Shown piece by piece: positions 1 to 64,000 of a stretch of DNA of 64,000 nucleotides. The stretch lies in assembly GCF_029255285.1 (NCBI RefSeq), contig NZ_JAPUVI010000107.1, positions 24,768-88,767 of the forward strand, read 5' to 3'. Numbering within the stretch: position 1 is the stretch's first letter; the number at the start of each line of letters is the position of its first letter. The stretch is from Accumulibacter sp. GTDB lineage: Bacteria; Pseudomonadota; Gammaproteobacteria; Burkholderiales; Rhodocyclaceae. The notes under the pieces were generated by a model. It saw only the letters and a list, made by a program, of their open reading frames with translations. It was not told the origin of the DNA and did no database searches. The translations under genes were made by a program, and so were the position numbers.

Positions 1-1
1 C

Positions 2-577
2 CTCGGTCGAGCGCAAACGCTGACCCACCTCTGGCAGGCGCCTTTTACGCTGCAGCCTAACGTCGTTGCCGGCATTCGAGCCGAAGCCGACGCCGCACGC
101 GCCGGCAAGCGGGCACGCATCATCGCCAAGATGAATTCGCTGCTCGAACCCGAGACGATCTGTGCGCTCTACGAAGCCTCGCAGGCCGGCGTGAAAATCG
201 ACCTCATCGTGCGCGGCGTCTGCGGTCTGCGCGCTGGCGTCAAGGGTTTGTCGGAAAACATCAGCGTGCGTTCGATCATCGGCCGACAGCTCGAACATCA
301 CCGGGTCTTCTATTTCTATGCCGGCGGCGAAGAAAAAGTCTACCTGTCGAGCGCCGACTGGATGGAACGTAACTTCTTCCGGCGCATCGAACTGGCGTTC
401 CCGGTGCTCGACCGCAAACTCAAGCGCCGGGTCATGACCGAAGGGCTGCAAATCTATCTGACCGATAACATGCTGGCCTGGGAACTCAACGCCGATGGCA
501 GCTACCACCAGCGTCGTGGCTCACGCAGCAGTCCGCGCTCGTCACAAGCCGAGTTGATCGAACTCCTGCAAGCCTGA
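2..577 (+). CDS. ppk1: Polyphosphate kinase 1, C-terminal part (5' end outside window)
   Basis: The frame is open from base 2, before the first in-window ATG at 131, so the gene starts upstream of the window. The visible 191 residues match the C-terminal catalytic region of PPK1. They include the 'PFTL' and 'AKMN' segments, 'LIVRG' followed by 'LRAGVKGLSENI', and the 'VYLSSADWM' block that lines the ATP/polyP site. The enzyme makes polyphosphate reversibly from ATP at the membrane or granule. The stop at 575-577 faces the stop of relA convergently across about 64 bp. In many related bacteria ppk lies next to ppx; here ppx is 27 kb away. Identification is firm. Confidence 0.96.
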   Translation, partial: LGRAQTLTHLWQAPFTLQPNVVAGIRAEADAARAGKRARIIAKMNSLLEPETICALYEASQAGVKIDLIVRGVCGLRAGVKGLSENISVRSIIGRQLEHHRVFYFYAGGEEKVYLSSADWMERNFFRRIELAFPVLDRKLKRRVMTEGLQIYLTDNMLAWELNADGSYHQRRGSRSSPRSSQAELIELLQA

Positions 578-641
578 CACACCATCGGCGAGGCGGACGC
601 CAATCCCCTCGCCGTAGCGACGACCGGGAAGCTGAAGCGCG

Positions 642-2867
642 TCAGGCGCGGCGTGCGCCGACGACGCCCTCGACCTGATGCAGCAGGGCGAGCGTCCGGT
701 TCAGTTGGGCCATGCTGCCGACCTCGGCGGTGAAGCTCATATGCGCGTTGCCTTGTCGCGACAGCGTGTTGACTGCGATGACATTGATTTTTTCGCGCGC
801 CAGAACGTCCGATACATCGCGCAGCAGACCCTGACGGTCGTAGGCATCGATCACGATGTCGGCGGCGAAGAAGCTGTCGGTCTTCACGCCCCAGGTCGTT
901 TCGATCACCCGTTCAGGATGCATCGCACGCATGTTGGTGAAGTTGCTGCAATCGGATCGATGAACCGACACCCCTTTGCCACGAGTGACGAAACCGATGA
1001 TCGGATCCGGCGGCACCGGCTTGCAACATCCCGCAAGCTGGGTCAGCAAACGACCGACGCCGACGATCAGGATACCCTTCTCGGCCACATCGCTGTCGCG
1101 CTGTCGGCGGACGGGCAACTCACCGACCATCCGCTCGTCGAGCGGCATCTCGCTGCCACGCGCCGCGACCTGCAACTGACGCATGTTCAGCTTGCCGCGC
1201 GCGACGGCAATGAACAGGTCGTCGCTGCCGGAAAAACCCAACCGAGAGGAAAGCTCGTCCAGATTCACTCCGGCCAGCCCCATCCGCTGCAACTCGCGGA
1301 TGACCACCGCGCGCCCTTCGGCCAGCGTGTCCTCCAGCGCCAGGCTGGCGAACCACTGTCTGACCTTGGCCCGCGAACGATGCGTAAACAGATAGCCCAA
1401 AGCCGGGTTCAACCAGTCGCGCGATGGGCCGCCGTGCTTGGCGAGAACGATCTCGACGCGCTGCCCGGTCGCCAGTTGCGTATTGAGCGGCACCAGCGCT
1501 CCATCGACCTTGGCCCCGCGGCAGCGGTGACCGATATCGGTATGCACGCGATAGGCAAAGTCGACCGGCGTCGCGCCGCGCGGCAGATCGACCACCCGGC
1601 CCTGCGGTGTCAGGATGTAGACGGTTTCATCGAAGGCCGCCTGCTTGTAGTGCTTGACCCAATCGGATGAATCGGCGACGTCGTCCCGCCAGCTCAGCAA
1701 CTGGCGCAGCCAGGCAATCTTTTCGTCGTAACGGTCTTCGGGCGTCGCCCGGCTGCCTTCCTTGTAGCGCCAGTGCGCCGCGATCCCCAGTTCGGCGTGG
1801 CGGTGCATCTCGCGAGTCCGAATCTGCACCTCGACCGCTCGTCCGTCGGCGCAATGGACAGCGGTATGCAACGAGCGATAGTCGTTACCCTTGGGATGCG
1901 AGATGTAGTCGTCGAACTCCTTGGCAATCGGCGACCAGATGTGATGGACGATGCCGAGCGCGGTGTAACAGTCCTTCACCTGCTCGACGATGACGCGCAG
2001 CGCCCGCACATCGTATACCTCCGAGAACTCGACGCCCTTCTTGCGCATCTTGTTCCAGATACTGTAGATGTGCTTGGGACGACCATAGACCTCGGCGTTA
2101 CCGACGCCGGCAGCGGCCAGTTCGGCCTTCAGGAGTTCGATCGCCTCGGCGATGAACTGTTCGCGCTCGGTTCGCTTCTCGTCAAGATGGGCGGCGATCT
2201 CTCGGTAAACCTCCGGATGCAGGAAGCGGAAGGACAGATCCTCGAGTTCCCACTTCAACTCCCAGACGCCGAGACGGTTGGCGAGCGGCGAATAAAGCTC
2301 AAGCGTTTCGCGCGCCACCGGGACGCGCAGATCGTCCGGCTCGTCGGCGAAGTGGCGCAGGGTCTGGGTGCGCGAAGCCAGCCGCAGGAGGACGACCCGG
2401 ATGTCCTCGACCATGGCGAGCAGCATCTTGCGCAAGACCTCGATCTGCGACTTGAACTCCGGTGGGTTTTTCTGTCCGCTGTCGGCCGCCGGAGCGACAA
2501 AGCCACGCGTGATCGGCCGCAGCCGGTTGAGGCGCGAAATCCCGTCGACCAGGAGTGCGACGCCTGCGCCGAACTCCTTTTCGATGTGCGTCAGGCCGAG
2601 TTCCTGCAGGGCCGGAACGGCGAACAGCAAGGCCGCCAGCCGCGAGTCGGGGTCGAGCTTCAGGCCGGCGACGATCAGCGCCATCCCCAGGGCATGACCC
2701 CAAACCGTTTCGCCGCTGCCGAGCCGGCCGTCCTGATAGATCGATCGAGCCAGATCGGCCGCCCGCTGAATGCGATCGGCATCGGCAAGGGACAGGCCTT
2801 CGCCAAGCGTGCGCAAAGATTGTTCCAGGTCGCTCTGCGCGGCGAGCGAGTGAATGACGGAAACCAT
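642..2867 (-). CDS. relA: (p)ppGpp synthetase I, RelA-type (monofunctional)
   Basis: A 741-residue RSH protein, close to the 744 residues of E. coli RelA. Order: a decayed HD domain, a RelA/SpoT synthetase domain (GRPKHIYSIWNK, then EFDDYI), a TGS domain (DETVYILTPQG to VEIVL), a cysteine-containing helical part and a C-terminal ACT domain. The HD site reads 'FAVPALQELG' where hydrolases have HDxxED, and the synthetase carries the acidic ExDD motif (EFDD) typical of RelA rather than the RxKD of SpoT. It should therefore synthesise alarmone on starved ribosomes but not hydrolyse it. I chose the ATG at 2867 (MVSVIH) because it resembles the start of known RelA proteins; the upstream in-frame extension looks non-coding. 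Divergent from the DMT exporter. Confidence 0.95.
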   Translation of the reverse strand: MVSVIHSLAAQSDLEQSLRTLGEGLSLADADRIQRAADLARSIYQDGRLGSGETVWGHALGMALIVAGLKLDPDSRLAALLFAVPALQELGLTHIEKEFGAGVALLVDGISRLNRLRPITRGFVAPAADSGQKNPPEFKSQIEVLRKMLLAMVEDIRVVLLRLASRTQTLRHFADEPDDLRVPVARETLELYSPLANRLGVWELKWELEDLSFRFLHPEVYREIAAHLDEKRTEREQFIAEAIELLKAELAAAGVGNAEVYGRPKHIYSIWNKMRKKGVEFSEVYDVRALRVIVEQVKDCYTALGIVHHIWSPIAKEFDDYISHPKGNDYRSLHTAVHCADGRAVEVQIRTREMHRHAELGIAAHWRYKEGSRATPEDRYDEKIAWLRQLLSWRDDVADSSDWVKHYKQAAFDETVYILTPQGRVVDLPRGATPVDFAYRVHTDIGHRCRGAKVDGALVPLNTQLATGQRVEIVLAKHGGPSRDWLNPALGYLFTHRSRAKVRQWFASLALEDTLAEGRAVVIRELQRMGLAGVNLDELSSRLGFSGSDDLFIAVARGKLNMRQLQVAARGSEMPLDERMVGELPVRRQRDSDVAEKGILIVGVGRLLTQLAGCCKPVPPDPIIGFVTRGKGVSVHRSDCSNFTNMRAMHPERVIETTWGVKTDSFFAADIVIDAYDRQGLLRDVSDVLAREKINVIAVNTLSRQGNAHMSFTAEVGSMAQLNRTLALLHQVEGVVGARRA

Positions 2868-2873
2868 TGAACG

Positions 2874-2879
2874 ATTATA
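2874..2879 (-). promoter_or_regulatory. Candidate -10 box for relA abutting the start codon
   Basis: The minus strand reads TATAAT here, ending only 6 bases before the relA ATG at 2867. A transcript starting at the usual distance would begin at or next to the ATG, giving a leaderless message. No good -35 hexamer is visible 16-18 bp upstream, so this may be chance. Confidence 0.3.
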
Positions 2880-2933
2880 AGTCCTCGGCCGGGCCTCATG
2901 CATAATGCCGGTTTGCCGCCCCGCTCGCCGCCC

Positions 2934-3839
2934 ATGCTCGCCCACCTGCACCACCCGTATCTTTTGCTTTCACTGACCACGCTGTTCTGGTCGGGCAACA
3001 TGGTCCTCGGCCGCGCTCTGCGCGACCAGGTGCCGCCGCTTTCGCTCGCTTTCTGGCGCTGGGCGATCGCACTGCTGCTTCTGCTGCCGCTCGCCGCGCC
3101 GCATTTGCGCTCCCAGTGGCCACTTCTCCGGGCGCGCTGGAAAACGACCGTGTTGCTTGGCCTGTTGGGAGTCGGCGCCTACAACACGCTGGCCTACGTC
3201 GGTCTCAACTACACTCCGGCCACCAACGCCGTGCTGCTCAATTCGTTCATTCCGATCGCCACCATCACGCTGTCGTGGGCCTTCCTGCACAAGCACCTGC
3301 GCGGTGTCGAGTGGCTGGGCGTCGTGCTCTCCTTGCTTGGCGTGACGACGATCGTCGCCCGCGGCCACCTCGAAACCCTCGCCAGTCTCAGCCTCAATGT
3401 CGGCGACCTGTGGATGCTGGGTGCCGTTTTCGCCTGGGCGCTCTACACGATCGGACTGCAGTGGCGGCCAAGCGGCGTCGACCCGATACTGCTACTCGCC
3501 GCCTTCACGGTGATCGGCCTGCTGGCGCTCGCCCCAGCCTACGCTTGGGAGGTCGCGCAGGGCAGAACAATCGCCGTCTCGCTCGGCTCGCTTGCCGGAA
3601 TTGCCTACACTGGCATCTTTCCCGGCTTTCTCGGCTATATTTTCTACAATCGCGCCGTCGCCGAGGTCGGCGCAAGCAAGGCCAGCCTGTTCCTGCACCT
3701 GATGCCAGTCTTCGGAACCCTTCTCTCCGCCGTTTTCCTGGCCGAAATCCCGCAGATCTACCACTACATCGGTATTGCGTTGATCTTCGCCGGCATCCAC
3801 CTGACGACGACAGCCCGACCACGAAAGGAAAGCCCATGA
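2934..3839 (+). CDS. EamA/DMT-family permease
   Basis: About 301 residues, nearly all hydrophobic, with ten predicted membrane segments arranged as two EamA repeats. Typical EamA features include 'LFWSGNMVLGR' near the N-terminus, 'LLGVGAYNTLAYVGL' closing repeat one and 'PVFGTLLSAVFLAE' in repeat two. Members export amino acids, metabolites or nucleotide sugars; the substrate cannot be told from sequence. An upstream ATG at 2898 would add 12 residues, but the ATG at 2934 gives the usual short cytoplasmic N-terminus. The stop overlaps the next gene in an ATGA junction, so the two are probably translationally coupled. Confidence 0.85.
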   Translation: MLAHLHHPYLLLSLTTLFWSGNMVLGRALRDQVPPLSLAFWRWAIALLLLLPLAAPHLRSQWPLLRARWKTTVLLGLLGVGAYNTLAYVGLNYTPATNAVLLNSFIPIATITLSWAFLHKHLRGVEWLGVVLSLLGVTTIVARGHLETLASLSLNVGDLWMLGAVFAWALYTIGLQWRPSGVDPILLLAAFTVIGLLALAPAYAWEVAQGRTIAVSLGSLAGIAYTGIFPGFLGYIFYNRAVAEVGASKASLFLHLMPVFGTLLSAVFLAEIPQIYHYIGIALIFAGIHLTTTARPRKESP

Positions 3840-4651
3840 TCGGCAGACTGCTCGGTTGGTGGCGCAAAAAACTGGAGCCTGCGCCTGTGCCCGACGCCCT
3901 GTGGGATGAACTGCTCATCGCACAGCCCTTCCTCGCCGCGCTCGACGACGAAGAGAAAGCCCGCTTGCGCCGTCTGACAGAGTGTTTTCTCGCCGAGAAG
4001 GAGTTCACCAGCGCCGGCGGGCTCGAACTCGACAACGCGATCTGCCTTTCGATTGCGGCACAAGGTTGTCTGCCCATCCTCAACCTTGGCCTGGACTACT
4101 ATCGTGGCTGGTTGGGCATCATCGTTTACCCCGATGAGTTCATTATTCCGCGCAGCGTCGAGGATGAGTTCGGCATCGTCCATGAATATCGGGAACTGGC
4201 CTCGGGCGAAGCCTGGGACGGCGGCCCGCTGCTGATCTCCTGGTGCGATGCACAACTGGCCGGTGCCGGCTACAACGTGGTCATCCACGAGTTCGCGCAC
4301 AAGCTCGACATGCTCAGCGGGGAAGCCAACGGTGTTCCACCCTTACCGCCGGAAATTTCTCGCGCCGCCTGGCAGCGTACCCTGCTCGCTTGCTTTGACG
4401 ACTTCTGCGCGCGGGTCGACGAGGCGGCGGCGAAAGACGGCGAGACGTTGTTAGACCCCTACGGAGCAGAAAATCCCGGCGAGTTCTTTGCCGTCATGAG
4501 CGAAGCGTTCTTCGAAACGCCGGACGTCCTGCAAGCCGAATACCCGGCGCTCTATGAAAACCTGGCCGGATTTTACCGGCAGGATCCCGCGAGGCGGCGC
4601 TTGGCGCTTGATTCCGCGTGTCGGACCGTCTGTCGCCCGCCTACCGTCTGA
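3836..4651 (+). CDS. mtfA: MtfA-family zinc peptidase (M90)
   Basis: 271 residues, as expected for MtfA (265 in E. coli). The zinc site HEFAHKLD is at residues 151-158 (H151, E152, H155), and a downstream 'NPGEFFAVMSEAFFE' segment supplies the third ligand and glutamates. In E. coli MtfA is a cytosolic aminopeptidase that binds the repressor Mlc and thereby affects glucose PTS expression. No Mlc or PTS gene is visible here. The gene starts inside the stop of the DMT exporter (ATGA) and ends 8 bp from the convergent DegT-like gene. A much longer open frame begins at 3116, but its first part is antisense or frame shadow of the exporter. Confidence 0.88.
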   Translation: MIGRLLGWWRKKLEPAPVPDALWDELLIAQPFLAALDDEEKARLRRLTECFLAEKEFTSAGGLELDNAICLSIAAQGCLPILNLGLDYYRGWLGIIVYPDEFIIPRSVEDEFGIVHEYRELASGEAWDGGPLLISWCDAQLAGAGYNVVIHEFAHKLDMLSGEANGVPPLPPEISRAAWQRTLLACFDDFCARVDEAAAKDGETLLDPYGAENPGEFFAVMSEAFFETPDVLQAEYPALYENLAGFYRQDPARRRLALDSACRTVCRPPTV

Positions 4652-4659
4652 ATCCGGCC

Positions 4660-5694
4660 CTACAGCGAATTAATTATCGCAATCGTCTTCGAAATGTCGT
4701 CCTGCGACACCCTATGATCGACAAAGAGGTTAAGCACCCGATTGCCAAACGCTATTGCTCCCGAGTACCTATCGGCCGCCACGGCGCCTTGAAATAACTC
4801 GGCTATCGGTGGATACCAGGTGCTGGCGAACAACTGGCTCATCCGTAACCGCTGCAGCAAGCCTGTCCGAATTTGCGGTTCCAATAGCAGATTGTAGCGC
4901 CAATAGACCTGGCCTTCGACTTGCTCTATATGCCGGACTTTCTGCGAAACGATCTCCTCGCGATACCTGCGCGCCTTACTTTCCCGTTGCGCCAGGTTGG
5001 CTGCCAAATCGCCCAGCAAGCCTCTTATTCTCGCCTGGTGGTCGCCTCCGATGCGGTAGAGCAAGTACTTTGCATAATCCTCGTAGAGCGGGCCATAGTC
5101 CTCTACCCCAGCGGGCGCGCCACGACTCCTGAGAGTCCTCAACCTCGTCTGAAACTCTTCATCCTTGGCCTTATGAAAAGCAGAGTAGGGGGCCAGTGAT
5201 CTTATGGTCCGCTCGACTTCCTCCTTCAGGCCGGGATCCTTTATCAGCAGCGCACCCCCCAGGCCATATTCGACGATCTTCGCGTAGCCGAAGCTGAATA
5301 TTGCCGCGTCACCCCACTCGCCAAGCGGCTTACCCTGATAGAGAGCCCCTAGCGAATTGCATACGTCCTCGATAAGAAAGACCCGCCGCCGGTTTGCCCA
5401 CTCGCCTATTCGGTCGATTTCCAGAGGCGCGCCAAAGTTGTGCACCGCCAACAAAACTGTTTCGTCCCCGCTGTACGCCGCCTCGATCGAGGCCAGCGTC
5501 GCGTTACCGGACGTTTCGTCCACGTCGTAGAATACGGGCACCAGCCCGGCCTTGATGATGATCGGGTAAACAATCTCGCAAATATTGACTGGGAGCAGTA
5601 TTCGGGCACCCGGCCGACCCAGGCCGACCAGCACAGCCCACAGGGCCGTCGACCCACGACCGGCAAACACCAGCCGCGAGTCATCAATTCTCAT
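4660..5694 (-). CDS. DegT/DnrJ/EryC1-type PLP aminotransferase
   Basis: 344 residues with the fold-type I layout of sugar aminotransferases: 'LLPVNICE' near residue 34, the PLP-ring aspartate in 'LIEDVCNSLGA' (D110), and 'FSFGYAKIVEYGLGGAL' with K139 as the probable Schiff-base lysine. The family aminates keto-sugars, mostly UDP- or dTDP-linked. The N-terminus is shorter than in characterised members and the C-terminal half diverges, so a non-sugar or non-catalytic role is possible. It overlaps the preceding glycosyltransferase by 11 bp and is the last gene of the minus-strand glycan locus. Confidence 0.82.
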   Translation of the reverse strand: MRIDDSRLVFAGRGSTALWAVLVGLGRPGARILLPVNICEIVYPIIIKAGLVPVFYDVDETSGNATLASIEAAYSGDETVLLAVHNFGAPLEIDRIGEWANRRRVFLIEDVCNSLGALYQGKPLGEWGDAAIFSFGYAKIVEYGLGGALLIKDPGLKEEVERTIRSLAPYSAFHKAKDEEFQTRLRTLRSRGAPAGVEDYGPLYEDYAKYLLYRIGGDHQARIRGLLGDLAANLAQRESKARRYREEIVSQKVRHIEQVEGQVYWRYNLLLEPQIRTGLLQRLRMSQLFASTWYPPIAELFQGAVAADRYSGAIAFGNRVLNLFVDHRVSQDDISKTIAIINSL

Positions 5695-6616
5695 AGTCTA
5701 TGCGCTGATTGATCGACTTCCTGAAATCCAGATTCTTGTTTATTCTTTCCAGCTTGAAGACGATCATCCCCATCAGCATCAGTTGTACGCCGACCACCGT
5801 GGTGACCAGCGAAAACATCAGCAGATTGGTCGGCAAAGCCGACTGATTGACCACCCCGAAAACGATCATTCCGGCAAAAGAAAAACTTCCGGCCAACAGA
5901 AGCAATACCCCTAGCGAAACCAAAGTCATCAACGTCGTACTGCCGGTGCTAAAATTCAAGAGCGCGAGTACTATAGCGTATACCAAGTCGGTAACCGTAT
6001 AGTGGCTTCTTCTCTCCTGCATTGAATCGTAATCTATCGCCCGCTCGACGATCCTGAAGTTTAGATTCAGCATCAGGATGGGCAGGTTTTGAATCAGTAT
6101 GTCCTGCGCCAACAAGCGGTCGAGAGCTCTTCGTTCGATCAGCTTGAACGTCGATCCGATATCTTTCAAATTGGTACGGCCGATCTTTTGCAACAGGTAG
6201 GAGATGAATCGCGAGCCGATCCGTCTGGTGGCGGACGAAGATCGCGTCACCCGCAAGGCACTGATGATGTCCCAACCCTCGATTTCTTTGCCGAAATTGT
6301 AAAAATCGACCAGATACTCCGGCCTTACCTGCAGATCGGAATCCATCATAAACACGAAATCGCCCGTCGTGTTTTGCAGCGCGATGGCTGTCGCGATATG
6401 TTGTCCCGAATTTCTTGTCAGATTGACCAACTTGATGAAAGGATACTGCGGCAGCAGCTCCCGGATTTTTTCCACCGTGTCGTCCCGACTGCAGTCGTTC
6501 ACCAACACGATTTCAACGTCACTCGCAATCTGACGCAGTGCGGCAACCGCACGGTGGATGAACTCCTGGATTTTGCCGCTCTCGTTATATACCGGCGAAG
6601 CGAGGGAAATTTTCAT
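5684..6616 (-). CDS. GT2 glycosyltransferase, polyprenyl-phosphate type with two C-terminal TM helices
   Basis: 310 residues. A GT-A domain occupies about residues 1-215: 'SLASPVYNES' for nucleotide binding, 'VNDCSRDDT' and the metal-binding 'MMDSDLQ' (DxD). Two hydrophobic segments follow, near residues 228-260 and 268-292, and then a basic tail. This matches DPM1/ArnC/GtrB-like enzymes that move a sugar from a nucleotide donor to a polyprenyl phosphate at the inner membrane. Being coupled to a DegT aminotransferase, an ATP-grasp protein and a PHP hydrolase suggests that it loads an unusual sugar onto a lipid carrier. Donor unknown. Confidence 0.88.
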   Translation of the reverse strand: MKISLASPVYNESGKIQEFIHRAVAALRQIASDVEIVLVNDCSRDDTVEKIRELLPQYPFIKLVNLTRNSGQHIATAIALQNTTGDFVFMMDSDLQVRPEYLVDFYNFGKEIEGWDIISALRVTRSSSATRRIGSRFISYLLQKIGRTNLKDIGSTFKLIERRALDRLLAQDILIQNLPILMLNLNFRIVERAIDYDSMQERRSHYTVTDLVYAIVLALLNFSTGSTTLMTLVSLGVLLLLAGSFSFAGMIVFGVVNQSALPTNLLMFSLVTTVVGVQLMLMGMIVFKLERINKNLDFRKSINQRIDYEN

Positions 6617-6739
6617 GGCAATGATCGGTCACCCAGCAAGACAAGATAAACGACACGCCGGCCGCCAGGCATCGGGCACAGATGCGGCAGCCGGTTTCAG
6701 TTGGCCCGGGCAAGCCTCGACGCCAGGGCGGCGCCCACT

Positions 6740-7720
6740 TCAGGCCTCATCGGAATCGAGGAAGTGATACTGTTCCTGCATATAGCGCATCACATGGCCC
6801 TCTCTAACACGAGGCGCACTGGGTGCTTTGTTGAGTACTTGCTCGTCAATCCACATCGCGACCTCGTTGAACCCGAATCTGGCCCTGATCCCTGTGGTTC
6901 CGGAGAAGCGTGGATTTAATTCGAGTATTCTTGGCCCGTCGCCGGTGACTCTGAATTGAATGTTGTTGGCGCCCACTAAGTCGGTGTTCAAAATGATTTG
7001 TCGACAGAAACTTTCCAAACCGGCATCCCGAACGGTTTGCGCGGTATTGGTCATGCCGAACTTTAGCGTCCGCTTCATCACGATGACGAAAACCTCGTTG
7101 GCCATCGTTCTGTAGGTGCCGGCCGTGTATTCCGCATCATCGCCCGACAAGTACTCCTGAACGATTGGACGAGTAACGAGTGGCAGGCAGTTCACCAGTT
7201 CTTCGAAGCCGTCGACCTTGAATATTTCCCGCGAGCCACCGCCACGTCGGGGCTTGACGATCAGTGGGTAGCTCATGTTGAGCAGTTGCTGGCGCAGCGC
7301 CTCGACCTCTTCGGCAAGAAAGGTCTGTGGCGCGGCAAGTTGCTTGGTTTGATACCACTGGTACGCCCGCCATTTGTCGTTGAAGCGTTCGATTTCGCTC
7401 GGCGCGTTCACCAGAATGTGGCAGTTCAGGGTCTGTAGAAAATGCTCCTTGTACTTCGCGAGAACAAAGAACTCGATATCGTTCGTTGGGATGATGACGT
7501 CGATCGCGCGCTCGGCGACCAACTCTCGCAGACAGGTAATGAAATCTTCTTCCTCCTTCGCCGGCGGGACAATATGAAAACTGTCGCACCAATACTTGCC
7601 GACCACCTCGGGATAAATATCGCAACCGATCAAACCGACCGGCGGCGCGATGAGCTTTATCGCCTTGATTATGGAGAAGGCCAGTTCACTGCCCACCGCG
7701 GTGACCAGGACATTAATCAT
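6740..7720 (-). CDS. ATP-grasp family ligase (CarB/PylC-like)
   Basis: 326 residues from the ATG at 7720. It has a pre-ATP-grasp Rossmann-like domain ('VLVTAVGSELAFSIIKA') and a central ATP-grasp with 'YPLIVKPRRGGGSREIF' as the ATP-lysine/glycine loop. 'ILELNPRFSGTT' is the metal-binding ExN motif near the end. Such proteins join a carboxylate to an amine or thiol via an acyl phosphate; several ligate amino acids to sugars or carrier molecules. The start lies inside the stop of the PHP gene (ATGATTAA overlap, 8 bp), so the products are likely made together. The ligated substrates are unknown. Confidence 0.85.
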   Translation of the reverse strand: MINVLVTAVGSELAFSIIKAIKLIAPPVGLIGCDIYPEVVGKYWCDSFHIVPPAKEEEDFITCLRELVAERAIDVIIPTNDIEFFVLAKYKEHFLQTLNCHILVNAPSEIERFNDKWRAYQWYQTKQLAAPQTFLAEEVEALRQQLLNMSYPLIVKPRRGGGSREIFKVDGFEELVNCLPLVTRPIVQEYLSGDDAEYTAGTYRTMANEVFVIVMKRTLKFGMTNTAQTVRDAGLESFCRQIILNTDLVGANNIQFRVTGDGPRILELNPRFSGTTGIRARFGFNEVAMWIDEQVLNKAPSAPRVREGHVMRYMQEQYHFLDSDEA

Positions 7721-8453
7721 GACGTAGCCCGGCTTGTAGCGCACGAACGACCAGCCCAATGTCGCCGAACCCGTGGGCGTTACTGCCCAGAGTCACCAAC
7801 GCACCTTCGTCGGCACAGAGCGCGAGAAATGCCGCCAGGGGCTTATGATAAACGGGGTTGATCTCGACCGCGATACCGTTATGGGCTGCCGAGCGAATGA
7901 TCTCTCTCGTAAGACTTAGCGGAAACGGCGCACAATACTTCGCGCAAGTCGCCCCAATATGAGCAATGGCGTCGATTTCTGTACTTTGCGCCAAGCCCAT
8001 CAATGTCTTGTATTCGAGCTCAATGGCTTCCGGCCCGGATAGATCGGCAACCTTTCGACCATCCAAACCGGGGTAACGATGTGCCGCACCGAGAATGAAT
8101 TCCGATTTTTCCCGCATCGCGCCAGTTAGTTCGACTTCGCCATCAAAACTACACGCGTTTGCCTCTATGCCGATGAATGCCTTGATTTGATGCGCACACG
8201 ATACTCGACATCGCTCAATCTCGGCAACGTAGTTGGGGAACCAGTCTGGCGTGCTGCTTCGCCAAGGCTCAGCGTGTTCGGTGAAAGCGATGACTTCGAG
8301 ACCCGCCTCGATTCCTCGTTCGAAAACCTGCTGCACGCTGGCTTTGCCATCAGTGTAGTTGGTATGGATGTGGAAGTCCCACTTCGGGACAGATTTTGTC
8401 GCCCACAAGTCGGAGGCATCAAGGTAGTACCGTCGGTCGAGCTTGTTACGCAT
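7713..8453 (-). CDS. PHP-domain phosphoesterase
   Basis: 246 residues from the ATG at 8453. The PHP metal motifs are clear: 'FHIHTNYTDG' (H28, H30), 'IAFTEHAEP', 'GIEANA', 'DAIAHIG' and the terminal 'SNAHGFGDIG'. PHP enzymes hydrolyse phosphate monoesters (histidinol-phosphate, phosphosugars, nucleotides) with two or three metals. The chosen start overlaps the NeuD-like stop by 8 bp (ATGCGTAA), the same junction style as the next gene. A longer frame reaches 8561, and its extra 36 residues resemble the end of an acyltransferase fold (see findings). Substrate unknown; it probably dephosphorylates an intermediate of this locus. Confidence 0.85.
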   Translation of the reverse strand: MRNKLDRRYYLDASDLWATKSVPKWDFHIHTNYTDGKASVQQVFERGIEAGLEVIAFTEHAEPWRSSTPDWFPNYVAEIERCRVSCAHQIKAFIGIEANACSFDGEVELTGAMREKSEFILGAAHRYPGLDGRKVADLSGPEAIELEYKTLMGLAQSTEIDAIAHIGATCAKYCAPFPLSLTREIIRSAAHNGIAVEINPVYHKPLAAFLALCADEGALVTLGSNAHGFGDIGLVVRALQAGLRHD

Positions 8454-9015
8454 GGCGACCGCCGCCTTCTGGGCAACGATGGTAGCTCCAAGGCTTGATG
8501 TTCTGTCCCCGTTCCACGTGGCTGGCAAGTCCAACGTGACATCCTTCACCGAGAATCGCATTATTACCGATTATTACCCCAGCGCCAATCAGGCTGTAGG
8601 GGTGGATCGTGACGTCCTGATTGATATTGACGTGGCTGAGAATGCACGAGCCACGCCCGACAACGCTGCCGGCCAGGACCGAGGAGTTGGGCCCGATTAT
8701 TACGCCGGGTTCGACAGTGCAGTGGTTCGATAGAGTAACGCTTCTGTGAATCAAGGCTGGAAGTTCGAAGCCCCGGGACTTTTTTTCTTCGTAGAGTTTC
8801 TTTCGCCATTTCGGCTCGCCGATTGCTATCGCCAAACTTGCCGCCGGCTGGCGGTCGATCGCATCGAGCTTGCCGACAATCGGGTAACCGTAGACGTCGT
8901 TTATATCCGGATATCCGTCGTCGTAGACCCCGCCCACCACGAGGCCAGGCTGCGACTCAATGATGTCTATGATAAGTCGACCCAGCATACCGGCGCCCAG
9001 AATGTGGATTCTCAT
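8446..9015 (-). CDS. NeuD-like sugar O-/N-acyltransferase (left-handed beta-helix)
   Basis: 189 residues. The N-terminal 'HILGAGMLGRLI' is the PglD/NeuD-type nucleotide-sugar-binding Rossmann part. From about residue 85 come hexapeptide repeats ('NHCTVEPGVIIGPNSSVLAG', 'GRGSCILSHVNI', 'PYSLIGAGVIIG') that form a beta-helix and use acetyl-CoA. The final 15 residues are not hexapeptide-like, and the family is normally about 200-215 residues, so the C-terminus may be shifted out of frame. First gene of a five-gene coupled set (NeuD-like, PHP, ATP-grasp, GT2, DegT). Confidence 0.85.
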   Translation of the reverse strand: MRIHILGAGMLGRLIIDIIESQPGLVVGGVYDDGYPDINDVYGYPIVGKLDAIDRQPAASLAIAIGEPKWRKKLYEEKKSRGFELPALIHRSVTLSNHCTVEPGVIIGPNSSVLAGSVVGRGSCILSHVNINQDVTIHPYSLIGAGVIIGNNAILGEGCHVGLASHVERGQNIKPWSYHRCPEGGGRHA

Positions 9016-9336
9016 TTTGCGTTACCATTTCTTTCGGGGTCAGAGTAGCTTCGCGTGCCGTGCCGGGGAAGATCGAGTTTGCCGCTACCTCCTGGCCGCC
9101 GACGAAAAACCATCGTATGGTCGCCTGGGAGATTGCTCGCGGTTTCCCTGAAACAGCCGTTGAAGTTCGAACGGAACGGTGCTGAGCCGACAGTGTAGCG
9201 AAGTGGTGCATACCCGGCCAAGGGGTTGCCACGGCGGCGGTTTCCCGCGGAGTACGCTTGGTCGAACACCGATTGCCAAGCGTGATTGCTCGGCTTGCGA
9301 ATTGTTGGCCAGCGCTTGCCTCTTAGCTGAACCATT
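9016..9336. other. 321-bp intergenic region, no gene seen
   Basis: It lies between the Wzy-like gene and the NeuD-like gene, both on the minus strand. Small frames on both strands lack recognisable motifs. It is the only long break inside the glycan locus, so it probably carries the promoter of the five-gene module, but I see no convincing -35/-10 pair and no T-tailed hairpin. Confidence 0.5.
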
Positions 9337-10986
9337 CTAGCCGGCACGACGGACCACACCCCGGGAAGCTGCCCCGGCCCTCGTTCTTCTTAGCAGCAGA
9401 AAAGCAGCGAGCAGCCAAGCGTGCGTCACAAATCCATTGGTGAAACCCAAAGGCGTGTTGATAGTGCTACACAGCACACCAATGGTGACGAAAGGCCCAA
9501 CGATCAGCCAGTCTTGGCGGCGTTCCCGAACGACACGCTTATAGCAGAAACCCGCGAAGGCTCCCCACACAACGCACAGGAGCAAGGCGAAGTAGCCAAA
9601 GTCCACGTACAGGGAACCCCAGGCGGAAGGGAAAAAGCCGTAGGTGCCGAGTGTGAGCAACGAGTCGAATCCGTCCGACACTCCTTGCGGGTCAAGTCGC
9701 CGCATCACGGCCGACATGAGGTCCACGCCGTAGACTCCCAGTTGCAGCGGTCCGTCGTACGATGTAAACAGGTAATTGCACATGACGACACCTTGCACGA
9801 CATACCAACTAAAAATAAATACCAGGTACGCCAGCTCATCGCCAAGAAAGGAAAAAATCAGGTCGGAGGATGGGCCGCGAAAACCGACACCCCAGAGACT
9901 TTCGGCGACAGAAAACATTTCTGCCGCACCGCCGACAACTGCGGCACGGGTACTGAAGACGGCGACGAAGTAATAGAGCAGAGCCGCCAGAAAAGCCGGC
10001 CAAAGCAGCTTGACTACCCACCGGGTACTACTTGGCGACGACCCGCGGGGAAACGCTCCACCACGATACATCGTGGAGAGGACGATCGATCGGCGTGCTG
10101 GCGGTGACGCCAGAGGACGGACGGTCGGTAAATGGCGGGAGGGTAGAACGCCGTCAAGGATAGCCTGGATCCGGGCAAACCACCCTTGCTCGGCAAGCGC
10201 TACGCCCGTACGCCTCCGATCTTCGGATGAACTGCCTGCCGCCGTCGACGCTCCCTGAGCCTCCAGGCCAGCGAGAACTTCGGCCTCATCGGCGGTGGAG
10301 TTAGGCGAGGAGACGCTCGACGGACTCGCCACCGCCCGGCGGTTCGCAAGGGCTCGATCCGGCGTAACGCGATGATGGCGGGAAGACTGGGGATCAGCGA
10401 GCTTGGAGCGTTCCTGCCATGCCAGTCCCGCGACCAGGACCGCATAGAAAATCGGCATACGGCCGCCCATGCTGGCGGTGGCCAACACGACAGGCAGGAA
10501 TCCGAAAAGTCCGACTCGCCAGAGAGCTATCCGTTCAGAGTACACAATATGGGTTGCCATGAACACGTAGCTCGCGGGATAGAGCAGGAACGCGATCTGA
10601 AACCAGGCCGAACTGAGGGATGATTCTCCCTTGAGCAGGGCATCAGCGCTTTCGGACCGCAGGTCGGAGGCTGCCGCCAGGTCGAAGGGATTCTTGTCTT
10701 GTAGATCCATCAAGAGAAAAAGCGTGGCGGCGGCCGCTGCCCACATGAGACATCGTTCGGCCCGACAGGCGTCGATGCGACTATTCGGCACGCCACTACC
10801 CGCTGTTCCAGTTCGGGAGGCGGGCACCAGGGCAGTGCCCAGCAAGTAAGCCCCCATGAAGGAGCCTAGGACCAAGAATCCGTGCTCGGTGAGTGGCCGA
10901 TCGAGCAGTTCGAACGGCAGAATGAAGAAGGCGGCCGCGCAGAGCCCCCAAACAGCGACCATGGTCAGCGCCGGGTGCCGCTTCAT
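9337..10986 (-). CDS. wzy: Wzy-like oligosaccharide repeat-unit polymerase
   Basis: 549 residues with about 10-12 hydrophobic helices and little sequence conservation, as usual for Wzy. The late segment 'GTYGFFPSAWGSLYVDFGY' followed by hydrophobic helices is typical of the O-antigen/EPS polymerase family. It would join lipid-linked repeat units in the periplasm. Residues 191-324 form a long non-membrane insert rich in Ser, Ala, Arg and Pro, unusual for this family. A flippase and capsule transferase lie just upstream in the same strand, which supports a Wzx/Wzy-type pathway. An O-antigen ligase role cannot be excluded. Confidence 0.75.
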   Translation of the reverse strand: MKRHPALTMVAVWGLCAAAFFILPFELLDRPLTEHGFLVLGSFMGAYLLGTALVPASRTGTAGSGVPNSRIDACRAERCLMWAAAAATLFLLMDLQDKNPFDLAAASDLRSESADALLKGESSLSSAWFQIAFLLYPASYVFMATHIVYSERIALWRVGLFGFLPVVLATASMGGRMPIFYAVLVAGLAWQERSKLADPQSSRHHRVTPDRALANRRAVASPSSVSSPNSTADEAEVLAGLEAQGASTAAGSSSEDRRRTGVALAEQGWFARIQAILDGVLPSRHLPTVRPLASPPARRSIVLSTMYRGGAFPRGSSPSSTRWVVKLLWPAFLAALLYYFVAVFSTRAAVVGGAAEMFSVAESLWGVGFRGPSSDLIFSFLGDELAYLVFIFSWYVVQGVVMCNYLFTSYDGPLQLGVYGVDLMSAVMRRLDPQGVSDGFDSLLTLGTYGFFPSAWGSLYVDFGYFALLLCVVWGAFAGFCYKRVVRERRQDWLIVGPFVTIGVLCSTINTPLGFTNGFVTHAWLLAAFLLLRRTRAGAASRGVVRRAG

Positions 10987-11060
10987 GGTCTACCGGGCGA
11001 CGAGAGAATCGATCTCATGCGGAAGGTACGAAGAAATAGCCGAGCGCCGCACCCCGGGCC

Positions 11061-12455
11061 CTAGCGAACTCCATATTCAATCACCTTGCGCAGTTGATTC
11101 CCCAGGTTTTTTGCCAGGATCGCCACTGAGGCTGGGGGCGTCGCGCGACGAAAGCCACGAAACGAAAAATAATCTCCTTCGAAACTGCCTTCGAGCAGAC
11201 TCCCCAGGATGTGGCGCTGGCGCTGTGGCAGCTCCAGCGCGCCTTGCCAGCGCTGCGCGCGCTCCGGCAGTGAGTCGATCTCGCTCGGCTCGGCAAACGG
11301 CAGGAAGTCGCCTTCCGTCACGTAGTAAGTCGGACTGACGATCGAGGTCAGACCCAACAAAGCAGACTGCAGTCCCAGCGTACCGGTCAATGTGAAATTC
11401 GTGTCCACCAGGCTAACAGCCTCATTGCCGCTCACTTCATAGGGCAGAAACACCACGTTGGGGAGGCGCTTGAGCCGATCAATGAGTTCGTGCTGGCGAA
11501 AACCGAATTGCGAGGGGTGATCCTTGACCAGAACGAGATATCCCTGCTCGGAAAAAGCGGTGGCCGCTCGAACGAGCAGATTTTCGTAATCGATGAGCTC
11601 GATATTGGCCAGCCAGTAATCGATCGACGCCTCGGGAAAAAGCTGCAGACCGAAAAAAACACGTTTGGCTTTTGGAAATCTCTGCAGGGAGTCACGCCAG
11701 TCCCAGTCGATGAGGTCGAGCGTGCGCAGATCGCGCAGCCTTGGTTTGTGGCCGAGGAAGGACTGCGCGTCCAGGTAGTGAAGGCTGCGTGGATCGCGTT
11801 TGACCCAGGATATCAGTTTGAAACCCCAGCCGCGCAGGCGAAAATAGCAGAAAATCTTCAGCCAGCGACGCCGGGTGTAACGCTTGGATACCTGCACATA
11901 GGATGGCGTAAAGCTCGGGTTGGCGATGACGCGGACTTGTTCGTCCAGTTGCTCGTCGGCCGGTAGGGGTGAGGTCTTGATCAGTTGGCCGCGGTACATC
12001 AGCATGCACTTGCCAGACACCAGGCTGGCGGTCAACTCGACATACGGAATGCCTCTTCCCCTGGCTAAACGCTCCAGGACATCGGAGACGTAGCGGTCGA
12101 TCGGAAAGCTCAACACCACACTCGGTCGTGTCTCGTCCAGAACCCTGTTGAAAGCGGCTTCCATCGCCGCGACCATACACCGTGCCTGCTTGGCGGGCAG
12201 CCAACGCAAGAGCCGGCAACGGGCAATGATGTCGGTGAGCTGCGCGGTCGTAAGCGTCCGGAGCCGGACATCGGCCAATTTGTACTGCCGTGCATACTCG
12301 GCGTTGAAATCGTCCACGACATCGCGGTCGGCCGCGCCGCGCACGTCGGATACGACCACATACCTGTCAAAGCCCAAGTTGGCGCCGACATGCTGCCACC
12401 AGGCATCTGTTCTGTTGATGGCGTAGATCAGTGCGGTATCTTCTGCGTTCACCAT
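11061..12455 (-). CDS. Capsule-type polysaccharide transferase/assembly protein
   Basis: 464 residues, mostly soluble. The C-terminal half has the layout of retaining Kdo/capsule transferases: 'LVLVKDHPSQFGF' (a helix-His motif after a strand), 'VVFLPYEVSGNEAV' and 'NFTLTGTLGLQSALLG', where a conserved Gly/Ser loop would bind the nucleotide sugar. Similar blocks occur in KpsS/LipB-like capsule_synth proteins. The start overlaps the flippase stop by 7 bp (ATGGTGA). It could transfer a nonulosonate-type sugar from CMP, which would fit the cytidylyltransferase in the locus; that link is inference. Confidence 0.65.
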   Translation of the reverse strand: MVNAEDTALIYAINRTDAWWQHVGANLGFDRYVVVSDVRGAADRDVVDDFNAEYARQYKLADVRLRTLTTAQLTDIIARCRLLRWLPAKQARCMVAAMEAAFNRVLDETRPSVVLSFPIDRYVSDVLERLARGRGIPYVELTASLVSGKCMLMYRGQLIKTSPLPADEQLDEQVRVIANPSFTPSYVQVSKRYTRRRWLKIFCYFRLRGWGFKLISWVKRDPRSLHYLDAQSFLGHKPRLRDLRTLDLIDWDWRDSLQRFPKAKRVFFGLQLFPEASIDYWLANIELIDYENLLVRAATAFSEQGYLVLVKDHPSQFGFRQHELIDRLKRLPNVVFLPYEVSGNEAVSLVDTNFTLTGTLGLQSALLGLTSIVSPTYYVTEGDFLPFAEPSEIDSLPERAQRWQGALELPQRQRHILGSLLEGSFEGDYFSFRGFRRATPPASVAILAKNLGNQLRKVIEYGVR

Positions 12456-13729
12456 GTTCGATTCTGGAGTTCACGGAATCGCTGCACCACGGAGAGGCGA
12501 TTCATCACGAGATAAAGGAGCGGCGTGGCCAGTGCGCCGAGAAAAGCGCCCGCCATTTGAAACTGCGAAGCCAAGATCCATAGGCCGCTGGAGCCAACCA
12601 GCACGGCGCAGAGCTGATTGCGAAACAGCGTCCGGTCGCCGCCGACGGAGAGCAGCAGCAAGCCTGCGTAGTCTGCGCCAGTACGCATGAGAACCGCCAA
12701 CATCAACAAGCCGAGAAAGCTGGCCTCGACGCCAAAGCGCTGCGCTGGACGACCCATGAGGTGATTGACCAGGGCGACAATTGCCACCAGGGCGACCAAA
12801 GCACCGCCAAAGCGCCGGTATTCTGCCCAGACCGTGCGCCAACTGCGACCCAACTGCCCGGTGCGGGAAAGCTTATAGATATCGGGAGCCAGGCGATTGA
12901 AGGAAACAATGTTGAACAACTGCAGCGCCAGCGCGGCCAAGGCAATGTTGCGAAAGTAGATACCGATTTCCTGGGCCGAGAGCGTTCCGCCGACTACCAG
13001 ACGGTCGGCCTGCAGGGCCGCGACAGCAACAATGCCAACCATGAAGTGCAGGCCGGAGGCACGGTATTGCTGGCTAGGCGATTGCGCCGGCAACCCGTCC
13101 TGGGCGGACGCTAGGGACTGGCGAGTCCATGCCATCCACAGCGAGGCGGCAATCACAACGTAGGCCATCGCCGCGATCGCCCACGCACTCAATACCCACG
13201 AGGCATCGAGCGCCTGCGGGCTCCACCAGGCCATCGCCAGAACGGAAAGCAGCTGGGCGACGTTCTTGGCGGTCGCGGCGAGCAGCAAAGGAAACGCCCG
13301 GCCGTCGAGGAGTACGGCGTGATAGGCCAGGTTGGAGAGATGCTCGCCGATGATGACGACGACCGCAGTCGCCACTTGCTGGGCACGCCACCCCCCCCAC
13401 ACGCACAGCACTACAACCACTACCGGCAATACGACAGCGTAGTGGACAGCGAAGAACTTGAGCGTGTCGCTCAACCGGCAACGTATGGCGAATGGTGATC
13501 GACCGGCCACTTGTCGTTGCAGGTCGATGTATCGCTCATACCCCAGAACGAAGGCAAGCAGGCTGATGATCGTCGCCGCCAGTCCAAAACGGCCCGCCTC
13601 TTCCAGCGGTAGCGCGTAAGTGCACAGCAGGACGAAGACACCACGACTGAACGTCTCGATCAGTTTGGTAGCTACCAGATAACGTTGCCTGATCAACTGC
13701 CCTAGCTCACCAACAGGTCCAGCCGCCAT
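12449..13729 (-). CDS. Wzx-like polysaccharide flippase (MOP superfamily)
   Basis: 426 residues with about 12 hydrophobic helices. An N-terminal 'RGVFVLLCTYALPLEEAGRFG' region and 'GIVAVAALQADRLVVGG' (an Asp-Arg after a helix) are typical of Wzx/MATE-like exporters of lipid-linked oligosaccharides. It would flip the undecaprenyl-linked repeat unit to the periplasm. The start overlaps the SDR stop by 23 bp. Together with the Wzy-like gene it defines a Wzx/Wzy-dependent route. Confidence 0.78.
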   Translation of the reverse strand: MAAGPVGELGQLIRQRYLVATKLIETFSRGVFVLLCTYALPLEEAGRFGLAATIISLLAFVLGYERYIDLQRQVAGRSPFAIRCRLSDTLKFFAVHYAVVLPVVVVVLCVWGGWRAQQVATAVVVIIGEHLSNLAYHAVLLDGRAFPLLLAATAKNVAQLLSVLAMAWWSPQALDASWVLSAWAIAAMAYVVIAASLWMAWTRQSLASAQDGLPAQSPSQQYRASGLHFMVGIVAVAALQADRLVVGGTLSAQEIGIYFRNIALAALALQLFNIVSFNRLAPDIYKLSRTGQLGRSWRTVWAEYRRFGGALVALVAIVALVNHLMGRPAQRFGVEASFLGLLMLAVLMRTGADYAGLLLLSVGGDRTLFRNQLCAVLVGSSGLWILASQFQMAGAFLGALATPLLYLVMNRLSVVQRFRELQNRTW

Positions 13730-14513
13730 CCACCGCCAGGACTTGCCCGGTTACGTAGCTCGAGGCTTCCGAGGCCAGGTACAGCAAGGCGGGAACCATC
13801 TCCTCGGCACGCGCCATACGTCCCATCGGAACACGATTTGAATAGTGATCCGAGAAAACCGAGTTCTGGCCGCTGGAAACACCGCCCGGAACCAGGCAGT
13901 TGACGCGAATTCCCGTTTTCGCCCAATGCGTAGCCAACCACTTGGTCAACCCAATCACTGCCGCTTTGGATGCCGCATAAACCGCCGGGGTATTGATCGG
14001 CCCGCCCAGATAGTCGGAACCCTCATAAATCCGCTCGTCAGGTCCGACCAAGCCGTAGATCGAAGCCGTCTGGATGATGGTGCCGCCGGAGCCCTGGCGA
14101 ATCATCTCCCGACCGACCGCTTGCGCCATGAGGAACATGCCATCGATATTGACCGACATGACGTCGCGCCAAACTTCGAGTGGATACTCCTCGAACGGCG
14201 TAAAGAACTTGCGCGGATCGGCCGTTTTGGTCGCGGCGTTGTTGTGCAGTATGTCGATGCATCCGAAGCGCAAGCGCACCGCCTCGACGCAGGCGCGAAC
14301 CGATACGGCGTCGGCAACGTCGCAGGCGAATCCCGCGGCCTCGGGGCCGATCGCCGCCGCGACCTCGCAGGCGGCCTGTTCCTGCACGTCCACAATGGCT
14401 ACCTTGGCGCCCGCGCTGGCCAATCCCTGGGCAAACCCTTGCCCGAGAATACCCGCGCCACCGGTGATCAGTGCGGTCTTGCCGTCGAGGCGGAAACGCT
14501 GAAGAGGAGTCAT
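13707..14513 (-). CDS. SDR-family oxidoreductase (PtmA-like position)
   Basis: 268 residues from the ATG at 14513, preceded by GAGGAG. Classical SDR motifs: 'TGGAGILGQG' for NAD(P) binding, 'LHNNAA' (NNAG-type), a catalytic Ser in 'IIQTASIYG' and YAASK as the Tyr-Lys pair. The closing 'VTGQVLAVDGGW' is also typical. The enzyme should oxidise or reduce a sugar or hydroxy-acid hydroxyl. In flagellin-glycosylation loci a similar SDR (PtmA) sits beside a CMP-nonulosonate synthetase, as here within 6 kb. Substrate unproven. Confidence 0.85.
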   Translation of the reverse strand: MTPLQRFRLDGKTALITGGAGILGQGFAQGLASAGAKVAIVDVQEQAACEVAAAIGPEAAGFACDVADAVSVRACVEAVRLRFGCIDILHNNAATKTADPRKFFTPFEEYPLEVWRDVMSVNIDGMFLMAQAVGREMIRQGSGGTIIQTASIYGLVGPDERIYEGSDYLGGPINTPAVYAASKAAVIGLTKWLATHWAKTGIRVNCLVPGGVSSGQNSVFSDHYSNRVPMGRMARAEEMVPALLYLASEASSYVTGQVLAVDGGWTCW

Positions 14514-14526
14514 GCTCACCGCCGGG

Positions 14527-15918
14527 CTAGTTGTATGAACGGAACACCGGCTTGATCGCCGGACCCTCAAGAAAGTCTTCGACGCGGCCGTCGAGAGCCT
14601 GTCGCAGAACAGCCAAGGCCTTGTCGGCCGCCTCCAGGGTCAGCTGCAGTTCGCTTTCGCCGTGCGACTGGGAGACGGCCACCCACGGCATCAGCACGCC
14701 ATGACGGACCATCTCCTGCGCGTATAGCGTGCGCAAGGCCATGCTCGGTTTACCCTCGTGGTCCAAGGTCAGGTAGTTCAGCGAAATGGCTGGCCCATCC
14801 ATTACGAAGTGCTTTTCCAGGCCATGGCGAACCGAAACTTCCGTCAGCCCGTCCCGCAGACGCTTGCCGTACGCCCAAAGTTGCTCCGCAACGGACTCTT
14901 CCTTGTAGATGCGAACCGTTTCGATGAAAGCGCCCAAACCCGGCATCTCGGCACCATGCGTAGTCGACAGCAGAAAAGTCCGTTCCATCCCCGGTTGATC
15001 GATCGAACCCACCTGCATGACGTCACGGCGCCCGCCCACGGCAGCTACCGAATAGCCATTGGCCATGCCCTTGCCGAAAGTGCACAAGTCTGGCGTAACG
15101 CCGAAGAAGGTCTGTGCGCCCGCTATATGCCAGCGAAAACCGGTGATCATCTCGTCCAGAATGAAAAGCGCTCCATCCCTTTGGCAAAGATCCTGTACGC
15201 GATGCAGAAAGTTGCCGCTGGCGTTCGGACAGGAATTGCATGCCGACTCCGGCCATCGCCGGACCTGATCGCAAGCGCCGGGACAGGGAATCAGCGTCGT
15301 CGCCGGCTCCATCATGACCGCCGCGATTTGACCGGGATGGGCGTCGAACAAGGCCGACAGGCTCGCATAGTCACCGTAGTCGAAGACCAGGGTGTTGCTT
15401 ACGTGCTCACCCGGAATCCCACGTTTCAAAGCCGTCGTGCCGATGAACCAGTCGTCAAACGAAAAGAACGGCTGCTGGCGCGGAACGCATACGTAGCGGC
15501 GTCCGGTATAGGCACGCGCGATCTTTACCGCGGCCGTGGTCACGTTGGACCCGTTCTTGGCGAATTTCACCATGTCGACCGATGGAATCAGATCAATCAA
15601 GGTTTCAGCCGCCAACAACTCGACGAGTGTGGCACGTGTGAGGTTCACCCCGTTACCCATCTGCGCCGCCGCCGCCGCATTGACCCGTTCGTCGCCGTAG
15701 CCCAGGGTGACGGCGCGTAACGCCATGCCGTAGTCGAGAAAACGCTGGCCGTCGATGGACCACACGTACGCGCCCTTGCCACGCATCAACAAGGGCGGCG
15801 CATTGGCGGGAAACTGGTCATCGCCCCGAGAGTACGTGTGTGCTCCTCCGGGGATGGCCTGATGGAGGCGCCGCCGCCACTCCTCAGGAGTCAGAGAGGT
15901 ATCGATCAAGTCCGCCAT
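14527..15918 (-). CDS. Class-III aminotransferase, glutamate-1-semialdehyde aminomutase-like
   Basis: 463 residues. PLP enzyme motifs: 'FAKNGSNVTTAAVKIARAYTGR', 'LFILDEMITGFR' with the PLP aspartate, and 'TFGKGMANGYSVAAVGG' with the Schiff-base lysine. A cysteine cluster (CPGACDQ ... CNSCPN) in the middle is unusual for HemL and may bind metal. It is not the tetrapyrrole HemL by context; relatives occur in nonulosonate and aminosugar clusters. It follows the beta-helix acyltransferase with a 13-bp overlap and precedes the SDR by 13 bp. Likely adds or moves an amino group on a glycan precursor. Confidence 0.8.
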   Translation of the reverse strand: MADLIDTSLTPEEWRRRLHQAIPGGAHTYSRGDDQFPANAPPLLMRGKGAYVWSIDGQRFLDYGMALRAVTLGYGDERVNAAAAAQMGNGVNLTRATLVELLAAETLIDLIPSVDMVKFAKNGSNVTTAAVKIARAYTGRRYVCVPRQQPFFSFDDWFIGTTALKRGIPGEHVSNTLVFDYGDYASLSALFDAHPGQIAAVMMEPATTLIPCPGACDQVRRWPESACNSCPNASGNFLHRVQDLCQRDGALFILDEMITGFRWHIAGAQTFFGVTPDLCTFGKGMANGYSVAAVGGRRDVMQVGSIDQPGMERTFLLSTTHGAEMPGLGAFIETVRIYKEESVAEQLWAYGKRLRDGLTEVSVRHGLEKHFVMDGPAISLNYLTLDHEGKPSMALRTLYAQEMVRHGVLMPWVAVSQSHGESELQLTLEAADKALAVLRQALDGRVEDFLEGPAIKPVFRSYN

Positions 15919-16568
15919 ATGTTCTCCGTCGAGGTTCGTCTGCGCGTCCAGTTTTCACGCGGATTGCCAAAATACGTTGTGTTCGCATCGATATCGCGGT
16001 CCAAAACCAGCGACTCAGCCGCGATGGTCACGTTGGCGCCAATCACACACTTGCCCAGCACCGCGCTGCCGGGCCGCAGCGTAACATGGGGCCCCAGGCG
16101 AGGATAAACATCGTGATTGCTGCCAATACCGCAACGCTGATAAGCAATAAAATACTCACCGTATTCGCCACGCCCCAACACTGTACCCAATGGGTGGACC
16201 AGCAGAAATACGGCAGGAAGCGTGACTTCGTAAAAAATGTCGCAACCGTGCAACGATTTGTTAAGCAAAAAAACCTTCTTCGCCCAGGATTCCGGGGCGG
16301 CATCCAAATACAGCTGGTGGCTGAGGAAATAGAGCCACATTGCATATTGATCGCCATGCAGATGGTCGAACACGACGTCCCGACCATCGAAAAAATAGCG
16401 ATTGTTGACCCGGGAAAAACAGTGCTCAAGACGCGCGAAGGCGATCTGTCCCGACGCCTGCATGGCGTTCTTGCACACTGGCTCGGCGTCTGGCCAGATC
16501 GCGTTGACCTGATGAGCGGTCAACGCGCACAACGCCTCGAGCGAGAGAGTAGAGCGAACCGAAGACAT
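15906..16568 (-). CDS. Serine-acetyltransferase-like beta-helix acyltransferase
   Basis: 220 residues. The helical N-terminal half is followed by a region with 'HPLGTVLGRGEYGEYF', 'GCGIGS'-type and 'LGPHVTLRPGSAVLGKCVIG' hexapeptide turns. It closes with 'NTTYFGNP' before a charged tail. The arrangement resembles CysE-like or WbbJ-like transferases that use acetyl-CoA. In this locus a sugar hydroxyl or amine is the probable acceptor. Exact substrate unknown. Confidence 0.75.
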   Translation of the reverse strand: MSSVRSTLSLEALCALTAHQVNAIWPDAEPVCKNAMQASGQIAFARLEHCFSRVNNRYFFDGRDVVFDHLHGDQYAMWLYFLSHQLYLDAAPESWAKKVFLLNKSLHGCDIFYEVTLPAVFLLVHPLGTVLGRGEYGEYFIAYQRCGIGSNHDVYPRLGPHVTLRPGSAVLGKCVIGANVTIAAESLVLDRDIDANTTYFGNPRENWTRRRTSTENIWRT

Positions 16569-16641
16569 AATGAGAGTCGGAAACCGGCAGTATTTTCATG
16601 GACAGCATGCTTTTCGGTCAGACCGCTGGCGGTCAACGTAT

Positions 16642-17418
16642 TCAGCTATGGCTGCCGAGTTGTGAGCGGACCGCGAAGCCGTTGGTCGACAGATAGGTTC
16701 GGACCTTGATCGGACTGTGATCGGAGAAAAGGAACATGCTGCTGATGGTGATGGCCGAGGCGCCAGCCTCGAGAGCTTCGGCACAATGTGCCAGCGTGCC
16801 GGCGCCGCTCGATGCGATGAGCGGAATATCCAGTTTCTCCGAGATCGCATGAATAAGGTCGAGATCGTAGCCCGACATCGTGCCGTCACGGTCGATAGAA
16901 CAGAGGAGTATTTCCCCGGCGTGCGAATCCTGCATCCGTTGCGCGTAGTCCATCGGGTCAAGGTCGGAGCCAACGGTTCCTCCGTGGGTGAATAGGCGCC
17001 GTCGTCCGTCGGGAGTGCGCGCATAATCCAGCCCCACGACGATGCACTGGTCGCCAAAGCGTGATGCGGCCCGGCGTACGAAGTCCGGCTGCTGCACGGC
17101 GGCCGAGGTGATCGAAACCTTGTCGGCACCACTGCGCAGCAGATCGGCAATCTGGTCCAGCGTCTGCAATCCGCCGCCGACGGTGAACGGCATGAATACC
17201 TCTTCCGACACCCGCTCGATGATGCTGCCGGTCACGACTCGTTTTTCCAGCGTCGCGTCGATGTCGACAAACATCAACTCGTCCACGCCGTAGGCGTCGT
17301 AGACCTTCGCCGTCGACACCGGATTGCCGGCTTCGCGAAAATTGTCGTGAAAACCCACTCCTTTCACCAGCCGACCGCCTCGAATCAGAAACTTCGGGAT
17401 GATTCTCTTCTTCAGCAT
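16642..17418 (-). CDS. HisF-like cyclase subunit of acetamidino-sugar amidotransferase (WbuZ/HisF2 type)
   Basis: 258 residues, a HisF-like TIM barrel starting MLKKRIIP. Phosphate-binding and barrel motifs are present: 'PFTVGGGLQTLDQIADLLRSGADKVSI', 'VVGLDYAR' and 'LLCSIDRDGTMSGYDLDL'. Position 11, the catalytic Asp of true HisF, is Leu here, so the histidine-pathway cyclisation should not occur. The partner genes are a HisH-like glutaminase and an N-acetyl-sugar amidotransferase, as in acetamidino-sugar clusters, where HisH/HisF homologues supply ammonia. The ATG at 17418 overlaps the HisH stop by 7 bp. A longer start at 17430 is less likely. Confidence 0.88.
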   Translation of the reverse strand: MLKKRIIPKFLIRGGRLVKGVGFHDNFREAGNPVSTAKVYDAYGVDELMFVDIDATLEKRVVTGSIIERVSEEVFMPFTVGGGLQTLDQIADLLRSGADKVSITSAAVQQPDFVRRAASRFGDQCIVVGLDYARTPDGRRRLFTHGGTVGSDLDPMDYAQRMQDSHAGEILLCSIDRDGTMSGYDLDLIHAISEKLDIPLIASSGAGTLAHCAEALEAGASAITISSMFLFSDHSPIKVRTYLSTNGFAVRSQLGSHS

Positions 17419-18035
17419 CCGGCGCTCCAATTGACCCAGTTCTGAAGAAGGCGCAGCCCGTTGTCCTGGCTTTTTTCCGGATGAAACTGCATGGCAAGAA
17501 TGTTTCCCCGCCGAACGACAGCCGTAACGTCACCGCCATAATCGGTGGTCGCCAACCGGTCCTCCGGTCTGGCGCAAACCATGTGGAAGCTATGAACGAA
17601 ATAGAAATTCGCCTCCTGACGGCGAATGCCCTGGAACAGCCAGTCGCTTTCCGGAAAATCCAGCGAGTTCCAACCGACATGCGGCACTTTGAGCGGCGGG
17701 GCGGGTGCCAAGCGCTCGACACGGGCATCGATCCAGCCCAGACCCTGGTGATTCCCGTGCTCGACGCTCTGGCGAGCAACGAGTTGCATCCCGAGGCAGA
17801 TTCCCAGCAGAGGCTTTCTCAACTCCATTACCTGCCGGTTCAGTGGCTCGATGACGCCCTTCTCGCCCATGGCCCGCATCGCATCACCGAAGGCACCCAC
17901 GCCCGGCAGAACGATGCGCTCGGCGTCGTCCATCACCTGTGGCTGATCGGTGACGACGACTTCCTCGCCAAGGTAGGCGAAAGCATTGGCCAAGGAACGG
18001 ACATTGCCCATTCCGTAATCAACGATGGCGATCAT
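17412..18035 (-). CDS. HisH-like glutamine amidotransferase (WbuY/HisH2 type)
   Basis: 207 residues, a class I glutaminase with nucleophile C80 in 'LLGICLGMQL' and the His-Glu pair in 'AMQFHPEKSQ'. 'VPHVGWNSLD' is the HisH-type oxyanion-adjacent segment. It should release ammonia from glutamine and pass it through the HisF-like barrel. It overlaps the upstream amidotransferase by 4 bp and the downstream HisF-like gene by 7 bp, so the three products are probably made in fixed ratio. Position in a glycan locus argues against histidine biosynthesis. Confidence 0.88.
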   Translation of the reverse strand: MIAIVDYGMGNVRSLANAFAYLGEEVVVTDQPQVMDDAERIVLPGVGAFGDAMRAMGEKGVIEPLNRQVMELRKPLLGICLGMQLVARQSVEHGNHQGLGWIDARVERLAPAPPLKVPHVGWNSLDFPESDWLFQGIRRQEANFYFVHSFHMVCARPEDRLATTDYGGDVTAVVRRGNILAMQFHPEKSQDNGLRLLQNWVNWSAGC

Positions 18036-19222
18036 ACGTATTTGATCGTTCTTCCCGACTCATCCTTGGGCGGACCCAAAGGCTTGTCCACCGGCGTGCA
18101 GTCCCACTTGTCCATATCGGGCAGAGGCTGCCCGGTCTCCACCGCCGTGCGGTCGAACTTCCACGGATGAACCTGGTGTTTGTCAAGCAAATCGCAGAAC
18201 TCGTCTTCCGTAATTTGGAGAATGTCGAGAAACCAGTCGATCGAGGCCGGTCTTTTGCCGTCGTATTGCGACTCGAGGGCCAAGCCGGTTTCCCGATCGA
18301 CCAGACCGTTACGGATATCGATACTCAGCAAATGGTTGGCGCGTCCATAGCCGCGCTTGATGTACTTCGCGTAATCGCGCATGCCCTGGAAAGTGCATTC
18401 GATCTTTTCGTAATCATACTGTGGCGGCACCCCCTCCACCGGCTGCCCGCGCCAACCCAACTCCTGCTTGATGATCTCGACCTGGCGCTTGGTATTCCAT
18501 TCGATATAATTCCCCAGACAGATCGACTGGACGCGCAGTTTCAGCAGATCCTTCCGCTTCGGATAGTCGAACATCCACAGATCGCGCCGGTCTACGCGAC
18601 CACCCAGGAACTCGTACATGTCGTCGGCAGTAATCCCCTGGTTCATCAGGCGGTTGAAACGCTTCTCGTCGACTTCCTCCATTTCCTCGAAAGTGTACCA
18701 ACTGTGGTACTCCGCAGTGGATTCTCCCCAGAACAGCAAGGGCGTCTCGAAACGCACGGCCATGTGCATCACTCCGGCATAAATCCCGGTATGGCAGTGC
18801 CAGCAGAAATCGCCGCGTCTCTTCAATGACTCGAGCATCAGTTCGCGCACGACGTGAAAACTGGTGGTCAGTTCGACAACGTCGACTCCCAGTTGTTTGA
18901 AGACGCGCGTATTGTTCTCTTCCACCAACGGACGATAGCCCCAGTGGTTGTAGCGGACGACCAAAGGCTTCAGCTTGAGCTGTTTGACGATATACCAGAG
19001 CTGAAAAACGCTGTCCTTGCCGCCGCTATAGGGCACGATGCAGTCGTAGATGCCCTTGCCGCGATGCTGATCGACGATGTCGGCCAACTGGCGGCCACGC
19101 TCCTGCCAATCGATTTTCTCTTTCTTGAACTCGACCTGTCGGCAGACACTACATACCCCGAACTCGTCGTAGGTGATGGTATCAACCGTTTCCTTAGTCA
19201 AACAGCGAGTGCAGCGTTTCAT
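18032..19222 (-). CDS. N-acetyl-sugar amidotransferase (WbpG/WbuX/PseA-like)
   Basis: 396 residues from the ATG at 19222 (MKRCTRC). An N-terminal CxxC pair with a second CxxC ('CTRCL', 'CSVCRQ') resembles a zinc ribbon, and 'VPYSGGKDS' is the ATP-pyrophosphatase PP-loop. A 'FCWHCHTG' motif follows. The family converts an N-acetyl group on an aminosugar into an acetamidino group using ATP and ammonia. The HisH and HisF homologues directly downstream complete the expected set. The precise acceptor (fucosamine-type or nonulosonate precursor) cannot be read from sequence. Confidence 0.9.
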   Translation of the reverse strand: MKRCTRCLTKETVDTITYDEFGVCSVCRQVEFKKEKIDWQERGRQLADIVDQHRGKGIYDCIVPYSGGKDSVFQLWYIVKQLKLKPLVVRYNHWGYRPLVEENNTRVFKQLGVDVVELTTSFHVVRELMLESLKRRGDFCWHCHTGIYAGVMHMAVRFETPLLFWGESTAEYHSWYTFEEMEEVDEKRFNRLMNQGITADDMYEFLGGRVDRRDLWMFDYPKRKDLLKLRVQSICLGNYIEWNTKRQVEIIKQELGWRGQPVEGVPPQYDYEKIECTFQGMRDYAKYIKRGYGRANHLLSIDIRNGLVDRETGLALESQYDGKRPASIDWFLDILQITEDEFCDLLDKHQVHPWKFDRTAVETGQPLPDMDKWDCTPVDKPLGPPKDESGRTIKYV

Positions 19223-19254
19223 GGCGAGGTCTCCATAAGCGATAAGGGAATCCG

Positions 19255-19986
19255 TCAAGCGGCGCACCGTATCTGTTCATAATTCTTCAGGATGGCCTCA
19301 ATACAAATGAAATCGATCAAGCTATCGACTTCCAGCGATTTGTAGTGTGGCATCACGTACGAGAGCGTGCGGTCATGGCAGAAACTCAGGGTCTTGCGGT
19401 AAGCGGTGACCGAAGAAATATATAGACTGCCGTCCAGCGCATAGATTGGGTCCACATCCTGGCGCCGGGGCAGGCGAGTGAAGTCGACGGCCGCGTAGGG
19501 CTCGAGACGTCCGTCAGACAGTTGTCGAACGGCAAATGCCGGGTGGCTGCTGATGAGCTCGTTGACACTGACCAACGCGTCCGCAATGTCGCGGCGTGCA
19601 ACGAGCTTTTCGAGCGCGCCATCGACATCGCTCGCTTCGGTCAACGGCGAAGTCGGCTCGAGCAGCACAAGGTAGTCAAAGCGTTCGCCCCGCGCTTCCA
19701 AGGTGTCCAACATGTGGACGACCGCCGCGCTGCTGGGGGACGTATCGGCGGCAAGGTGCGCTGGCCGCAGGGCCGGAACGTCCGCACCGTAAGCCTGCGC
19801 GATCTCCGCGAAAGCCTGGCTATCGGTCGAAACGACAACCCGATCGACATAGCGCGACGCTTTCGCCGCCAGAATGGGCCAGGCCAGCAGCGGCTTGCCA
19901 TGCAAGGGCCGAATGTTCTTCCCAGGGAGACCTTTGGAGCCGGCCCGCGCCGGAATCAAGGCCAGAAACCTATCGTTTCCGATCAT
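19255..19986 (-). CDS. CMP-N-acylneuraminate-type cytidylyltransferase (NeuA/PseF/LegF family)
   Basis: 243 residues from the ATG at 19986. The nucleotidyltransferase signature 'LIPARAGSKGLPGKN' is followed by 'GKPLLAWPI', 'VVVSTDSQ' and 'LLEPTSPL', the usual NeuA/PseF order. It would activate a nonulosonic acid (legionaminate- or pseudaminate-like) with CTP. No NeuB-like synthase or NeuC-like epimerase is visible in the window, so the sugar acid must come from genes elsewhere. A GTG at 20001 would give 5 more residues and overlap the upstream gene. Confidence 0.85.
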   Translation of the reverse strand: MIGNDRFLALIPARAGSKGLPGKNIRPLHGKPLLAWPILAAKASRYVDRVVVSTDSQAFAEIAQAYGADVPALRPAHLAADTSPSSAAVVHMLDTLEARGERFDYLVLLEPTSPLTEASDVDGALEKLVARRDIADALVSVNELISSHPAFAVRQLSDGRLEPYAAVDFTRLPRRQDVDPIYALDGSLYISSVTAYRKTLSFCHDRTLSYVMPHYKSLEVDSLIDFICIEAILKNYEQIRCAA

Positions 19987-19990
19987 GCTG

Positions 19991-20773
19991 TCACGCGACA
20001 CCGCGCAGACGCCAGACGCGAATACGCTGCCTCAGCCGCTCGACAAACTTGCGCAAGAAGAACATGGGCTTCGAAATCCGAACACCTTGACTCTTCAATG
20101 CCCGCAAAATCTCGACATTCTGTTTCTTGATTGACGACAGTGATCCGCCGGTCGCCCCGCCCGTGCGCATCTTCACAACCGTCTCGGGCAAATAGGCGGA
20201 TTTTACACCATGCGTGTGAAAAGCGCGCAACATGTATTCATAATCCCCGGCCAGCCGGAAATCCGGGTTAAAGCCTCCGGTCCGGTCGTAAACCTCGCGC
20301 CGCAGAAACAATGTCGGATGGGCTGGACTGAAGCCTCGGGCAAAGTCACCCTGGCCGTAGGGGCGGGATTTCCAATAGCGTATGATCTTTGATGTGTCGT
20401 CCTTATCGACATAAACCAGATCGGCGTAGACGGCCTCGATCGACGGGTCCTCGAAAATCCGCATGACATTCGCTATGGCATGCGGAGTGGCATAAAAATC
20501 GTCCGAGTTGAGAATTCCAATAACCTCTCCGGTAGCCGCCGCCAAGCCCTTGTTGTAGGCATCGAAAATACCCTTGTCGGGTTCGGAGGTCACGTGCACA
20601 ACACGCTTTCCGCACTCTCTGACGATGGCTAAGGTACGATCATTGGACGCGCCATCGATGATGACATGATCGATCGCGGGATAGGTCTGGCAGTTTACCG
20701 ACTCCAGGGCATCCCGAATCGTCGCCTCGCTACGGAAGCATGCCGTAATAATTGAAATTTTCGCAGGATGCAT
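19991..20773 (-). CDS. GT2 glycosyltransferase
   Basis: 260 residues. Typical GT-A domain: 'SIITACFRSEATI', 'HVIIDGASNDRT', and 'GILNSDDFYA' with the metal-binding DD, then 'PAHPTLFLRREVYD' and 'LAGDYEYMLRAF' with the catalytic Asp/Glu. This is the small WcaA-like cytosolic type without membrane helices. With gmd and fcl upstream it may transfer fucose from GDP-fucose, but donor and acceptor cannot be assigned. The ATG at 20773 was chosen over an upstream start at 20788. Confidence 0.88.
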   Translation of the reverse strand: MHPAKISIITACFRSEATIRDALESVNCQTYPAIDHVIIDGASNDRTLAIVRECGKRVVHVTSEPDKGIFDAYNKGLAAATGEVIGILNSDDFYATPHAIANVMRIFEDPSIEAVYADLVYVDKDDTSKIIRYWKSRPYGQGDFARGFSPAHPTLFLRREVYDRTGGFNPDFRLAGDYEYMLRAFHTHGVKSAYLPETVVKMRTGGATGGSLSSIKKQNVEILRALKSQGVRISKPMFFLRKFVERLRQRIRVWRLRGVA

Positions 20774-20788
20774 CCGGCTTCCAAGCAC

Positions 20789-21283
20789 CTAAAAACGTAC
20801 GTCCGACTCTTCACAAACCGGCAACGCGGGAGCTGCCGAATCCTTTGCCGAGAGTATTATTTCTGAGATTCCCATCGTCTTGCGAAGAAACTCCACGATC
20901 GAGTAGCTGGACTCCGCCGCTTCGTTGTAGGCGCCGTGGCAAAGATATTCGAACTCGGTGTCTTCGAGAGCATAAAACCCGTGTGCGAGATTGGCCGAAA
21001 TCTCTATCCAACCGTCGGCCGACGTGAATTCGCGATGATACAGACGGCACGGCTCGCTCAGCGGATCGACCACAAAATCGAGAATCCGCCCCGCTACGAC
21101 CCGTATGAGTTTCGTTTGCGCATGGGGCGGTCGCTGCCAATGCATGCCGCGAAACACGCCGCGCCGCGAAAACGACCGCTTGAGTACGAGCTCGTCACGC
21201 TCATAGAGGATATCAAGGTAGCCCCGGTCATCGGATCGGCGATTGGCGCCATCACTCAGGAGAAAAAAAGGCGTGACAATCAT
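20789..21283 (-). CDS. Cupin, dTDP-4-dehydrorhamnose 3,5-epimerase-like
   Basis: 164 residues with the RmlC-type core 'SRRGVFRGMHWQRPPHAQTKLI' and 'VAGRILDFVVD', where RmlC has RGLHxQ and KLVxVxxGxVxDVxVD. A later 'ANLAHGFYALEDTEFEYLC' matches the HGF box. It is shorter than most RmlC proteins (about 180) and no rmlA, rmlB or rmlD is nearby. It may therefore epimerise or isomerise another 4-keto sugar such as the Gmd product, or act as a divergent cupin. Next gene starts 15 bp later. Confidence 0.72.
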   Translation of the reverse strand: MIVTPFFLLSDGANRRSDDRGYLDILYERDELVLKRSFSRRGVFRGMHWQRPPHAQTKLIRVVAGRILDFVVDPLSEPCRLYHREFTSADGWIEISANLAHGFYALEDTEFEYLCHGAYNEAAESSYSIVEFLRKTMGISEIILSAKDSAAPALPVCEESDVRF

Positions 21284-21329
21284 ATCGAAAAACTCCGCTT
21301 GCCGACCGGCGCGTTGATGGTCAACTGGC

Positions 21330-22421
21330 TCACTCTACGGTTACCGTGATTTGGTGACCATGCTGCTTCAGGAGCGCGTTCTTCCTGGCACCGGCAAGAT
21401 CGGATGCCACCATCTCATGAATCATCTCGTCAAGCGTAATTTCCGGCACCCAGCCGAGTCTCTCCCTCGCTTTTCCCGAGTCTCCAAGGAGGGTTTCGAC
21501 TTCGGTCGGACGAAAGTAGCGCGGGTCGATGCGGATGATGGGCCGGTTGTTCCAGCAACCCACTTCGTTGACGCCTTCACCCCGCCAGCGAATCGACATG
21601 CCGAGCGCGGCGGCGGCTTTGTCGATGAACTGACGCACGCTGTATTGCAGGCCGGTGGCGATCACGAAATCCTCCGGTTCGTCCTGCTGCAACATCAGCC
21701 ATTGCATGCGCACGTAATCCTTGGCGTGCCCCCAATCGCGTAACGCATCGACGTTGCCAAGGTAAAGGCAATCTTCGAGCCCCTGACTGATGTTGGCCAA
21801 GCCGCGCGTAATCTTGCGGGTGACGAAAGTCTCTCCCCGGCGCGGGCTTTCGTGGTTGAACAGAATGCCGTTGCAGGCATAGATGCCATAGGCCTCGCGA
21901 TAGTTGACCGTGATCCAGTAAGCGTACATCTTGGCCACCGCATAGGGGCTGCGCGGATAGAACGGCGTGGTCTCCCGCTGCGGCGTCTCCTGCACCAGGC
22001 CGTAGAGTTCCGACGTGCTCGCTTGATAGAAGCGGGTCTTCTTCTCCAGACCGAGGATGCGTATGGCTTCAAGCAGGCGCAAGGTACCGATCGCGTCGAC
22101 GTCGGCGGTGTATTCCGGACTCTCGAAGCTCACCGCGACATGCGATTGGGCGCCGAGATTGTAGATCTCGTCCGGCTGCGTTTCCTGGACGATACGTACC
22201 AGGTTGCTGGTATCGGACAGGTCGCCGTAGTGCAGTTTGAAATTAGCGTTTTCGATGTGCGGATCCTGGTAGATATGATCCACACGCTGGGTATTGAAAA
22301 GGCTTGCCCGTCGCTTCAGGCCATGGACGACATAACCTTTCTCGAGCAGAAACTCGGCCAGATAGGATCCATCCTGCCCGGTAATCCCGGTAATCAGAGC
22401 GCGCTTTCTTTGGTTCGACAT
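21330..22421 (-). CDS. gmd: GDP-mannose 4,6-dehydratase
   Basis: 363 residues, the usual Gmd length. '[23 protein letters not shown]' binds NADP, '[19 protein letters not shown]' is a diagnostic block, and '[10 protein letters not shown]' with '[15 protein letters not shown]' holds the catalytic Thr/Ser, Tyr and Lys. '[16 protein letters not shown]' is also family-specific. It makes GDP-4-keto-6-deoxymannose, the substrate of the fucose synthase encoded 21 bp upstream. A confident identification. Confidence 0.97.
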
Positions 22422-22442
22422 GTTCGATCTTTCGCCAAATCG

Positions 22443-23414
22443 TCACGGCAAGCGCCGCGCGGCGCTGTGCTCGAGGAAATCATGGTAGGCTCTTGTCAAG
22501 CCTTCTTTGAGGCCGACGCTGGGTTTCCAGCCGAGCGAGGCAATCCGGCTGCTGTCCATGAGCTTCCTCGGAGTATCGTCGGGTCGGCCAAGGTCGAACT
22601 CGACGCTACCCTGATAAGCCACCGTTTCAGCAATCGCTTCCGCCAATTCCCGAATCGTGATGTCTACGCCACAACCGACGTTGATATGGCTTCGCATCGG
22701 CTGCGTATGGGCATCGTAAATCGCCTTATCGAGGTTCATGACGTGTACGCTGGCGGCCGCCATGTCGTCGACGTAAAGAAACTCACGGCGCGGCGTTCCG
22801 GTGCCCCAGATGGTCACGGCGGGTGCATTACCGATTTTGGCTTCGTGGAAACGGCGAATCAGCGCCGGCACCACGTGGCTGTTTTCCGGATGATAGTTGT
22901 CCCCCGGACCGTAGAGATTGGTCGGTATGAGACTGCGGTAATCGCAATCGTACTGGCGATTGTAGCTCTCACACAGCTTGATGCCGGCGAGCTTGGCAAT
23001 GGCGTACGGTTCGTTGGCCGGCGCCAGTGTCCCGGTCAACACCGCCTCTTCGCGCATGGGTTGTGGGGCGAGCCTGGGGTAAATGCAACTCGAACCCAAG
23101 AACAAAAGCCTCTGCACCCCAGCGCGCCAGGCCTCATGAATGACATTGGCTTCGATCATCAAGTTTTGATAGATGAATTCGGCGGGAAAGGTGCTGTCCG
23201 CGTGAATACCGCCGACTCGTGCCGCGGCCAGGTAAACCTGGTCCGGCCGATTGGCCGCAAAGAAATCTCGCACCGCCGCCTGATCGGTCAATTCCAGCTC
23301 GGCGTGAGTGCGCACGACGATATTTTCCTCACCCTGTCGCCGAAGCGCGGAGCAAATGGCAGAACCTACCATGCCCCGGTGGCCCGCTACGTAAATCTTG
23401 GGTTGTGTACTCAT
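22443..23414 (-). CDS. fcl: GDP-L-fucose synthase
   Basis: 323 residues with '[20 protein letters not shown]' at the N-terminus, '[22 protein letters not shown]' and '[10 protein letters not shown]', plus the YxxxK pair in '[10 protein letters not shown]'. Later '[20 protein letters not shown]' is typical of GMER/WcaG. It epimerises and reduces the Gmd product to GDP-L-fucose. First gene of the minus-strand glycan locus; its promoter should lie in the 281 bp before the divergent ROK kinase. A small GC hairpin at 23430-23442 would fall in its leader. Confidence 0.96.
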
Positions 23415-23695
23415 GGAACCCGAATTCTACCCGCTCAGCGGGGGTTTTGAAAACGACGCTGGCCGACGGACCTGTCGGAGTTCGGGCAACAACGCAAGCC
23501 GCATGGCGTTGCCGGCGGCTTGCGGCAGGCTGGAAAGAATGCCATCATAATCGGCACGTCTGCTCCCACCAGGGAAAGCACTGGAGTGCGCAGCGCGGCG
23601 GAAAGCGAAAGCCTGCAGAATCGCCTCGAGGCCGTCGCCTGAACACATGCGGGAGCGGCCTCGGGCGTTTTCCGACCGTCTCCCACCCTGGAGCC

Positions 23696-24601
23696 ATGAG
23701 ATTGCGGATCGGAATTGACTTGGGCGGTAGCAAGATCGAAATCGTCGGCCTCGACGAGTCCGGTCGGATTCGGCTGCGTAGGCGACGGCCGACGCCACAG
23801 GGCGACTACCCAGGAACGCTGCGGACGATTGGCGAACTCGTCGCCACGATCGAAAGCGAACTAGGCCAGAAAGGCACCGTCGGAATTGGCATCCCCGGCA
23901 CCGAGTCGACGATCGGCAAGGGCATCAAGAATGCCAACTCCACCTGGCTGATCGGCAGACCATTGCGGGACGACCTTCAGCAATTGCTGCAACGCGAAGT
24001 TCGTCTGGCCAACGACGCCAACTGCTTCGCCCTGTCGGAAGCCATCGATGGTGCCGGACAGGGAGCGGCTGTCGTGTTCGGTGCCATTCTCGGCACCGGA
24101 GTCGGCGGAGGCATCGTGGTGCATCGGCAAGTGCTCACCGGGGTCAATCGCATCGCCGGCGAGTGGGGGCACAACGCCCTGCCCGAACTGGCTAACGAAA
24201 GCCTGCTCCCGCGCGACTGTTACTGTGGGCGCGTCGGCTGCATCGAGACCTGGCTGTCCGGTCCCGGACTGTGTGCCGACCACGCGCGCCATGGCGGCGC
24301 ATCGCTTACGGCCGAAGAGATCGGCGCCCGCGCGGCAACCGGCGACGCGGCCTGCGACGCCACGCTCCAGCGCTACGAGCGTCGTCTGGCCAGCGCCCTG
24401 GCGCAGGTGGTCAACATTCTGGATCCCGACGTAATCGTACTTGGCGGCGGCTTGTCGAACATCGAGCGTTTGTACCATGCGGTACCGAAGCTGTGGGCAG
24501 CCCACATCTTTTCTGACGTCGTACACACGCGCCTGCTGCGCAACGTACATGGGGATTCGTCCGGCGTACGCGGCGCTGCCTGGCTCTGGAACGACCATTG
24601 A
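23696..24601 (+). CDS. ROK-family sugar kinase (fructokinase/Mak-like)
   Basis: 301 residues from the ATG at 23696. The N-terminal 'IGIDLGGSKIE' is the phosphate loop, and 'GIGIPGTES' and 'VRLANDANCFALSE' (catalytic Asp) follow. The ROK zinc-binding signature is 'GEWGHNALPE' with 'CYCGRVGCIETW'. 'VIVLGGGLSN' closes the ATP site. The family includes fructokinase, N-acetylglucosamine kinase and Mak. The longer frame starting at 23219 runs antisense through fcl and is not real. The MFS gene begins 1 bp after its stop, so the pair is probably an operon for sugar uptake and phosphorylation. Confidence 0.9.
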   Translation: MRLRIGIDLGGSKIEIVGLDESGRIRLRRRRPTPQGDYPGTLRTIGELVATIESELGQKGTVGIGIPGTESTIGKGIKNANSTWLIGRPLRDDLQQLLQREVRLANDANCFALSEAIDGAGQGAAVVFGAILGTGVGGGIVVHRQVLTGVNRIAGEWGHNALPELANESLLPRDCYCGRVGCIETWLSGPGLCADHARHGGASLTAEEIGARAATGDAACDATLQRYERRLASALAQVVNILDPDVIVLGGGLSNIERLYHAVPKLWAAHIFSDVVHTRLLRNVHGDSSGVRGAAWLWNDH

Positions 24602-24602
24602 C

Positions 24603-25829
24603 ATGACGCAAGCGGCTCTTCGCCCGACCGTACTCTGGCTGAGACTCTTTCTGCCCTTCGCCGGCGCCTACTTCCTTTCCTATCTCTACCGGACGGCGAA
24701 CGCCGTCATCGGACCGGTGCTAAGCGCGGAGCTTGGGCTCAGCGCCGGTCATCTCGGCCTGCTGACCAGCGCCTATTTCCTGGCTTTCGCGGCCGCGCAA
24801 CTCCCGCTCGGGATGTTCCTCGACCGTTTCGGTGCGCGACGTGTCGAAGCGAGCCTGCTGCTGGTCGCCGCCGCGGGCGCCGCGCTGTTTGCGCTGGGCA
24901 ACTCCATCGGCCACCTGGCGTTGGCGCGCGGCCTGATCGGACTCGGCGTGTCGGCGTGCCTGATGGCCGCCTTCAAGGCCTTCTCGCAGTTTTTTACGGT
25001 CGACCGTCAAGCCTCGCTTACCGGCTGGATCATGACGTCCGGCGGCCTCGGTGCGCTGGCCGCCAGCGCGCCACTCGAAGCCGCCCTGCAAGTCGTCGGC
25101 TGGCGGGAGATTTTTCTCGCCCTGGCCGTCCTGACTCTCGCCGTCGCCGCCTGGCTGTTCCTCAGCGTACCCGAGCGCGACGACGGGCGCGCGCCCGAAC
25201 CGTTGGCAGCGCAGTGGGCCGGCGTCCGAGAGATTTTCGCCAGCGCACATTTCTGGCGCTTCGCGCCCCTCGGACTTACCCTGATCGGCGGCTTCATGGC
25301 CGTCCAGAGCTTGTGGTCTATCTCCTGGTTGATGCAGGCCAACGGCTACACGCGCGCCGCAGCGGCCGACCACCTGGCGGGCATGAGCAGCGCGATGCTG
25401 CTTGCCTATCTGCTGATCGGCCTGCTGGCCACCGGGCTGGCCAGGCGTGGCGTCAAGCCGATCATGCTGCTTGCCGCCGGGCTTGCTCTTTCGCTCGTCA
25501 CCCTGGGACTGATCGCCATGCGCGTCAGCGAACACACTTACTGGCTATGGATCGCCTACGGCAGCTTCTCGAGTTTTGGCACACTGGCTTACTCGCAAGC
25601 CGCCGCAGGTTTTGCGGTAGCGCTCTCGGGTCGCGCCAACACGGCCTTCAACCTGATGGTTTTCGTCGGCGCCTTCGGCATCCAGTGGGGACTCGGACTG
25701 CTCATCGATCTCCTGCAGGCACAGGGGCAGACGGCAGCGCTGGCGTACCGCGACACCTTCCTGGTCCTGCTCGGCGTGCAGGTCGCGGCCTACGCCTGGT
25801 TTCTGGTTGCTGGTCGCCGCAGGCCCTGA
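24603..25829 (+). CDS. MFS transporter
   Basis: 408 residues with 12 predicted membrane segments. 'GMFLDRFGARRVEA' between helices 2 and 3 is the MFS motif A (G-x3-D-R-x-G-x-R). Helix 1 ends 'FLSYLYRTANAVIGP', a pattern of the anion/organic-acid and nitrate-like MFS groups. It begins right after the ROK kinase stop. Convergent with the unrecognised gene at 25876. Substrate unknown; a sugar or sugar acid is suggested by its neighbour. Confidence 0.88.
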   Translation: MTQAALRPTVLWLRLFLPFAGAYFLSYLYRTANAVIGPVLSAELGLSAGHLGLLTSAYFLAFAAAQLPLGMFLDRFGARRVEASLLLVAAAGAALFALGNSIGHLALARGLIGLGVSACLMAAFKAFSQFFTVDRQASLTGWIMTSGGLGALAASAPLEAALQVVGWREIFLALAVLTLAVAAWLFLSVPERDDGRAPEPLAAQWAGVREIFASAHFWRFAPLGLTLIGGFMAVQSLWSISWLMQANGYTRAAAADHLAGMSSAMLLAYLLIGLLATGLARRGVKPIMLLAAGLALSLVTLGLIAMRVSEHTYWLWIAYGSFSSFGTLAYSQAAAGFAVALSGRANTAFNLMVFVGAFGIQWGLGLLIDLLQAQGQTAALAYRDTFLVLLGVQVAAYAWFLVAGRRRP

Positions 25830-25875
25830 CCGCCAAGCGCCGCGCAGGGACCCCGACGATCATGCGCGCAACGGT

Positions 25876-27117
25876 TCAACGGTAGAGCGGCAAGGCGGCG
25901 AGACGGCTTTCGATGTCAGCCATCAACTGCCGGTAGGCGGGGTTGCCGCGACCGCCGTAGCGACGGGTAAACTCGGCTTGCGAAAGATATTCGGGCAATC
26001 CGCCGAGTGGCGGAACGAGGTCGGCGTCGGTCGGCGTGCGCCGCAGCAAGTCCTCTAGACGCGGCGACCCGTCGGCAACCAGTTTCCCGAAACGGGTACC
26101 GGCACGGTCGGCCGCCAGGTCGGCGAACGAAAAGCCGCTGCCATGACGAGAGTCCTCGATCTCCTTGTAAACGCCGATCGCGTTCGCCGCGGGCTCACCT
26201 GCCCACGCCGCCAGTGCGGCCGAAATGGCGAAATGCTGTGCACTGTCGCCGCGGCCCGACAGCATCAGCTTGACGGAGCGTGGCCGTGGCCACTGCCTGG
26301 ATTCGGGCAGCACGGTGGCGAGGTCTTGGCCGGACAGATAGATCGCCAACACCAGCAGGGCCGAACGACGCGCCTGCGGCGACGTTTCACCCGACCGCGC
26401 CAGCAGCGGCCCGAGAATCTCGGGCAGTGGAACCCGAGCGCGCGGCGCGTAATGGTCGACCAGGCCGGCGAAGGCTCGCTGGGCGGCTTCGACATGGCTC
26501 AAATCGTCGGCCGTGAATGCCAGCGAGCGCGCCCGATCGAGAATCTCCGGCGCCCACACGTAGCTCACGCCAACCATCCCCCGTGCCGCGTCGAAGACCA
26601 GTCCGCGAATGCTTTGCCGCGCGAGTTCCCACTCCTGTCCAAAGCCGGCCAAGCTCACCGCCGAGGCCATGAGCAGTTCCGCCAACGCCACGGGAACCGG
26701 CAGCGACCCGAGGCTCGCCGAGGCGACGCGCGGCTCGCCCGACGATTCCCGAAACACCGCGCTCAGGTTCAGGTAATGCGGCCCAGGAATGCCGGGAACG
26801 CGCAGCGACAAGCGGATCTCGGCCGACTCCTCGGCCAATACGAAAGCGCCGCGTCCGTGCAGACGGCGGCTCGCCAGGTGATTGATGCCATCGTCGATCA
26901 AGGCCGCCGGAAGGTCGGCGGTTCGTTCGTCACCGCGCTGCAGTCGGCGCGGATCGTTGCTGGCCAAAAGGCGGCGGGCCTGAGCGATGGAACTGGGGGA
27001 GATTGTCTCGCCGCGGCTGACGCGCGGCGTCGGCTCGAGTGCCGCCAGCAGAAGCATGGCCATCCCGAAAAGCAAGAGCAGCAGGAATGCCGCCAGCCGG
27101 ACCAGGAAACGGATCAC
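25876..27117 (-). CDS. Unrecognised membrane-anchored protein
   Basis: 413 residues from a GTG at 27117, chosen because it places a single hydrophobic segment ('LAAFLLLLLFGMAMLLLAAL') at the very N-terminus. A longer frame to 27258 overlaps ppx with an implausible Arg/Pro-rich stretch. The rest looks periplasmic or extracytoplasmic: 'LPAALIDDGINHLASRRLHGRGAFVL', 'GPHYLNLSAVF' and a C-terminal 'FSFADLAADRAGTRFGKLVADG' region with conserved-looking Asp residues. I do not recognise a family. It starts 95 bp after the ppx stop, on the same strand, so co-transcription with ppx is possible. Confidence 0.72.
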   Translation of the reverse strand: MIRFLVRLAAFLLLLLFGMAMLLLAALEPTPRVSRGETISPSSIAQARRLLASNDPRRLQRGDERTADLPAALIDDGINHLASRRLHGRGAFVLAEESAEIRLSLRVPGIPGPHYLNLSAVFRESSGEPRVASASLGSLPVPVALAELLMASAVSLAGFGQEWELARQSIRGLVFDAARGMVGVSYVWAPEILDRARSLAFTADDLSHVEAAQRAFAGLVDHYAPRARVPLPEILGPLLARSGETSPQARRSALLVLAIYLSGQDLATVLPESRQWPRPRSVKLMLSGRGDSAQHFAISAALAAWAGEPAANAIGVYKEIEDSRHGSGFSFADLAADRAGTRFGKLVADGSPRLEDLLRRTPTDADLVPPLGGLPEYLSQAEFTRRYGGRGNPAYRQLMADIESRLAALPLYR

Positions 27118-27211
27118 GGATGCGTCGCTGTCACGCAACGGCGACCATCCACGTCGCGGAAACGCCGTGAGCTTCCCGTTTGCCGGCCGAAACCGTTGCA
27201 CCTCTCCCCGC

Positions 27212-28735
27212 TCATGCCTGACGCCTGGCGGACAGCGACTCGCCGCTACCGACCTCAAGCGAGAAACCTGCCTTCCTGAGCCGGCGCGCCTCGATCTGAA
27301 GATCGGCGAGCGTCAACGGGTGCTGCTCGAGCCAGCCAGCCGGAAAACCCAATTCGAGTCGTTGCCGGTCAACACGCAGGCTAAGCGCCGGCAACGCCTC
27401 GCCACTGCGGCCGCGATGTAACACTACGGCCAGGCGCAGGAGCACGCACAGGCGCCGCGCCGGACGCGCCCAGCCGCGGGGCAGATGGGCAAAGGCGTCG
27501 GCCGGAAAAGAGCGCCGGTGGCGGCCGACCAGCGCCGACAACAGCCGCTGGTCGTCGCGCGAGTAGCCCGGCAGATCGGAATGTTCGATGACGTAGGCGC
27601 CATGCCGGTGATAGCGGTCGTGCGTCAGCAGAAGGCCGATCTCGTGCAGGCGAGCCGCGCGTTCGAGAACGTTGCGCGTTTCCTGGCCCGTCAACTGCCA
27701 TTTCGCGCGCACCTGCCGCAGCAGGTCGACCGCCGTGCCGCTCACCCGCCCGGCTTGCGCCTCGTCGAGACCGAAGCGGCTGATGACATCGGCTATGGTC
27801 CGGTCGCGCACATCCTCATGGCGAATTCGACCCAGCAGGTCATAGATCAGCCCCTCGCGCAAAGCGCCTTCGGATACCTCGAGTTGCTGCACACCGAGCG
27901 CCTCGCAGATACCATGCAGAACGACGAAACCGCCGGTGAAAACCCTCGCCCGAGCGGGGTCGAGTTGCCAGCGGCTGGCGATCTGCGCCGTGTCGCGCAT
28001 CTCGAGCAGTGCGGCGCGCAAGCGGCGCAAGGCGTCGAGTGTGATTCCCTCGCGACTCCAGCCCTCGCTCACCACAACATCCTGGATCGCCTTGATGGAA
28101 CCCGATGCGCCGGTCACGACTTCCCAGCCGCGCGCCAGATACTCCTCACGCACCGGTTCCAGATTCAACTGAACGAGCAATTCGGCTTCGCGCAAGCGGC
28201 CAGCCGTCACCCGACCGTCACCGAAACAGCCGCGGCTGAGGCTGACACAACCCATGCGCAGACTCGCGAGGTGCAAGGAATCGAACTTCTCGCCGATGAT
28301 CAGTTCGGTGCTGCCGCCGCCGATGTCGACCACCAGACGCTGACCGGAAACATCGCCGACACTGTGCGCAACGCCTAGGTAGATCAGTCGCGCCTCTTCC
28401 TGACCGGCGACGATCTCGACCCGATGCCCGAGAACCTCCTCGGCGCGAGCCACGAATTCGGCGCTGTTGCGCGCCTGCCGCAGGGTGTTGGTACCGACGA
28501 TGCGGACTCGCGCCGCCGGAATATGGCGCAGGCGCTGGCCGAAGCGCGCCAGACAGTCGAGGGCCCGCTGTTGCGACTCGGCGGACAGCCGGTTGCGGCC
28601 ATCGAGACCGGCGGCGAGCTGCACCATTTCGCGCAGCCGGTCGAGAACCTGCACCTGCCCGTTGGCGATCCGGGCAACGATCATGTGAAAGCTGTTCGAA
28701 CCGAGGTCGATCGCCGCTACAAAGTCGGAAGACAA
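27212..28735 (-). CDS. ppx: Exopolyphosphatase (Ppx/GppA family)
   Basis: 507 residues, matching full-length Ppx rather than the short two-domain form. 'AAIDLGSNSFHMIVAR' and 'VVDIGGGSTELIIG' are the two phosphate-binding loops of the actin-like fold. The C-terminal half is an HD-like helical domain ('ERAARLHEIGLLLTHDRYHRHGAYV'). It removes terminal phosphate from polyphosphate, and family members may also hydrolyse pppGpp. With ppk1 at the left edge of the window and relA beside it, the segment covers synthesis and breakdown of both polyphosphate and alarmone. Confidence 0.94.
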   Translation of the reverse strand: MSSDFVAAIDLGSNSFHMIVARIANGQVQVLDRLREMVQLAAGLDGRNRLSAESQQRALDCLARFGQRLRHIPAARVRIVGTNTLRQARNSAEFVARAEEVLGHRVEIVAGQEEARLIYLGVAHSVGDVSGQRLVVDIGGGSTELIIGEKFDSLHLASLRMGCVSLSRGCFGDGRVTAGRLREAELLVQLNLEPVREEYLARGWEVVTGASGSIKAIQDVVVSEGWSREGITLDALRRLRAALLEMRDTAQIASRWQLDPARARVFTGGFVVLHGICEALGVQQLEVSEGALREGLIYDLLGRIRHEDVRDRTIADVISRFGLDEAQAGRVSGTAVDLLRQVRAKWQLTGQETRNVLERAARLHEIGLLLTHDRYHRHGAYVIEHSDLPGYSRDDQRLLSALVGRHRRSFPADAFAHLPRGWARPARRLCVLLRLAVVLHRGRSGEALPALSLRVDRQRLELGFPAGWLEQHPLTLADLQIEARRLRKAGFSLEVGSGESLSARRQA

Positions 28736-29021
28736 GTCGAGACTCCTAGCACTGGTCAGCAGAAAAGCCGATCCCGGCGGATCGCCGGGTCATCCGCAAG
28801 GGCTGGCGCCAGGAGAGAAGTCTCGGCTTCGTCGCGTGGGCCGCCGGCCGGCACCGGTTTGGCGAAGCCGAGCCTCGTCTCCCGGCGCGCAAGACGATAT
28901 CCGATCTCGTCCCGGCATGCCGTGAAATACGGCACGCCACGCAGCTGGCACTGGCCGGCGGCGTAAGGGCAGTATCCCTGCGCCCGGCGCCCGAGTCAAT
29001 TGTTGCCTAAGCGCGTCGCGA

Positions 29022-31031
29022 TCAGAATTCTCCAGGATCGACTTCCAGATGCCAGCGCAGCCGCGCTGGCAAACGAACGCTGTCGAGCTGACTTACCCAA
29101 AGCGCGAGAAACCTCTGCAGAATCCGCCGTGAAGCGGATTCGACAAGCAGTTGCCCGCGTTCCAGACTGGCCCGGCGCGAAAGACGCATCGGCACCGGGT
29201 CGTAGAGCGTCACCTCGGGATGCGCCAGCACCGCCGGAGAAGCGCGCGCCACAACGAGAAAGTTCAAAGCATCGGCCATCTTCGGCGCCTCCGCCCGCAA
29301 CACGGCCTGGTGCGTGTAGGGCGGAAAGCCGGCCCGCTGCCGCTCGCCAAGCTGCGTCATGGCAAAGGTCGGATAGTCGTGGCAAGCCAGAGTGGCGTAC
29401 AGTGGGTGATCGGGAAACTGCGTCTGGATCAAAACCTCGCCGGGCCGCTCGGCACGGCCGGCGCGCCCGGCAACCTGCATCAATTGCGCGAAAAGGCGCT
29501 CGGGGGCGCGCCAATCGGCAGCAAACAAAGCGGCGTCGGGGGCCACGACACCGACCAGCGTGAGTCTTGGAAAATCATGTCCCTTGGCCAACATCTGTGT
29601 GCCGACCAGAATGTCGGCTTCGCCGCCGTGAATCTTCGCGACGAGTGCTTCCCACTGCCGGCGGCTGTTCGCCGAATCCCGATCGACACGCAGTATGCGG
29701 GCCTGGGGAAAGCGTTCCGCGAGCACCGCTTCCAGACGTTGCGTGCCACGGCCGAACGCGCTCACGTCCTGGTTGCCGCAGGTCGGACAGGATTTCGGAA
29801 CGGCGGCCTGAAACCCGCAGTGGTGACAACGCAAGCAACGGTCAAAAAGGTGCAGGACGAGGTTGGCCGCACAGCGATGGCAGCGCGAGATCCAGCCGCA
29901 GGCTAGGCAGGCGAGCACCGGTGCGTAACCGCGCCGATTGAGGAAGAGCAGGCTTTGCTCGGAGCGTGCCAGGCGTTGCTCGATGGCCAGCAGCAGGGCG
30001 CTGGACAGGCCGTCGTGCGGCTTGTCGACACGCGTATCGATGCGCCGCACGACGGGCAGGCGCGCACCGTCGATCGCTCTTTCGTGCAACGACAAGAGGC
30101 GATAGCGCCCGCCGCCGGCACAGTTGGCCCAGCTCTCGAACGACGGAGTCGCCGAACCGAGAACAATCGCGATGCGGCGCTGATGCGCCCGGAAGACGGC
30201 CAGGTCGCGCGCCGAATAGCGCACCCCATCCTGTTGCTTGTACGAAGCGTCGTGCTCTTCGTCGACGATGATCAGACCGAGTTCGGGCAAGGGGGTAAAC
30301 ACGGCCAGCCGCGTCCCGAGGACGATCCGCGCGCTGCCGGTAAGCGCCGCCCGCCAGTTCCGACTGCGCGCCGCCTCGCCGAGTTCGCTGTGCAGACTGA
30401 CCAGCCCGGCAGCCGGAAAACGCGCCGCAACGCGAGCTTCGAGCTGCGGCGTGAGGTTGATCTCGGGGACCAGAAGCAGAATCTGTCGTCCAGCCGCCAG
30501 CGTGGCGTCGACCAGGCGCAGATACACCTCGGTCTTACCGCTACCGGTCACGCCGTGCAGGAGAAAGGCGTGGAAACCGTCGCCGCAAGCCGCTATCGCC
30601 GCCAGCGCCGCGCTCTGTTCCGCCGTCAGATCCGGTGCCGGCTGCACCACGGGATGCGCCGCCGACGGCCGATGCCGGCGCTCCAGCGGCGGAGTGAGCG
30701 AACGCAGGCCGGCCGGAACAGCGGACAACATGACCTGGCCGAGCGGCGCGTGATAGTAGTCGGCGCAGAACTCTGTAAGACGAAGCCAGTCGGCAGGCAG
30801 CGGCGGCAGGTCGCGCAGGACGACCTCGAAGGTTTTGAGCTGCGCAAGCGGAATGACGCTGTCCGCCGCCAGGTCGACGATGATGCCGATCTTCCGGTGC
30901 CGGCCGAACGGCACACGTACTCGACAGCCGATGTCGTCGGTCGACAGGACTCCACCTTCGGGAACTCGATAGTCGAAGAAGCGACGCAGGGGTACATCGA
31001 GCGCAACACGGGCAATCTGCGGCGGAGGCAT
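29022..31031 (-). CDS. priA: Primosomal protein N' (replication restart helicase)
   Basis: 669 residues. The N-terminal 'VPLRRFFDYRVPEG' belongs to the 3'-DNA-end-binding domain. Helicase motifs: Walker A GVTGSGKT (160-167) and DEEH ('LIIVDEEHDASYK'). Eight cysteines from 'CLACGWISRCHRC' to 'CPTCG' form the two zinc sites. The C-terminal 'PPYTHQAVLRAEAP' segment is also conserved. It reloads DnaB at stalled forks. Somewhat shorter than E. coli PriA (732). Its upstream region is shared with DnaA-box-like sites. Confidence 0.96.
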   Translation of the reverse strand: MPPPQIARVALDVPLRRFFDYRVPEGGVLSTDDIGCRVRVPFGRHRKIGIIVDLAADSVIPLAQLKTFEVVLRDLPPLPADWLRLTEFCADYYHAPLGQVMLSAVPAGLRSLTPPLERRHRPSAAHPVVQPAPDLTAEQSAALAAIAACGDGFHAFLLHGVTGSGKTEVYLRLVDATLAAGRQILLLVPEINLTPQLEARVAARFPAAGLVSLHSELGEAARSRNWRAALTGSARIVLGTRLAVFTPLPELGLIIVDEEHDASYKQQDGVRYSARDLAVFRAHQRRIAIVLGSATPSFESWANCAGGGRYRLLSLHERAIDGARLPVVRRIDTRVDKPHDGLSSALLLAIEQRLARSEQSLLFLNRRGYAPVLACLACGWISRCHRCAANLVLHLFDRCLRCHHCGFQAAVPKSCPTCGNQDVSAFGRGTQRLEAVLAERFPQARILRVDRDSANSRRQWEALVAKIHGGEADILVGTQMLAKGHDFPRLTLVGVVAPDAALFAADWRAPERLFAQLMQVAGRAGRAERPGEVLIQTQFPDHPLYATLACHDYPTFAMTQLGERQRAGFPPYTHQAVLRAEAPKMADALNFLVVARASPAVLAHPEVTLYDPVPMRLSRRASLERGQLLVESASRRILQRFLALWVSQLDSVRLPARLRWHLEVDPGEF

Positions 31032-31161
31032 CGGATCGGGAAGGTGATTCGGGGCAAGGAGAAAAGGCGGCAGGTAACTTAGGGGACGAAGCTCGCGCCA
31101 GTTCTGTCAATCCGGCGTAAGGTGCTCAGTAATCAGAGCTTTCGACCCCATGCACAGCTTC

Positions 31162-31170
31162 TGTGGATAA
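31162..31170 (-). promoter_or_regulatory. DnaA box, perfect consensus
   Basis: The minus strand reads TTATCCACA, the strongest form of the DnaA 9-mer. A second match lies 170 bp away. Confidence 0.55.
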
Positions 31171-31339
31171 ATCTGTGAATCGAGGCTCCAACAAGTGCCG
31201 CAAAGGCCCTTCCAGCAAGGGTTTCAGGACATTGCCGGAAAAATAGGCGCCGCACAATGTCCATAAAAATCATCAAGTTATACATACGCCGTTGATTTCC
31301 GGCGAAATTTCCGCGCGCATGAAGAATGCACGGCAATTC

Positions 31340-31348
31340 TGTGAATAA
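31340..31348 (-). promoter_or_regulatory. DnaA box, TTATTCACA
   Basis: The minus strand reads TTATTCACA, which fits TTATNCACA. Same orientation as the box at 31162-31170; a near match (TTATACATA, plus strand) sits between them at 31278-31286. Confidence 0.5.
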
Positions 31349-31368
31349 GTCAACTGGTCAGCGACAAA

Positions 31369-32448
31369 TCATTCACTTCTCTGGCGCAGCATCCGGCTGT
31401 GCTGATGTACAGCGTCTACCAGCGCAGCGACGTTGTCGGGTGGCGTGAACTGCGAGATGCCGTGCCCGAGATTGAAGACGTGTCCGGTGGTCTGCCCCGG
31501 ACCAAAACTGTCGAGGATTTTCCGGGCCTCGGCGGCGACCGTGTCGGGCGAAGCGAACAGCACGGCCGGATCGAGGTTACCCTGCAACGCGACGCGATGA
31601 CCGACTCGCCGGCGCGCTTCACCGATATCGATCGTCCAGTCGACTCCGATCGCGTCGCAACCGCTGTCAGCGATCGCCTCCAGCCACAGACTTCCACCCT
31701 TGGTGAACACGATCGAGGGAACCCGCTCGCCTCCTTTCTCGCGGATCAGCCGGTCGAGGATGCGCTGCATGTAATACAACGAAAACTCCCGGTACGCCAC
31801 CGACGACAGCGAGCCGCCCCAGGAATCGAAAATCATCACCGCCTGCGCGCCGGATTCGATCTGCGCGTTCAGATAAGCGGCAACCGCGTCGGCGGTAACC
31901 GACAGAATGCGATGCAGGAGGTCCGGACGCTCGTAGAGCATCCCCTTGATGCCGCGATAGTCGCTGCTCGCCGCCCCTTCGACCATGTAGCAGGCGAGCG
32001 TGTAGGGGCTGCCCGAGAAGCCGATCAGCGGCACGGAATTGTGCAGCGCACGCCTGATTTCGGCCACCGCGTCCATGACGTAACGCAGGTGATCCCAGGG
32101 GTCTGGCGCGGTCAGATCGCGAATGGCCCATTCCTCGCGCAGCGGACGTTCGAAACGAGGACCCTCGCCGTCGGTGAAATACAGGCCGAGACCCATCGCG
32201 TCGGGAACGGTCAGAATATCGGAGAACAGAATCGCCGCATCGAGATCGTAACGGGCCAGCGGCTGCAGCGTGACTTCACAGGCCAGCGCCGGGTTCTTGC
32301 ACAGTTGAAGAAAACTGCCGGCGCGTTTACGCGTCTCGCAGTACTCGGGCAGATAGCGGCCAGCCTGGCGCATCAGCCACACCGGTGTGTGCTCGTTGGG
32401 CTCCCTGAGCAGGGCGCGCAGAAAACTGTCGTTGCAGGGTCGGGTCAC
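31369..32448 (-). CDS. hemE: Uroporphyrinogen III decarboxylase
   Basis: 359 residues, full length. '[15 protein letters not shown]' is the N-terminal signature with the substrate-binding arginine, '[16 protein letters not shown]' includes the catalytic Asp, and '[16 protein letters not shown]' is the second family signature. It decarboxylates uroporphyrinogen III to coproporphyrinogen III in heme synthesis. It is followed on the minus strand by priA after the 337-bp spacer. Confidence 0.97.
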
Positions 32449-32617
32449 GTTGCACTCCAGCGGCGAGAGGAATACGCCGGAAAGTCCCGATTATCCGCTT
32501 TTCCCCGTCGCTTGCGCGCGCCGGCCGAGCTGGGGAAGCCAAGTACCCTGGCACGGGCGAAGGTTCTTGCGTAGTTGCCACACCAGAACGCTGCCCGCAT
32601 CGAGGAGCCGCGCCGCC

Positions 32618-33094
32618 TTACTCGAGGACGCTCAAAGGCAGCGGCGCCATCTCCTTGTAGAGCAGAGGAAGCGGAGGTTTGCACGCAACGGTGACGATGC
32701 GCGTCCCCGGCGGATAGATCAGGTGGTAGGTCAAAAACATGTGCGCCTCTTCGTGGCCGAGAAGCAGCGCGCGTAGCGCCACATAGCCCGGCTGGCCGAG
32801 AACGCTGACTTCCCGGTAAGTGTGCCGATTGAGTTGGATAGACCGTTGGCCAAGGACGAGCTCCGGCGTCTGCGGGCCGAGCAGCTCGTGCACCAGGAAA
32901 CGCCGCACTTCGGGCAGGAGGATCACGCCGACACAATCCTCGCCCACCAGCCATTCGACCGCCCTTCCCTCGCCGCCTGGGTCTGGGAGATGATCGCCGA
33001 AAGCCTGGCACCAGCGCGGGAAGTAGGCCGCGTAGCGGCGGACGATCCGGTCCACGGGCTGAGCTCGGCGTCGGCTAGCGATCTCGCAAGGCAC
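32618..33094 (-). CDS. Small unknown protein, weak resemblance to chorismate lyase (UbiC/DUF98 fold)
   Basis: 158 residues from a GTG at 33094. 'YREVSVLGQPGYVALRALLLG' loosely resembles the 'REV-L--(G)-P---A-S' strand of chorismate pyruvate-lyases, and 'MAPLPLSVLE' near the end is similar to their tail. The catalytic residues of UbiC cannot be aligned by eye, so the assignment is only a suggestion. It overlaps the CBS-pair gene by 20 bp and is probably the last gene of the DUF1538/P-II/CBS group. Confidence 0.55.
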   Translation of the reverse strand: MPCEIASRRRAQPVDRIVRRYAAYFPRWCQAFGDHLPDPGGEGRAVEWLVGEDCVGVILLPEVRRFLVHELLGPQTPELVLGQRSIQLNRHTYREVSVLGQPGYVALRALLLGHEEAHMFLTYHLIYPPGTRIVTVACKPPLPLLYKEMAPLPLSVLE

Positions 33095-33470
33095 GCTCGA
33101 TCAGGCTGCCGACGACATCGGTATCCGAAACGAAACCCTGCAAGTCGTTGTTGTCGATGACCAGCACATGTTTGACCGAATACTGGATCATCAGTCGCGC
33201 CAGGTAGCGGATGTCGAGGTGCTGGGAAACCTGCAGCACCGGCTTCTGGGCAATGTCGTATACATTGAGCAGGTCGATGTCGCCGTCCTCGGCAATCACT
33301 GACCGCGCGATGTCGCGATAGGCGATCACACCGTAGGCGTCGCCCGAGTGGCGCTTCTCGACGACCAGCGAGCGGACGCCATGCTCTTTCATCATCACCA
33401 GCACCTCGCGCACGGTCGCCAGCGGATCGATGGTGATGACATCCTTCTTCATGATTCCGGCAACCAGCAT
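33075..33470 (-). CDS. CBS-domain pair protein
   Basis: 131 residues consisting of two CBS domains and nothing else. CBS1: 'IMKKDVITIDPLATVREVLVMMKEHGVRSLVV' with 'GVIAYRDIA'. CBS2: 'VLQVSQHLDIRYLARLMIQYSVKHVLVID' with 'GFVSDTDVV'. Stand-alone pairs bind adenine nucleotides (AMP, ATP, SAM, c-di-AMP) and regulate partners. It lies 61 bp after a P-II-like gene, another adenine-nucleotide sensor, which in turn overlaps a DUF1538 membrane protein. This suggests joint energy-state control of transport. Confidence 0.9.
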   Translation of the reverse strand: MLVAGIMKKDVITIDPLATVREVLVMMKEHGVRSLVVEKRHSGDAYGVIAYRDIARSVIAEDGDIDLLNVYDIAQKPVLQVSQHLDIRYLARLMIQYSVKHVLVIDNNDLQGFVSDTDVVGSLIERALRDR

Positions 33471-33531
33471 CGCAGGAACTCCTTCCGTAAATGATTTTTG
33501 TCAGACCCTTGGCGGCGCACCGGCAGGCGGT

Positions 33532-33879
33532 TCACAGATCCTCTTCGACCTCGCGCCGAAAAGCCTGCAACTGCGCCCGACTGATGCCGACGACACTGCC
33601 CAGGGACAGCGAAAAAGCGAGACCGCCTCCCGGTTCGTCAAGCTTCATTTCGACCTTGACCGAACGCAGAATGCGCATCGCCATCTGTTTCTCGACGACG
33701 CACAGCAACACCGATTCCTTGCGCTCGAGACCGAGGCCGAGAAAGGTCTTCCGTTCGTTGTGGCGCAGACCTTTGCCCTTGAGAATCGTCAGGCCCGTCG
33801 CTCCGGCCTGTTTGAGGATACCGACCGCGCGGTTCTCCTCCTCTTCCGGAACGATCAGCACCACAGCAGAAAATCTCAT
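33532..33879 (-). CDS. P-II-like signalling protein
   Basis: 115 residues from the ATG at 33879. The beta-alpha-beta P-II pattern is visible: 'FSAVVLIVPEEEENRAVGILKQAGATGLTILKGKGL', then 'VLLCVVEKQMAMRILRSV'. The long uridylylation T-loop and Tyr51 of GlnB are absent, so it is not a classical nitrogen regulator. P-II-like proteins of this size next to transport proteins (SbtB with SbtA; CPII in Thiomonas cbb loci) regulate bicarbonate uptake by binding adenine nucleotides. It overlaps the DUF1538 gene by 4 bp (ATGA). A longer frame to 34089 is a shadow. Confidence 0.82.
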   Translation of the reverse strand: MRFSAVVLIVPEEEENRAVGILKQAGATGLTILKGKGLRHNERKTFLGLGLERKESVLLCVVEKQMAMRILRSVKVEMKLDEPGGGLAFSLSLGSVVGISRAQLQAFRREVEEDL

Positions 33880-35381
33880 CGCGTTCTCTCCTTGACGGGA
33901 AGCCTCGACAAGCGCCACGAGGCGAGTATCCCATAAGACATGACGATAATCATCGGTAGCAGCGAAGCGAAGGCGATCAGGCCGAAGCCGTCGATCAGCG
34001 GGTCGCGGCCTGGCGTCCGCTCGGCCAATCCGACACCAAGCGCCGTCACCAGCGGCACGGTCACCGTGGAAGTGGTCACGCCGCCGCAATCATAGGCAAT
34101 CGGAACGATGAAGCGGGGCGCCACGCGCGTCATCGCCAGCACCAGCAGGTAACCGGGGATCAGCCAGTAAGCGATGTTGGTGCCGTCGATGATGCGCAGG
34201 CAGCCGACGACGATACCGATGCCGACGCCGACCGAGACCAGCGAACGCAGCCAGAGGCCCTTCAACTGCCCGAGGCTGACTTCGTCGGCCTTGATCGACA
34301 GAGCGATCAGCGCCGGCTCGGCCATCGTCGTCGCAAAACCGATCAGAAAGCCGTACAGATACACCGCCCACATGGCGACACCGTCGCCCATCAGCCCGCG
34401 GGTCATATCGTCGCCGAGCGGAAAGAGCCCGACCTGCAGCCCTTCGTCGAAGAGAAAGAGTCCGACCGCGACCAGTACCATGCCCACGGCCAGTCCCTTC
34501 GGATCGGCCAGCGGTCGGCGCAGGACGACGAAACTCGAGAACAGCACGACAGCGATGATCGGCAGCAGGTTCCTGACCATGACCAGAAAGTCGACCAGCA
34601 TTGCCCACGCCACGTACTGGTGCTGATCGTCGCTCGGCAGCATCGAAACCGCGGTACCGGCCGCCGCCGGGACAAAGAACAGAATGCCGTAGACCTGGAT
34701 GACGATCATCGGCGCCAGTGCGCCAAAAGCGATCAGGCCGAAGCCGTCGAGCATCGGGTTGCGGCCGCGGATACTGGTCGCCAGACCGACGCCCAAGGCC
34801 GTCAACAACGGCGCCGTGACGGTCGAAGCAACGACGCCGCCCGAGTCGAAGGCCAAGCCGACCAGTTGCGGCGGAGCGAACATGGTCAATACAATGACGA
34901 TCAGGTAGGCAGGGATCAGGTAGTTGCCGATCGCGTGCCCGAGGACGATGCGCCAGACGCCGACCATCACGGCCAGACCGACTCCCAGCGCGGCAACCAG
35001 GCGCAGCGTCAGGGCGCCCATGCTGCCGCCGGAAACGGCTTCGGCCTTGTAGGCGACGGCCATCAGCGCCGGCTCGGCGGCTACCGAGGCAAAGCTGACG
35101 CAGAAGGCGAAGAGCATCAGCCAAAAGAAAGAGCCGCGACGGGCGAAATCGAAGGCCATCGTCTCGCCGGCCGGGAAAATCGCGGCATCGAGCCCCTTGA
35201 CGAACAACGCCAGGCCGAGAAGGACGGCGGCAAAACCGCCGACCAGCGCCAAGCTGCTGTCCGGCAGGCGCTGGATGAAAAACACTTGAAAGACCAGGAC
35301 GACGACGAGCGTCGGCGCCAGATCGCGTGCCGCTTCGTGGAGAAGTTCGCGGATGACGCGAACCAGCGAACCCATGCCCAT
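33876..35381 (-). CDS. DUF1538 double-repeat membrane protein (UmpAB-like)
   Basis: 501 residues with about 12-14 hydrophobic helices and an obvious internal duplication. The half ending 'DGFGLIAFGALAPMIVIQ' is repeated about 240 residues later as 'DGFGLIAFASLLPMIIVM'. Each copy is preceded by 'GGVVASTVTAPLLTALGVG' or 'GGVTTSTVTVPLVTALGVG'. This is two fused DUF1538 units; separate DUF1538 pairs (UmpA/UmpB) have been reported to act as cation/proton antiporters in Halomonas. The P-II-like gene overlaps its end, and cbbO ends 277 bp upstream on the same strand, so bicarbonate or cation transport serving CO2 fixation is a reasonable guess, not a demonstrated role. Confidence 0.82.
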   Translation of the reverse strand: MGMGSLVRVIRELLHEAARDLAPTLVVVLVFQVFFIQRLPDSSLALVGGFAAVLLGLALFVKGLDAAIFPAGETMAFDFARRGSFFWLMLFAFCVSFASVAAEPALMAVAYKAEAVSGGSMGALTLRLVAALGVGLAVMVGVWRIVLGHAIGNYLIPAYLIVIVLTMFAPPQLVGLAFDSGGVVASTVTAPLLTALGVGLATSIRGRNPMLDGFGLIAFGALAPMIVIQVYGILFFVPAAAGTAVSMLPSDDQHQYVAWAMLVDFLVMVRNLLPIIAVVLFSSFVVLRRPLADPKGLAVGMVLVAVGLFLFDEGLQVGLFPLGDDMTRGLMGDGVAMWAVYLYGFLIGFATTMAEPALIALSIKADEVSLGQLKGLWLRSLVSVGVGIGIVVGCLRIIDGTNIAYWLIPGYLLVLAMTRVAPRFIVPIAYDCGGVTTSTVTVPLVTALGVGLAERTPGRDPLIDGFGLIAFASLLPMIIVMSYGILASWRLSRLPVKERTR

Positions 35382-35658
35382 GTCGCCCCCCCTAATACAC
35401 GTTGATCGGCCTCACGGTCCGGCCAGGCAAGACGGTAATAGACGGGAAAATGGGAATCATCGGCTCGGTAAGCAGTCGTCGGATCGGCTGTCAAATCTTG
35501 ACACTCGCTCGAACGTTGCCACAAAAGGACTGTCGCATCAAGATATTGTTGGCGTGAGCGTGCCACGAGCAAGGAGTCTGCCCAGTCCCGTGCCGTGCCG
35601 CGCCCTACCGAACACGCCCGGCCCCTCGTGTACGAGCCGAACAAACAACGACTCCCGC

Positions 35659-37959
35659 CTACCGGGTCAGCGCCATGAACAATTCCGGCAACCGCTGGGG
35701 AAGCCTCCCGACGTTGTCGATGACCGAATAGCGCCGACCGAAGATGTCGCTCACGTAGTCGTCAGCCCGGCGATCGAGGCTGATGCAATAGGTGAAAATT
35801 CCCTGCCGGTCCACCTCGCCGACCGCCTGACGAGCGTCCTCGATCAGCAGGCGCTCGTCCTGTACGTCGACATCCGACGGTTGACCGTCGGTCAGGATCA
35901 GCAACAGCCGCTTCTCGGCCGGCTGCGCGGCAAGATAATGCGCCGCGTGACGCATCGCGCCGCCGATACGCGTCGAATAGCCGGCCCGCATCGCCGCCAG
36001 CCGGCGCTTGACCGCATCACCCCAGGGCTCGCTGAAACCCTTCAGGTGCAGGTAGCGCAGGTCATGCCGAGTGTCCGAGTGGAAACCGGCGATCGCCAGA
36101 GGATCGCCCAGTTGCTCTATCGACCAGGCGAGCAGAGAGACCGCCTCCTGACTCAGCTCGAGCACCGTCTGCTCGCCGCCGGCGACACGGACCTTGTCAC
36201 CCAGCGACTGCGACAGATCGAGCAGCAGCAGCACGGCAAGGTTGCGCCCGTTCCGGCGATGGCTCAGGTTGATCCGCGGGTCGGGGCTGCGACCACTCTT
36301 GAGGTCGATCAGTGAGCGCAGCGCGATGTCGAGATCGAGCTCGCTACCATCTTCCTGGTAACGTATGCGCACTTTGTCCTGTGGCCGCAGCAGATCGAGC
36401 AGACGTTTCAGCCGCCCGGCCAAGACGGCGTGCTTGTCGAGCAGCCGGTCGATCAGTCCGGCATCGCCCGACGGATGCAGCGATTCGTAAAGGCTCACCC
36501 AATCCGGCCGATACGTCCCGCTCAGATAGTCCCACTCGGGATAGTGGCGCGGTGGCAAGTAATCGACCTCGGCGACGACGGGGGCCGGACGCGGCTCGTC
36601 GAACGACTCTTCGTCGTCGCTCAGCTCATGGAATCGCCACAGATGGCGATTGTCGTCGCGGTAGCCGATTTCCGTGTCGGCGAAGACGACGTCAGCCAGT
36701 TGATCGCTTTGCCGGCGCGTGCGTGCGACATAAGCCAGCGCCAGCGTCGCAATGTGCTCGCTACTCGACTCGCCAGTCGCCATGGTTTGTCTGAAGCGAT
36801 CGACGAAGTCGCGCAAGGTGGCGTCGAGATAGCCGTGTCGCTCGTCGAGCAGCGCCCGCGACAACATCGCCAGACGATGGCGCAGACAGGAGTGTGTTTC
36901 CGGGTTGCAGGCGCCTTCGACGGGCTTGGGATGCAGCGCGAGAAATACACGGTGCAGCCCCGGATACTGCCGCAGGATCAGCGTCTCGATCCGGCAATCT
37001 TCGAAAAATTCGATCGCCATGCGCTGTTGCGGGCTGAAGTTGTCGGCGAACATCGGCCGGCTCCAGCGGCGGTGCCCGGCAATGTGGGCCAATATCGCAC
37101 GGTAGCGGTCGATGCCGGAAACCCCCGCGACATCGTCGAGCACGTCCGGCAGGCGAATCCCGAAGGCATCATAGTACGGGAAGACGGGCGGCCGCTCGGC
37201 AGAGACCGCAAGACGGGGCGGGGCCGCATAGGGGACGAGCGTGCTGCCGTCAGCCCATAGGCCGCGCAAGTAGAGGTCGAGCAGTCGTTCGTGGTCGACC
37301 AGCAGGGTGCCGTGCCGCTCGCGCTGGAAGACCGCTCGACTGTCGGCCGATTGCAGGCTGAAATAGGCACGCTGACCTTCCGGGTGTCGGGAGTAGTGGC
37401 GAATGCCATACTCCACCCAGTTGCGCAAGCCAGCGATCGTCAGGCCGTCGAGCAGGGTCGGCGCGTGCGTGAAGAATTCCGGCAAGGCCGGGCTGGCGAA
37501 AGTCTTGTGGATACCGTGGATGGAGCCGGAAGTACGCTCCATCATTTCGCACGCCAGGTCGAGGTAATGCTGCATCGGCTGGCGCGCCGCCAGCCGACGA
37601 GCGACCGCGGCGAGCGTCTGCAGAAAAGGCGTGATGGCCTTGCCATTCGGCGACTTCGCCATCGCCTGCAGGGTTCCGGCGATCGCCGGCAGCGCGTCTT
37701 CGCCAAGGATTCTGGCCACCGTCGGCCACTCTTCGAGAAATGCCAGCAGCGGCTCGACACCGCGCCCCATGCGGCCGAGAAAGCGTGCGCAATCGACGTA
37801 GGCGTCGACGCCGTCCGGCGACAAAGCGGCCAAGGCGTCGAGCAGACAGTTCTCGAAGACTACGGCAAGCTGCGGAAAGCGGCAGTCGAGTTGCGCGCGG
37901 TAGCCCGCCAGACGCCGTGGCCAGTCGTCCGTGATACCGCGTGTCAACGTCGCGGACAC
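35659..37959 (-). CDS. cbbO: RuBisCO activase subunit CbbO (VWA domain)
   Basis: 766 residues from a GTG at 37959, overlapping the cbbQ stop by one base (TAGTG). The C-terminal quarter is a von Willebrand A domain with the MIDAS motif 'LLLLDLSQS' and a later 'LLILTDGQPSD'. The long N-terminal part matches CbbO/NorD. With CbbQ it forms an ATP-driven complex that removes inhibitory sugar phosphates from RuBisCO; the VWA MIDAS contacts the enzyme. A NorD role is excluded by the absence of norCB and by adjacent cbbM. Confidence 0.92.
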   Translation of the reverse strand: MSATLTRGITDDWPRRLAGYRAQLDCRFPQLAVVFENCLLDALAALSPDGVDAYVDCARFLGRMGRGVEPLLAFLEEWPTVARILGEDALPAIAGTLQAMAKSPNGKAITPFLQTLAAVARRLAARQPMQHYLDLACEMMERTSGSIHGIHKTFASPALPEFFTHAPTLLDGLTIAGLRNWVEYGIRHYSRHPEGQRAYFSLQSADSRAVFQRERHGTLLVDHERLLDLYLRGLWADGSTLVPYAAPPRLAVSAERPPVFPYYDAFGIRLPDVLDDVAGVSGIDRYRAILAHIAGHRRWSRPMFADNFSPQQRMAIEFFEDCRIETLILRQYPGLHRVFLALHPKPVEGACNPETHSCLRHRLAMLSRALLDERHGYLDATLRDFVDRFRQTMATGESSSEHIATLALAYVARTRRQSDQLADVVFADTEIGYRDDNRHLWRFHELSDDEESFDEPRPAPVVAEVDYLPPRHYPEWDYLSGTYRPDWVSLYESLHPSGDAGLIDRLLDKHAVLAGRLKRLLDLLRPQDKVRIRYQEDGSELDLDIALRSLIDLKSGRSPDPRINLSHRRNGRNLAVLLLLDLSQSLGDKVRVAGGEQTVLELSQEAVSLLAWSIEQLGDPLAIAGFHSDTRHDLRYLHLKGFSEPWGDAVKRRLAAMRAGYSTRIGGAMRHAAHYLAAQPAEKRLLLILTDGQPSDVDVQDERLLIEDARQAVGEVDRQGIFTYCISLDRRADDYVSDIFGRRYSVIDNVGRLPQRLPELFMALTR

Positions 37960-38771
37960 TACACCGTGCCGGCGAAAACGGCGTCGATCGCGTGGTCCAA
38001 CGTATCGCGAATATCGCGATCGTCGGTGATCGGCCGCACGAGGGCCATCCGGCAGGCATCGCCGGGCGCCACGCCGCCCTTGATCAGGGTAGCGGCGTAG
38101 ACCAGGAGCCGTGTCGAGATCCCTTCGTCCAGGCCATGCCCCTTCAAACGACGCGCCGCTGCGCCGACGCTCACCAGTTGAACCGCCAACGCCGCGTCGA
38201 CGCCGCTTTCGCGGGCGATGATCGCCGTTTCCAGCTCGGCGCCGGGATAGTCGAACTCGAAAGCCGTGAAACGCTGCTTGGTGGACTGTTTCAGATCCTT
38301 CATGAGACTTTGGTAGCCCGGGTTGTACGAGATGACCAGCTGGAAGTCGGCGTGAGCGTGGATCAACTCGCCCTTCTTGTCGAGCGGCAAGGTGCGCCGG
38401 TGATCGGTCAAGGGGTGGATGACCACCGTCGTGTCCTGGCGCGCTTCGACAATCTCGTCGAGATAGCAGATGGCGCCGATGCGCGCCGCGGTGGTCAGCG
38501 GGCCATCGAGCCAGCGCGTGCCGTTGGCGTCAAGCAGGTAGCGCCCGACAAGGTCCGACGCCGTCATGTCTTCGTTGCAGGCGACGGTGATCAGCGGCTT
38601 GCCGAGCTTCCACGCCATGTATTCGACAAAGCGCGACTTGCCGCAACCGGTGGGCCCCTTGACCATCACCGGCAGACGCGCCGCATAGGCCGCTTCGTAG
38701 AGCGCGACTTCGTTGCGCTGCGGCTGATAGAAGGGTTGCTCGACAACCCTGAACTGCTCTTTGTCGGTCAT
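37959..38771 (-). CDS. cbbQ: RuBisCO activase AAA+ subunit CbbQ
   Basis: 270 residues, a MoxR-type AAA+ ATPase. Walker A GPTGCGKS spans 39-46, the Walker B is 'GAICYLDEIVEA', and 'VISYNPGYQS' is the sensor-1/pore region. Hexameric CbbQ with CbbO remodels inhibited form II RuBisCO. It lies 90 bp downstream of cbbM and directly precedes cbbO, the usual cbbMQO order. Confidence 0.94.
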   Translation of the reverse strand: MTDKEQFRVVEQPFYQPQRNEVALYEAAYAARLPVMVKGPTGCGKSRFVEYMAWKLGKPLITVACNEDMTASDLVGRYLLDANGTRWLDGPLTTAARIGAICYLDEIVEARQDTTVVIHPLTDHRRTLPLDKKGELIHAHADFQLVISYNPGYQSLMKDLKQSTKQRFTAFEFDYPGAELETAIIARESGVDAALAVQLVSVGAAARRLKGHGLDEGISTRLLVYAATLIKGGVAPGDACRMALVRPITDDRDIRDTLDHAIDAVFAGTV

Positions 38772-38861
38772 GGCGGCTCTCAGGTAAGTCAGCGCTGCGC
38801 TTCGAGGCTAGGTCGGGCGGCGCAATCGGCAAGGTCGAACCGGGAGGCCACCGACGGGCGT

Positions 38862-40241
38862 TCAGCGATGGCGGCCAAGCCGCTCGCGCCAGCCCGGATA
38901 GAGCTTGTCGGCGTCGCCCGGGAAGGACTCGAAAGCGCGCGCGAATTCCTTGTGTTCCCTCGCCCAGGCGATCGGATCGGCACCAGCCTTCCAGCATTCG
39001 TAAGCCTGGCGCAACGAAATGGCGCCGGCGGCCGGGCTGTCGATATGCCCATAGGAACCACCACCGGACGTGTTGATGACATTCCCGTGGCCGAGGTTGG
39101 CGAAAAAACCCGGCAGACGAAGCGCGTTCATACCACCCGAAATGATCGGCGTCGTCGGCTTCATGCCGTACCACTTCTGGTGATAGGCCGGACCCTGGTA
39201 CTCGTCGCGCTCGATGACGTAAGCGATCGCCCGGTCGTCGGCGCTGCCTTCCATTTTCCCGTAGCCCATGGTGCCGACATGAATTCCCGAGGCGCCCTGC
39301 AAACGGGCCATCTTGGCCAGCACATAGGCGTCGTAGCCGCGTTTCGAACTGGGCGAGGTGACGGCGCCGTGACCGGCGCGATGGTAGTGCAGGTACTGGT
39401 TGGGGTACTGCCGCCGGGCCGTGGTCACCATCCCGGGACCGCCTACGTAGCCATCGACGAGAAAGGCGACCTTGTCGGCGTCGGGCCCGAACGTCTCCAA
39501 GATGTAGTCGGCTCGTGCGCACATCTCGTAGTGGTCGTCCGCCGTGATGTTGGCCGAGAAGAGCTTCGCCTGACCCGTTTCGTCCTGCGCCCGCTTCATC
39601 GCGTCATACACCATGGGCATCACCTTCTTCATCGGCGCGAAGACCTGGTTGCCCTGCGGCTCGTCGTTCTTGATGAAGTCACCGCCAAGCCAGAACTGGT
39701 AAGCGGCCTTGGCAAAGGGTTCCGGCCGCAGACCGAGTTTGGGCTTGATGATCGTGCCGGCAATATAGCCACCATCCTTGATCGGGCGGCCAAGGATGCG
39801 CCAGAGGTCGGAAATGTCCTTCGCCGGGCCATCGAACAACTGGATCGCACGTTCGGGCATGTAGAAGTCGTAGATCTTCGCGTGTTCGATATCGCCCATT
39901 CCCTGGTTGTTGCCGATGACCAGCGTCAGAAACGAAACGATCATCATCCGCCCGTCGGTGATGTTGCGGTCGAACAGATCGAGTGGGTAAGCGATGCGCA
40001 TTTCCTCGGTCGCTTCGTCGATGTGATAGACGAGCGCATCGACGCCACGCGTGAAGTCGTCGGTAGTGCACACTTCGACGTTGGTACCGGTCGACGACTC
40101 GGCAGCAAAGTGTGCGGCCGCCGGCAGGTAGTCATATCCCGCCTTGGGCTTCATCTTGTAGGCTACCAGGATGTGCTTGCCGCCCCGAATCAGATCCTCT
40201 TCATCCAGGCTCAGGTCGGCATAACGATTTGATTGGTCCAT
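38862..40241 (-). CDS. cbbM: Ribulose-bisphosphate carboxylase, form II
   Basis: 459 residues, the exact size range of dimeric form II RuBisCO. The ATG at 40241 follows a GGAGA ribosome-binding site. Catalytic residues match R. rubrum numbering: K166 in 'GTIIKPKLG', carbamylated K191 with D193 and E194 in '[14 protein letters not shown]', H287 and H291 in 'YHRAGHG', and loop-6 K329 in 'GYGKMEG'. It fixes CO2 onto RuBP and would support autotrophy, mixotrophy or redox balancing. No small subunit and no cbbR are present nearby. Confidence 0.98.
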
Positions 40242-40642
40242 ACGTATCTCCGTATCGTATAAAGGGAAGAGCCTGTGCGCCACGCGCGGCACCAGGTGAT
40301 CCGACGGCGGCGAGCGACCCATTCCGGCGGAGCGACGAATTTTTCGTAAACGCAAGTCTAAGCGGCACAAATGATTATTAAAAGTTAAAGTTGATGCGTT
40401 TTATGTTTAATTTTAAATTAACAATCATCGTTTTCGGCAGAGGCGGCGATTACTTGTCCGCCCAGGTATTACCGGCGGCCTGAGTGATGGCGCTTGCCAC
40501 GCCGGCACTTGGTGGACGAGGCGGCGCGAGGCAAAGCCAAGGAGCTTGCCGACCACTGCGCGAGTTGTGCCTGGACAAGACCGCGCGATGAGCGCGCCGG
40601 GGGCTTCTGCTATACTCGTCGGATGACGCTCATTACCCGCCC
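40242..40642. other. 401-bp divergent cbbM/kdsD intergenic region
   Basis: A strongly A/T-rich tract (about 40365-40430) interrupts GC-rich surroundings. It contains a perfect 15-bp dyad at 40407-40421. Nearer kdsD, TATACT at 40611-40616 is a possible -10 for kdsD without a clear -35. No open frame in the region is convincing. Confidence 0.5.
40407..40421. promoter_or_regulatory. A/T-rich dyad, candidate CbbR (LysR-type) operator
   Basis: TTAATTT-T-AAATTAA is a perfect 7-1-7 inverted repeat containing the LysR-type T-N11-A spacing (T408/A420). It lies 166 bp upstream of the cbbM start codon, a common distance for CbbR sites. No regulator gene is adjacent, so the assignment is by position and symmetry only. 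Confidence 0.4.
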
Positions 40643-41626
40643 ATGAGTCATATTCAGCCCTCAGCGAAAGCGCTCGATCTGGCACGCCAGGTGTTGCGCA
40701 TCGAGGCCGAAGCGGTGCTGGCTTTGGTCGACCGCATCAACGACGCTTTCCTGCGTGCCCTGGAACTCATCCTCAATTGCCATGGCCGCGTGATCGTCAG
40801 CGGCATGGGCAAATCCGGCCATGTCGGGCGCAAGATCGCGTCGACCCTGGCCAGCACGGGAACACCGGCCTTTTTCGTTCATCCTGCCGAAGCCAGCCAT
40901 GGCGACCTCGGAATGATCACGCGCGACGACGTCCTGATCGCGCTTTCCAACTCCGGAGAAAGTACGGAATTGTTGGCCATCGTGCCGAGCATCAAACGCC
41001 AGGGAGCCCGGTTGATCAGCCTGACCGGCAATCGCCAGTCGTCGCTGGCACGCGAGTCCGACGTCCATCTCGACGCCGCGGTGGCGCAGGAGGCCTGCCC
41101 GCTCAATCTGGCGCCTACCGCCAGCACGACAGCGGTTCTGGCCTTGGGCGACGCACTGGCGGTCGCCCTGCTCGATGCGCGAGGTTTCGGGCCGGAGGAT
41201 TTTGCCCGCTCGCACCCCGGCGGTTTGCTCGGCCGCCGTCTCCTGACGCGCGTGCGTGATGTCATGCGAATGGGCAACGCCGTTCCCGCGGTCAGTCCGG
41301 CGACCAGCGTTCCGGACGCCATTCTCGAGATTTCGCGTGGCGGCATTGGTATGACGGCCGTCGTGAATCCCGACCGCCAGGTCGTCGGAGTGGTCACCGA
41401 TGGCGATCTGCGACGCGCCTTCGCCAGGAATACGGATCCGCGAATGTTGACGGTGGCCGACATCATGGGCCGTGGGCCGCGCTCGATCGGACCAGACCGG
41501 CTGGCCGTCGAAGCCGTCGAGATGATGGAACAACACAAGATCAACCAGCTTCCGGTCGTCGATGCGGAAGGTGTGCTGATCGGTGCGCTCAACATGCACG
41601 ACCTGTTCAACGCCAAGGTTATCTGA
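40643..41626 (+). CDS. kdsD: Arabinose-5-phosphate isomerase
   Basis: 327 residues: an N-terminal SIS domain ('GRVIVSGMGKSGHVGRKIASTLAS', 'GDLGMITRDDVLIALSNSGES') and a C-terminal CBS pair ('VRDVMRMGNAVPAV', 'GVVTDGDLRRAF', 'QLPVVDAEGVLIGALNMHDL'). It converts ribulose-5-phosphate to arabinose-5-phosphate for Kdo synthesis. The TGATG-type junction with kdsC shows tight coupling, and the following genes are lptC and lptA, the usual order in proteobacteria. Confidence 0.95.
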   Translation: MSHIQPSAKALDLARQVLRIEAEAVLALVDRINDAFLRALELILNCHGRVIVSGMGKSGHVGRKIASTLASTGTPAFFVHPAEASHGDLGMITRDDVLIALSNSGESTELLAIVPSIKRQGARLISLTGNRQSSLARESDVHLDAAVAQEACPLNLAPTASTTAVLALGDALAVALLDARGFGPEDFARSHPGGLLGRRLLTRVRDVMRMGNAVPAVSPATSVPDAILEISRGGIGMTAVVNPDRQVVGVVTDGDLRRAFARNTDPRMLTVADIMGRGPRSIGPDRLAVEAVEMMEQHKINQLPVVDAEGVLIGALNMHDLFNAKVI

Positions 41627-42174
41627 TGTCAGCCATTCTCGAGGACGCGACGGCACGTGCCCGCCGGCTGAGCCTGATGGCTTTTGACGTCGATGGGGTG
41701 CTCACCGACGGATCGCTTTTCTATAGCGACCAGGATGTCGAGCTCAAAGCCTTCAACACGCTCGACGGGCACGGCTTGAAAATGCTTCAGCAGGCCGGGG
41801 TGACGGTCGCCATCATTACCGGCCGGCGCGCCCGCTGCGTCGAGGCGCGAGCCGCCAATTTGGGCATCGGCTACCTCTTTCAAGGTGTCGACAACAAGCT
41901 CGAGGTGATGAACTCGCTGCTCGCCGAACTCGGTCTGGTCAGCGATGCGGCCGGCTACATGGGCGACGACCTTCCCGACCTGCCGCTGATGTGTGCCTGC
42001 GGCTTTTCCGCCACGCCCGGCGATGGGCATGCCCTGCTTCAGCGCCACGCGTCGCTCACCACCGTGCGTGGCGGTGGCCGCGGCGCCGTCCGCGAAGTGT
42101 GCGAGTTCATTCTTCAGGCGCAGGGCAAACTCGCCGCCGCCATTGCGCCGTATCTGCCGGTGGCCGGACGATGA
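41626..42174 (+). CDS. kdsC: 3-deoxy-manno-octulosonate-8-phosphatase
   Basis: 182 residues, HAD family without a cap domain, as expected for KdsC. 'AFDVDGVLTDG' carries the nucleophile D21 and acid/base D23; 'AIITGRRA' and 'GDDLPDLPLM' are the later HAD motifs. It releases Kdo from Kdo-8-phosphate. Starts on the last base of the kdsD stop and overlaps the lptC start (ATGA). Confidence 0.96.
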   Translation: MSAILEDATARARRLSLMAFDVDGVLTDGSLFYSDQDVELKAFNTLDGHGLKMLQQAGVTVAIITGRRARCVEARAANLGIGYLFQGVDNKLEVMNSLLAELGLVSDAAGYMGDDLPDLPLMCACGFSATPGDGHALLQRHASLTTVRGGGRGAVREVCEFILQAQGKLAAAIAPYLPVAGR

Positions 42175-42758
42175 GACAGTGGAGCAGCGCACTCCTGCCG
42201 TTGAGCCTGTTGGCAGTTCTCGCGGCGCTGACATTCTGGCTCCAGTATGTGACCGAGTGGCCAGATGAACGCAGTGACGGCAGGAACCGTCACGATCCGG
42301 ACTTCATCGTCAACAGCGCGACGCTGCGCAAGCTCGACGCCGCCGGAAAACTCGTATACACCCTGGTCGCCGACGAGATTCGTCACTACCCGGACGACGA
42401 TACCACCGACCTGACCAGCCCACGCCTGGTCTACCTTCACCCGACCAGACCGCCAGTGACGATCAGCGCGTTGCGGGGACACTCGAGCCCCAAGGGAGAA
42501 CGCGTCGACCTTGCCGGGCAGGTCGAGGTCAGGCGAGCGGCGACCGCCCAGGAGGCAGAACTCGTTCTCGAAACCCCCGAACTGACCGTCCTCACCGATG
42601 AAGAAAAAGCCTTTACCGGCAGCCCGGTGCTGATCACTCAGGGAAGCTCGTGGGTAAAGGGGGTCGGCATGCAGGTTGACAACAAGCAGCAGACCTATCT
42701 GCTGGAATCCCGGGTCACCGGGCAGATCGACAGTCATTTCGCCAAGAAAAAGCCATGA
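42171..42758 (+). CDS. lptC: LPS export ABC transporter periplasmic protein LptC
   Basis: 195 residues with one N-terminal transmembrane helix ('LLPLSLLAVLAALTFWL') and an OstA-like beta domain: 'DFIVNSATLRKLDAAGKLVYTLVADEI', 'VRRAATAQEAELVLETPELTVL'. It takes LPS from the LptBFG complex and hands it to LptA. Overlaps kdsC by 4 bp and lptA by 4 bp. Confidence 0.93.
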   Translation: MRQWSSALLPLSLLAVLAALTFWLQYVTEWPDERSDGRNRHDPDFIVNSATLRKLDAAGKLVYTLVADEIRHYPDDDTTDLTSPRLVYLHPTRPPVTISALRGHSSPKGERVDLAGQVEVRRAATAQEAELVLETPELTVLTDEEKAFTGSPVLITQGSSWVKGVGMQVDNKQQTYLLESRVTGQIDSHFAKKKP

Positions 42759-43351
42759 ACAAACGTTTTTGCCTTGCCTGCGCGAGCAGTCTTCTGTTTG
42801 TCCTGGCGTTGCCGGCCCAAGCCGAGCGCGCGGATCGCGACAAGCCGATTCACCTGGAAGCGGACCGGATGAGCATCGACGACGTGAAGAAGGTGAAGAT
42901 CCTCGATGGCAACGTCGTGATGACCCAAGGCACTCTCGAACTGCGTACCAGCCGGCTGGTAGTCACCGAGGACGCCGACGGTTTCCAGAAGGGGGTAGCC
43001 ACCGGCGGGGCCAATGGCTTGGCTCGTTTCCGGCAGAAGCGCGAAGGGGTCGACGAATGGATGGAGGGCGAGGCCGAGCGTATCGAACACGATGCCCGCA
43101 GCGAGATTACCCAGTTCTTCGTCCGTGCCTGGGTTCAGAGTGGGGCCGACGAAGTCAGAGGCCCTTACATTTCCTACGATGCACTGAACGAGAAGTACGC
43201 CGTCAATAGCGGTGGCGCCGCGGTCAAGAACGCGACGCGCGCGCGCGCGATCATCCAGCCGAAGAGCAAGGAAGAGAAAGCGCCTGAACCGAAAAGCGCT
43301 CCTCTGAACCTCAAACCCGCCGCCAACGTCGTCAAACCCGGGGCGGAGTGA
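42755..43351 (+). CDS. lptA: LPS transport periplasmic protein LptA
   Basis: 198 residues with a cleavable signal peptide ending 'LALPAQA', then OstA repeats ('LEADRMSIDDVKKVKILDGNVVMTQGTLELRTSRLVV'). It forms the periplasmic bridge for LPS. The C-terminus carries a Lys/Glu/Pro-rich tail after residue 170. In most relatives lptB and rpoN follow, but here a noncoding region and phasin genes come next. Confidence 0.92.
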   Translation: MNKRFCLACASSLLFVLALPAQAERADRDKPIHLEADRMSIDDVKKVKILDGNVVMTQGTLELRTSRLVVTEDADGFQKGVATGGANGLARFRQKREGVDEWMEGEAERIEHDARSEITQFFVRAWVQSGADEVRGPYISYDALNEKYAVNSGGAAVKNATRARAIIQPKSKEEKAPEPKSAPLNLKPAANVVKPGAE

Positions 43352-43563
43352 ATCGGCTACCGCCCAGCCGGCCCCTCTGCCATCCAAGCATCGTCAGCCC
43401 AGGCGAGCAGTGAATCGCCACCAAGCGGCGCCAGATCGGCCGCCGCTTGTCTGCTTTCGTCGCCGTCATGCTTCCCCGACGCGGCTCGATGAACATGACG
43501 CGCCGCTTCCATACCATTCCGAACATCATGGTTTCTTTTATTTAAAAGCAGCGGCTTAGTTAA

Positions 43564-43580
43564 TTTGTGCGGCGCACAAA
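43564..43580. promoter_or_regulatory. Perfect dyad upstream of the phasin promoter, candidate operator
   Basis: TTTGTGC-GGC-GCACAAA has two perfect 7-bp arms and ends 6 bp before the -35 hexamer. It is followed by A's rather than T's on the plus strand, so it is not a terminator for lptA. A repressor or activator site is more likely; PHA-responsive PhaR is one candidate by context. Confidence 0.5.
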
Positions 43581-43586
43581 AAAAGC

Positions 43587-43614
43587 TTGACAAGCGAATC
43601 AAGGGGGCTATAAT
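43587..43614 (+). promoter_or_regulatory. Near-perfect sigma70 promoter for the phasin gene
   Basis: TTGACA at 43587-43592 and TATAAT at 43609-43614, both consensus hexamers, are separated by 16 bp. Transcription would start near 43621, leaving a leader of about 108 nt before the ATG at 43729. This is the strongest promoter seen in the window. Confidence 0.85.
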
Positions 43615-43728
43615 TCTGCCCATGGTGCAGTGCAACAAAGATCTGGGCGAGGCAAACCGCAATAGATCAGCGAGTTATCCATTGCACATGTTGTGTTGTA
43701 CCCGTACTTTTTATTGAGGAGATTGACC

Positions 43729-44286
43729 ATGTTCACCATCACCACACCCGAGCAATTTGCTGCCGCCAACAAAGCTTCTGTCGATGCCATGCTGACTCTT
43801 GCCAATACGGCTCTCGCCAGCGCCGAGCGTATCGCCGCGCTGAACCTGAATACTGCCCGTTCGATGCTCGAGGATGGCGTCGCCAATGCCAAGGCCATGC
43901 TCGGTGCCAAGGATGCGCAGGAGTTCTTCTCGGTACAGGCTTCGCTGGCGCAGCCGAGCCTCGAAAAAGCCGTCGCTTACACCCGCAGCGTGTATGAGAT
44001 TTCGGCGCAGTCGAAGGAAGAGATCGGCAAGCTGCTCGAAGCCCAGTTCGCCGACTTCCAGAAGCAAACCCTTGCGCTGCTCGAAAAGGCCACGAAGAAC
44101 GCGCCGGCCGGTTCCGATGTTGCCGTTTCTGCCGTCAAGTCGGCAATCGCTTCCGCCACCACCGCCTTCGAGAGCATGAACAAGGCGGCGAAGCAGGTCG
44201 CCGAAATCGCCGAAGCCAACGTCGCCGCAGCTACCAACGCCACCGTCAAGGCGGTTGGTGCAACGGCGGCCAACGTCAAGAAGTAA
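43729..44286 (+). CDS. phaP: Phasin (PHA granule-associated protein)
   Basis: 185 residues of mostly amphipathic helix: 'TPEQFAAANKASVDAML', 'AALNLNTARSMLEDG', 'DAQEFFSVQASLAQPSLEKA', the usual phasin_2 pattern, and an Ala/Val-rich C-terminus. The start follows GAGGAG by 8 bp. Phasins coat polyhydroxyalkanoate granules and control their size and number. A strong promoter agrees with the abundance of such proteins. A second phasin follows after 225 bp. Confidence 0.92.
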   Translation: MFTITTPEQFAAANKASVDAMLTLANTALASAERIAALNLNTARSMLEDGVANAKAMLGAKDAQEFFSVQASLAQPSLEKAVAYTRSVYEISAQSKEEIGKLLEAQFADFQKQTLALLEKATKNAPAGSDVAVSAVKSAIASATTAFESMNKAAKQVAEIAEANVAAATNATVKAVGATAANVKK

Positions 44287-44511
44287 ATCTCTCGCGCCTT
44301 GACTGACCGACTCGAGCCGTTCTTCGTACGGCAAGGCAGAAGAGAACTCGCGCCCTTCGCCGGACGCTTCTCTCAAGCCGGTTTCGAGTCGGTGTCCAGG
44401 CGCAGTCGGAACCAAGTATTCCCGGCGCCCCCGGTGGCCGCGTGTCGCCACGGCCGCCGCTGGCCGCCCCCAAGCGTTTTACGCCTTACCATTGCCAACA
44501 CGGAGATATCC

Positions 44512-45060
44512 ATGAGCACTATCGACCTCGAACAACTCGCCCAAAGCCAGAAAGCCAACGCCCAAGTCATGATGACTCTGGTACGCACGGCTTTTCATGG
44601 GCTTGAGCAGCTGTCGGCTCTCAACCTTTCCGCCAGCCGTGAGTTGTTCAACACCAGCACCAACGGCGCCCAGCAGTTGCTGGCCGTCAAGGATCCGAAG
44701 GAGTTGAAGGATGTCGCCGCTTCGCTGGCGCGGCCGAATGTCGACAAGCTGCTGGAGTACTCGCGCAGCCTCTACGAATTGGCCGCCAACATGCAACGCG
44801 AAATCACGTCGGTGATGGAAGACCAGTACAGCACGATGCGTCACAATGCTGCCGGCCTCATCGAAAAAACTGGTGTCGGCACACCCATCTCGGGTGACGT
44901 TTTTGGTGCCGCAATGAAGCAGATGATGAACGCGTCGAGCACGGCCTTCGAGAATATCTCGCAAATGGCCAAGCAGATGACTGACATCGTGGACAGCAAC
45001 GTCAAGGCCGCGACGAGCGCCACCGCGCAGGCAGCCGCCGCACTGACCCCGAAGAAGTAG
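44512..45060 (+). CDS. Second phasin-family protein
   Basis: 182 residues, homologous in layout to the preceding phasin ('MTLVRTAFHGLEQLSALNLSASRELF', 'DPKELKDVAASLARPNVDKL', Ala-rich tail ending in KK). It diverges enough to be an old duplication. A GGAGAT ribosome-binding site precedes the ATG. The 225-bp gap shows no strong promoter of its own, so it may be read from the first promoter. A T-tailed hairpin directly follows. Confidence 0.9.
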   Translation: MSTIDLEQLAQSQKANAQVMMTLVRTAFHGLEQLSALNLSASRELFNTSTNGAQQLLAVKDPKELKDVAASLARPNVDKLLEYSRSLYELAANMQREITSVMEDQYSTMRHNAAGLIEKTGVGTPISGDVFGAAMKQMMNASSTAFENISQMAKQMTDIVDSNVKAATSATAQAAAALTPKK

Positions 45061-45086
45061 TTTCCGTCAGGCACGCCTAAGCGCCG

Positions 45087-45115
45087 AAAACCTCCAGCCA
45101 CGGCTGGAGGTTTTT
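45087..45115 (+). terminator. Rho-independent terminator of the phasin genes
   Basis: Inverted repeat AAAACCTCCAGCC / GGCTGGAGGTTTT (13-bp arms) followed by a further T. It lies 27 bp after the second phasin stop. Strong and well placed. Confidence 0.9.
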
Positions 45116-45186
45116 CGTTGACCTTTCCTAAGCCTTCGCGCTAAGGGTCTTGCGCCACCACTGCTCCGGGCACCATCGAGTTGGCC

Positions 45187-45345
45187 TTACGCTGAGGCTA
45201 CCGCCCAGTTGCGCAAGGTCTGCTCACTTGGCCCGACTTCCTCGATTGCGGCGCTGATGCTCTGGTCGCTCTTCAAGCGCTTGACCTCCAGCTTCGGAAC
45301 TCGGTCGTCCAGACCTGTTTCGGGCTCTTGATTTCTCGCTCTCCA
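45187..45345 (-). pseudogene. IS3-family OrfA transposase remnant
   Basis: Read on the minus strand, one frame gives 'KQVWTTEF' and, after a frame change, another gives 'LEVKRLKSDQSISAAIEEVG' continuing to 'SEQTLRNW'. This is the helix-turn-helix of IS3-type OrfA proteins. It then hits a stop, beyond which a 'GQLDG' piece continues the family pattern. At least one frameshift and one nonsense change, no OrfB and no complete ends: an old fragment. Confidence 0.65.
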
Positions 45346-45380
45346 ATAGTGGCCAATCCCAAGCGGCGCGCGCCACTATT
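45345..45380. repeat. 9-bp inverted repeat
   Basis: AATAGTGGC at 45345-45353 and GCCACTATT at 45372-45380 with an 18-bp spacer. It borders the transposase remnant and may be a leftover of an element end or a regulatory hairpin. Confidence 0.4.
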
Positions 45381-45573
45381 ATTGACGTATCGGCGCGCCG
45401 CCCGTGGCGCTCTGCGTCCTGCTCAGTCTTTCGGAGAATCGCGGCGCCCGGAGAAACGGGTGTCGAAACTCTGGTCGGAAAACGGCAAATTGGGTGCTAC
45501 AGTAGGTAATACGTCGACCGCTTGATCGAAAGCGTCGACAGGCGGGGGAATGATCGCTGGCTGAGAGAGGCCC

Positions 45574-48500
45574 ATGAAAATGCGAAAGAGGCTCTATTGG
45601 CTGGTCCGGTGGCTGAGCGTGCTGTTTCTGTGTCTCGGTACAGTGCCTCTCGTGCCGGCAGGCGCCGAATCCGTCGTACCGGTTCAGGCATCCGGCGTCG
45701 GACAGATTCCACAGCTCGAGCTGACTCCGGAAGAGCGCGCCTGGATTGCGGACCATCCCCGTATCGTCCTCGGCATCGACCAGGCGTGGGAGCCACACAT
45801 CCTGAAGGCACCCGATGGTAGCTTTACGGGTATCGACGGCGATGTCGTGGCACGCCTCAACGCGCTGTTGGGCACGCAGATCACCTTCGAGACCGGCCGC
45901 TGGGCGGACATGGTCGACAAGCTGAAAGCCCGGCAGATCGACGGGCTTTCAGCGGCCGCCGTACACGAGGAGCGCCGTGCGTTCGCCGATTTCACCCAGC
46001 CCTACATGACCCTCTGGAAGTACGTCTACGCCAGGAGCGACAATCCGGCAAACATCCGCTCGCTGGAGAGTTTGGCTGGCAAGCGGATCGGTTACCAGAC
46101 CGGCAATCTGTTCGAGAAAAAAGCGCTGGCCTCCGTCCCAGGCGTCTTCGCCCTTCCGGTGGACAGCCCTCAAGCCGCTTTTGCGTCCGTCCTCGACGGA
46201 GAGATGGAGGGCTTCATAGGCTCCATCATCACCGAGTATCAACTCAAGAGAAGTGCGACAAAGCGTCTGCAGCCGCTTTTCCGGATCGGCCAGCCGCTCG
46301 AACTGGTCTTCGCGATCCGCAAGGACTGGCCCGAACTGACGTCCATCCTCGACAAGGGCATCGCCGCGATTTCGGCAGAAGAGCGGCTGCGCATCAAGGA
46401 TCGCTACTATCGGCAGATGGAACGACGTCTAATTCAGGCGACGGTCCAGCTGACGGACGCCGAGCGTGCCTGGATCGAAACGCACCCGCATATCGCGATG
46501 GGCATTGACGCGGGTTGGCCCCCGTACGTCATCAACAACCCCGACGGCCACGTGACCGGCATTGAGGCCGATCTTCTCGCCCGCATCAACGCCCTCACCG
46601 GCCTGAACCTGCGCATCGAGCAAGGCGTCTGGAAAGACATCGTGGAGCGGGCCAAGCGCAGGGAAATCGACGGCTTGCTGTGCTTGACCTACCAGAAAGA
46701 AGGGGAGCCGTATTTCCTGTTCAGTGATCCGACCTACAGCACCTACAGAAACGTCTTCGCGCGCAAGAGCGATCTGACCGTCTACCGGGACATGGCTTCT
46801 CTGGCCGGCAAGCGGGTTGGCCATCAGGCCGGCAACGCGCCGGAAGAAAAGCTGCTGAAAAGCTACCCGAACGTGGTCATCGTGCCGAAAGCGAAAAACG
46901 CCGACCTACTGGACGCCCTGCTCCGGGGAGAGGTCGACGCCGTGCTCAGTGGTGCCGATTTCAACTATCTGCTGCTCGAGCGCACCGTCACCGAAATCGG
47001 GGTGGCTTTTTTTCCACCGGAAAGTGAATTGGTGCGGCGCTACGCCGTCCGCAAGGATTGGCCGGAACTGCAGGCGATCATCAACAAGGCGCTGGCGGCG
47101 ATTCCCACCGAGGATCGCCTGGCGATCACCGAGCGCTATATCGGACATATCCGGAGGGGAAAACACCTCGGGCCGGAACTCGCGCTCACCGACGCCGAGC
47201 GGCGTTGGCTTGCCGACAAGCACACGGTGCGGGTGCGGGTCAGCGACTGGCCGCCCTATATGTTCTCCGGACCGGCGCCGTCGGGCATGTCGGTCGATTA
47301 CCTCGACGCCATCGCCAAGCGCTTTGGCTTCGCGGTCGAATACGTGCCCGATCGCATCGGTTGGTCGGAATCGATGCGGGATGTCAAGGGAGAGCGCCGC
47401 CATTTCGATCTACTGCTGACCATGCACCGCTCGCCGGAACGGGAAAAGGATTTCGCCCTGACGGCGGACTATCTGCGCATGCCCTGGGCGATCTACGCGC
47501 GCAAGGACGGCGCCTTCATCAGCGGTCTCGACAGCCTGAAGGGCAAGACCGTCGCCGCGGAAAAAGGCTATTTCATGACCGACAAGCTCAAGGCGGAGCA
47601 CCCGGATATCCATATCGCAGAAGTGAGCCGGTCTGAGGACGCGCTGAGAGCCGTGTCCACCGGACAGGCCGACGCCTACGTGGGCAACCTGGTCAACGCC
47701 GGTTTTTTGATCCGGGAACTGGGCTTGGCCAATCTGGTCGTGGCGGCTCCCACGCCTTACGGCGACCACACCCAGGCGATGGCGATCCGCAAGGACTGGC
47801 CGGAGCTGGCCAGTTTGATCGACAAGGGCTTGGCCGCCATGTCGCCGTCCGAACGCGACGCGATCAGCGCCAAGTGGAACCCGCAGAAAGCCATGTGGCG
47901 CATGGACTACACCCTGATGTGGCAGGTCGTGGCGGTGGCGGCGCTGGTCCTGTTGGCGTTCCTCTACTGGAACCGCACGCTGGCGCGAGAAATCGCCCGG
48001 CGCCAGCGCATCGAAGCGGAACTGCGGTCATCCGAAACGGAGCTGAAGGCGTCCGAGGCCGAGCTGCGCCGCTCCAGGGACGCCGCCGAATCCGCCAACT
48101 GCGCCAAGAGCATGTTTCTGGCCAACATGTCACACGAACTGCGCACGCCGCTCAACGCCGTCCTCGGCTTTTCCGAGATGCTGGCCCGCGACCGGAACGC
48201 CACCGAAGACCAAAAGCAGAAGCTCGGCATCATCAACCGCAGCGGTGGGCATTTGCTGGCGATGATCAACGACATCCTGGACCTGTCCAAGATCGAGGCG
48301 GGCAAGACCGAGTTGCTCGACGAGCCCTTCGATCTGCCACGATTGCTCGAGGACAGCGCGACGATGATCCGCGCCCGTGCCGAAAGCCGAGGCATCGCAC
48401 TGACAGTGGACATCGCTTCGAACATAGAGCGTTTCGTCACCGCCGATGCCGGCAAGCTGCGCCAGATCCTGATCAACCTTCTGGGCAACGCGGTGAAATT

Positions 48501-49479
48501 CACACGCCAGGGCCACGTCGCCTTGCGCGCGCTGACCCGCTTGGAAGAGGGGCGGACGTGGTTGGAAGTGGAGATCGAGGATACTGGCTCCGGCATCCCG
48601 CAAGAATCGCTGGAGAGCATCTTCCAGCCCTTCGTCCAGGTGCACTCCGCCATGGAAAATCAGGGTACCGGTTTGGGCTTGGCGATTACCCGTTCCTTCG
48701 TCGAGATGATGGGCGGCCTCATCGTGGCGGCGAGTACGCCCGGCCGCGGCAGTGTGTTTCGCGTCAGGCTGCCGCTCGAGCTTTCGTCGGCGGAGGCGGT
48801 CGCCGCGCCCAAGTCACCGGCCCTTGACGTGATCGGTCTGGCCAAGGATCAGCCAACGCCGCGCATTCTTGTCGTCGACGACGTGCCCGAAAATCGGCTG
48901 CTGGCGACCAGCCTTCTGGCCCAGGCCGGCTGCGCCGTGCGCGAAGCCGAGAACGGCGAACAGGGGGTCACCCTGTTCCAGCGCTGGCGACCCGACCTCA
49001 TCTTGATGGACATGCGCATGCCGGTCATGGACGGCTTCGAGGCGACCCGACGCGTCCGGGCTCTGCCTGGCGGTGATGCCGTGAAAATCGTGGCCCTGAC
49101 TGCCGGGGCTTTCAAGGAGGAGCGTGCCGCCGTCCTGGCGTCCGGCTGTGACGACATTCTGCTCAAGCCATTTCGTGCCGAGGAGATTTTCTCGACCCTG
49201 GCGCGACACCTGATGCTGCGTTACCGCTATGCAACTGCCACCGACAACGCCTCGGCGCAAGCTGGCGCGGCGCTCGGCAGCGCGATCATGGGGCCGCTGC
49301 CCGAGGAACTGTGTCACGAACTCCGCGTAGCGGCGACGGCACTCGACATCGCTGAAACCGCCGCAGTGATTGCGAAGATACGTACCGTCGATGTTCAGGA
49401 GGCGGCCCGGCTCCAAGCGCTGGCGAACGACTACCGTTTCGGCGAGATTCTGGATCTGCTGGACTCGTCTCACCAGTGA
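45574..49479 (+). CDS. Hybrid sensor histidine kinase with three tandem SBP_bac_3 domains
   Basis: 1301 residues. Signal peptide about 1-32. Three periplasmic binding modules each begin with the same leader, LTxxExxW (residues 50, 293 and 539), a period of about 245. One transmembrane helix spans about 784-802, followed by a short coiled coil. HisKA has H854 in 'MSHELRTPLNAVLGFSEM'; the ATPase domain shows 'LINLLGNAVKFT' and 'GTGLGLAI'. The receiver domain has D1146 in 'LILMDMRMPVMDG', and a C-terminal helical extension follows. It resembles BvgS-type sensors, in which tandem Venus-flytrap domains control kinase activity. No response-regulator gene is adjacent, so the output may be through another locus. 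Confidence 0.93.
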   Translation: MKMRKRLYWLVRWLSVLFLCLGTVPLVPAGAESVVPVQASGVGQIPQLELTPEERAWIADHPRIVLGIDQAWEPHILKAPDGSFTGIDGDVVARLNALLGTQITFETGRWADMVDKLKARQIDGLSAAAVHEERRAFADFTQPYMTLWKYVYARSDNPANIRSLESLAGKRIGYQTGNLFEKKALASVPGVFALPVDSPQAAFASVLDGEMEGFIGSIITEYQLKRSATKRLQPLFRIGQPLELVFAIRKDWPELTSILDKGIAAISAEERLRIKDRYYRQMERRLIQATVQLTDAERAWIETHPHIAMGIDAGWPPYVINNPDGHVTGIEADLLARINALTGLNLRIEQGVWKDIVERAKRREIDGLLCLTYQKEGEPYFLFSDPTYSTYRNVFARKSDLTVYRDMASLAGKRVGHQAGNAPEEKLLKSYPNVVIVPKAKNADLLDALLRGEVDAVLSGADFNYLLLERTVTEIGVAFFPPESELVRRYAVRKDWPELQAIINKALAAIPTEDRLAITERYIGHIRRGKHLGPELALTDAERRWLADKHTVRVRVSDWPPYMFSGPAPSGMSVDYLDAIAKRFGFAVEYVPDRIGWSESMRDVKGERRHFDLLLTMHRSPEREKDFALTADYLRMPWAIYARKDGAFISGLDSLKGKTVAAEKGYFMTDKLKAEHPDIHIAEVSRSEDALRAVSTGQADAYVGNLVNAGFLIRELGLANLVVAAPTPYGDHTQAMAIRKDWPELASLIDKGLAAMSPSERDAISAKWNPQKAMWRMDYTLMWQVVAVAALVLLAFLYWNRTLAREIARRQRIEAELRSSETELKASEAELRRSRDAAESANCAKSMFLANMSHELRTPLNAVLGFSEMLARDRNATEDQKQKLGIINRSGGHLLAMINDILDLSKIEAGKTELLDEPFDLPRLLEDSATMIRARAESRGIALTVDIASNIERFVTADAGKLRQILINLLGNAVKFTRQGHVALRALTRLEEGRTWLEVEIEDTGSGIPQESLESIFQPFVQVHSAMENQGTGLGLAITRSFVEMMGGLIVAASTPGRGSVFRVRLPLELSSAEAVAAPKSPALDVIGLAKDQPTPRILVVDDVPENRLLATSLLAQAGCAVREAENGEQGVTLFQRWRPDLILMDMRMPVMDGFEATRRVRALPGGDAVKIVALTAGAFKEERAAVLASGCDDILLKPFRAEEIFSTLARHLMLRYRYATATDNASAQAGAALGSAIMGPLPEELCHELRVAATALDIAETAAVIAKIRTVDVQEAARLQALANDYRFGEILDLLDSSHQ

Positions 49480-49584
49480 TCCCGGCGAGTTCTTGCTCAC
49501 CGCGTTGCGGCGCCAACGGTATCTGTCGCCCGTGCCACCTATGCTACAGTCGCCACCTTCCACCACCCGAGGCCCAGGGTTCTC

Positions 49585-50358
49585 ATGGCTTTTGTCGACA
49601 TCGACGGGCGGCCGCTCGAATATCGACTCCTTGCCGAACAACGGAGCGATCGTCCGACCCTCGTCTTTCTCCACGAGGGTCTGGGCAGCGTCGCACTTTG
49701 GGGCGATTTCCCGGCCCGCGTGGCGCAGGCAACCACCTGCCGCGCGCTGGTCTGGTCACGCCTCGGCCACGGGCACTCGGCACCGCTGCCGGCGCCGCGC
49801 ACGCCCCGGTACATGCACCAGGAAGCGCTGCAGCACCTGCCGCCACTGCTCGCCGCGCTGGGCATCGAACGCCCGCTCCTGATAGGACACAGCGACGGCG
49901 GCTCGATCGCCTTGATCCACGCCGCCGCACGGCCGGACCGGGTGGCGGGTGCGGTAGTTCTGGCGCCGCACGAGTTCGTCGAGGAAAAGGCGCTCGCCGG
50001 CATCCGGCGGGCCGGCGAGTTCTATGCCAACGGCGACTGGCCGCGGCGGCTCGGTCGCTACCACCGTGACCCGGACGCGGTCTTCCGCGCCTGGCACGAT
50101 ACCTGGCTGTCGCCCGCCTTCCGTTCCTGGGACATTCGCGACTGCCTGCCAGCCATCCGCTGCCCGCTGCTGGCCATCCAAGGGGAAGACGACGAGTACG
50201 CCACGATGCGCCAGATCGACTGCATCGCCGAAGCGGCGCCTGATGTCGAACTGCTCAAGCTGGCGCATTGCCGCCATACGCCGCAGCGCGACCAAGCGCA
50301 GGCTGTGATCGAGGCGATCGTCCGTTTTCTCGATCGGCTGGAGGCCGCCGCTGCCTGA
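49585..50358 (+). CDS. Alpha/beta hydrolase
   Basis: 257 residues. 'LVFLHEGLGSVALWGDFP' is the oxyanion region, 'LLIGHSDGGSIAL' holds the nucleophile S103, 'IQGEDDEYAT' the acid, and a late 'CRHTPQRDQ' the histidine. The HEGLGS motif is typical of a betaproteobacterial group often annotated as carboxylesterase or BioH-like. Substrate unknown. It is followed after 9 bp by a small membrane protein. Confidence 0.87.
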   Translation: MAFVDIDGRPLEYRLLAEQRSDRPTLVFLHEGLGSVALWGDFPARVAQATTCRALVWSRLGHGHSAPLPAPRTPRYMHQEALQHLPPLLAALGIERPLLIGHSDGGSIALIHAAARPDRVAGAVVLAPHEFVEEKALAGIRRAGEFYANGDWPRRLGRYHRDPDAVFRAWHDTWLSPAFRSWDIRDCLPAIRCPLLAIQGEDDEYATMRQIDCIAEAAPDVELLKLAHCRHTPQRDQAQAVIEAIVRFLDRLEAAAA

Positions 50359-50367
50359 CACAACCCC

Positions 50368-50673
50368 ATGAGCCACCCCGACCTGCTTCTCGTTTCCATC
50401 ACCCGTGCGCTGCTCGAGGTCGCCCTGTTCTCGCTGCTCGGACGGGGGGCGGTGGCGCTGCTGGCCGGCACGCGGCGTGAAAGCAATCCGATCTACCTGC
50501 TGTTCGTAGTCGTCACCCGGCCCGCCGTGCGTTTCGTGCGCTGGTTGACGCCCCCGGCAATCGCCGGCCGACACCTGCCCTGGTTGACGTTCTGCCTGGT
50601 CTTAGGGTTGTGGATACTGCTTGCCTACGTCAAGCGAACGCTGTGCGCCTGGCACGGACTGGCGGGCTGTTGA
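50368..50673 (+). CDS. Small membrane protein
   Basis: 101 residues with two hydrophobic segments, near 14-34 and 67-87, separated by an Arg-containing stretch. No recognised family; the layout loosely recalls YggT-type proteins. It starts 9 bp after the hydrolase, so the two are probably co-transcribed. Confidence 0.65.
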   Translation: MSHPDLLLVSITRALLEVALFSLLGRGAVALLAGTRRESNPIYLLFVVVTRPAVRFVRWLTPPAIAGRHLPWLTFCLVLGLWILLAYVKRTLCAWHGLAGC

Positions 50674-50854
50674 GCCGGACCGGGACCTGGCGGCCAGCGG
50701 TCGGCAGACGGTCAAACTCCGGGCGGGCGGGCGGCCGCCACAGCCTGGGCCTCAACGATGCGAAGGACGCCCGAAAACGGGCGCCGAAGCTCCGCGCCAA
50801 ACCCGGCATCAAGGCTAGAATGGCGTCTTTTCGCCGCCATATCCCCGCCGACCG

Positions 50855-51436
50855 ATGTTTCCGCGCGCGTTTTCCCTCGCCCTGCTCCGCCATCCGACAA
50901 CGCCGGCACCGGTGGTGCGCATGATCGAAGTACACGCCGCCCTGACCGCCGCCGGCGATCTCGAACTGGCCTACTGCCTGCGCGGTGACATGGCGCGCTT
51001 GCGGATCCCCGAACCAGGAAATCCGATCTGCGCTGAAGCTCTTTGGGAGCATACCTGCTTCGAGGCCTTCGTCGGCTGCCCCGGTGAAACGGCCTACCGC
51101 GAGTACAACTTCTCGCCGTCGGGCCAGTGGGCGGCCTACGCCTTCACCGACTACCGTCAGCGCGACGAAACGCTGACGATTTTCACGCCGCCCCATATCG
51201 AGGCCCGCCTGACCGCCGGCCGGCTCGAAATCGAAGCACTCGTCGCTTCCGACGCCCTGCCGCCGCTGGCCGCAAAGGTTGGCCTGCAGATCGGCCTCGC
51301 CACCGTGGTCGAGGCCGCCGACACGATCGACGGCAGCCACAGCTACTGGGCACTACGCCACCCGGCGGCGTTGCCCGATTTTCACCAGCGCGACGGCTTC
51401 GTCTGCCGATTGGCACCGCCGCCCGCCCTTGCCTGA
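50855..51436 (+). CDS. DOMON-like domain protein
   Basis: 193 residues. The family pattern is present: 'LLRHPTTPAP' at the N-terminus, 'LELAYCLRGDMARLRIP', 'LWEHTCFEAFVG', 'YREYNFSPSGQWAAYAF' and 'SYWALRHP'. These cytosolic DOMON-like (CBM9-related) proteins often sit next to DUF1343/NamZ genes, as here 11 bp upstream of one. Function uncertain; sugar binding is plausible. Confidence 0.8.
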   Translation: MFPRAFSLALLRHPTTPAPVVRMIEVHAALTAAGDLELAYCLRGDMARLRIPEPGNPICAEALWEHTCFEAFVGCPGETAYREYNFSPSGQWAAYAFTDYRQRDETLTIFTPPHIEARLTAGRLEIEALVASDALPPLAAKVGLQIGLATVVEAADTIDGSHSYWALRHPAALPDFHQRDGFVCRLAPPPALA

Positions 51437-51447
51437 AGGAATTTTCG

Positions 51448-52653
51448 ATGTTCGCCTGCGGACTCGACCGCCTGCTCGCCGAACCGGCTCTGCGCAAGAT
51501 GCTGCGTGGCCGCCGTGTGGCACTGCTCGCCCACCCGGCTTCGGTCGACGCCGACCTGACGCACGCCCTCGACGCACTGGCGGCGCTTCCCGATCTGCAG
51601 CTCAGCGCGGCCTTCGGCCCGCAGCACGGCTTGCGCGGTGACAAACAGGACAACATGATCGAATCGCCGGACTTCGTCGACCCGGCGCTCGGCATCCCGG
51701 TGTTCAGCCTCTACGGCACGGTTCGCCGGCCGACGCCGGCCATGATGGCGGCTTTCGACGTGCTGCTGATCGATCTGCAGGATCTCGGCTGCCGCATCTA
51801 CACCTTCATCACGACGCTGCGCTACCTGCTCGAGGCCGCTGCCGAACACGGCAAGGCGGTCTGCCTGCTCGACCGGCCCAATCCCGCCGGCCGGCCGATC
51901 GAAGGGCTGCGGCTGCATCCCGGCTGGGAGAGCTTCGTCGGCGCTGGCCCGCTGCCGATGCGCCATGGCCTGACGATGGGCGAACTGGCACGCTGGTTCG
52001 TGGCTACTCTCGACCTCGACGTCGACTGTACGGTGATACGGATGCATGGCTGGTCGCCGGACGCGGCGCCCGGCTACGGCTGGCCGCTCGGCGAGCGAAG
52101 CTGGATCAACCCGAGCCCGAACGCGGCCAGCCTGTCGATGGCACGCTGCTACGCCGGGACGGTGATGCTCGAGGGCACTACGCTTTCCGAAGGTCGCGGC
52201 ACGACTCGTCCATTGGAGCTTTTCGGCGCCCCCGACATCGACGCCGACCGACTGATCGGCGTCATGCACACGCTGGCACCGCATTGGCTGAGCGGTTGCC
52301 GGCTCCGCCCGTGCTGGTTCGAGCCGACCTTCCACAAACACGCCGGCAGGCTGTGCAACGGTGTCCAGATTCACGTCGACGACGCGCACTACCAGCCCGC
52401 GAGCTTCCGTCCCTGGCGCCTGCAGAGCCTGGCTTTCAAGGCGCTGCGGCAACTGCAACCGGATTACCCGCTGTGGCGAGACTTTGCCTACGAATACGAA
52501 TACGAGCGGCGAGCGATCGACCTGATCAACGGCTCGCCTGTGCTGCGCGAATGGGTCGACGACCCGGCGGCGACGCCGGCCGACCTCGATTGGCTGAGCC
52601 GGGCCGACGAAGCGGCGTGGGAGGCCGAACGTCGGGAGTTTCTGCTCTACTGA
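51448..52653 (+). CDS. DUF1343 protein, NamZ-type exo-beta-N-acetylmuramidase
   Basis: 401 residues from the ATG at 51448, preceded by AAGGA. Family blocks: 'LAHPASVDADLTHALD', 'FGPQHGLRGDKQDNM', 'IPVFSLYGTVRRPT', 'DLQDLGCRIYTFI', 'LLDRPNPAGR' and 'EGTTLSEGRGTTRP'. The founding member NamZ (B. subtilis YbbC, GH171) trims MurNAc from peptidoglycan fragments. No signal peptide is visible, which points to cytosolic recycling. The long frame starting at 51127 reads through the DOMON-like gene out of frame. Confidence 0.88.
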   Translation: MFACGLDRLLAEPALRKMLRGRRVALLAHPASVDADLTHALDALAALPDLQLSAAFGPQHGLRGDKQDNMIESPDFVDPALGIPVFSLYGTVRRPTPAMMAAFDVLLIDLQDLGCRIYTFITTLRYLLEAAAEHGKAVCLLDRPNPAGRPIEGLRLHPGWESFVGAGPLPMRHGLTMGELARWFVATLDLDVDCTVIRMHGWSPDAAPGYGWPLGERSWINPSPNAASLSMARCYAGTVMLEGTTLSEGRGTTRPLELFGAPDIDADRLIGVMHTLAPHWLSGCRLRPCWFEPTFHKHAGRLCNGVQIHVDDAHYQPASFRPWRLQSLAFKALRQLQPDYPLWRDFAYEYEYERRAIDLINGSPVLREWVDDPAATPADLDWLSRADEAAWEAERREFLLY

Positions 52654-52785
52654 AAGGCGCTTCGCCACCGCCGCGTCACCCCCACCATCCGGCGAGCAGC
52701 GGCCGGGCTGGCCCATCGAAGCTACTGCTTGCACGGCGTGAAACCAAGTAGAATCGCGTCTTCTGCCCCCCGCCGAAAAGCTCCC

Positions 52786-53690
<905 letters not shown>

Positions 53691-53694
<4 letters not shown>

Positions 53695-55763
53695 ACGACA
53701 CCCTGCTCATCGAGTTGCGCTGCGAAGAGTTGCCGCCGAAATCGCTCCAGGCGTTGTCGGAGGCCTTTGCCGACGCCGTTTTCGCCGCCCTCGCCAGTCA
53801 GCAGTTCACCGCCGAGGACAGCGTCTGCACGCCCTATGCAACGCCACGCCGCCTGGCGATGACGATCACCCGCGTCGCCGCCAGACAGCCCGACCGGGTG
53901 GTCGAGAGGAAGGGGCCGGCGGTCGCCGGTGGAGTGGACGCCGCAGGCAAGCCGACCCGCGCACTGGAAGGCTTCATGCGCGCGGCCGGCGTCGCTTTCG
54001 AGGAGTTGCAGCGCTCGAGCGACGGCAAGGCCGAGTATTTCGTCGTCCGGCAGGCGAAGGCCGGCGAGGCTCTCGACGCGCATCTGGCCGAGATCGTCGC
54101 GCAGGCGCTGAAGAAGTTGCCGATTCCCAAGCTCATGCGCTGGGGCGATTCCGAGCACCAGTTCGTGCGCCCGGTGCACAGCCTGATACTCCTGCACGGC
54201 GAGCGGGTGCTTCCCGGCCAGGTGCTCGGCCTGTCGAGCGGCCGCCGAACGCTGGGCCATCGCTTCCTGTCGAGCGGCGAGATCGTCGTCGACCAGGCGG
54301 CCGAGTATTCCGCCAGACTGGCCGCCGGCAAGGTCATCGCCTCGTTCGCCGAACGGCGCAGCGCCATTGCGGCGCAACTCGCCGCGGCTGCGGACAAACT
54401 TGCGGCGCGCCTCGACCCGGCCGATGCGCTGCTCGACGAGGTGACGGCGCTCGTCGAGTGGCCGGCGGTCTATGTCGGCGAGTTCGAGGCCGACTACCTC
54501 GAGGTGCCTCAGGAGTGCCTGATCCTGACCATGCAGCAGAATCAGAAGTACTTCCCGCTGCTCGACGCCGCCGGCAGGCTGCTCAACAAGTTCCTGATCG
54601 TCTCCAACATGGAGGTCGACGACCCGACCGGGATCATCCGCGGTAATGAGCGCGTCGTCCGTCCACGCCTGGCCGACGCGCGCTTCTTCTACGATCAGGA
54701 TCGCAAGAACGGCTTCGCGACGCGGGTCATGCGACTTTCCTCGGTGGTCTATCACCACCGGCTCGGCACGCTGGGTGACCGCGCCCAGCGTCTCGGCCGC
54801 AGTGCCCGCTGGATTGCCGAAAGACTGCATGCCGATGCCAACATCGCCGAACGGGCGGCGCTCTTCTCGAAGATCGACCTGCTGACAGACATGGTCGGCG
54901 AGTTCCCCGAACTGCAGGGCATCATGGGCCGTTACTATCTGCTGCACGAAGGCGGCCTGCCGGTCGTCGCCGACGCCATCGAGCAGCACTACCGGCCGCG
55001 TTTCGCCGGCGATGCTCTACCGGCCGGCAACATCGCCTGTGCGGCCGCGCTGGCCGACAAGCTCGACGCGCTGGTCGGATTCTTCGGCATCGGACAACTG
55101 CCGACCGGTGACAAGGACCCGTTCGGCCTGCGCCGCGCCGCACTCGGCGTTCTGCGCATCCTGATGGAAACACCGCTGCCGCTCGATCTGGCCGAACTGA
55201 TAGAAGCCTCCCGGAACACGCTCGTCGCGCAGGGAATTCGTCTCGAGCCGGTCGACCAGCCCTTGCTCACATTCCTTCTCGACCGGCTGCGCGGCCTGCT
55301 CAAAGACGCCGGCCATGCGGGCGACGTCGTCGAGGCCGTGCTGGCCCAACGTCCGACACGCATCGATCGGGTTCCCGCCAGACTGGCGGCGGTGCGCGAG
55401 TTCCAGGCCTTGCCCGAAGCGCTGGCGCTGGCCGCGGCCAACAGACGCATCGGCAATATCCTTCGCAAAGCCGGCGAGAACTTTCCCGAACCCGACGTCG
55501 CATTGCTCGAAGAAGCCGCCGAGAAGGCGCTCTTCGAACGGCTGCTCCTGATCGCGCCGGTGGTCAGGTCGCTCGTGGCGAACGAGGATTACGCCGACGC
55601 GCTCAAGGTGCTCGCTTCGGTGCGGGTCGAAGTCGACCGGTTTTTCGAGGAAGTGATGGTCAACGTTCACGAACCGCTCTTGCGAGGCAACCGACTTGGC
55701 CTCCTGAAAGCGCTTTTCGACCAGCTCAATGCGGTCGCCGACATCTCCAAGCTCGCCGTATGA
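53691..55763 (+). CDS. glyS: Glycyl-tRNA synthetase beta subunit
   Basis: 690 residues, as in E. coli (689). Starts '[15 protein letters not shown]' and contains '[15 protein letters not shown]', '[15 protein letters not shown]' and '[18 protein letters not shown]', with the C-terminal '[12 protein letters not shown]' typical of the anticodon-binding end. It pairs with GlyQ in an alpha2beta2 enzyme. The next gene starts within its stop. Confidence 0.98.
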
Positions 55764-56296
55764 AACTCGTCATCCTCGACCGCGATGGGGTCATCAACTA
55801 CGACTCCAAGCAGTTCATCAAGTCGCCTGCCGAGTGGCGGCCCATCCCCGGCAGTATCGAAGCGATTGCCAAACTCAGTCAGGCCGGCTACCGGGTGGTC
55901 GTCGCCACCAATCAGTCCGGCCTCGGCCGTGGCCTGTTCGACATGGATACCCTGAACGCCATCCACGACAAGATGCACCGCGCGGTGCAGGCGGCCGGCG
56001 GACGCATCGACGCGATATTCTATTGTCCGCACCCGATCGAGGCCGACTGCCACTGCCGCAAGCCGAGAACCGGCATGTTCGAGCGCATTGCCGGCTGCTT
56101 CAACGTCGATCTGGTCGGTACGCCGGCGGTCGGCGACTCGCTGCGCGATCTGCTCGCCGCAGCGGCGGTCGGCGCCCGACCGCTGCTCGTGCTCACCGGG
56201 AAGGGAACGCAGACCAAGGCGGAAGGCGGCTTGCCGGACGGCACGCGGATCTTCCCCGACCTGGCGACGGCTACCGACGAGATTCTGCTGGTGTGA
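55760..56296 (+). CDS. gmhB: D-glycero-D-manno-heptose-1,7-bisphosphate 7-phosphatase
   Basis: 178 residues, HAD superfamily. 'VILDRDGVIN' has the nucleophile D7 and D9, 'VVVATNQSGLGRG' is motif II, and 'CPHPIEADCHCRKP' is the zinc loop that marks GmhB. It works in ADP-heptose synthesis for the LPS inner core. Overlaps glyS (ATGA) and the acyltransferase (TGATG). A small PLP- or histidinol-phosphatase role is unlikely because of the zinc loop. Confidence 0.93.
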   Translation: MKLVILDRDGVINYDSKQFIKSPAEWRPIPGSIEAIAKLSQAGYRVVVATNQSGLGRGLFDMDTLNAIHDKMHRAVQAAGGRIDAIFYCPHPIEADCHCRKPRTGMFERIAGCFNVDLVGTPAVGDSLRDLLAAAAVGARPLLVLTGKGTQTKAEGGLPDGTRIFPDLATATDEILLV

Positions 56297-57039
56297 TGAC
56301 CGCCTTACGGTCTGCGCTGTTCCTGCTGCTGGTCAGCCTGCTGACGATACCCTTCGGCGTTCTCGTTTCGCTGGCGGTGATCCTGCCGATGCCTGCGCGT
56401 TACCGCATCATCGCCCTCTGGCGCGTCGGCTTCATGGCCCTTTGTCGGTGGGTGCTGGGGATTCGCTACCGGGTGCTCGGGCGCGAGAACATTCCCGCCG
56501 AACCTTCGGTGGTTCTCGCCAAGCACCAGTCGGCGTGGGAAACCGTCGGTCTGCAGGACGTCTTTCCGCCACTCGTCTTCGTACTCAAAAAAGAACTGCT
56601 GCGCGTACCCTTTTTCGGCTGGGGCCTGGCGGCGCTGAAAATGATCTCGATCGACCGGGCGGCCGCCAAGGACGCGCTCAAACAGATCTTCGACCAGGGA
56701 CGCGACCGCCTGGCGGCCGGCTACTGGGTGGTCATTTTTCCCGAAGGCACGCGCGTCGCCCCCGGCGAGACCTGTCGCTACAAACCGGGCGGTGCGCATC
56801 TCGCCGTGCGGACCGGTGCCAAGATCGTTCCGGTAGCGCACGACGCCGGAGAAGTCTGGGGCAAAGGTGCGTTGCGTATATCCCCCGGCCTGATTACGGT
56901 CAGCATTGGGCCGCCGATCGATCCGGCCGGCAAGACAGCCAACAAGATCAATGCTTTGGCCGCGACGTGGATAGAAAGCGAAATGCGCCGCCTGTCGCCG
57001 CATCGTTACCCGGCAGCCAGCGATGCCGTCGCCGCCTGA
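56296..57039 (+). CDS. plsC: 1-acyl-sn-glycerol-3-phosphate acyltransferase
   Basis: 247 residues. An N-terminal membrane helix, then the acyltransferase motif 'KHQSAWET' (HX4E in place of HX4D, common in betaproteobacteria), 'FFGWGLAALKMISIDR' and 'VIFPEGTRVAPG' (motif III). It transfers an acyl chain to lysophosphatidate to form phosphatidic acid. Sits directly after gmhB, as in many betaproteobacteria. Confidence 0.9.
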   Translation: MTALRSALFLLLVSLLTIPFGVLVSLAVILPMPARYRIIALWRVGFMALCRWVLGIRYRVLGRENIPAEPSVVLAKHQSAWETVGLQDVFPPLVFVLKKELLRVPFFGWGLAALKMISIDRAAAKDALKQIFDQGRDRLAAGYWVVIFPEGTRVAPGETCRYKPGGAHLAVRTGAKIVPVAHDAGEVWGKGALRISPGLITVSIGPPIDPAGKTANKINALAATWIESEMRRLSPHRYPAASDAVAA

Positions 57040-57784
57040 GCGGCGGCGGCCTGGCGACGACCAGCCAACCATCGACCAGGCAGCGCGCACCATCGAACTG
57101 GGCGATGACACGATTCCCTATGTCCTGCGGCGAGCCAGACGCCGAACCATCGGCCTGACCGTCGACCGACACGGCCTGCGTGTCGGCGCGCCGCCGCTCA
57201 CTCCGCTAAGCGAGGTCGAGTCGGTAATCCTGCAGCACGGCGAATGGGTTCGGCGCAAGCTCGACGAATGGAAGAAGCGTCCTGTGGTGGAAGCCTTGCG
57301 GATTGCCGATGGCGTGCGACTCCCCGTTCTCGGCCGTCCGGTCGAGATCCGGCTGGCGCACGGCGCCAATCGCAGCGTTTGGCGGCTACAGTCGCCAGAG
57401 CGCACGCTGACCCTCTGTTTGCGCTCGCCCGCCGACGCCCCGCGCGTCGTCGAGAGGGCCCTGCGCGATCAGGCGCGTGCGCTGTTCGACGAGCGCCTGG
57501 CCTATCACGCGCCACGACTGGGTGTCGAGCCGCCCCGCCTGTCGCTGTCGGCAGCCCGCACGCGCTGGGGAAGCTGCAGCCGACGCGGTGGCATTCGCCT
57601 GAACTGGCGGCTGATCCACTTCCCGCTGCCGGTGATCGACTATGTGGTGGTGCACGAACTCGCCCATCTGCGCGAAATGAACCATGGCCCCGCGTTCTGG
57701 TCGATCGTCGAACGGCTGTACCCCGACTATCGGGCTGCGCGCAAGGAACTCCAGCGCCTAGCGGCCCTTTGCCCCTATTGGTAA
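57023..57784 (+). CDS. YgjP-like metallopeptidase (DUF45/WLM family)
   Basis: 253 residues. The zinc site 'VVHELAHLREMNHGPAFW' gives H211, E212, H215 and H221. 'RTRWGSCSRRGGIRLNWRL' is the second family signature. The start overlaps plsC by 17 bp; a slightly later start is possible because the first 25 residues are Pro/Arg-rich. Reaction not known with certainty. Confidence 0.88.
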   Translation: MPSPPERRRPGDDQPTIDQAARTIELGDDTIPYVLRRARRRTIGLTVDRHGLRVGAPPLTPLSEVESVILQHGEWVRRKLDEWKKRPVVEALRIADGVRLPVLGRPVEIRLAHGANRSVWRLQSPERTLTLCLRSPADAPRVVERALRDQARALFDERLAYHAPRLGVEPPRLSLSAARTRWGSCSRRGGIRLNWRLIHFPLPVIDYVVVHELAHLREMNHGPAFWSIVERLYPDYRAARKELQRLAALCPYW

Positions 57785-57793
57785 GGAGAAGGC

Positions 57794-58180
57794 ATGAGAA
57801 TCCTGCATACGATGCTGCGCGTCGGCGACCTCGACCGCTCGCTGGCTTTTTACACCGACGTGTTGGGCATGCGCGAGTTGCGTCGCCAGGACTACCCAAG
57901 CGGCCGTTTCACCCTCGCCTTCGTCGGTTATGGGCCGGAATCGGGGGAAGCCGTCATCGAACTGACGCACAACTGGGACACCTCGTCCTACGAACTCGGC
58001 ACCGGCTTTGGTCACGTGGCGATCGAAGTGGCCGATGCCTACGCCGCCTGCCAGCAGATCGAGGCGCGCGGCGGCAAGGTAGTGCGCCCGGCTGGGCCGA
58101 TGAAACACGGCACGACCGTGATTGCGTTCGTCGAGGATCCGGACGGCTACAAGATCGAACTGATTCAGCGGAAACTTTGA
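57794..58180 (+). CDS. gloA: Lactoylglutathione lyase (glyoxalase I)
   Basis: 128 residues with metal ligands H5, E56, H74 and E122, the same positions as E. coli GloA. '[20 protein letters not shown]' and '[14 protein letters not shown]' are the family ends. It detoxifies methylglyoxal with glutathione. Preceded by GGAGAAGG 2 bp before the ATG region. Confidence 0.96.
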
Positions 58181-58301
58181 AGCAGGCTTTTTTCGGGGCC
58201 CACCAACGGTCCAGCGGATGCCGATTGCCCGCCTGCCCTGCGCCGGCGCGGGCGAAAGGACCTTATACTTGGTAACTTTTTATTGTTTTCGTCGCTGCGA
58301 C

Positions 58302-59294
58302 GTGCCGCTACCCTATCGCCTCGTCGATTTTGCCCGCCTTGCCGGGCGCTTGCTGATAATTTCGCTGTTCGGCTGGCAGATGGCCGCCGCCCAAGCCGAG
58401 TTGGCGATCGCCCTCAATTCGGCCGACGGAACAATCAGCCTGATCGATACCACGACCTACGAGGTCACGGGCAAGGTAGCGGTGTGCAAGGAGCCGCACC
58501 ACCTGATGCCGACTCCGGACGACAAGTCGCTGATCGTCGCCTGCGCAGCATCCAATCAACTGGTGTTCTTCGACCCGCTTACCGGCCGCGAACAGCGGCG
58601 CCTACGCGGCATTTCCGACCCCTACCAGTTGGGCTATTCGCCCGACCGCAAGTGGTTCGTCGCCACGTCGCTGCGCCTCGACCGGGTCGATCTCTACGAC
58701 CCCGCCGACTTCCGGCTCAAGGCCCGCCTGGCCGCGCCACGAACGCCTTCCCACCTGGCTTTCGACAATGCCAGCGAGTTCGTCTTCGTCACCTTGCAAG
58801 ACTCCAACGAGGTCATGGCCATTCACCTTGGAACGCAAAAGATCGCCTGGGTGATGCCGGTCGCCGCTACTCCGGCGGGAATCGTCATGGCGCCGGACAA
58901 CCGCCATCTGCTGGTGGCGAGCATGGGCGAAGGCGTCGTCGAGGTCATCGAATGGCGCTTCCAGAAGAGCGTCAAGAAGATCGCCACCGACACCGCGGCG
59001 CACAACCTGCAGCCGAAAGGCGACGGCCGCCATTTCTTCGTTTCCAACCGCTCGGTCAACGGCAGCATCTCGCTGCTCGACACGAAGACGATGAGCGTCG
59101 TGGAGAAGTACGACGTGCCCGGCGGACCGGACGACATGATGGTACGTGCCGACGGCAAGGAACTCTGGGCAACGGCGCGTTTTGCGCGCAAGGTGCAGGT
59201 CGTCGACCTGACGACCAAGAAACTCAAGCTGTCGATCCCGGTCGGCAGCTCACCGCACGGCGTCTTCTTCTTGAACCACGCCGGTCTGCGATGA
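58302..59294 (+). CDS. YVTN-type beta-propeller, secreted
   Basis: 330 residues from a GTG at 58302. This start places a signal peptide ('LAGRLLIISLFGWQMAAAQA') at the N-terminus; a frame from 58218 adds 28 residues without function. Repeats such as 'DGTISLIDTTTYEVTGKVAV' and 'GSISLLDTKTMSVVEKYDV' are YVTN/cytochrome-d1-like blades. No heme ligand motif is evident. Probably a periplasmic scaffold or binding protein. Overlaps the deacetylase start (ATGA). Confidence 0.8.
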   Translation: MPLPYRLVDFARLAGRLLIISLFGWQMAAAQAELAIALNSADGTISLIDTTTYEVTGKVAVCKEPHHLMPTPDDKSLIVACAASNQLVFFDPLTGREQRRLRGISDPYQLGYSPDRKWFVATSLRLDRVDLYDPADFRLKARLAAPRTPSHLAFDNASEFVFVTLQDSNEVMAIHLGTQKIAWVMPVAATPAGIVMAPDNRHLLVASMGEGVVEVIEWRFQKSVKKIATDTAAHNLQPKGDGRHFFVSNRSVNGSISLLDTKTMSVVEKYDVPGGPDDMMVRADGKELWATARFARKVQVVDLTTKKLKLSIPVGSSPHGVFFLNHAGLR

Positions 59295-60034
59295 AGACTG
59301 GCGCTGCCCGCTTGCTCCAGGGACTGGTGCTGATGGCCGCCGGCGCCGCGGCGCTGGCCGCTCCCGCCGCCTGCAAGGGAACACTCTACCTGACCTTCGA
59401 CACGGGCAACATGCGCCACGCCGAACTGATTGCTGAGACGCTCGCCCGCTACGGCGCCAAGGCGACCTTCTTCGTGGCGCAGGAAAAGACCTTCCGCGGC
59501 GATCAGGCGCTCGATCCGAGCTGGGCAGGCTACTGGCAGGCGCGCGTCGCCGAAGGTCATGCTTTCGGCAGCCACACCTGGCGACATGGGAGCTTTCGCG
59601 ACGACATCGGAGACCGGGTGCGCTATCGACTGCCTGACGGCGACAGCGCTACGCTCGATGCGGCAGCCGTCTGTGCCGAGCTGAAACGCCCCGATACGCG
59701 TTTCCAGGAACTCACCGGACGGCGGCTCGACCCACTCTGGCGGGCGCCCGGCGGACGCACGACTCCGAACACGCTGGCGGCCGCACGGGCCTGCGGCTAT
59801 CAGCACGTCGGCTGGGCTCCGGCGGGCTTTCTGGGCGACGAACTGCCATCCGAAACCTACCCCAACTCCGTCCTGCTGCAGCGCGCGCTCGCGCGCTTGA
59901 AGGACGGCGACATCGTCATGGCGCACCTCGGCATCTGGTCGCGCAAGGACGCCTTTGCGCCGATGCTGGCGCCGCTGATCGGCGCCCTGCGGGAGAAGGG
60001 TTTCTGTTTTGCCACGCCGGGTGCGCGGCGATGA
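59291..60034 (+). CDS. NodB-type polysaccharide deacetylase, periplasmic
   Basis: 247 residues with a signal peptide ending in 'AALAAPAA'. NodB motifs: 'LTFDTGN' (motif 1 has one Asp, with Thr in place of the usual second Asp), 'GSHTWRHGSF' (H-x3-H zinc pair), 'RAPGGRTTP' and 'IVMAHLG'. It should remove acetyl groups from a polysaccharide or peptidoglycan in the periplasm. It is embedded in an ATGA-overlapping gene string. Confidence 0.85.
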   Translation: MKTGAARLLQGLVLMAAGAAALAAPAACKGTLYLTFDTGNMRHAELIAETLARYGAKATFFVAQEKTFRGDQALDPSWAGYWQARVAEGHAFGSHTWRHGSFRDDIGDRVRYRLPDGDSATLDAAAVCAELKRPDTRFQELTGRRLDPLWRAPGGRTTPNTLAAARACGYQHVGWAPAGFLGDELPSETYPNSVLLQRALARLKDGDIVMAHLGIWSRKDAFAPMLAPLIGALREKGFCFATPGARR

Positions 60035-60999
60035 CCGGCGGGCCGGTCGAGATTTTCGTATCGCTGCAGGGCTGGCTGCTCGATCGCGTCGTTCAGCCGC
60101 CGCTGCTGGCGCTCGGACTGGGCAGCCATCTCGAGATGGCTTTCGACGGCATCGAATTCTTCCTCTGCGGCGTCCTGCAACTCGCCGTCGCCTACCTGCT
60201 CCTGCGCCCGCTCGAGGCCCTGCGACCGATCGAGGTTTGGCCGGATCGCAAAGCGGTTCGGGTAGACGTCCTCTATTCCTTCCTCGATCGGTTGGGCGTC
60301 ATTCCGCTCCTCATGTTCGTGCTGTTGGCGCCGCTGTTCGTTCTCGTCGATGGCTGGCTGCGTTTTGCCGGGTTCATTCCGCCGCAGTTGGAGGACCTCT
60401 TTCCCGTTCTGGAAAGCTGGCCGTTGGCCAGCTTTTTCGCCTACCTGGTGATTTTCGATTTCGCCGAGTACTGGCGCCACCGTTTCTCGCACTCGCTGAA
60501 CTGGTGGTGGGCATTGCACGCCATTCACCACAGCCAGCGCCAGATGACGCTGTGGACCGACAGCCGCAACCATCTGCTCGACGATCTGAGCAACGGTTTC
60601 TGCTTCGCCGTCATCGCACTGCTCATCGGCGTTCCGCCGGGCCACTTCGTCGGCCTGCTGATTGTCGTGCGGACGGTCGAAAACCTGTCGCACGTCAATG
60701 CCCGACTGTCCTTCGGGCCCATTGGCGAACACCTTCTCGTCAGCCCACGCTACCATCGCTGGCACCACGCGCTGGAACTGCCGGCCGGCCATCAGTTTCG
60801 CCACGGCTGCAATTTCGCCGTTCTCTTCCCGGTCTGGGACCGGATTTTCGGTACGCAGTATCTGATTCAGGATATCCCGTCGACCGGCCTGGCGCACGGG
60901 CCGCTACCCGAGTCTGCCGCACGGAGTGGCTTCTGGCGGCAGCAATGGGAAGGAATCGAAGGTCTGCTGGCAACCATCCACCCTGATCCACCTAGATGA
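60031..60999 (+). CDS. Fatty-acid hydroxylase / sterol-desaturase family protein
   Basis: 322 residues with about five membrane helices and the three histidine boxes of the diiron family: 'HRFSH', 'HAIHH' and 'HRWHH'. Such bacterial enzymes hydroxylate or desaturate lipids using oxygen. The substrate is unknown; its position after a deacetylase suggests envelope lipid modification. ATGA overlaps on both sides. Confidence 0.88.
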   Translation: MTGGPVEIFVSLQGWLLDRVVQPPLLALGLGSHLEMAFDGIEFFLCGVLQLAVAYLLLRPLEALRPIEVWPDRKAVRVDVLYSFLDRLGVIPLLMFVLLAPLFVLVDGWLRFAGFIPPQLEDLFPVLESWPLASFFAYLVIFDFAEYWRHRFSHSLNWWWALHAIHHSQRQMTLWTDSRNHLLDDLSNGFCFAVIALLIGVPPGHFVGLLIVVRTVENLSHVNARLSFGPIGEHLLVSPRYHRWHHALELPAGHQFRHGCNFAVLFPVWDRIFGTQYLIQDIPSTGLAHGPLPESAARSGFWRQQWEGIEGLLATIHPDPPR

Positions 61000-61541
61000 T
61001 CAACGATACCGACCCCCGCGTACTCGACGCCGCGCGCTCCTTCGCCTTGGCGGCGCACGGCGACCAGATGTATGGCGCTCGACCGTATTCCTTCCACCTC
61101 GACGCGGTCGTCAGATTGTTGTCGCCCTACGGTATCGAGGCTCAGATCGTCGGCTACCTCCACGACGTCGTTGAAGACACCGAAATCACCGTAAGCGATA
61201 TCCGGGACCATTTCGGGCAGCGCATCGCAGAATGCGTCGATCTGCTGACTGATTCGCCCGCCAATAGCCGCGCCGAGCGCAAGCAGCAAACCCATGCCAG
61301 GCTGGCGGCGGTCGCCGGGCCCACCGAATTGGCCCTGGTGGTGAAGGCCGCCGACCGCCTGGCCAATGTCAGAACCTGCGTGATCGACGACCGACGTGGC
61401 TTGCACAATGTCTATCGCAGTGAACATCCGGCGTTCAAGAGAGCGGTCTACCGTGCGGGATTGTGCGAGCCTCTCTGGATCGAACTCGACACGCTGCTCG
61501 AAGTGTCGGTAGCCAGCCAGTCATCCACCGGAGATACCTGA
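60996..61541 (+). CDS. HD-domain small alarmone hydrolase (MESH1/SAH-like)
   Basis: 181 residues, only an HD hydrolase domain of the RSH type. 'PYSFHLDAV' (H34), 'YLHDVVEDTEIT' (H56, D57, E60, D61) and 'VKAADRLANVR' are the metal and ppGpp-binding motifs. All catalytic residues missing from the RelA protein of this window are intact here. It should cleave the 3'-pyrophosphate of (p)ppGpp, though NADPH phosphatase activity is known for the animal relative MESH1. Last of four ATGA-linked genes. Confidence 0.87.
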   Translation: MINDTDPRVLDAARSFALAAHGDQMYGARPYSFHLDAVVRLLSPYGIEAQIVGYLHDVVEDTEITVSDIRDHFGQRIAECVDLLTDSPANSRAERKQQTHARLAAVAGPTELALVVKAADRLANVRTCVIDDRRGLHNVYRSEHPAFKRAVYRAGLCEPLWIELDTLLEVSVASQSSTGDT

Positions 61542-61550
61542 TTGCCTCCC

Positions 61551-61922
61551 ATGAAGTCACGGCTCGCGGTTGTGCTGTTGGCTCTGGCATGTGCCCTCTC
61601 GGGCTGCTTTCCGGGCCCGGAAAAGCTTGGCGAACTGACGCGAACGTCGATGCAGCAACACTTTCGCAGAGACCCTCAATTCAAGGATAGCGGCGCCGAG
61701 ATCGTGCAGGTCCGGGTCACGGGTGGCGGCGACAAGAGATTCGACGCGATGGCCAGCGTCCGGCACGCCGGAAAGACACACGAAGTACCGATAACCATTC
61801 TGCTGGACGGCATCAACCTCGAATGGCTGGCCGACCCTGCGGCGTTTTCCTTCCTGGTGCCGAGCAAACCTACCGATGTGCCACAGATTCCCCGCCCGGA
61901 GCGAGAGCCCGCCCGCCGGTAG
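61551..61922 (+). CDS. Small lipoprotein of unknown function
   Basis: 123 residues from the ATG at 61551 (an upstream TTG is less likely). The signal ends in the lipobox 'LSGC', so the mature protein would be lipid-anchored. The rest is soluble and has no recognised domain. It lies 9 bp after the alarmone hydrolase gene, probably in the same transcript. Confidence 0.72.
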   Translation: MKSRLAVVLLALACALSGCFPGPEKLGELTRTSMQQHFRRDPQFKDSGAEIVQVRVTGGGDKRFDAMASVRHAGKTHEVPITILLDGINLEWLADPAAFSFLVPSKPTDVPQIPRPEREPARR

Positions 61923-62014
61923 GCGAGACTCCCGACGGCAGTGGCCGTAGCGGGTTAGGGGGTGGTACGTGGATTGTCTCGCTTCCCAGGCAGTACTCGG
62001 CTCGCCGCCATCCG

Positions 62015-62776
62015 CTATCTCGCAGTGCCAGCCGGAACGGGAAAGTTCTTGCTCGCCTCAGCCACGAGTCGCTCTGCGACAACCGGTACAGGGACATCGA
62101 GAAGCTCGTAGATTTCGGCTCCGTCGGAGGAGCCGAGCCTTCTCCCCTGTTCCCACGCGCGCGCGAACCCTCCGCCGCGAAACGCGAGCAAGCCATCCGC
62201 AAGAACGACACGGAGGTCGGCCGCGTAGCTGTCCGTAGGTCGAGTGGTGTAACTGAGCTGGGCGGTTGAGCGGCGCCACGCGACGACGATCAAAGCGGCA
62301 GCCCCCTCCGACGGCATCTGCCGTTTCAGCTCCGCCAGACCGCGTTCGAAATCGCTACGAAACTGTTTCGCATATTGCTCCCTTGACTCGGGCGTCGTCA
62401 GCGGGAATTCCGAACTCGCAATCGATGGCTCTGGCCGCGAGAATATCTCGGGCAGGCGAACGTCGGACAGGCGAACACTAAAACCTTTCGCCTCGAGCTT
62501 GGCGACCAAGGAGTTTCGAAGTTGCACCACGAACTCCTCCTCTGCCGGTCCTTTCAGGCTGGCAAACCTCCGTGTCCACGGTCTAGCGTTCGGGTCGGCG
62601 ACTGGACGATCTGGTGCGGCGTATTGGGTAATGGCAAGCACCATGGCCGGAGGAAGCGAAGTTGCTGCCTTGACCGGCGGATGTGGCGACAGATCGATTG
62701 TCGAACACCCGGCAAGCGCGACCGCGAGCGCACAGCCGACAGCGCACAAGGACTTGGAGAAACAACGGCGACTCAT
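62015..62776 (-). CDS. Lipoprotein of unknown function
   Basis: 253 residues. N-terminal signal with lipobox 'LAGC' followed by Ser-Thr, which favours outer-membrane sorting. The body contains 'AALIVVAWRRSTAQLSYTTRPTDSYAADLRVVLADG', a segment resembling ABC-type or assembly lipoproteins, but no family is certain. Convergent with the small lipoprotein at 61551. Confidence 0.72.
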   Translation of the reverse strand: MSRRCFSKSLCAVGCALAVALAGCSTIDLSPHPPVKAATSLPPAMVLAITQYAAPDRPVADPNARPWTRRFASLKGPAEEEFVVQLRNSLVAKLEAKGFSVRLSDVRLPEIFSRPEPSIASSEFPLTTPESREQYAKQFRSDFERGLAELKRQMPSEGAAALIVVAWRRSTAQLSYTTRPTDSYAADLRVVLADGLLAFRGGGFARAWEQGRRLGSSDGAEIYELLDVPVPVVAERLVAEASKNFPVPAGTAR

Positions 62777-62804
62777 GCCTGCACCTCATCGAAATCGGGA
62801 CAAC

Positions 62805-62821
62805 GCCGACACAGTGTCGGC
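62805..62821. repeat. Perfect 17-bp dyad
   Basis: GCCGACAC-A-GTGTCGGC, 29 bp upstream of the minus-strand lipoprotein start. Operator or leader hairpin; no T-run. Confidence 0.45.
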
Positions 62822-62830
62822 AACGGGAGT

Positions 62831-62865
62831 AAGTTGATACAGCGCGACGATTGAAAGTTGATACA
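62831..62865. repeat. 11-bp direct repeat
   Basis: AAGTTGATACA occurs at 62831-62841 and 62855-62865, start-to-start 24 bp. It may be a tandem regulator site or a leftover of an insertion-element end. Confidence 0.4.
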
Positions 62866-63013
62866 CGGAACGGAGAAGGGCAGTAATCTTGGTCGCCCAC
62901 TTCAGCGCCAAGCGCGCGCGAAGTTTCGCGACTGGAGTAGGAAGCTGGGGCCGAAGCAAACATGCTCGTCCCGTAACCGTGTTGTCCCCTGACCCCTGTG
63001 GGTGATGCCTCAC

Positions 63014-63257
63014 TCAACCCACGATTTCCAGCCGCCTCTCGATCCGGTCGATTCGCGCCTTGATCTGGTCGATGCTGGCCTGCTCTCGGATGATTTCTTC
63101 AAAGTTGTGGGCAACTATCACGTCGACCGGCAGCGGTGCCGGCCTCGAGGCGGGTGAGACGCGCCGCGACCTCTCGCAACTCGCTCTCGAGCCGGTCCTG
63201 TCCTGCCCGCAAGCCACGCAAGTGTTCAAGAATCAGGTTTTCCACGCTGTCAGTCAT
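63014..63257 (-). pseudogene. Frameshifted small coiled-coil protein
   Basis: The ATG at 63257 starts 'MTDSVENLILEHLRGLRAGQ' and runs on as a charged helix to 'LTRLEAGTAAG'. The matching continuation 'VAHNFEEIIREQASIDQIKA' with 'RIDRIERRLEIVG' lies in another frame, ending at 63014. Together they make one heptad-rich protein of about 80 residues. The switch of frame lies between about 63108 and 63140. Either a pseudogene or a sequence error. Confidence 0.65.
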
Positions 63258-63402
63258 GCACAACCCTCCTTTCATCAAGTGTAGCGCCAAGCACGAGAAC
63301 CTCCAAACCATGGCAATCGCACGCAGAACACCGCTCCCGTGCGCCGCATCCGGTTTTCTGGGGAGCAGGAACGCGGCACGCGTTCCTGCTCCCGGCGCTC
63401 AC

Positions 63403-64000
63403 CTACCCGCAACTCCCCACCGCCCCGCAAGCCGTACAGAAATCACACTCATATTTCCGGATCATCGTCAGATTCCCGCACTCGGCGCACAGCTTTCCAG
63501 CCGTCGGTTGCGCCGCGGTGCTGCCGGCCGGCGCAGGATTCCCAGCATCGCGTAGCGGTGGATGATCAACTGCGCGAGGTAGGCGACGGTCGAGGGGTAG
63601 TTGGTCTGGCGACGGGTACCGGGGATGAAGGCCATGAAGTCGCCGAGCGGCTCGGGGTAGTCGAGCAGCTTCCGCAGCTTCATGCCGATCCACGCCGGGT
63701 CGAGGACGCGTATGTCGAAGGACAGCAGCTTGGTCAGCCCGTCGAGGGCGCGCGGGTAGTTGCCGGAGAGCCAGATTGAGTACGGCCGGGTGACGCCGTC
63801 CGGCAGGGTGATCTCCTTGAGCCCGACGACGAAATCCTCGCCGGTGGCCGGGTTGAAGACATCGACGGTCCACGAGAGCGTGCCGTCGGTGCCGGTCTTC
63901 GGCTCCTTGCGGCTGAACATCGCGTCGAGTACCGGCGTCGGGCCTTCGTGCTTGAACGAGTCGAGGCGCTCGACGCGGTACTGGATCAGCTTCGCCATCG
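63403..64000 (-). pseudogene. nrdJ: B12-dependent ribonucleotide reductase, 3' end, frame disrupted (5' end outside window)
   Basis: The frame from the window edge gives 'LIQYRVERLDSFKHEGPTPV', 'YSIWLSGNYPRALDGLTKLL' and 'NYPSTVAYLAQLIIHRYAML', part of a class II reductase. The closing zinc-binding tail 'LCAECGNLTMIRKYECDFCT' with 'ACG' and 'CG' lies in a different frame ending at 63403. The break is near 63535-63555. The enzyme reduces ribonucleotides using adenosylcobalamin, and the C-terminal cysteines re-reduce the active site. It extends beyond the right edge. A sequencing error is as likely as a real lesion. Confidence 0.7.

Follow-up and report, generated by a model that had tools for sequence, protein, structure and literature searches.

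Genes at the locus

The locus lies in a window of 64,000 nucleotides (the whole stretch of DNA that was analysed) from an Accumulibacter-like genome. All of its genes are on the minus strand and follow each other in the order cbbM, cbbQ, cbbO, DUF1538, PII-like, CBS and a small open reading frame:

38862..40241, minus strand: cbbM, form II RuBisCO (NCBIfam PRK13475, NF010002, 910 bits, cut-off 489); neighbour, outside the module
37959..38771, minus strand: cbbQ, AAA+ protein, RuBisCO activase partner (CbbQ_C, 112 bits); neighbour, outside the module
35659..37959, minus strand: cbbO, VWA protein (VWA match); not near the module in relatives; neighbour, outside the module
33876..35381, minus strand: fused double-DUF1538 membrane protein, 501 aa, UmpA-UmpB-like (PF07556 twice)
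33532..33879, minus strand: short PII-like protein, 115 aa (PF00543, 26.3 bits); found next to DUF1538 or fused to it in three phyla
33075..33470, minus strand: CBS-pair protein, 131 aa (PF00571 twice)
32618..33055, minus strand: 145-aa protein, family unassigned; occurs with the module in Accumulibacter-like genomes

The DUF1538 gene lies 277 bp behind cbbO on the same strand, and its stop codon and the start codon of the PII-like gene overlap in the sequence ATGA. An earlier note on this DNA had described the single-strand order, with overlaps between genes and the ATGA coupling. The coordinates bear out the order and the ATGA overlap, with one start codon amended: comparison with homologues moves the start of the small gene to the GTG at 33055 instead of 33094, which removes any overlap with the CBS gene and leaves 19 bases between the two. 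Scans of positions 32300-40800 gave no promoter-like site and two terminator-like sites, both within genes, and Rfam and tRNA scans across the window gave no matches.

The double-DUF1538 protein

This protein scores 400.6 bits against PF07556 over two domains (cut-off 22.6), and its halves share 100 identical residues over 215 aligned positions, which confirms the internal duplication that had been noticed at first sight. PF07556 is its sole match in a Pfam search, and no sequence relation to SbtA was found. UmpAB of Halomonas zhaodongensis, a split DUF1538 homologue that forms a heterodimer and performs Na+(Li+,K+)/H+ antiport (PMC5484666), belongs to the same Pfam family, and the first half of the window protein is UmpA-like while the second is UmpB-like. 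However, the window protein carries both halves in one chain, and its scores of 423 bits for UmpA (NF041627) and 358 bits for UmpB (NF041628) are below the NCBIfam equivalog cut-offs of 490 and 500; the UmpA cut-off was reached by none of 369 genomes in a class sample. By analogy with UmpAB, we predict that the double-DUF1538 protein is a putative monovalent cation/proton antiporter. Antiport activity for DUF1538 comes from one paper on one homologue (PMC5484666), and the accessible text of that paper does not mention P-II, nitrogen regulatory or CBS.

The DUF1538 protein is 83-90% identical across 22 Accumulibacter-like loci, against 49-53% for three loci of Campylobacterota, and chance can be excluded as the source of the DUF1538 locus because it is conserved across relatives. 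Four acidic residues are invariant. In the first half these are E103 and D179 (74 sequences compared) and in the second E355 and D431 (83 sequences); the 33 fused proteins have all four. The predicted model is weak (pLDDT 61, pTM 0.54), and a Foldseek search with it gave no PDB match at E<=0.001. DUF1538 also matches six records in a phage collection.

Conservation of the module

Counted with a PII-like profile that was iterated on part of the same loci, a PII-like gene lies on the same strand no more than 400 bases downstream of DUF1538 in 45 of 49 clusters from 46 Pseudomonadota loci (31 of the 49 with both PII-like and CBS genes, CBS missing beside the PII-like gene in 14 of the 45), in 29 of 30 further loci a PII-like gene and in 28 a CBS gene is present, and 21 of 21 Campylobacterota loci have the PII-like gene (20 after DUF1538, one upstream) and 12 the CBS gene. 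Pfam P-II served as a check on this home-made profile: of 23 selected PII-like sequences, 22 matched it at E<=0.001. Three loci (L119, L121 and L123) have no PII-like gene nearby, and, antisense frames apart, any other family is shared by at most 12 of the 46 Pseudomonadota loci. The flanks of the 25 related, 21 Campylobacterota and 30 further loci span 0 to 10 kb, some of them truncated where a contig ends, and a CBS or cbb gene counted as absent is absent from the fetched sequence only. The order DUF1538, PII-like, CBS is kept in the 25 related loci.

Nine plasmid records have DUF1538; six were opened, five of these (three clostridial) have it annotated, and in all five a P-II gene comes after it, overlapping in four and five bases behind in one. 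Of 398 Pseudomonadota genomes, with the PII-like threshold at E<=1e-11, 120 have both the PII-like protein and DUF1538 and 267 have neither, while 5 have the PII-like protein without DUF1538 and 6 have DUF1538 without the PII-like protein. The module is found at least in Pseudomonadota, Campylobacterota and Bacillota (Clostridia). The conserved entity is a DUF1538 (UmpAB-like) protein with a short PII-like protein and often a CBS-pair protein, and the grouping of the three as one unit, already proposed from the window, holds up in neighbourhood and in conserved order across loci.

A single open frame encodes DUF1538-DUF1538-PII in 7 of 21 Campylobacterota loci, each above both Pfam cut-offs, with no CBS gene seen within the 0 to ~1 kb behind. 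These natural fusions imply, at the level of sequence, that the PII-like domain and the transporter are physically associated in Campylobacterota. One could instead suppose that the PII-like and CBS proteins regulate transcription or metabolism and are expressed along with DUF1538 without making contact with it; gene order by itself cannot show contact, and in three genomes (G184, G193 and G215) the PII-like gene is on a different contig from DUF1538. We think this unlikely, as the seven single-chain fusions and the start-stop overlaps, which occur in different phyla, suggest contact at a fixed stoichiometry. That the PII-like protein regulates the DUF1538 transporter is indicated by the genes being neighbours, by their start-stop overlap, by their co-occurrence in genomes and by their fusion.

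No support for a link with RuBisCO

The earlier note had suggested that the module may be a bicarbonate or sodium-coupled carbon-supply system with two nucleotide sensors. In such a system DUF1538 would transport bicarbonate, or couple sodium to it, under the control of the PII-like and CBS proteins and in the service of the form II RuBisCO. The module's placement on the same strand just behind cbbMQO favours this, as does the gating of the bicarbonate transporter SbtA by the PII-like protein SbtB (PMC10710835). Co-occurrence also appears to: DUF1538 and a RuBisCO-family match are found together in 60 of the 398 Pseudomonadota genomes (odds ratio 3.4), although PF00016 also matches RuBisCO-like proteins and RuBisCO genome counts are therefore upper bounds. 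However, 55 of those 60 belong to one family (f72), and outside it a RuBisCO-family match occurs in 5 of 58 DUF1538 genomes vs 55 of 268 without DUF1538.

The genomic context also argues against the link. Both DUF1538 and RuBisCO are present in 25 of 28 genomes of the genus, on different contigs in 20 and on one contig in 5; among the latter, they are adjacent in the window's genome only, and in the other four they are ~43 kb, 121 kb, 350 kb and 2.4 Mb apart. No cbb genes were found in the fetched flanks of the 25 related loci, of the module in 10 relatives or of the 46 Pseudomonadota loci. Three Campylobacterota genomes carrying the module have no RuBisCO match, and the module is also present in Clostridia. 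The survey for the module beside cbb genes thus finds it commonly away from RuBisCO, which is the outcome named beforehand as counting against a link. After these tests in the genus, the related loci and the 398 genomes, we reject the RuBisCO linkage and consider a carbon-supply role very improbable, as linkage to cbb genes is not conserved. The placement beside cbb genes looks like an accident of gene order in this genome.

The PII-like protein

The protein belongs to the PII superfamily, scoring just over the Pfam P-II (PF00543) gathering threshold (26.3 bits vs 25); an upstream PII-like sequence at locus L087 (8785-9132) falls below it (17.1 vs 25). Against PII crystal structures the family profile (alignment A4) reaches E=7e-6, its best PDB match being 9p1x chain H, a P-II family nitrogen regulatory protein of 105 aa, which aligns over almost the full length and has a T-loop about as short.

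In PII proteins, the T-loop tyrosine, RTGE-type motifs and the residues of the 2-oxoglutarate and ATP sites have known roles. One possible reading is that DUF1538 is controlled by its PII-like neighbour in response to nitrogen status, in the manner of GlnK, through 2-oxoglutarate and uridylylation, and that it transports ammonium or some other ion connected with nitrogen. Public records annotate genes of this type as P-II family nitrogen regulator, and the top-ranking PDB relatives found with the family profile are themselves PII proteins. The details of the protein speak against it. A missing GlnB T-loop tyrosine had been remarked on, and the protein in fact has no tyrosine anywhere for uridylylation; its T-loop is ~5 residues shorter than that of GlnB-3, and alignment and profile comparison show no C-terminal RTGE-type motif in the family. 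By inspection of alignment A4, the 2-oxoglutarate and ATP site of GlnB/GlnK is not preserved: apart from the B-loop G-x-G, T31 and G37, which are largely intact, the classical ligand residues are not conserved, and this makes the ligand uncertain. Moreover, the one homologue with a transport assay exchanges Na+, Li+ and K+ for protons (PMC5484666), and no nitrogen-assimilation gene was recognised by eye in 15 family clusters around the 46 Pseudomonadota loci. We therefore regard nitrogen control as quite unlikely.

Several known systems offer comparisons. CPII, a carboxysome-associated protein known from cbb loci, is likewise small and PII-like, but the cbb neighbourhood is not conserved for the window module, and no CPII-named chain is among the 39 PDB matches of the family profile. 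The R-loop of SbtB contains cysteines, and the window protein has no cysteine near its C-terminus. The family profile matches SbtB-named chains weakly and in part (positions 6 to 43 or 44 only, E 0.004 to 0.8), so the protein has neither whole-length similarity to SbtB nor its C-terminal redox R-loop (PMC10991534). SbtB does offer a parallel, being a small PII-like protein that acts, under adenine-nucleotide control, on a secondary transporter, and in GlnK-AmtB a PII gene is linked to a transporter gene whose product it blocks directly (PMC10710835), although GlnK has a uridylylated T-loop tyrosine which the window protein lacks. In BB0017-type proteins, a PII-like DUF2179 domain is C-terminal to a YitT membrane domain in one chain (PMC6516651), but the membrane domain there is YitT and not DUF1538, and the match of the window protein to DUF2179 is no better than E=0.034.

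The CBS-pair protein and the small protein

The motif G-h-h-[S/T]-x-x-D is a mark of CBS adenine-nucleotide sensors. It is present in the second repeat of the CBS-pair protein (GFVSDTD in the window), and in 78 aligned sequences, gaps excluded, G is found in 58/58, S or T in 45/52 and D in 38/47. On this motif we propose that the CBS-pair protein may be a second adenine-nucleotide sensor.

The gene of the 145-aa protein lies beside DUF1538 in all 21 genus genomes searched and is absent from the two without DUF1538. No Pfam family rose above chance level in 17 members, and its AlphaFold model, though good (pLDDT 85.5), gave no PDB match at E<=0.001. A relationship to chorismate lyase was considered and dropped, as Pfam, PDB profile and fold searches gave no backing.

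Proposed function

We think it likely that the module stands by itself as an ion-transport unit and does not serve RuBisCO, and that in it a monovalent-cation/proton antiporter is gated by a dedicated PII-like protein and accompanied by a CBS sensor. The double-DUF1538 protein would exchange a monovalent cation (Na+, Li+ or K+) for protons. The short PII-like protein would be its cytoplasmic gate, binding the transporter and opening or closing it according to adenine nucleotide, as in GlnK-AmtB and SbtB-SbtA, and the CBS-pair protein would provide a second adenine-nucleotide input. The unit would thereby couple the balance of cations and pH to the cell's energy state. What the analysis itself shows is the order of the genes, their overlap and co-occurrence, the fusions and the conserved acidic residues; nucleotide binding, the gating step, the CBS role and the application to this organism are what we infer. 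Reports of UmpAB homologues in saltwater cable bacteria (PMC10030654) and of DUF1538 in a table of growth-pH predictors (PMC13255231) fit an ion or pH role.

PII-gated transporters are an already known kind; the accessible parts of the literature searched contain no report of a PII-like protein paired with DUF1538. More tentatively, DUF1538 transporters could be a further widespread PII-gated class beside AmtB and SbtA, made up of cation/proton antiporters with an adenylate-reading PII-like trimer, a CBS protein as second sensor and, in some Campylobacterota, the PII domain built in. PII-regulated transporters so far known act as trimers (PMC10710835), and the DUF1538-PII fusions lead us to predict that the antiporter is a trimer as well.

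Significance

PII-like genes of this type carry a nitrogen-regulator label, and nothing found here ties the module to nitrogen. PII proteins are textbook sensors of nitrogen and carbon; if our reading is true, their reach extends to ion and pH homeostasis through a widespread PII-like/antiporter family, and many genes now labelled P-II family nitrogen regulator would gain a function. The prediction is that the adenylate pool gates cation exchange. Accumulibacter is a polyphosphate-accumulating organism in which ATP and cation fluxes swing strongly, so such a gate, if it exists, would be physiologically apt.

Gene layout and conservation of the module

The genome containing the window (4.19 Mb, 113 contigs) is close to Candidatus Accumulibacter (Pseudomonadota). 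On its minus strand, cbbM, cbbQ and cbbO are followed, after a 277-bp gap, by four genes:

33075-35381, minus strand: module of the first three genes, as follows
Minus strand: double-DUF1538 protein, 501 aa, two DUF1538 domains
Minus strand: PII-like protein, 115 aa, its ATG overlapping the DUF1538 stop (ATGA)
Minus strand: CBS-pair protein, 131 aa
32618-33055, minus strand: small gene, 145 aa, start (33055) set by homologues

An earlier note had the order and parts of these genes right, but the overlap it gave between the small gene and the CBS gene does not hold, because homologues place the small gene's start at 33055. Within the gap (35382-35658), a short GCCGATGA-like motif lies 5' of DUF1538 and is common to many of 11 aligned Accumulibacter relatives, a pattern that hints at a promoter of the module's own.

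The module is real: the DUF1538, PII-like and CBS genes that the note grouped recur as one unit in Pseudomonadota and Campylobacterota. Our Pseudomonadota sample, drawn from the listed matches at roughly one locus per genus, comprised 46 loci with 49 DUF1538 clusters. A PII-like gene lay behind DUF1538, on the same strand and within 400 bases, in 45/49, with both PII-like and CBS genes behind it in 31/49. At locus L093 the PII-like gene is on the upstream side, while L119, L121 and L123 have none near DUF1538, and their genomes (G184, G193 and G215) carry a strong PII-like match on another contig. A second sample, the best 30 loci of 126 UmpA-positive genomes among 369, had the PII-like gene in 29 and CBS in 28. 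DUF1538 was found in 21 of 150 Campylobacterota genomes, all 21 loci having a PII-like gene or domain and 12 having CBS within about 1.5 kb; in one (L154) the order is PII-like, CBS, DUF1538. The PII-like profile behind these locus counts was iterated on loci L001-L136. An external test against Pfam P-II gave matches at E<=0.001 for 22 of 23 sequences picked from the family.

Open-frame clustering at the 46 loci recovered DUF1538 in 46, PII-like in 43 and CBS in 31. With antisense frames set aside, the next commonest family occurred at 12 loci and at scattered distances, and smaller families at 5 or 6; a histidyl-tRNA synthetase-like gene (named by reading of the sequence) is just upstream at 6/46.

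We also searched 398 Pseudomonadota genomes with a profile built from 23 PII-like sequences. At E<=1e-11, 120 genomes had both PII-like and DUF1538, 5 PII-like only, 6 DUF1538 only and 267 neither; at E<=1e-5 the counts were 121, 36, 5 and 236, and since per-genome counts ignore relatedness, Fisher values from them are not readable as probabilities. The extra hits at E<=1e-5 are weak and perhaps other PII proteins. In some genomes there are more PII-like copies, away from the contig that carries DUF1538. Additional PII-like copies from f80-family genomes (G201:C80, G141:C108, G145:C10, G197:C93, G173:C100 and G278:C133) each have one in-frame stop (TAG or TGA).

Some Accumulibacter and relatives have a second DUF1538 system, in which the gene for a longer DUF1538 protein is followed by two PII-like genes, with no CBS gene directly behind (L077-L080, L082, L083, L085, L086 and L089).

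Plasmids and fusions

Six of nine plasmid records with DUF1538 were examined, one of which lacks annotation there. In all five annotated records, a gene annotated as a P-II family nitrogen regulator is directly behind DUF1538, overlapping it in four and lying five bases behind in Methylocystis; on the Chelativorans plasmid the first DUF1538 piece is just 273 bases. Three of the five are from Clostridia, where the PII protein is of double length, 222 to 224 aa (L224 4810-5478, L227 4856-5530, L228 4696-5364); Pfam finds two P-II stretches in one of these and one stretch in the others.

Seven Campylobacterota loci, from seven genomes, have single open frames of 641-668 aa encoding two DUF1538 domains with a PII domain at the C-terminus; the frame of L147 reaches a contig edge. 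All seven pass the Pfam cut-offs for both families, with P-II scores of 30.4-39.0 bits vs 25. L090, identical in position to L052, is a possible eighth case, with a partial match to DUF1538 that continues into one to PII. DUF1538-PII fusion may already be listed in domain databases. We found no report of the DUF1538/PII-like pairing in open papers (subscription papers and preprints being outside the scope), and none of the terms P-II, nitrogen regulatory and CBS appears in the UmpAB paper (PMC5484666).

RuBisCO neighbourhood

The module's proximity to RuBisCO looks incidental. The earlier note had proposed a possible link of DUF1538, PII-like and CBS to cbb. This is not borne out: among the genus genomes with DUF1538 and RuBisCO on one contig, they are adjacent only in the window's genome, and the fetched flanks of the other loci compared contain no cbb genes. 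Among 28 genus genomes, DUF1538 is in 26, RuBisCO in 27 and both in 25. They share a contig in 5/25. In the window's genome they are adjacent; the other four have separations of approximately 43 kb, 121 kb, 350 kb and 2.4 Mb. The remaining 20 genomes carry them on separate contigs, which gives no measurable distance.

Sequence search gave 25 loci that keep the DUF1538, PII-like, CBS order: 22 Accumulibacter-like, whose DUF1538 proteins are 83-90% identical to that of the window (titles: 20 Accumulibacter, 1 Dechloromonas, 1 only "Pseudomonadota bacterium"), and three Campylobacterota. L023 is broken by masked bases, and L026 and L027 start within DUF1538. No cbb genes were present in the fetched flanks, which were <=10 kb per side and shorter in several, with next to nothing upstream for L018, L026 and L027. 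Ten relatives fetched around the module (several being genomes already counted) gave the same order and no cbb genes in their fetched flanks. Gene neighbours vary between the loci compared, only L005 having hemE-priA-ppx behind the module as in the window. Three Campylobacterota genomes with the module (completeness unstated) had no RuBisCO match.

Of the 398 Pseudomonadota genomes, 126 carried DUF1538, 117 a RuBisCO-family match (the profile also takes in RuBisCO-like proteins) and 60 both, which is above expectation (odds ratio 3.4). One family (f72) accounts for 55/60, its genome total being a lower bound because not every hit-less genome is listed. Outside f72, RuBisCO-family matches occurred in 5/58 DUF1538 genomes vs 55/268 without DUF1538. 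Among the RuBisCO matches listed, none was inside the fetched regions of the 46 Pseudomonadota loci. One Accumulibacter genome, G010, has two equal-scoring RuBisCO large-subunit matches (G010:C2:6200-7093 and G010:C7:4965-5858).

Small gene of Accumulibacter

The small protein goes with the module in Accumulibacter. Its gene is beside DUF1538 in 21/21 genus genomes searched and single-copy in them, bar one fragment in G023; it is absent from G005 and G007, both without DUF1538. In G008 it is near a split-type DUF1538 system in opposite orientation, and no copy turned up in six other DUF1538-bearing genomes of the family and order. The structure model is confident and has no PDB match at E<=0.001. 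The window's genome holds a second copy, 72% identical (9906-10343 of L200, G000:C105:184000-203900), with phoU- and phoB/phoR-like genes (named by reading of translations) shortly downstream of it; no full second copy was found in 21 other genus genomes.

Conserved residues and proposed mechanism

The first and second DUF1538 halves are homologues, sharing 100 of 215 aligned residues. In loci from L077 onward with score >=200, E103 and D179 are invariant in 74 first halves, E355 and D431 in 83 second halves, and all four in 33 fused proteins; they are candidate cation/proton sites. In the PII-like family the B-loop G-x-G, T31 and G37 are mostly retained, the T-loop is shortened, and there is no RTGE-type end; the window's PII-like protein has no tyrosine. 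In the second CBS repeat, G-h-h-[S/T]-x-x-D is kept in most sequences compared.

PII-gated transporters are a known kind: a review of regulated bacterial transporters names AmtB, Amt1, UrtABCDE and SbtA as PII targets (PMC10710835). It also says that PII use is confined to transporters acting as trimers, and because of this restriction the DUF1538 protein is predicted, from the fusions, to be a trimer. UmpAB is reported to perform cation/proton exchange (PMC5484666). With GlnK-AmtB and SbtB-SbtA as the model, the PII-like protein would dock on the cytoplasmic face of the DUF1538 transporter and gate transport by an adenine nucleotide, and the CBS-pair protein would contribute another nucleotide signal; on the UmpAB precedent, DUF1538 would exchange cations for protons. 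By analogy, such a working would be the simplest for this module, with its gating, ligand and substrate as we infer them here.
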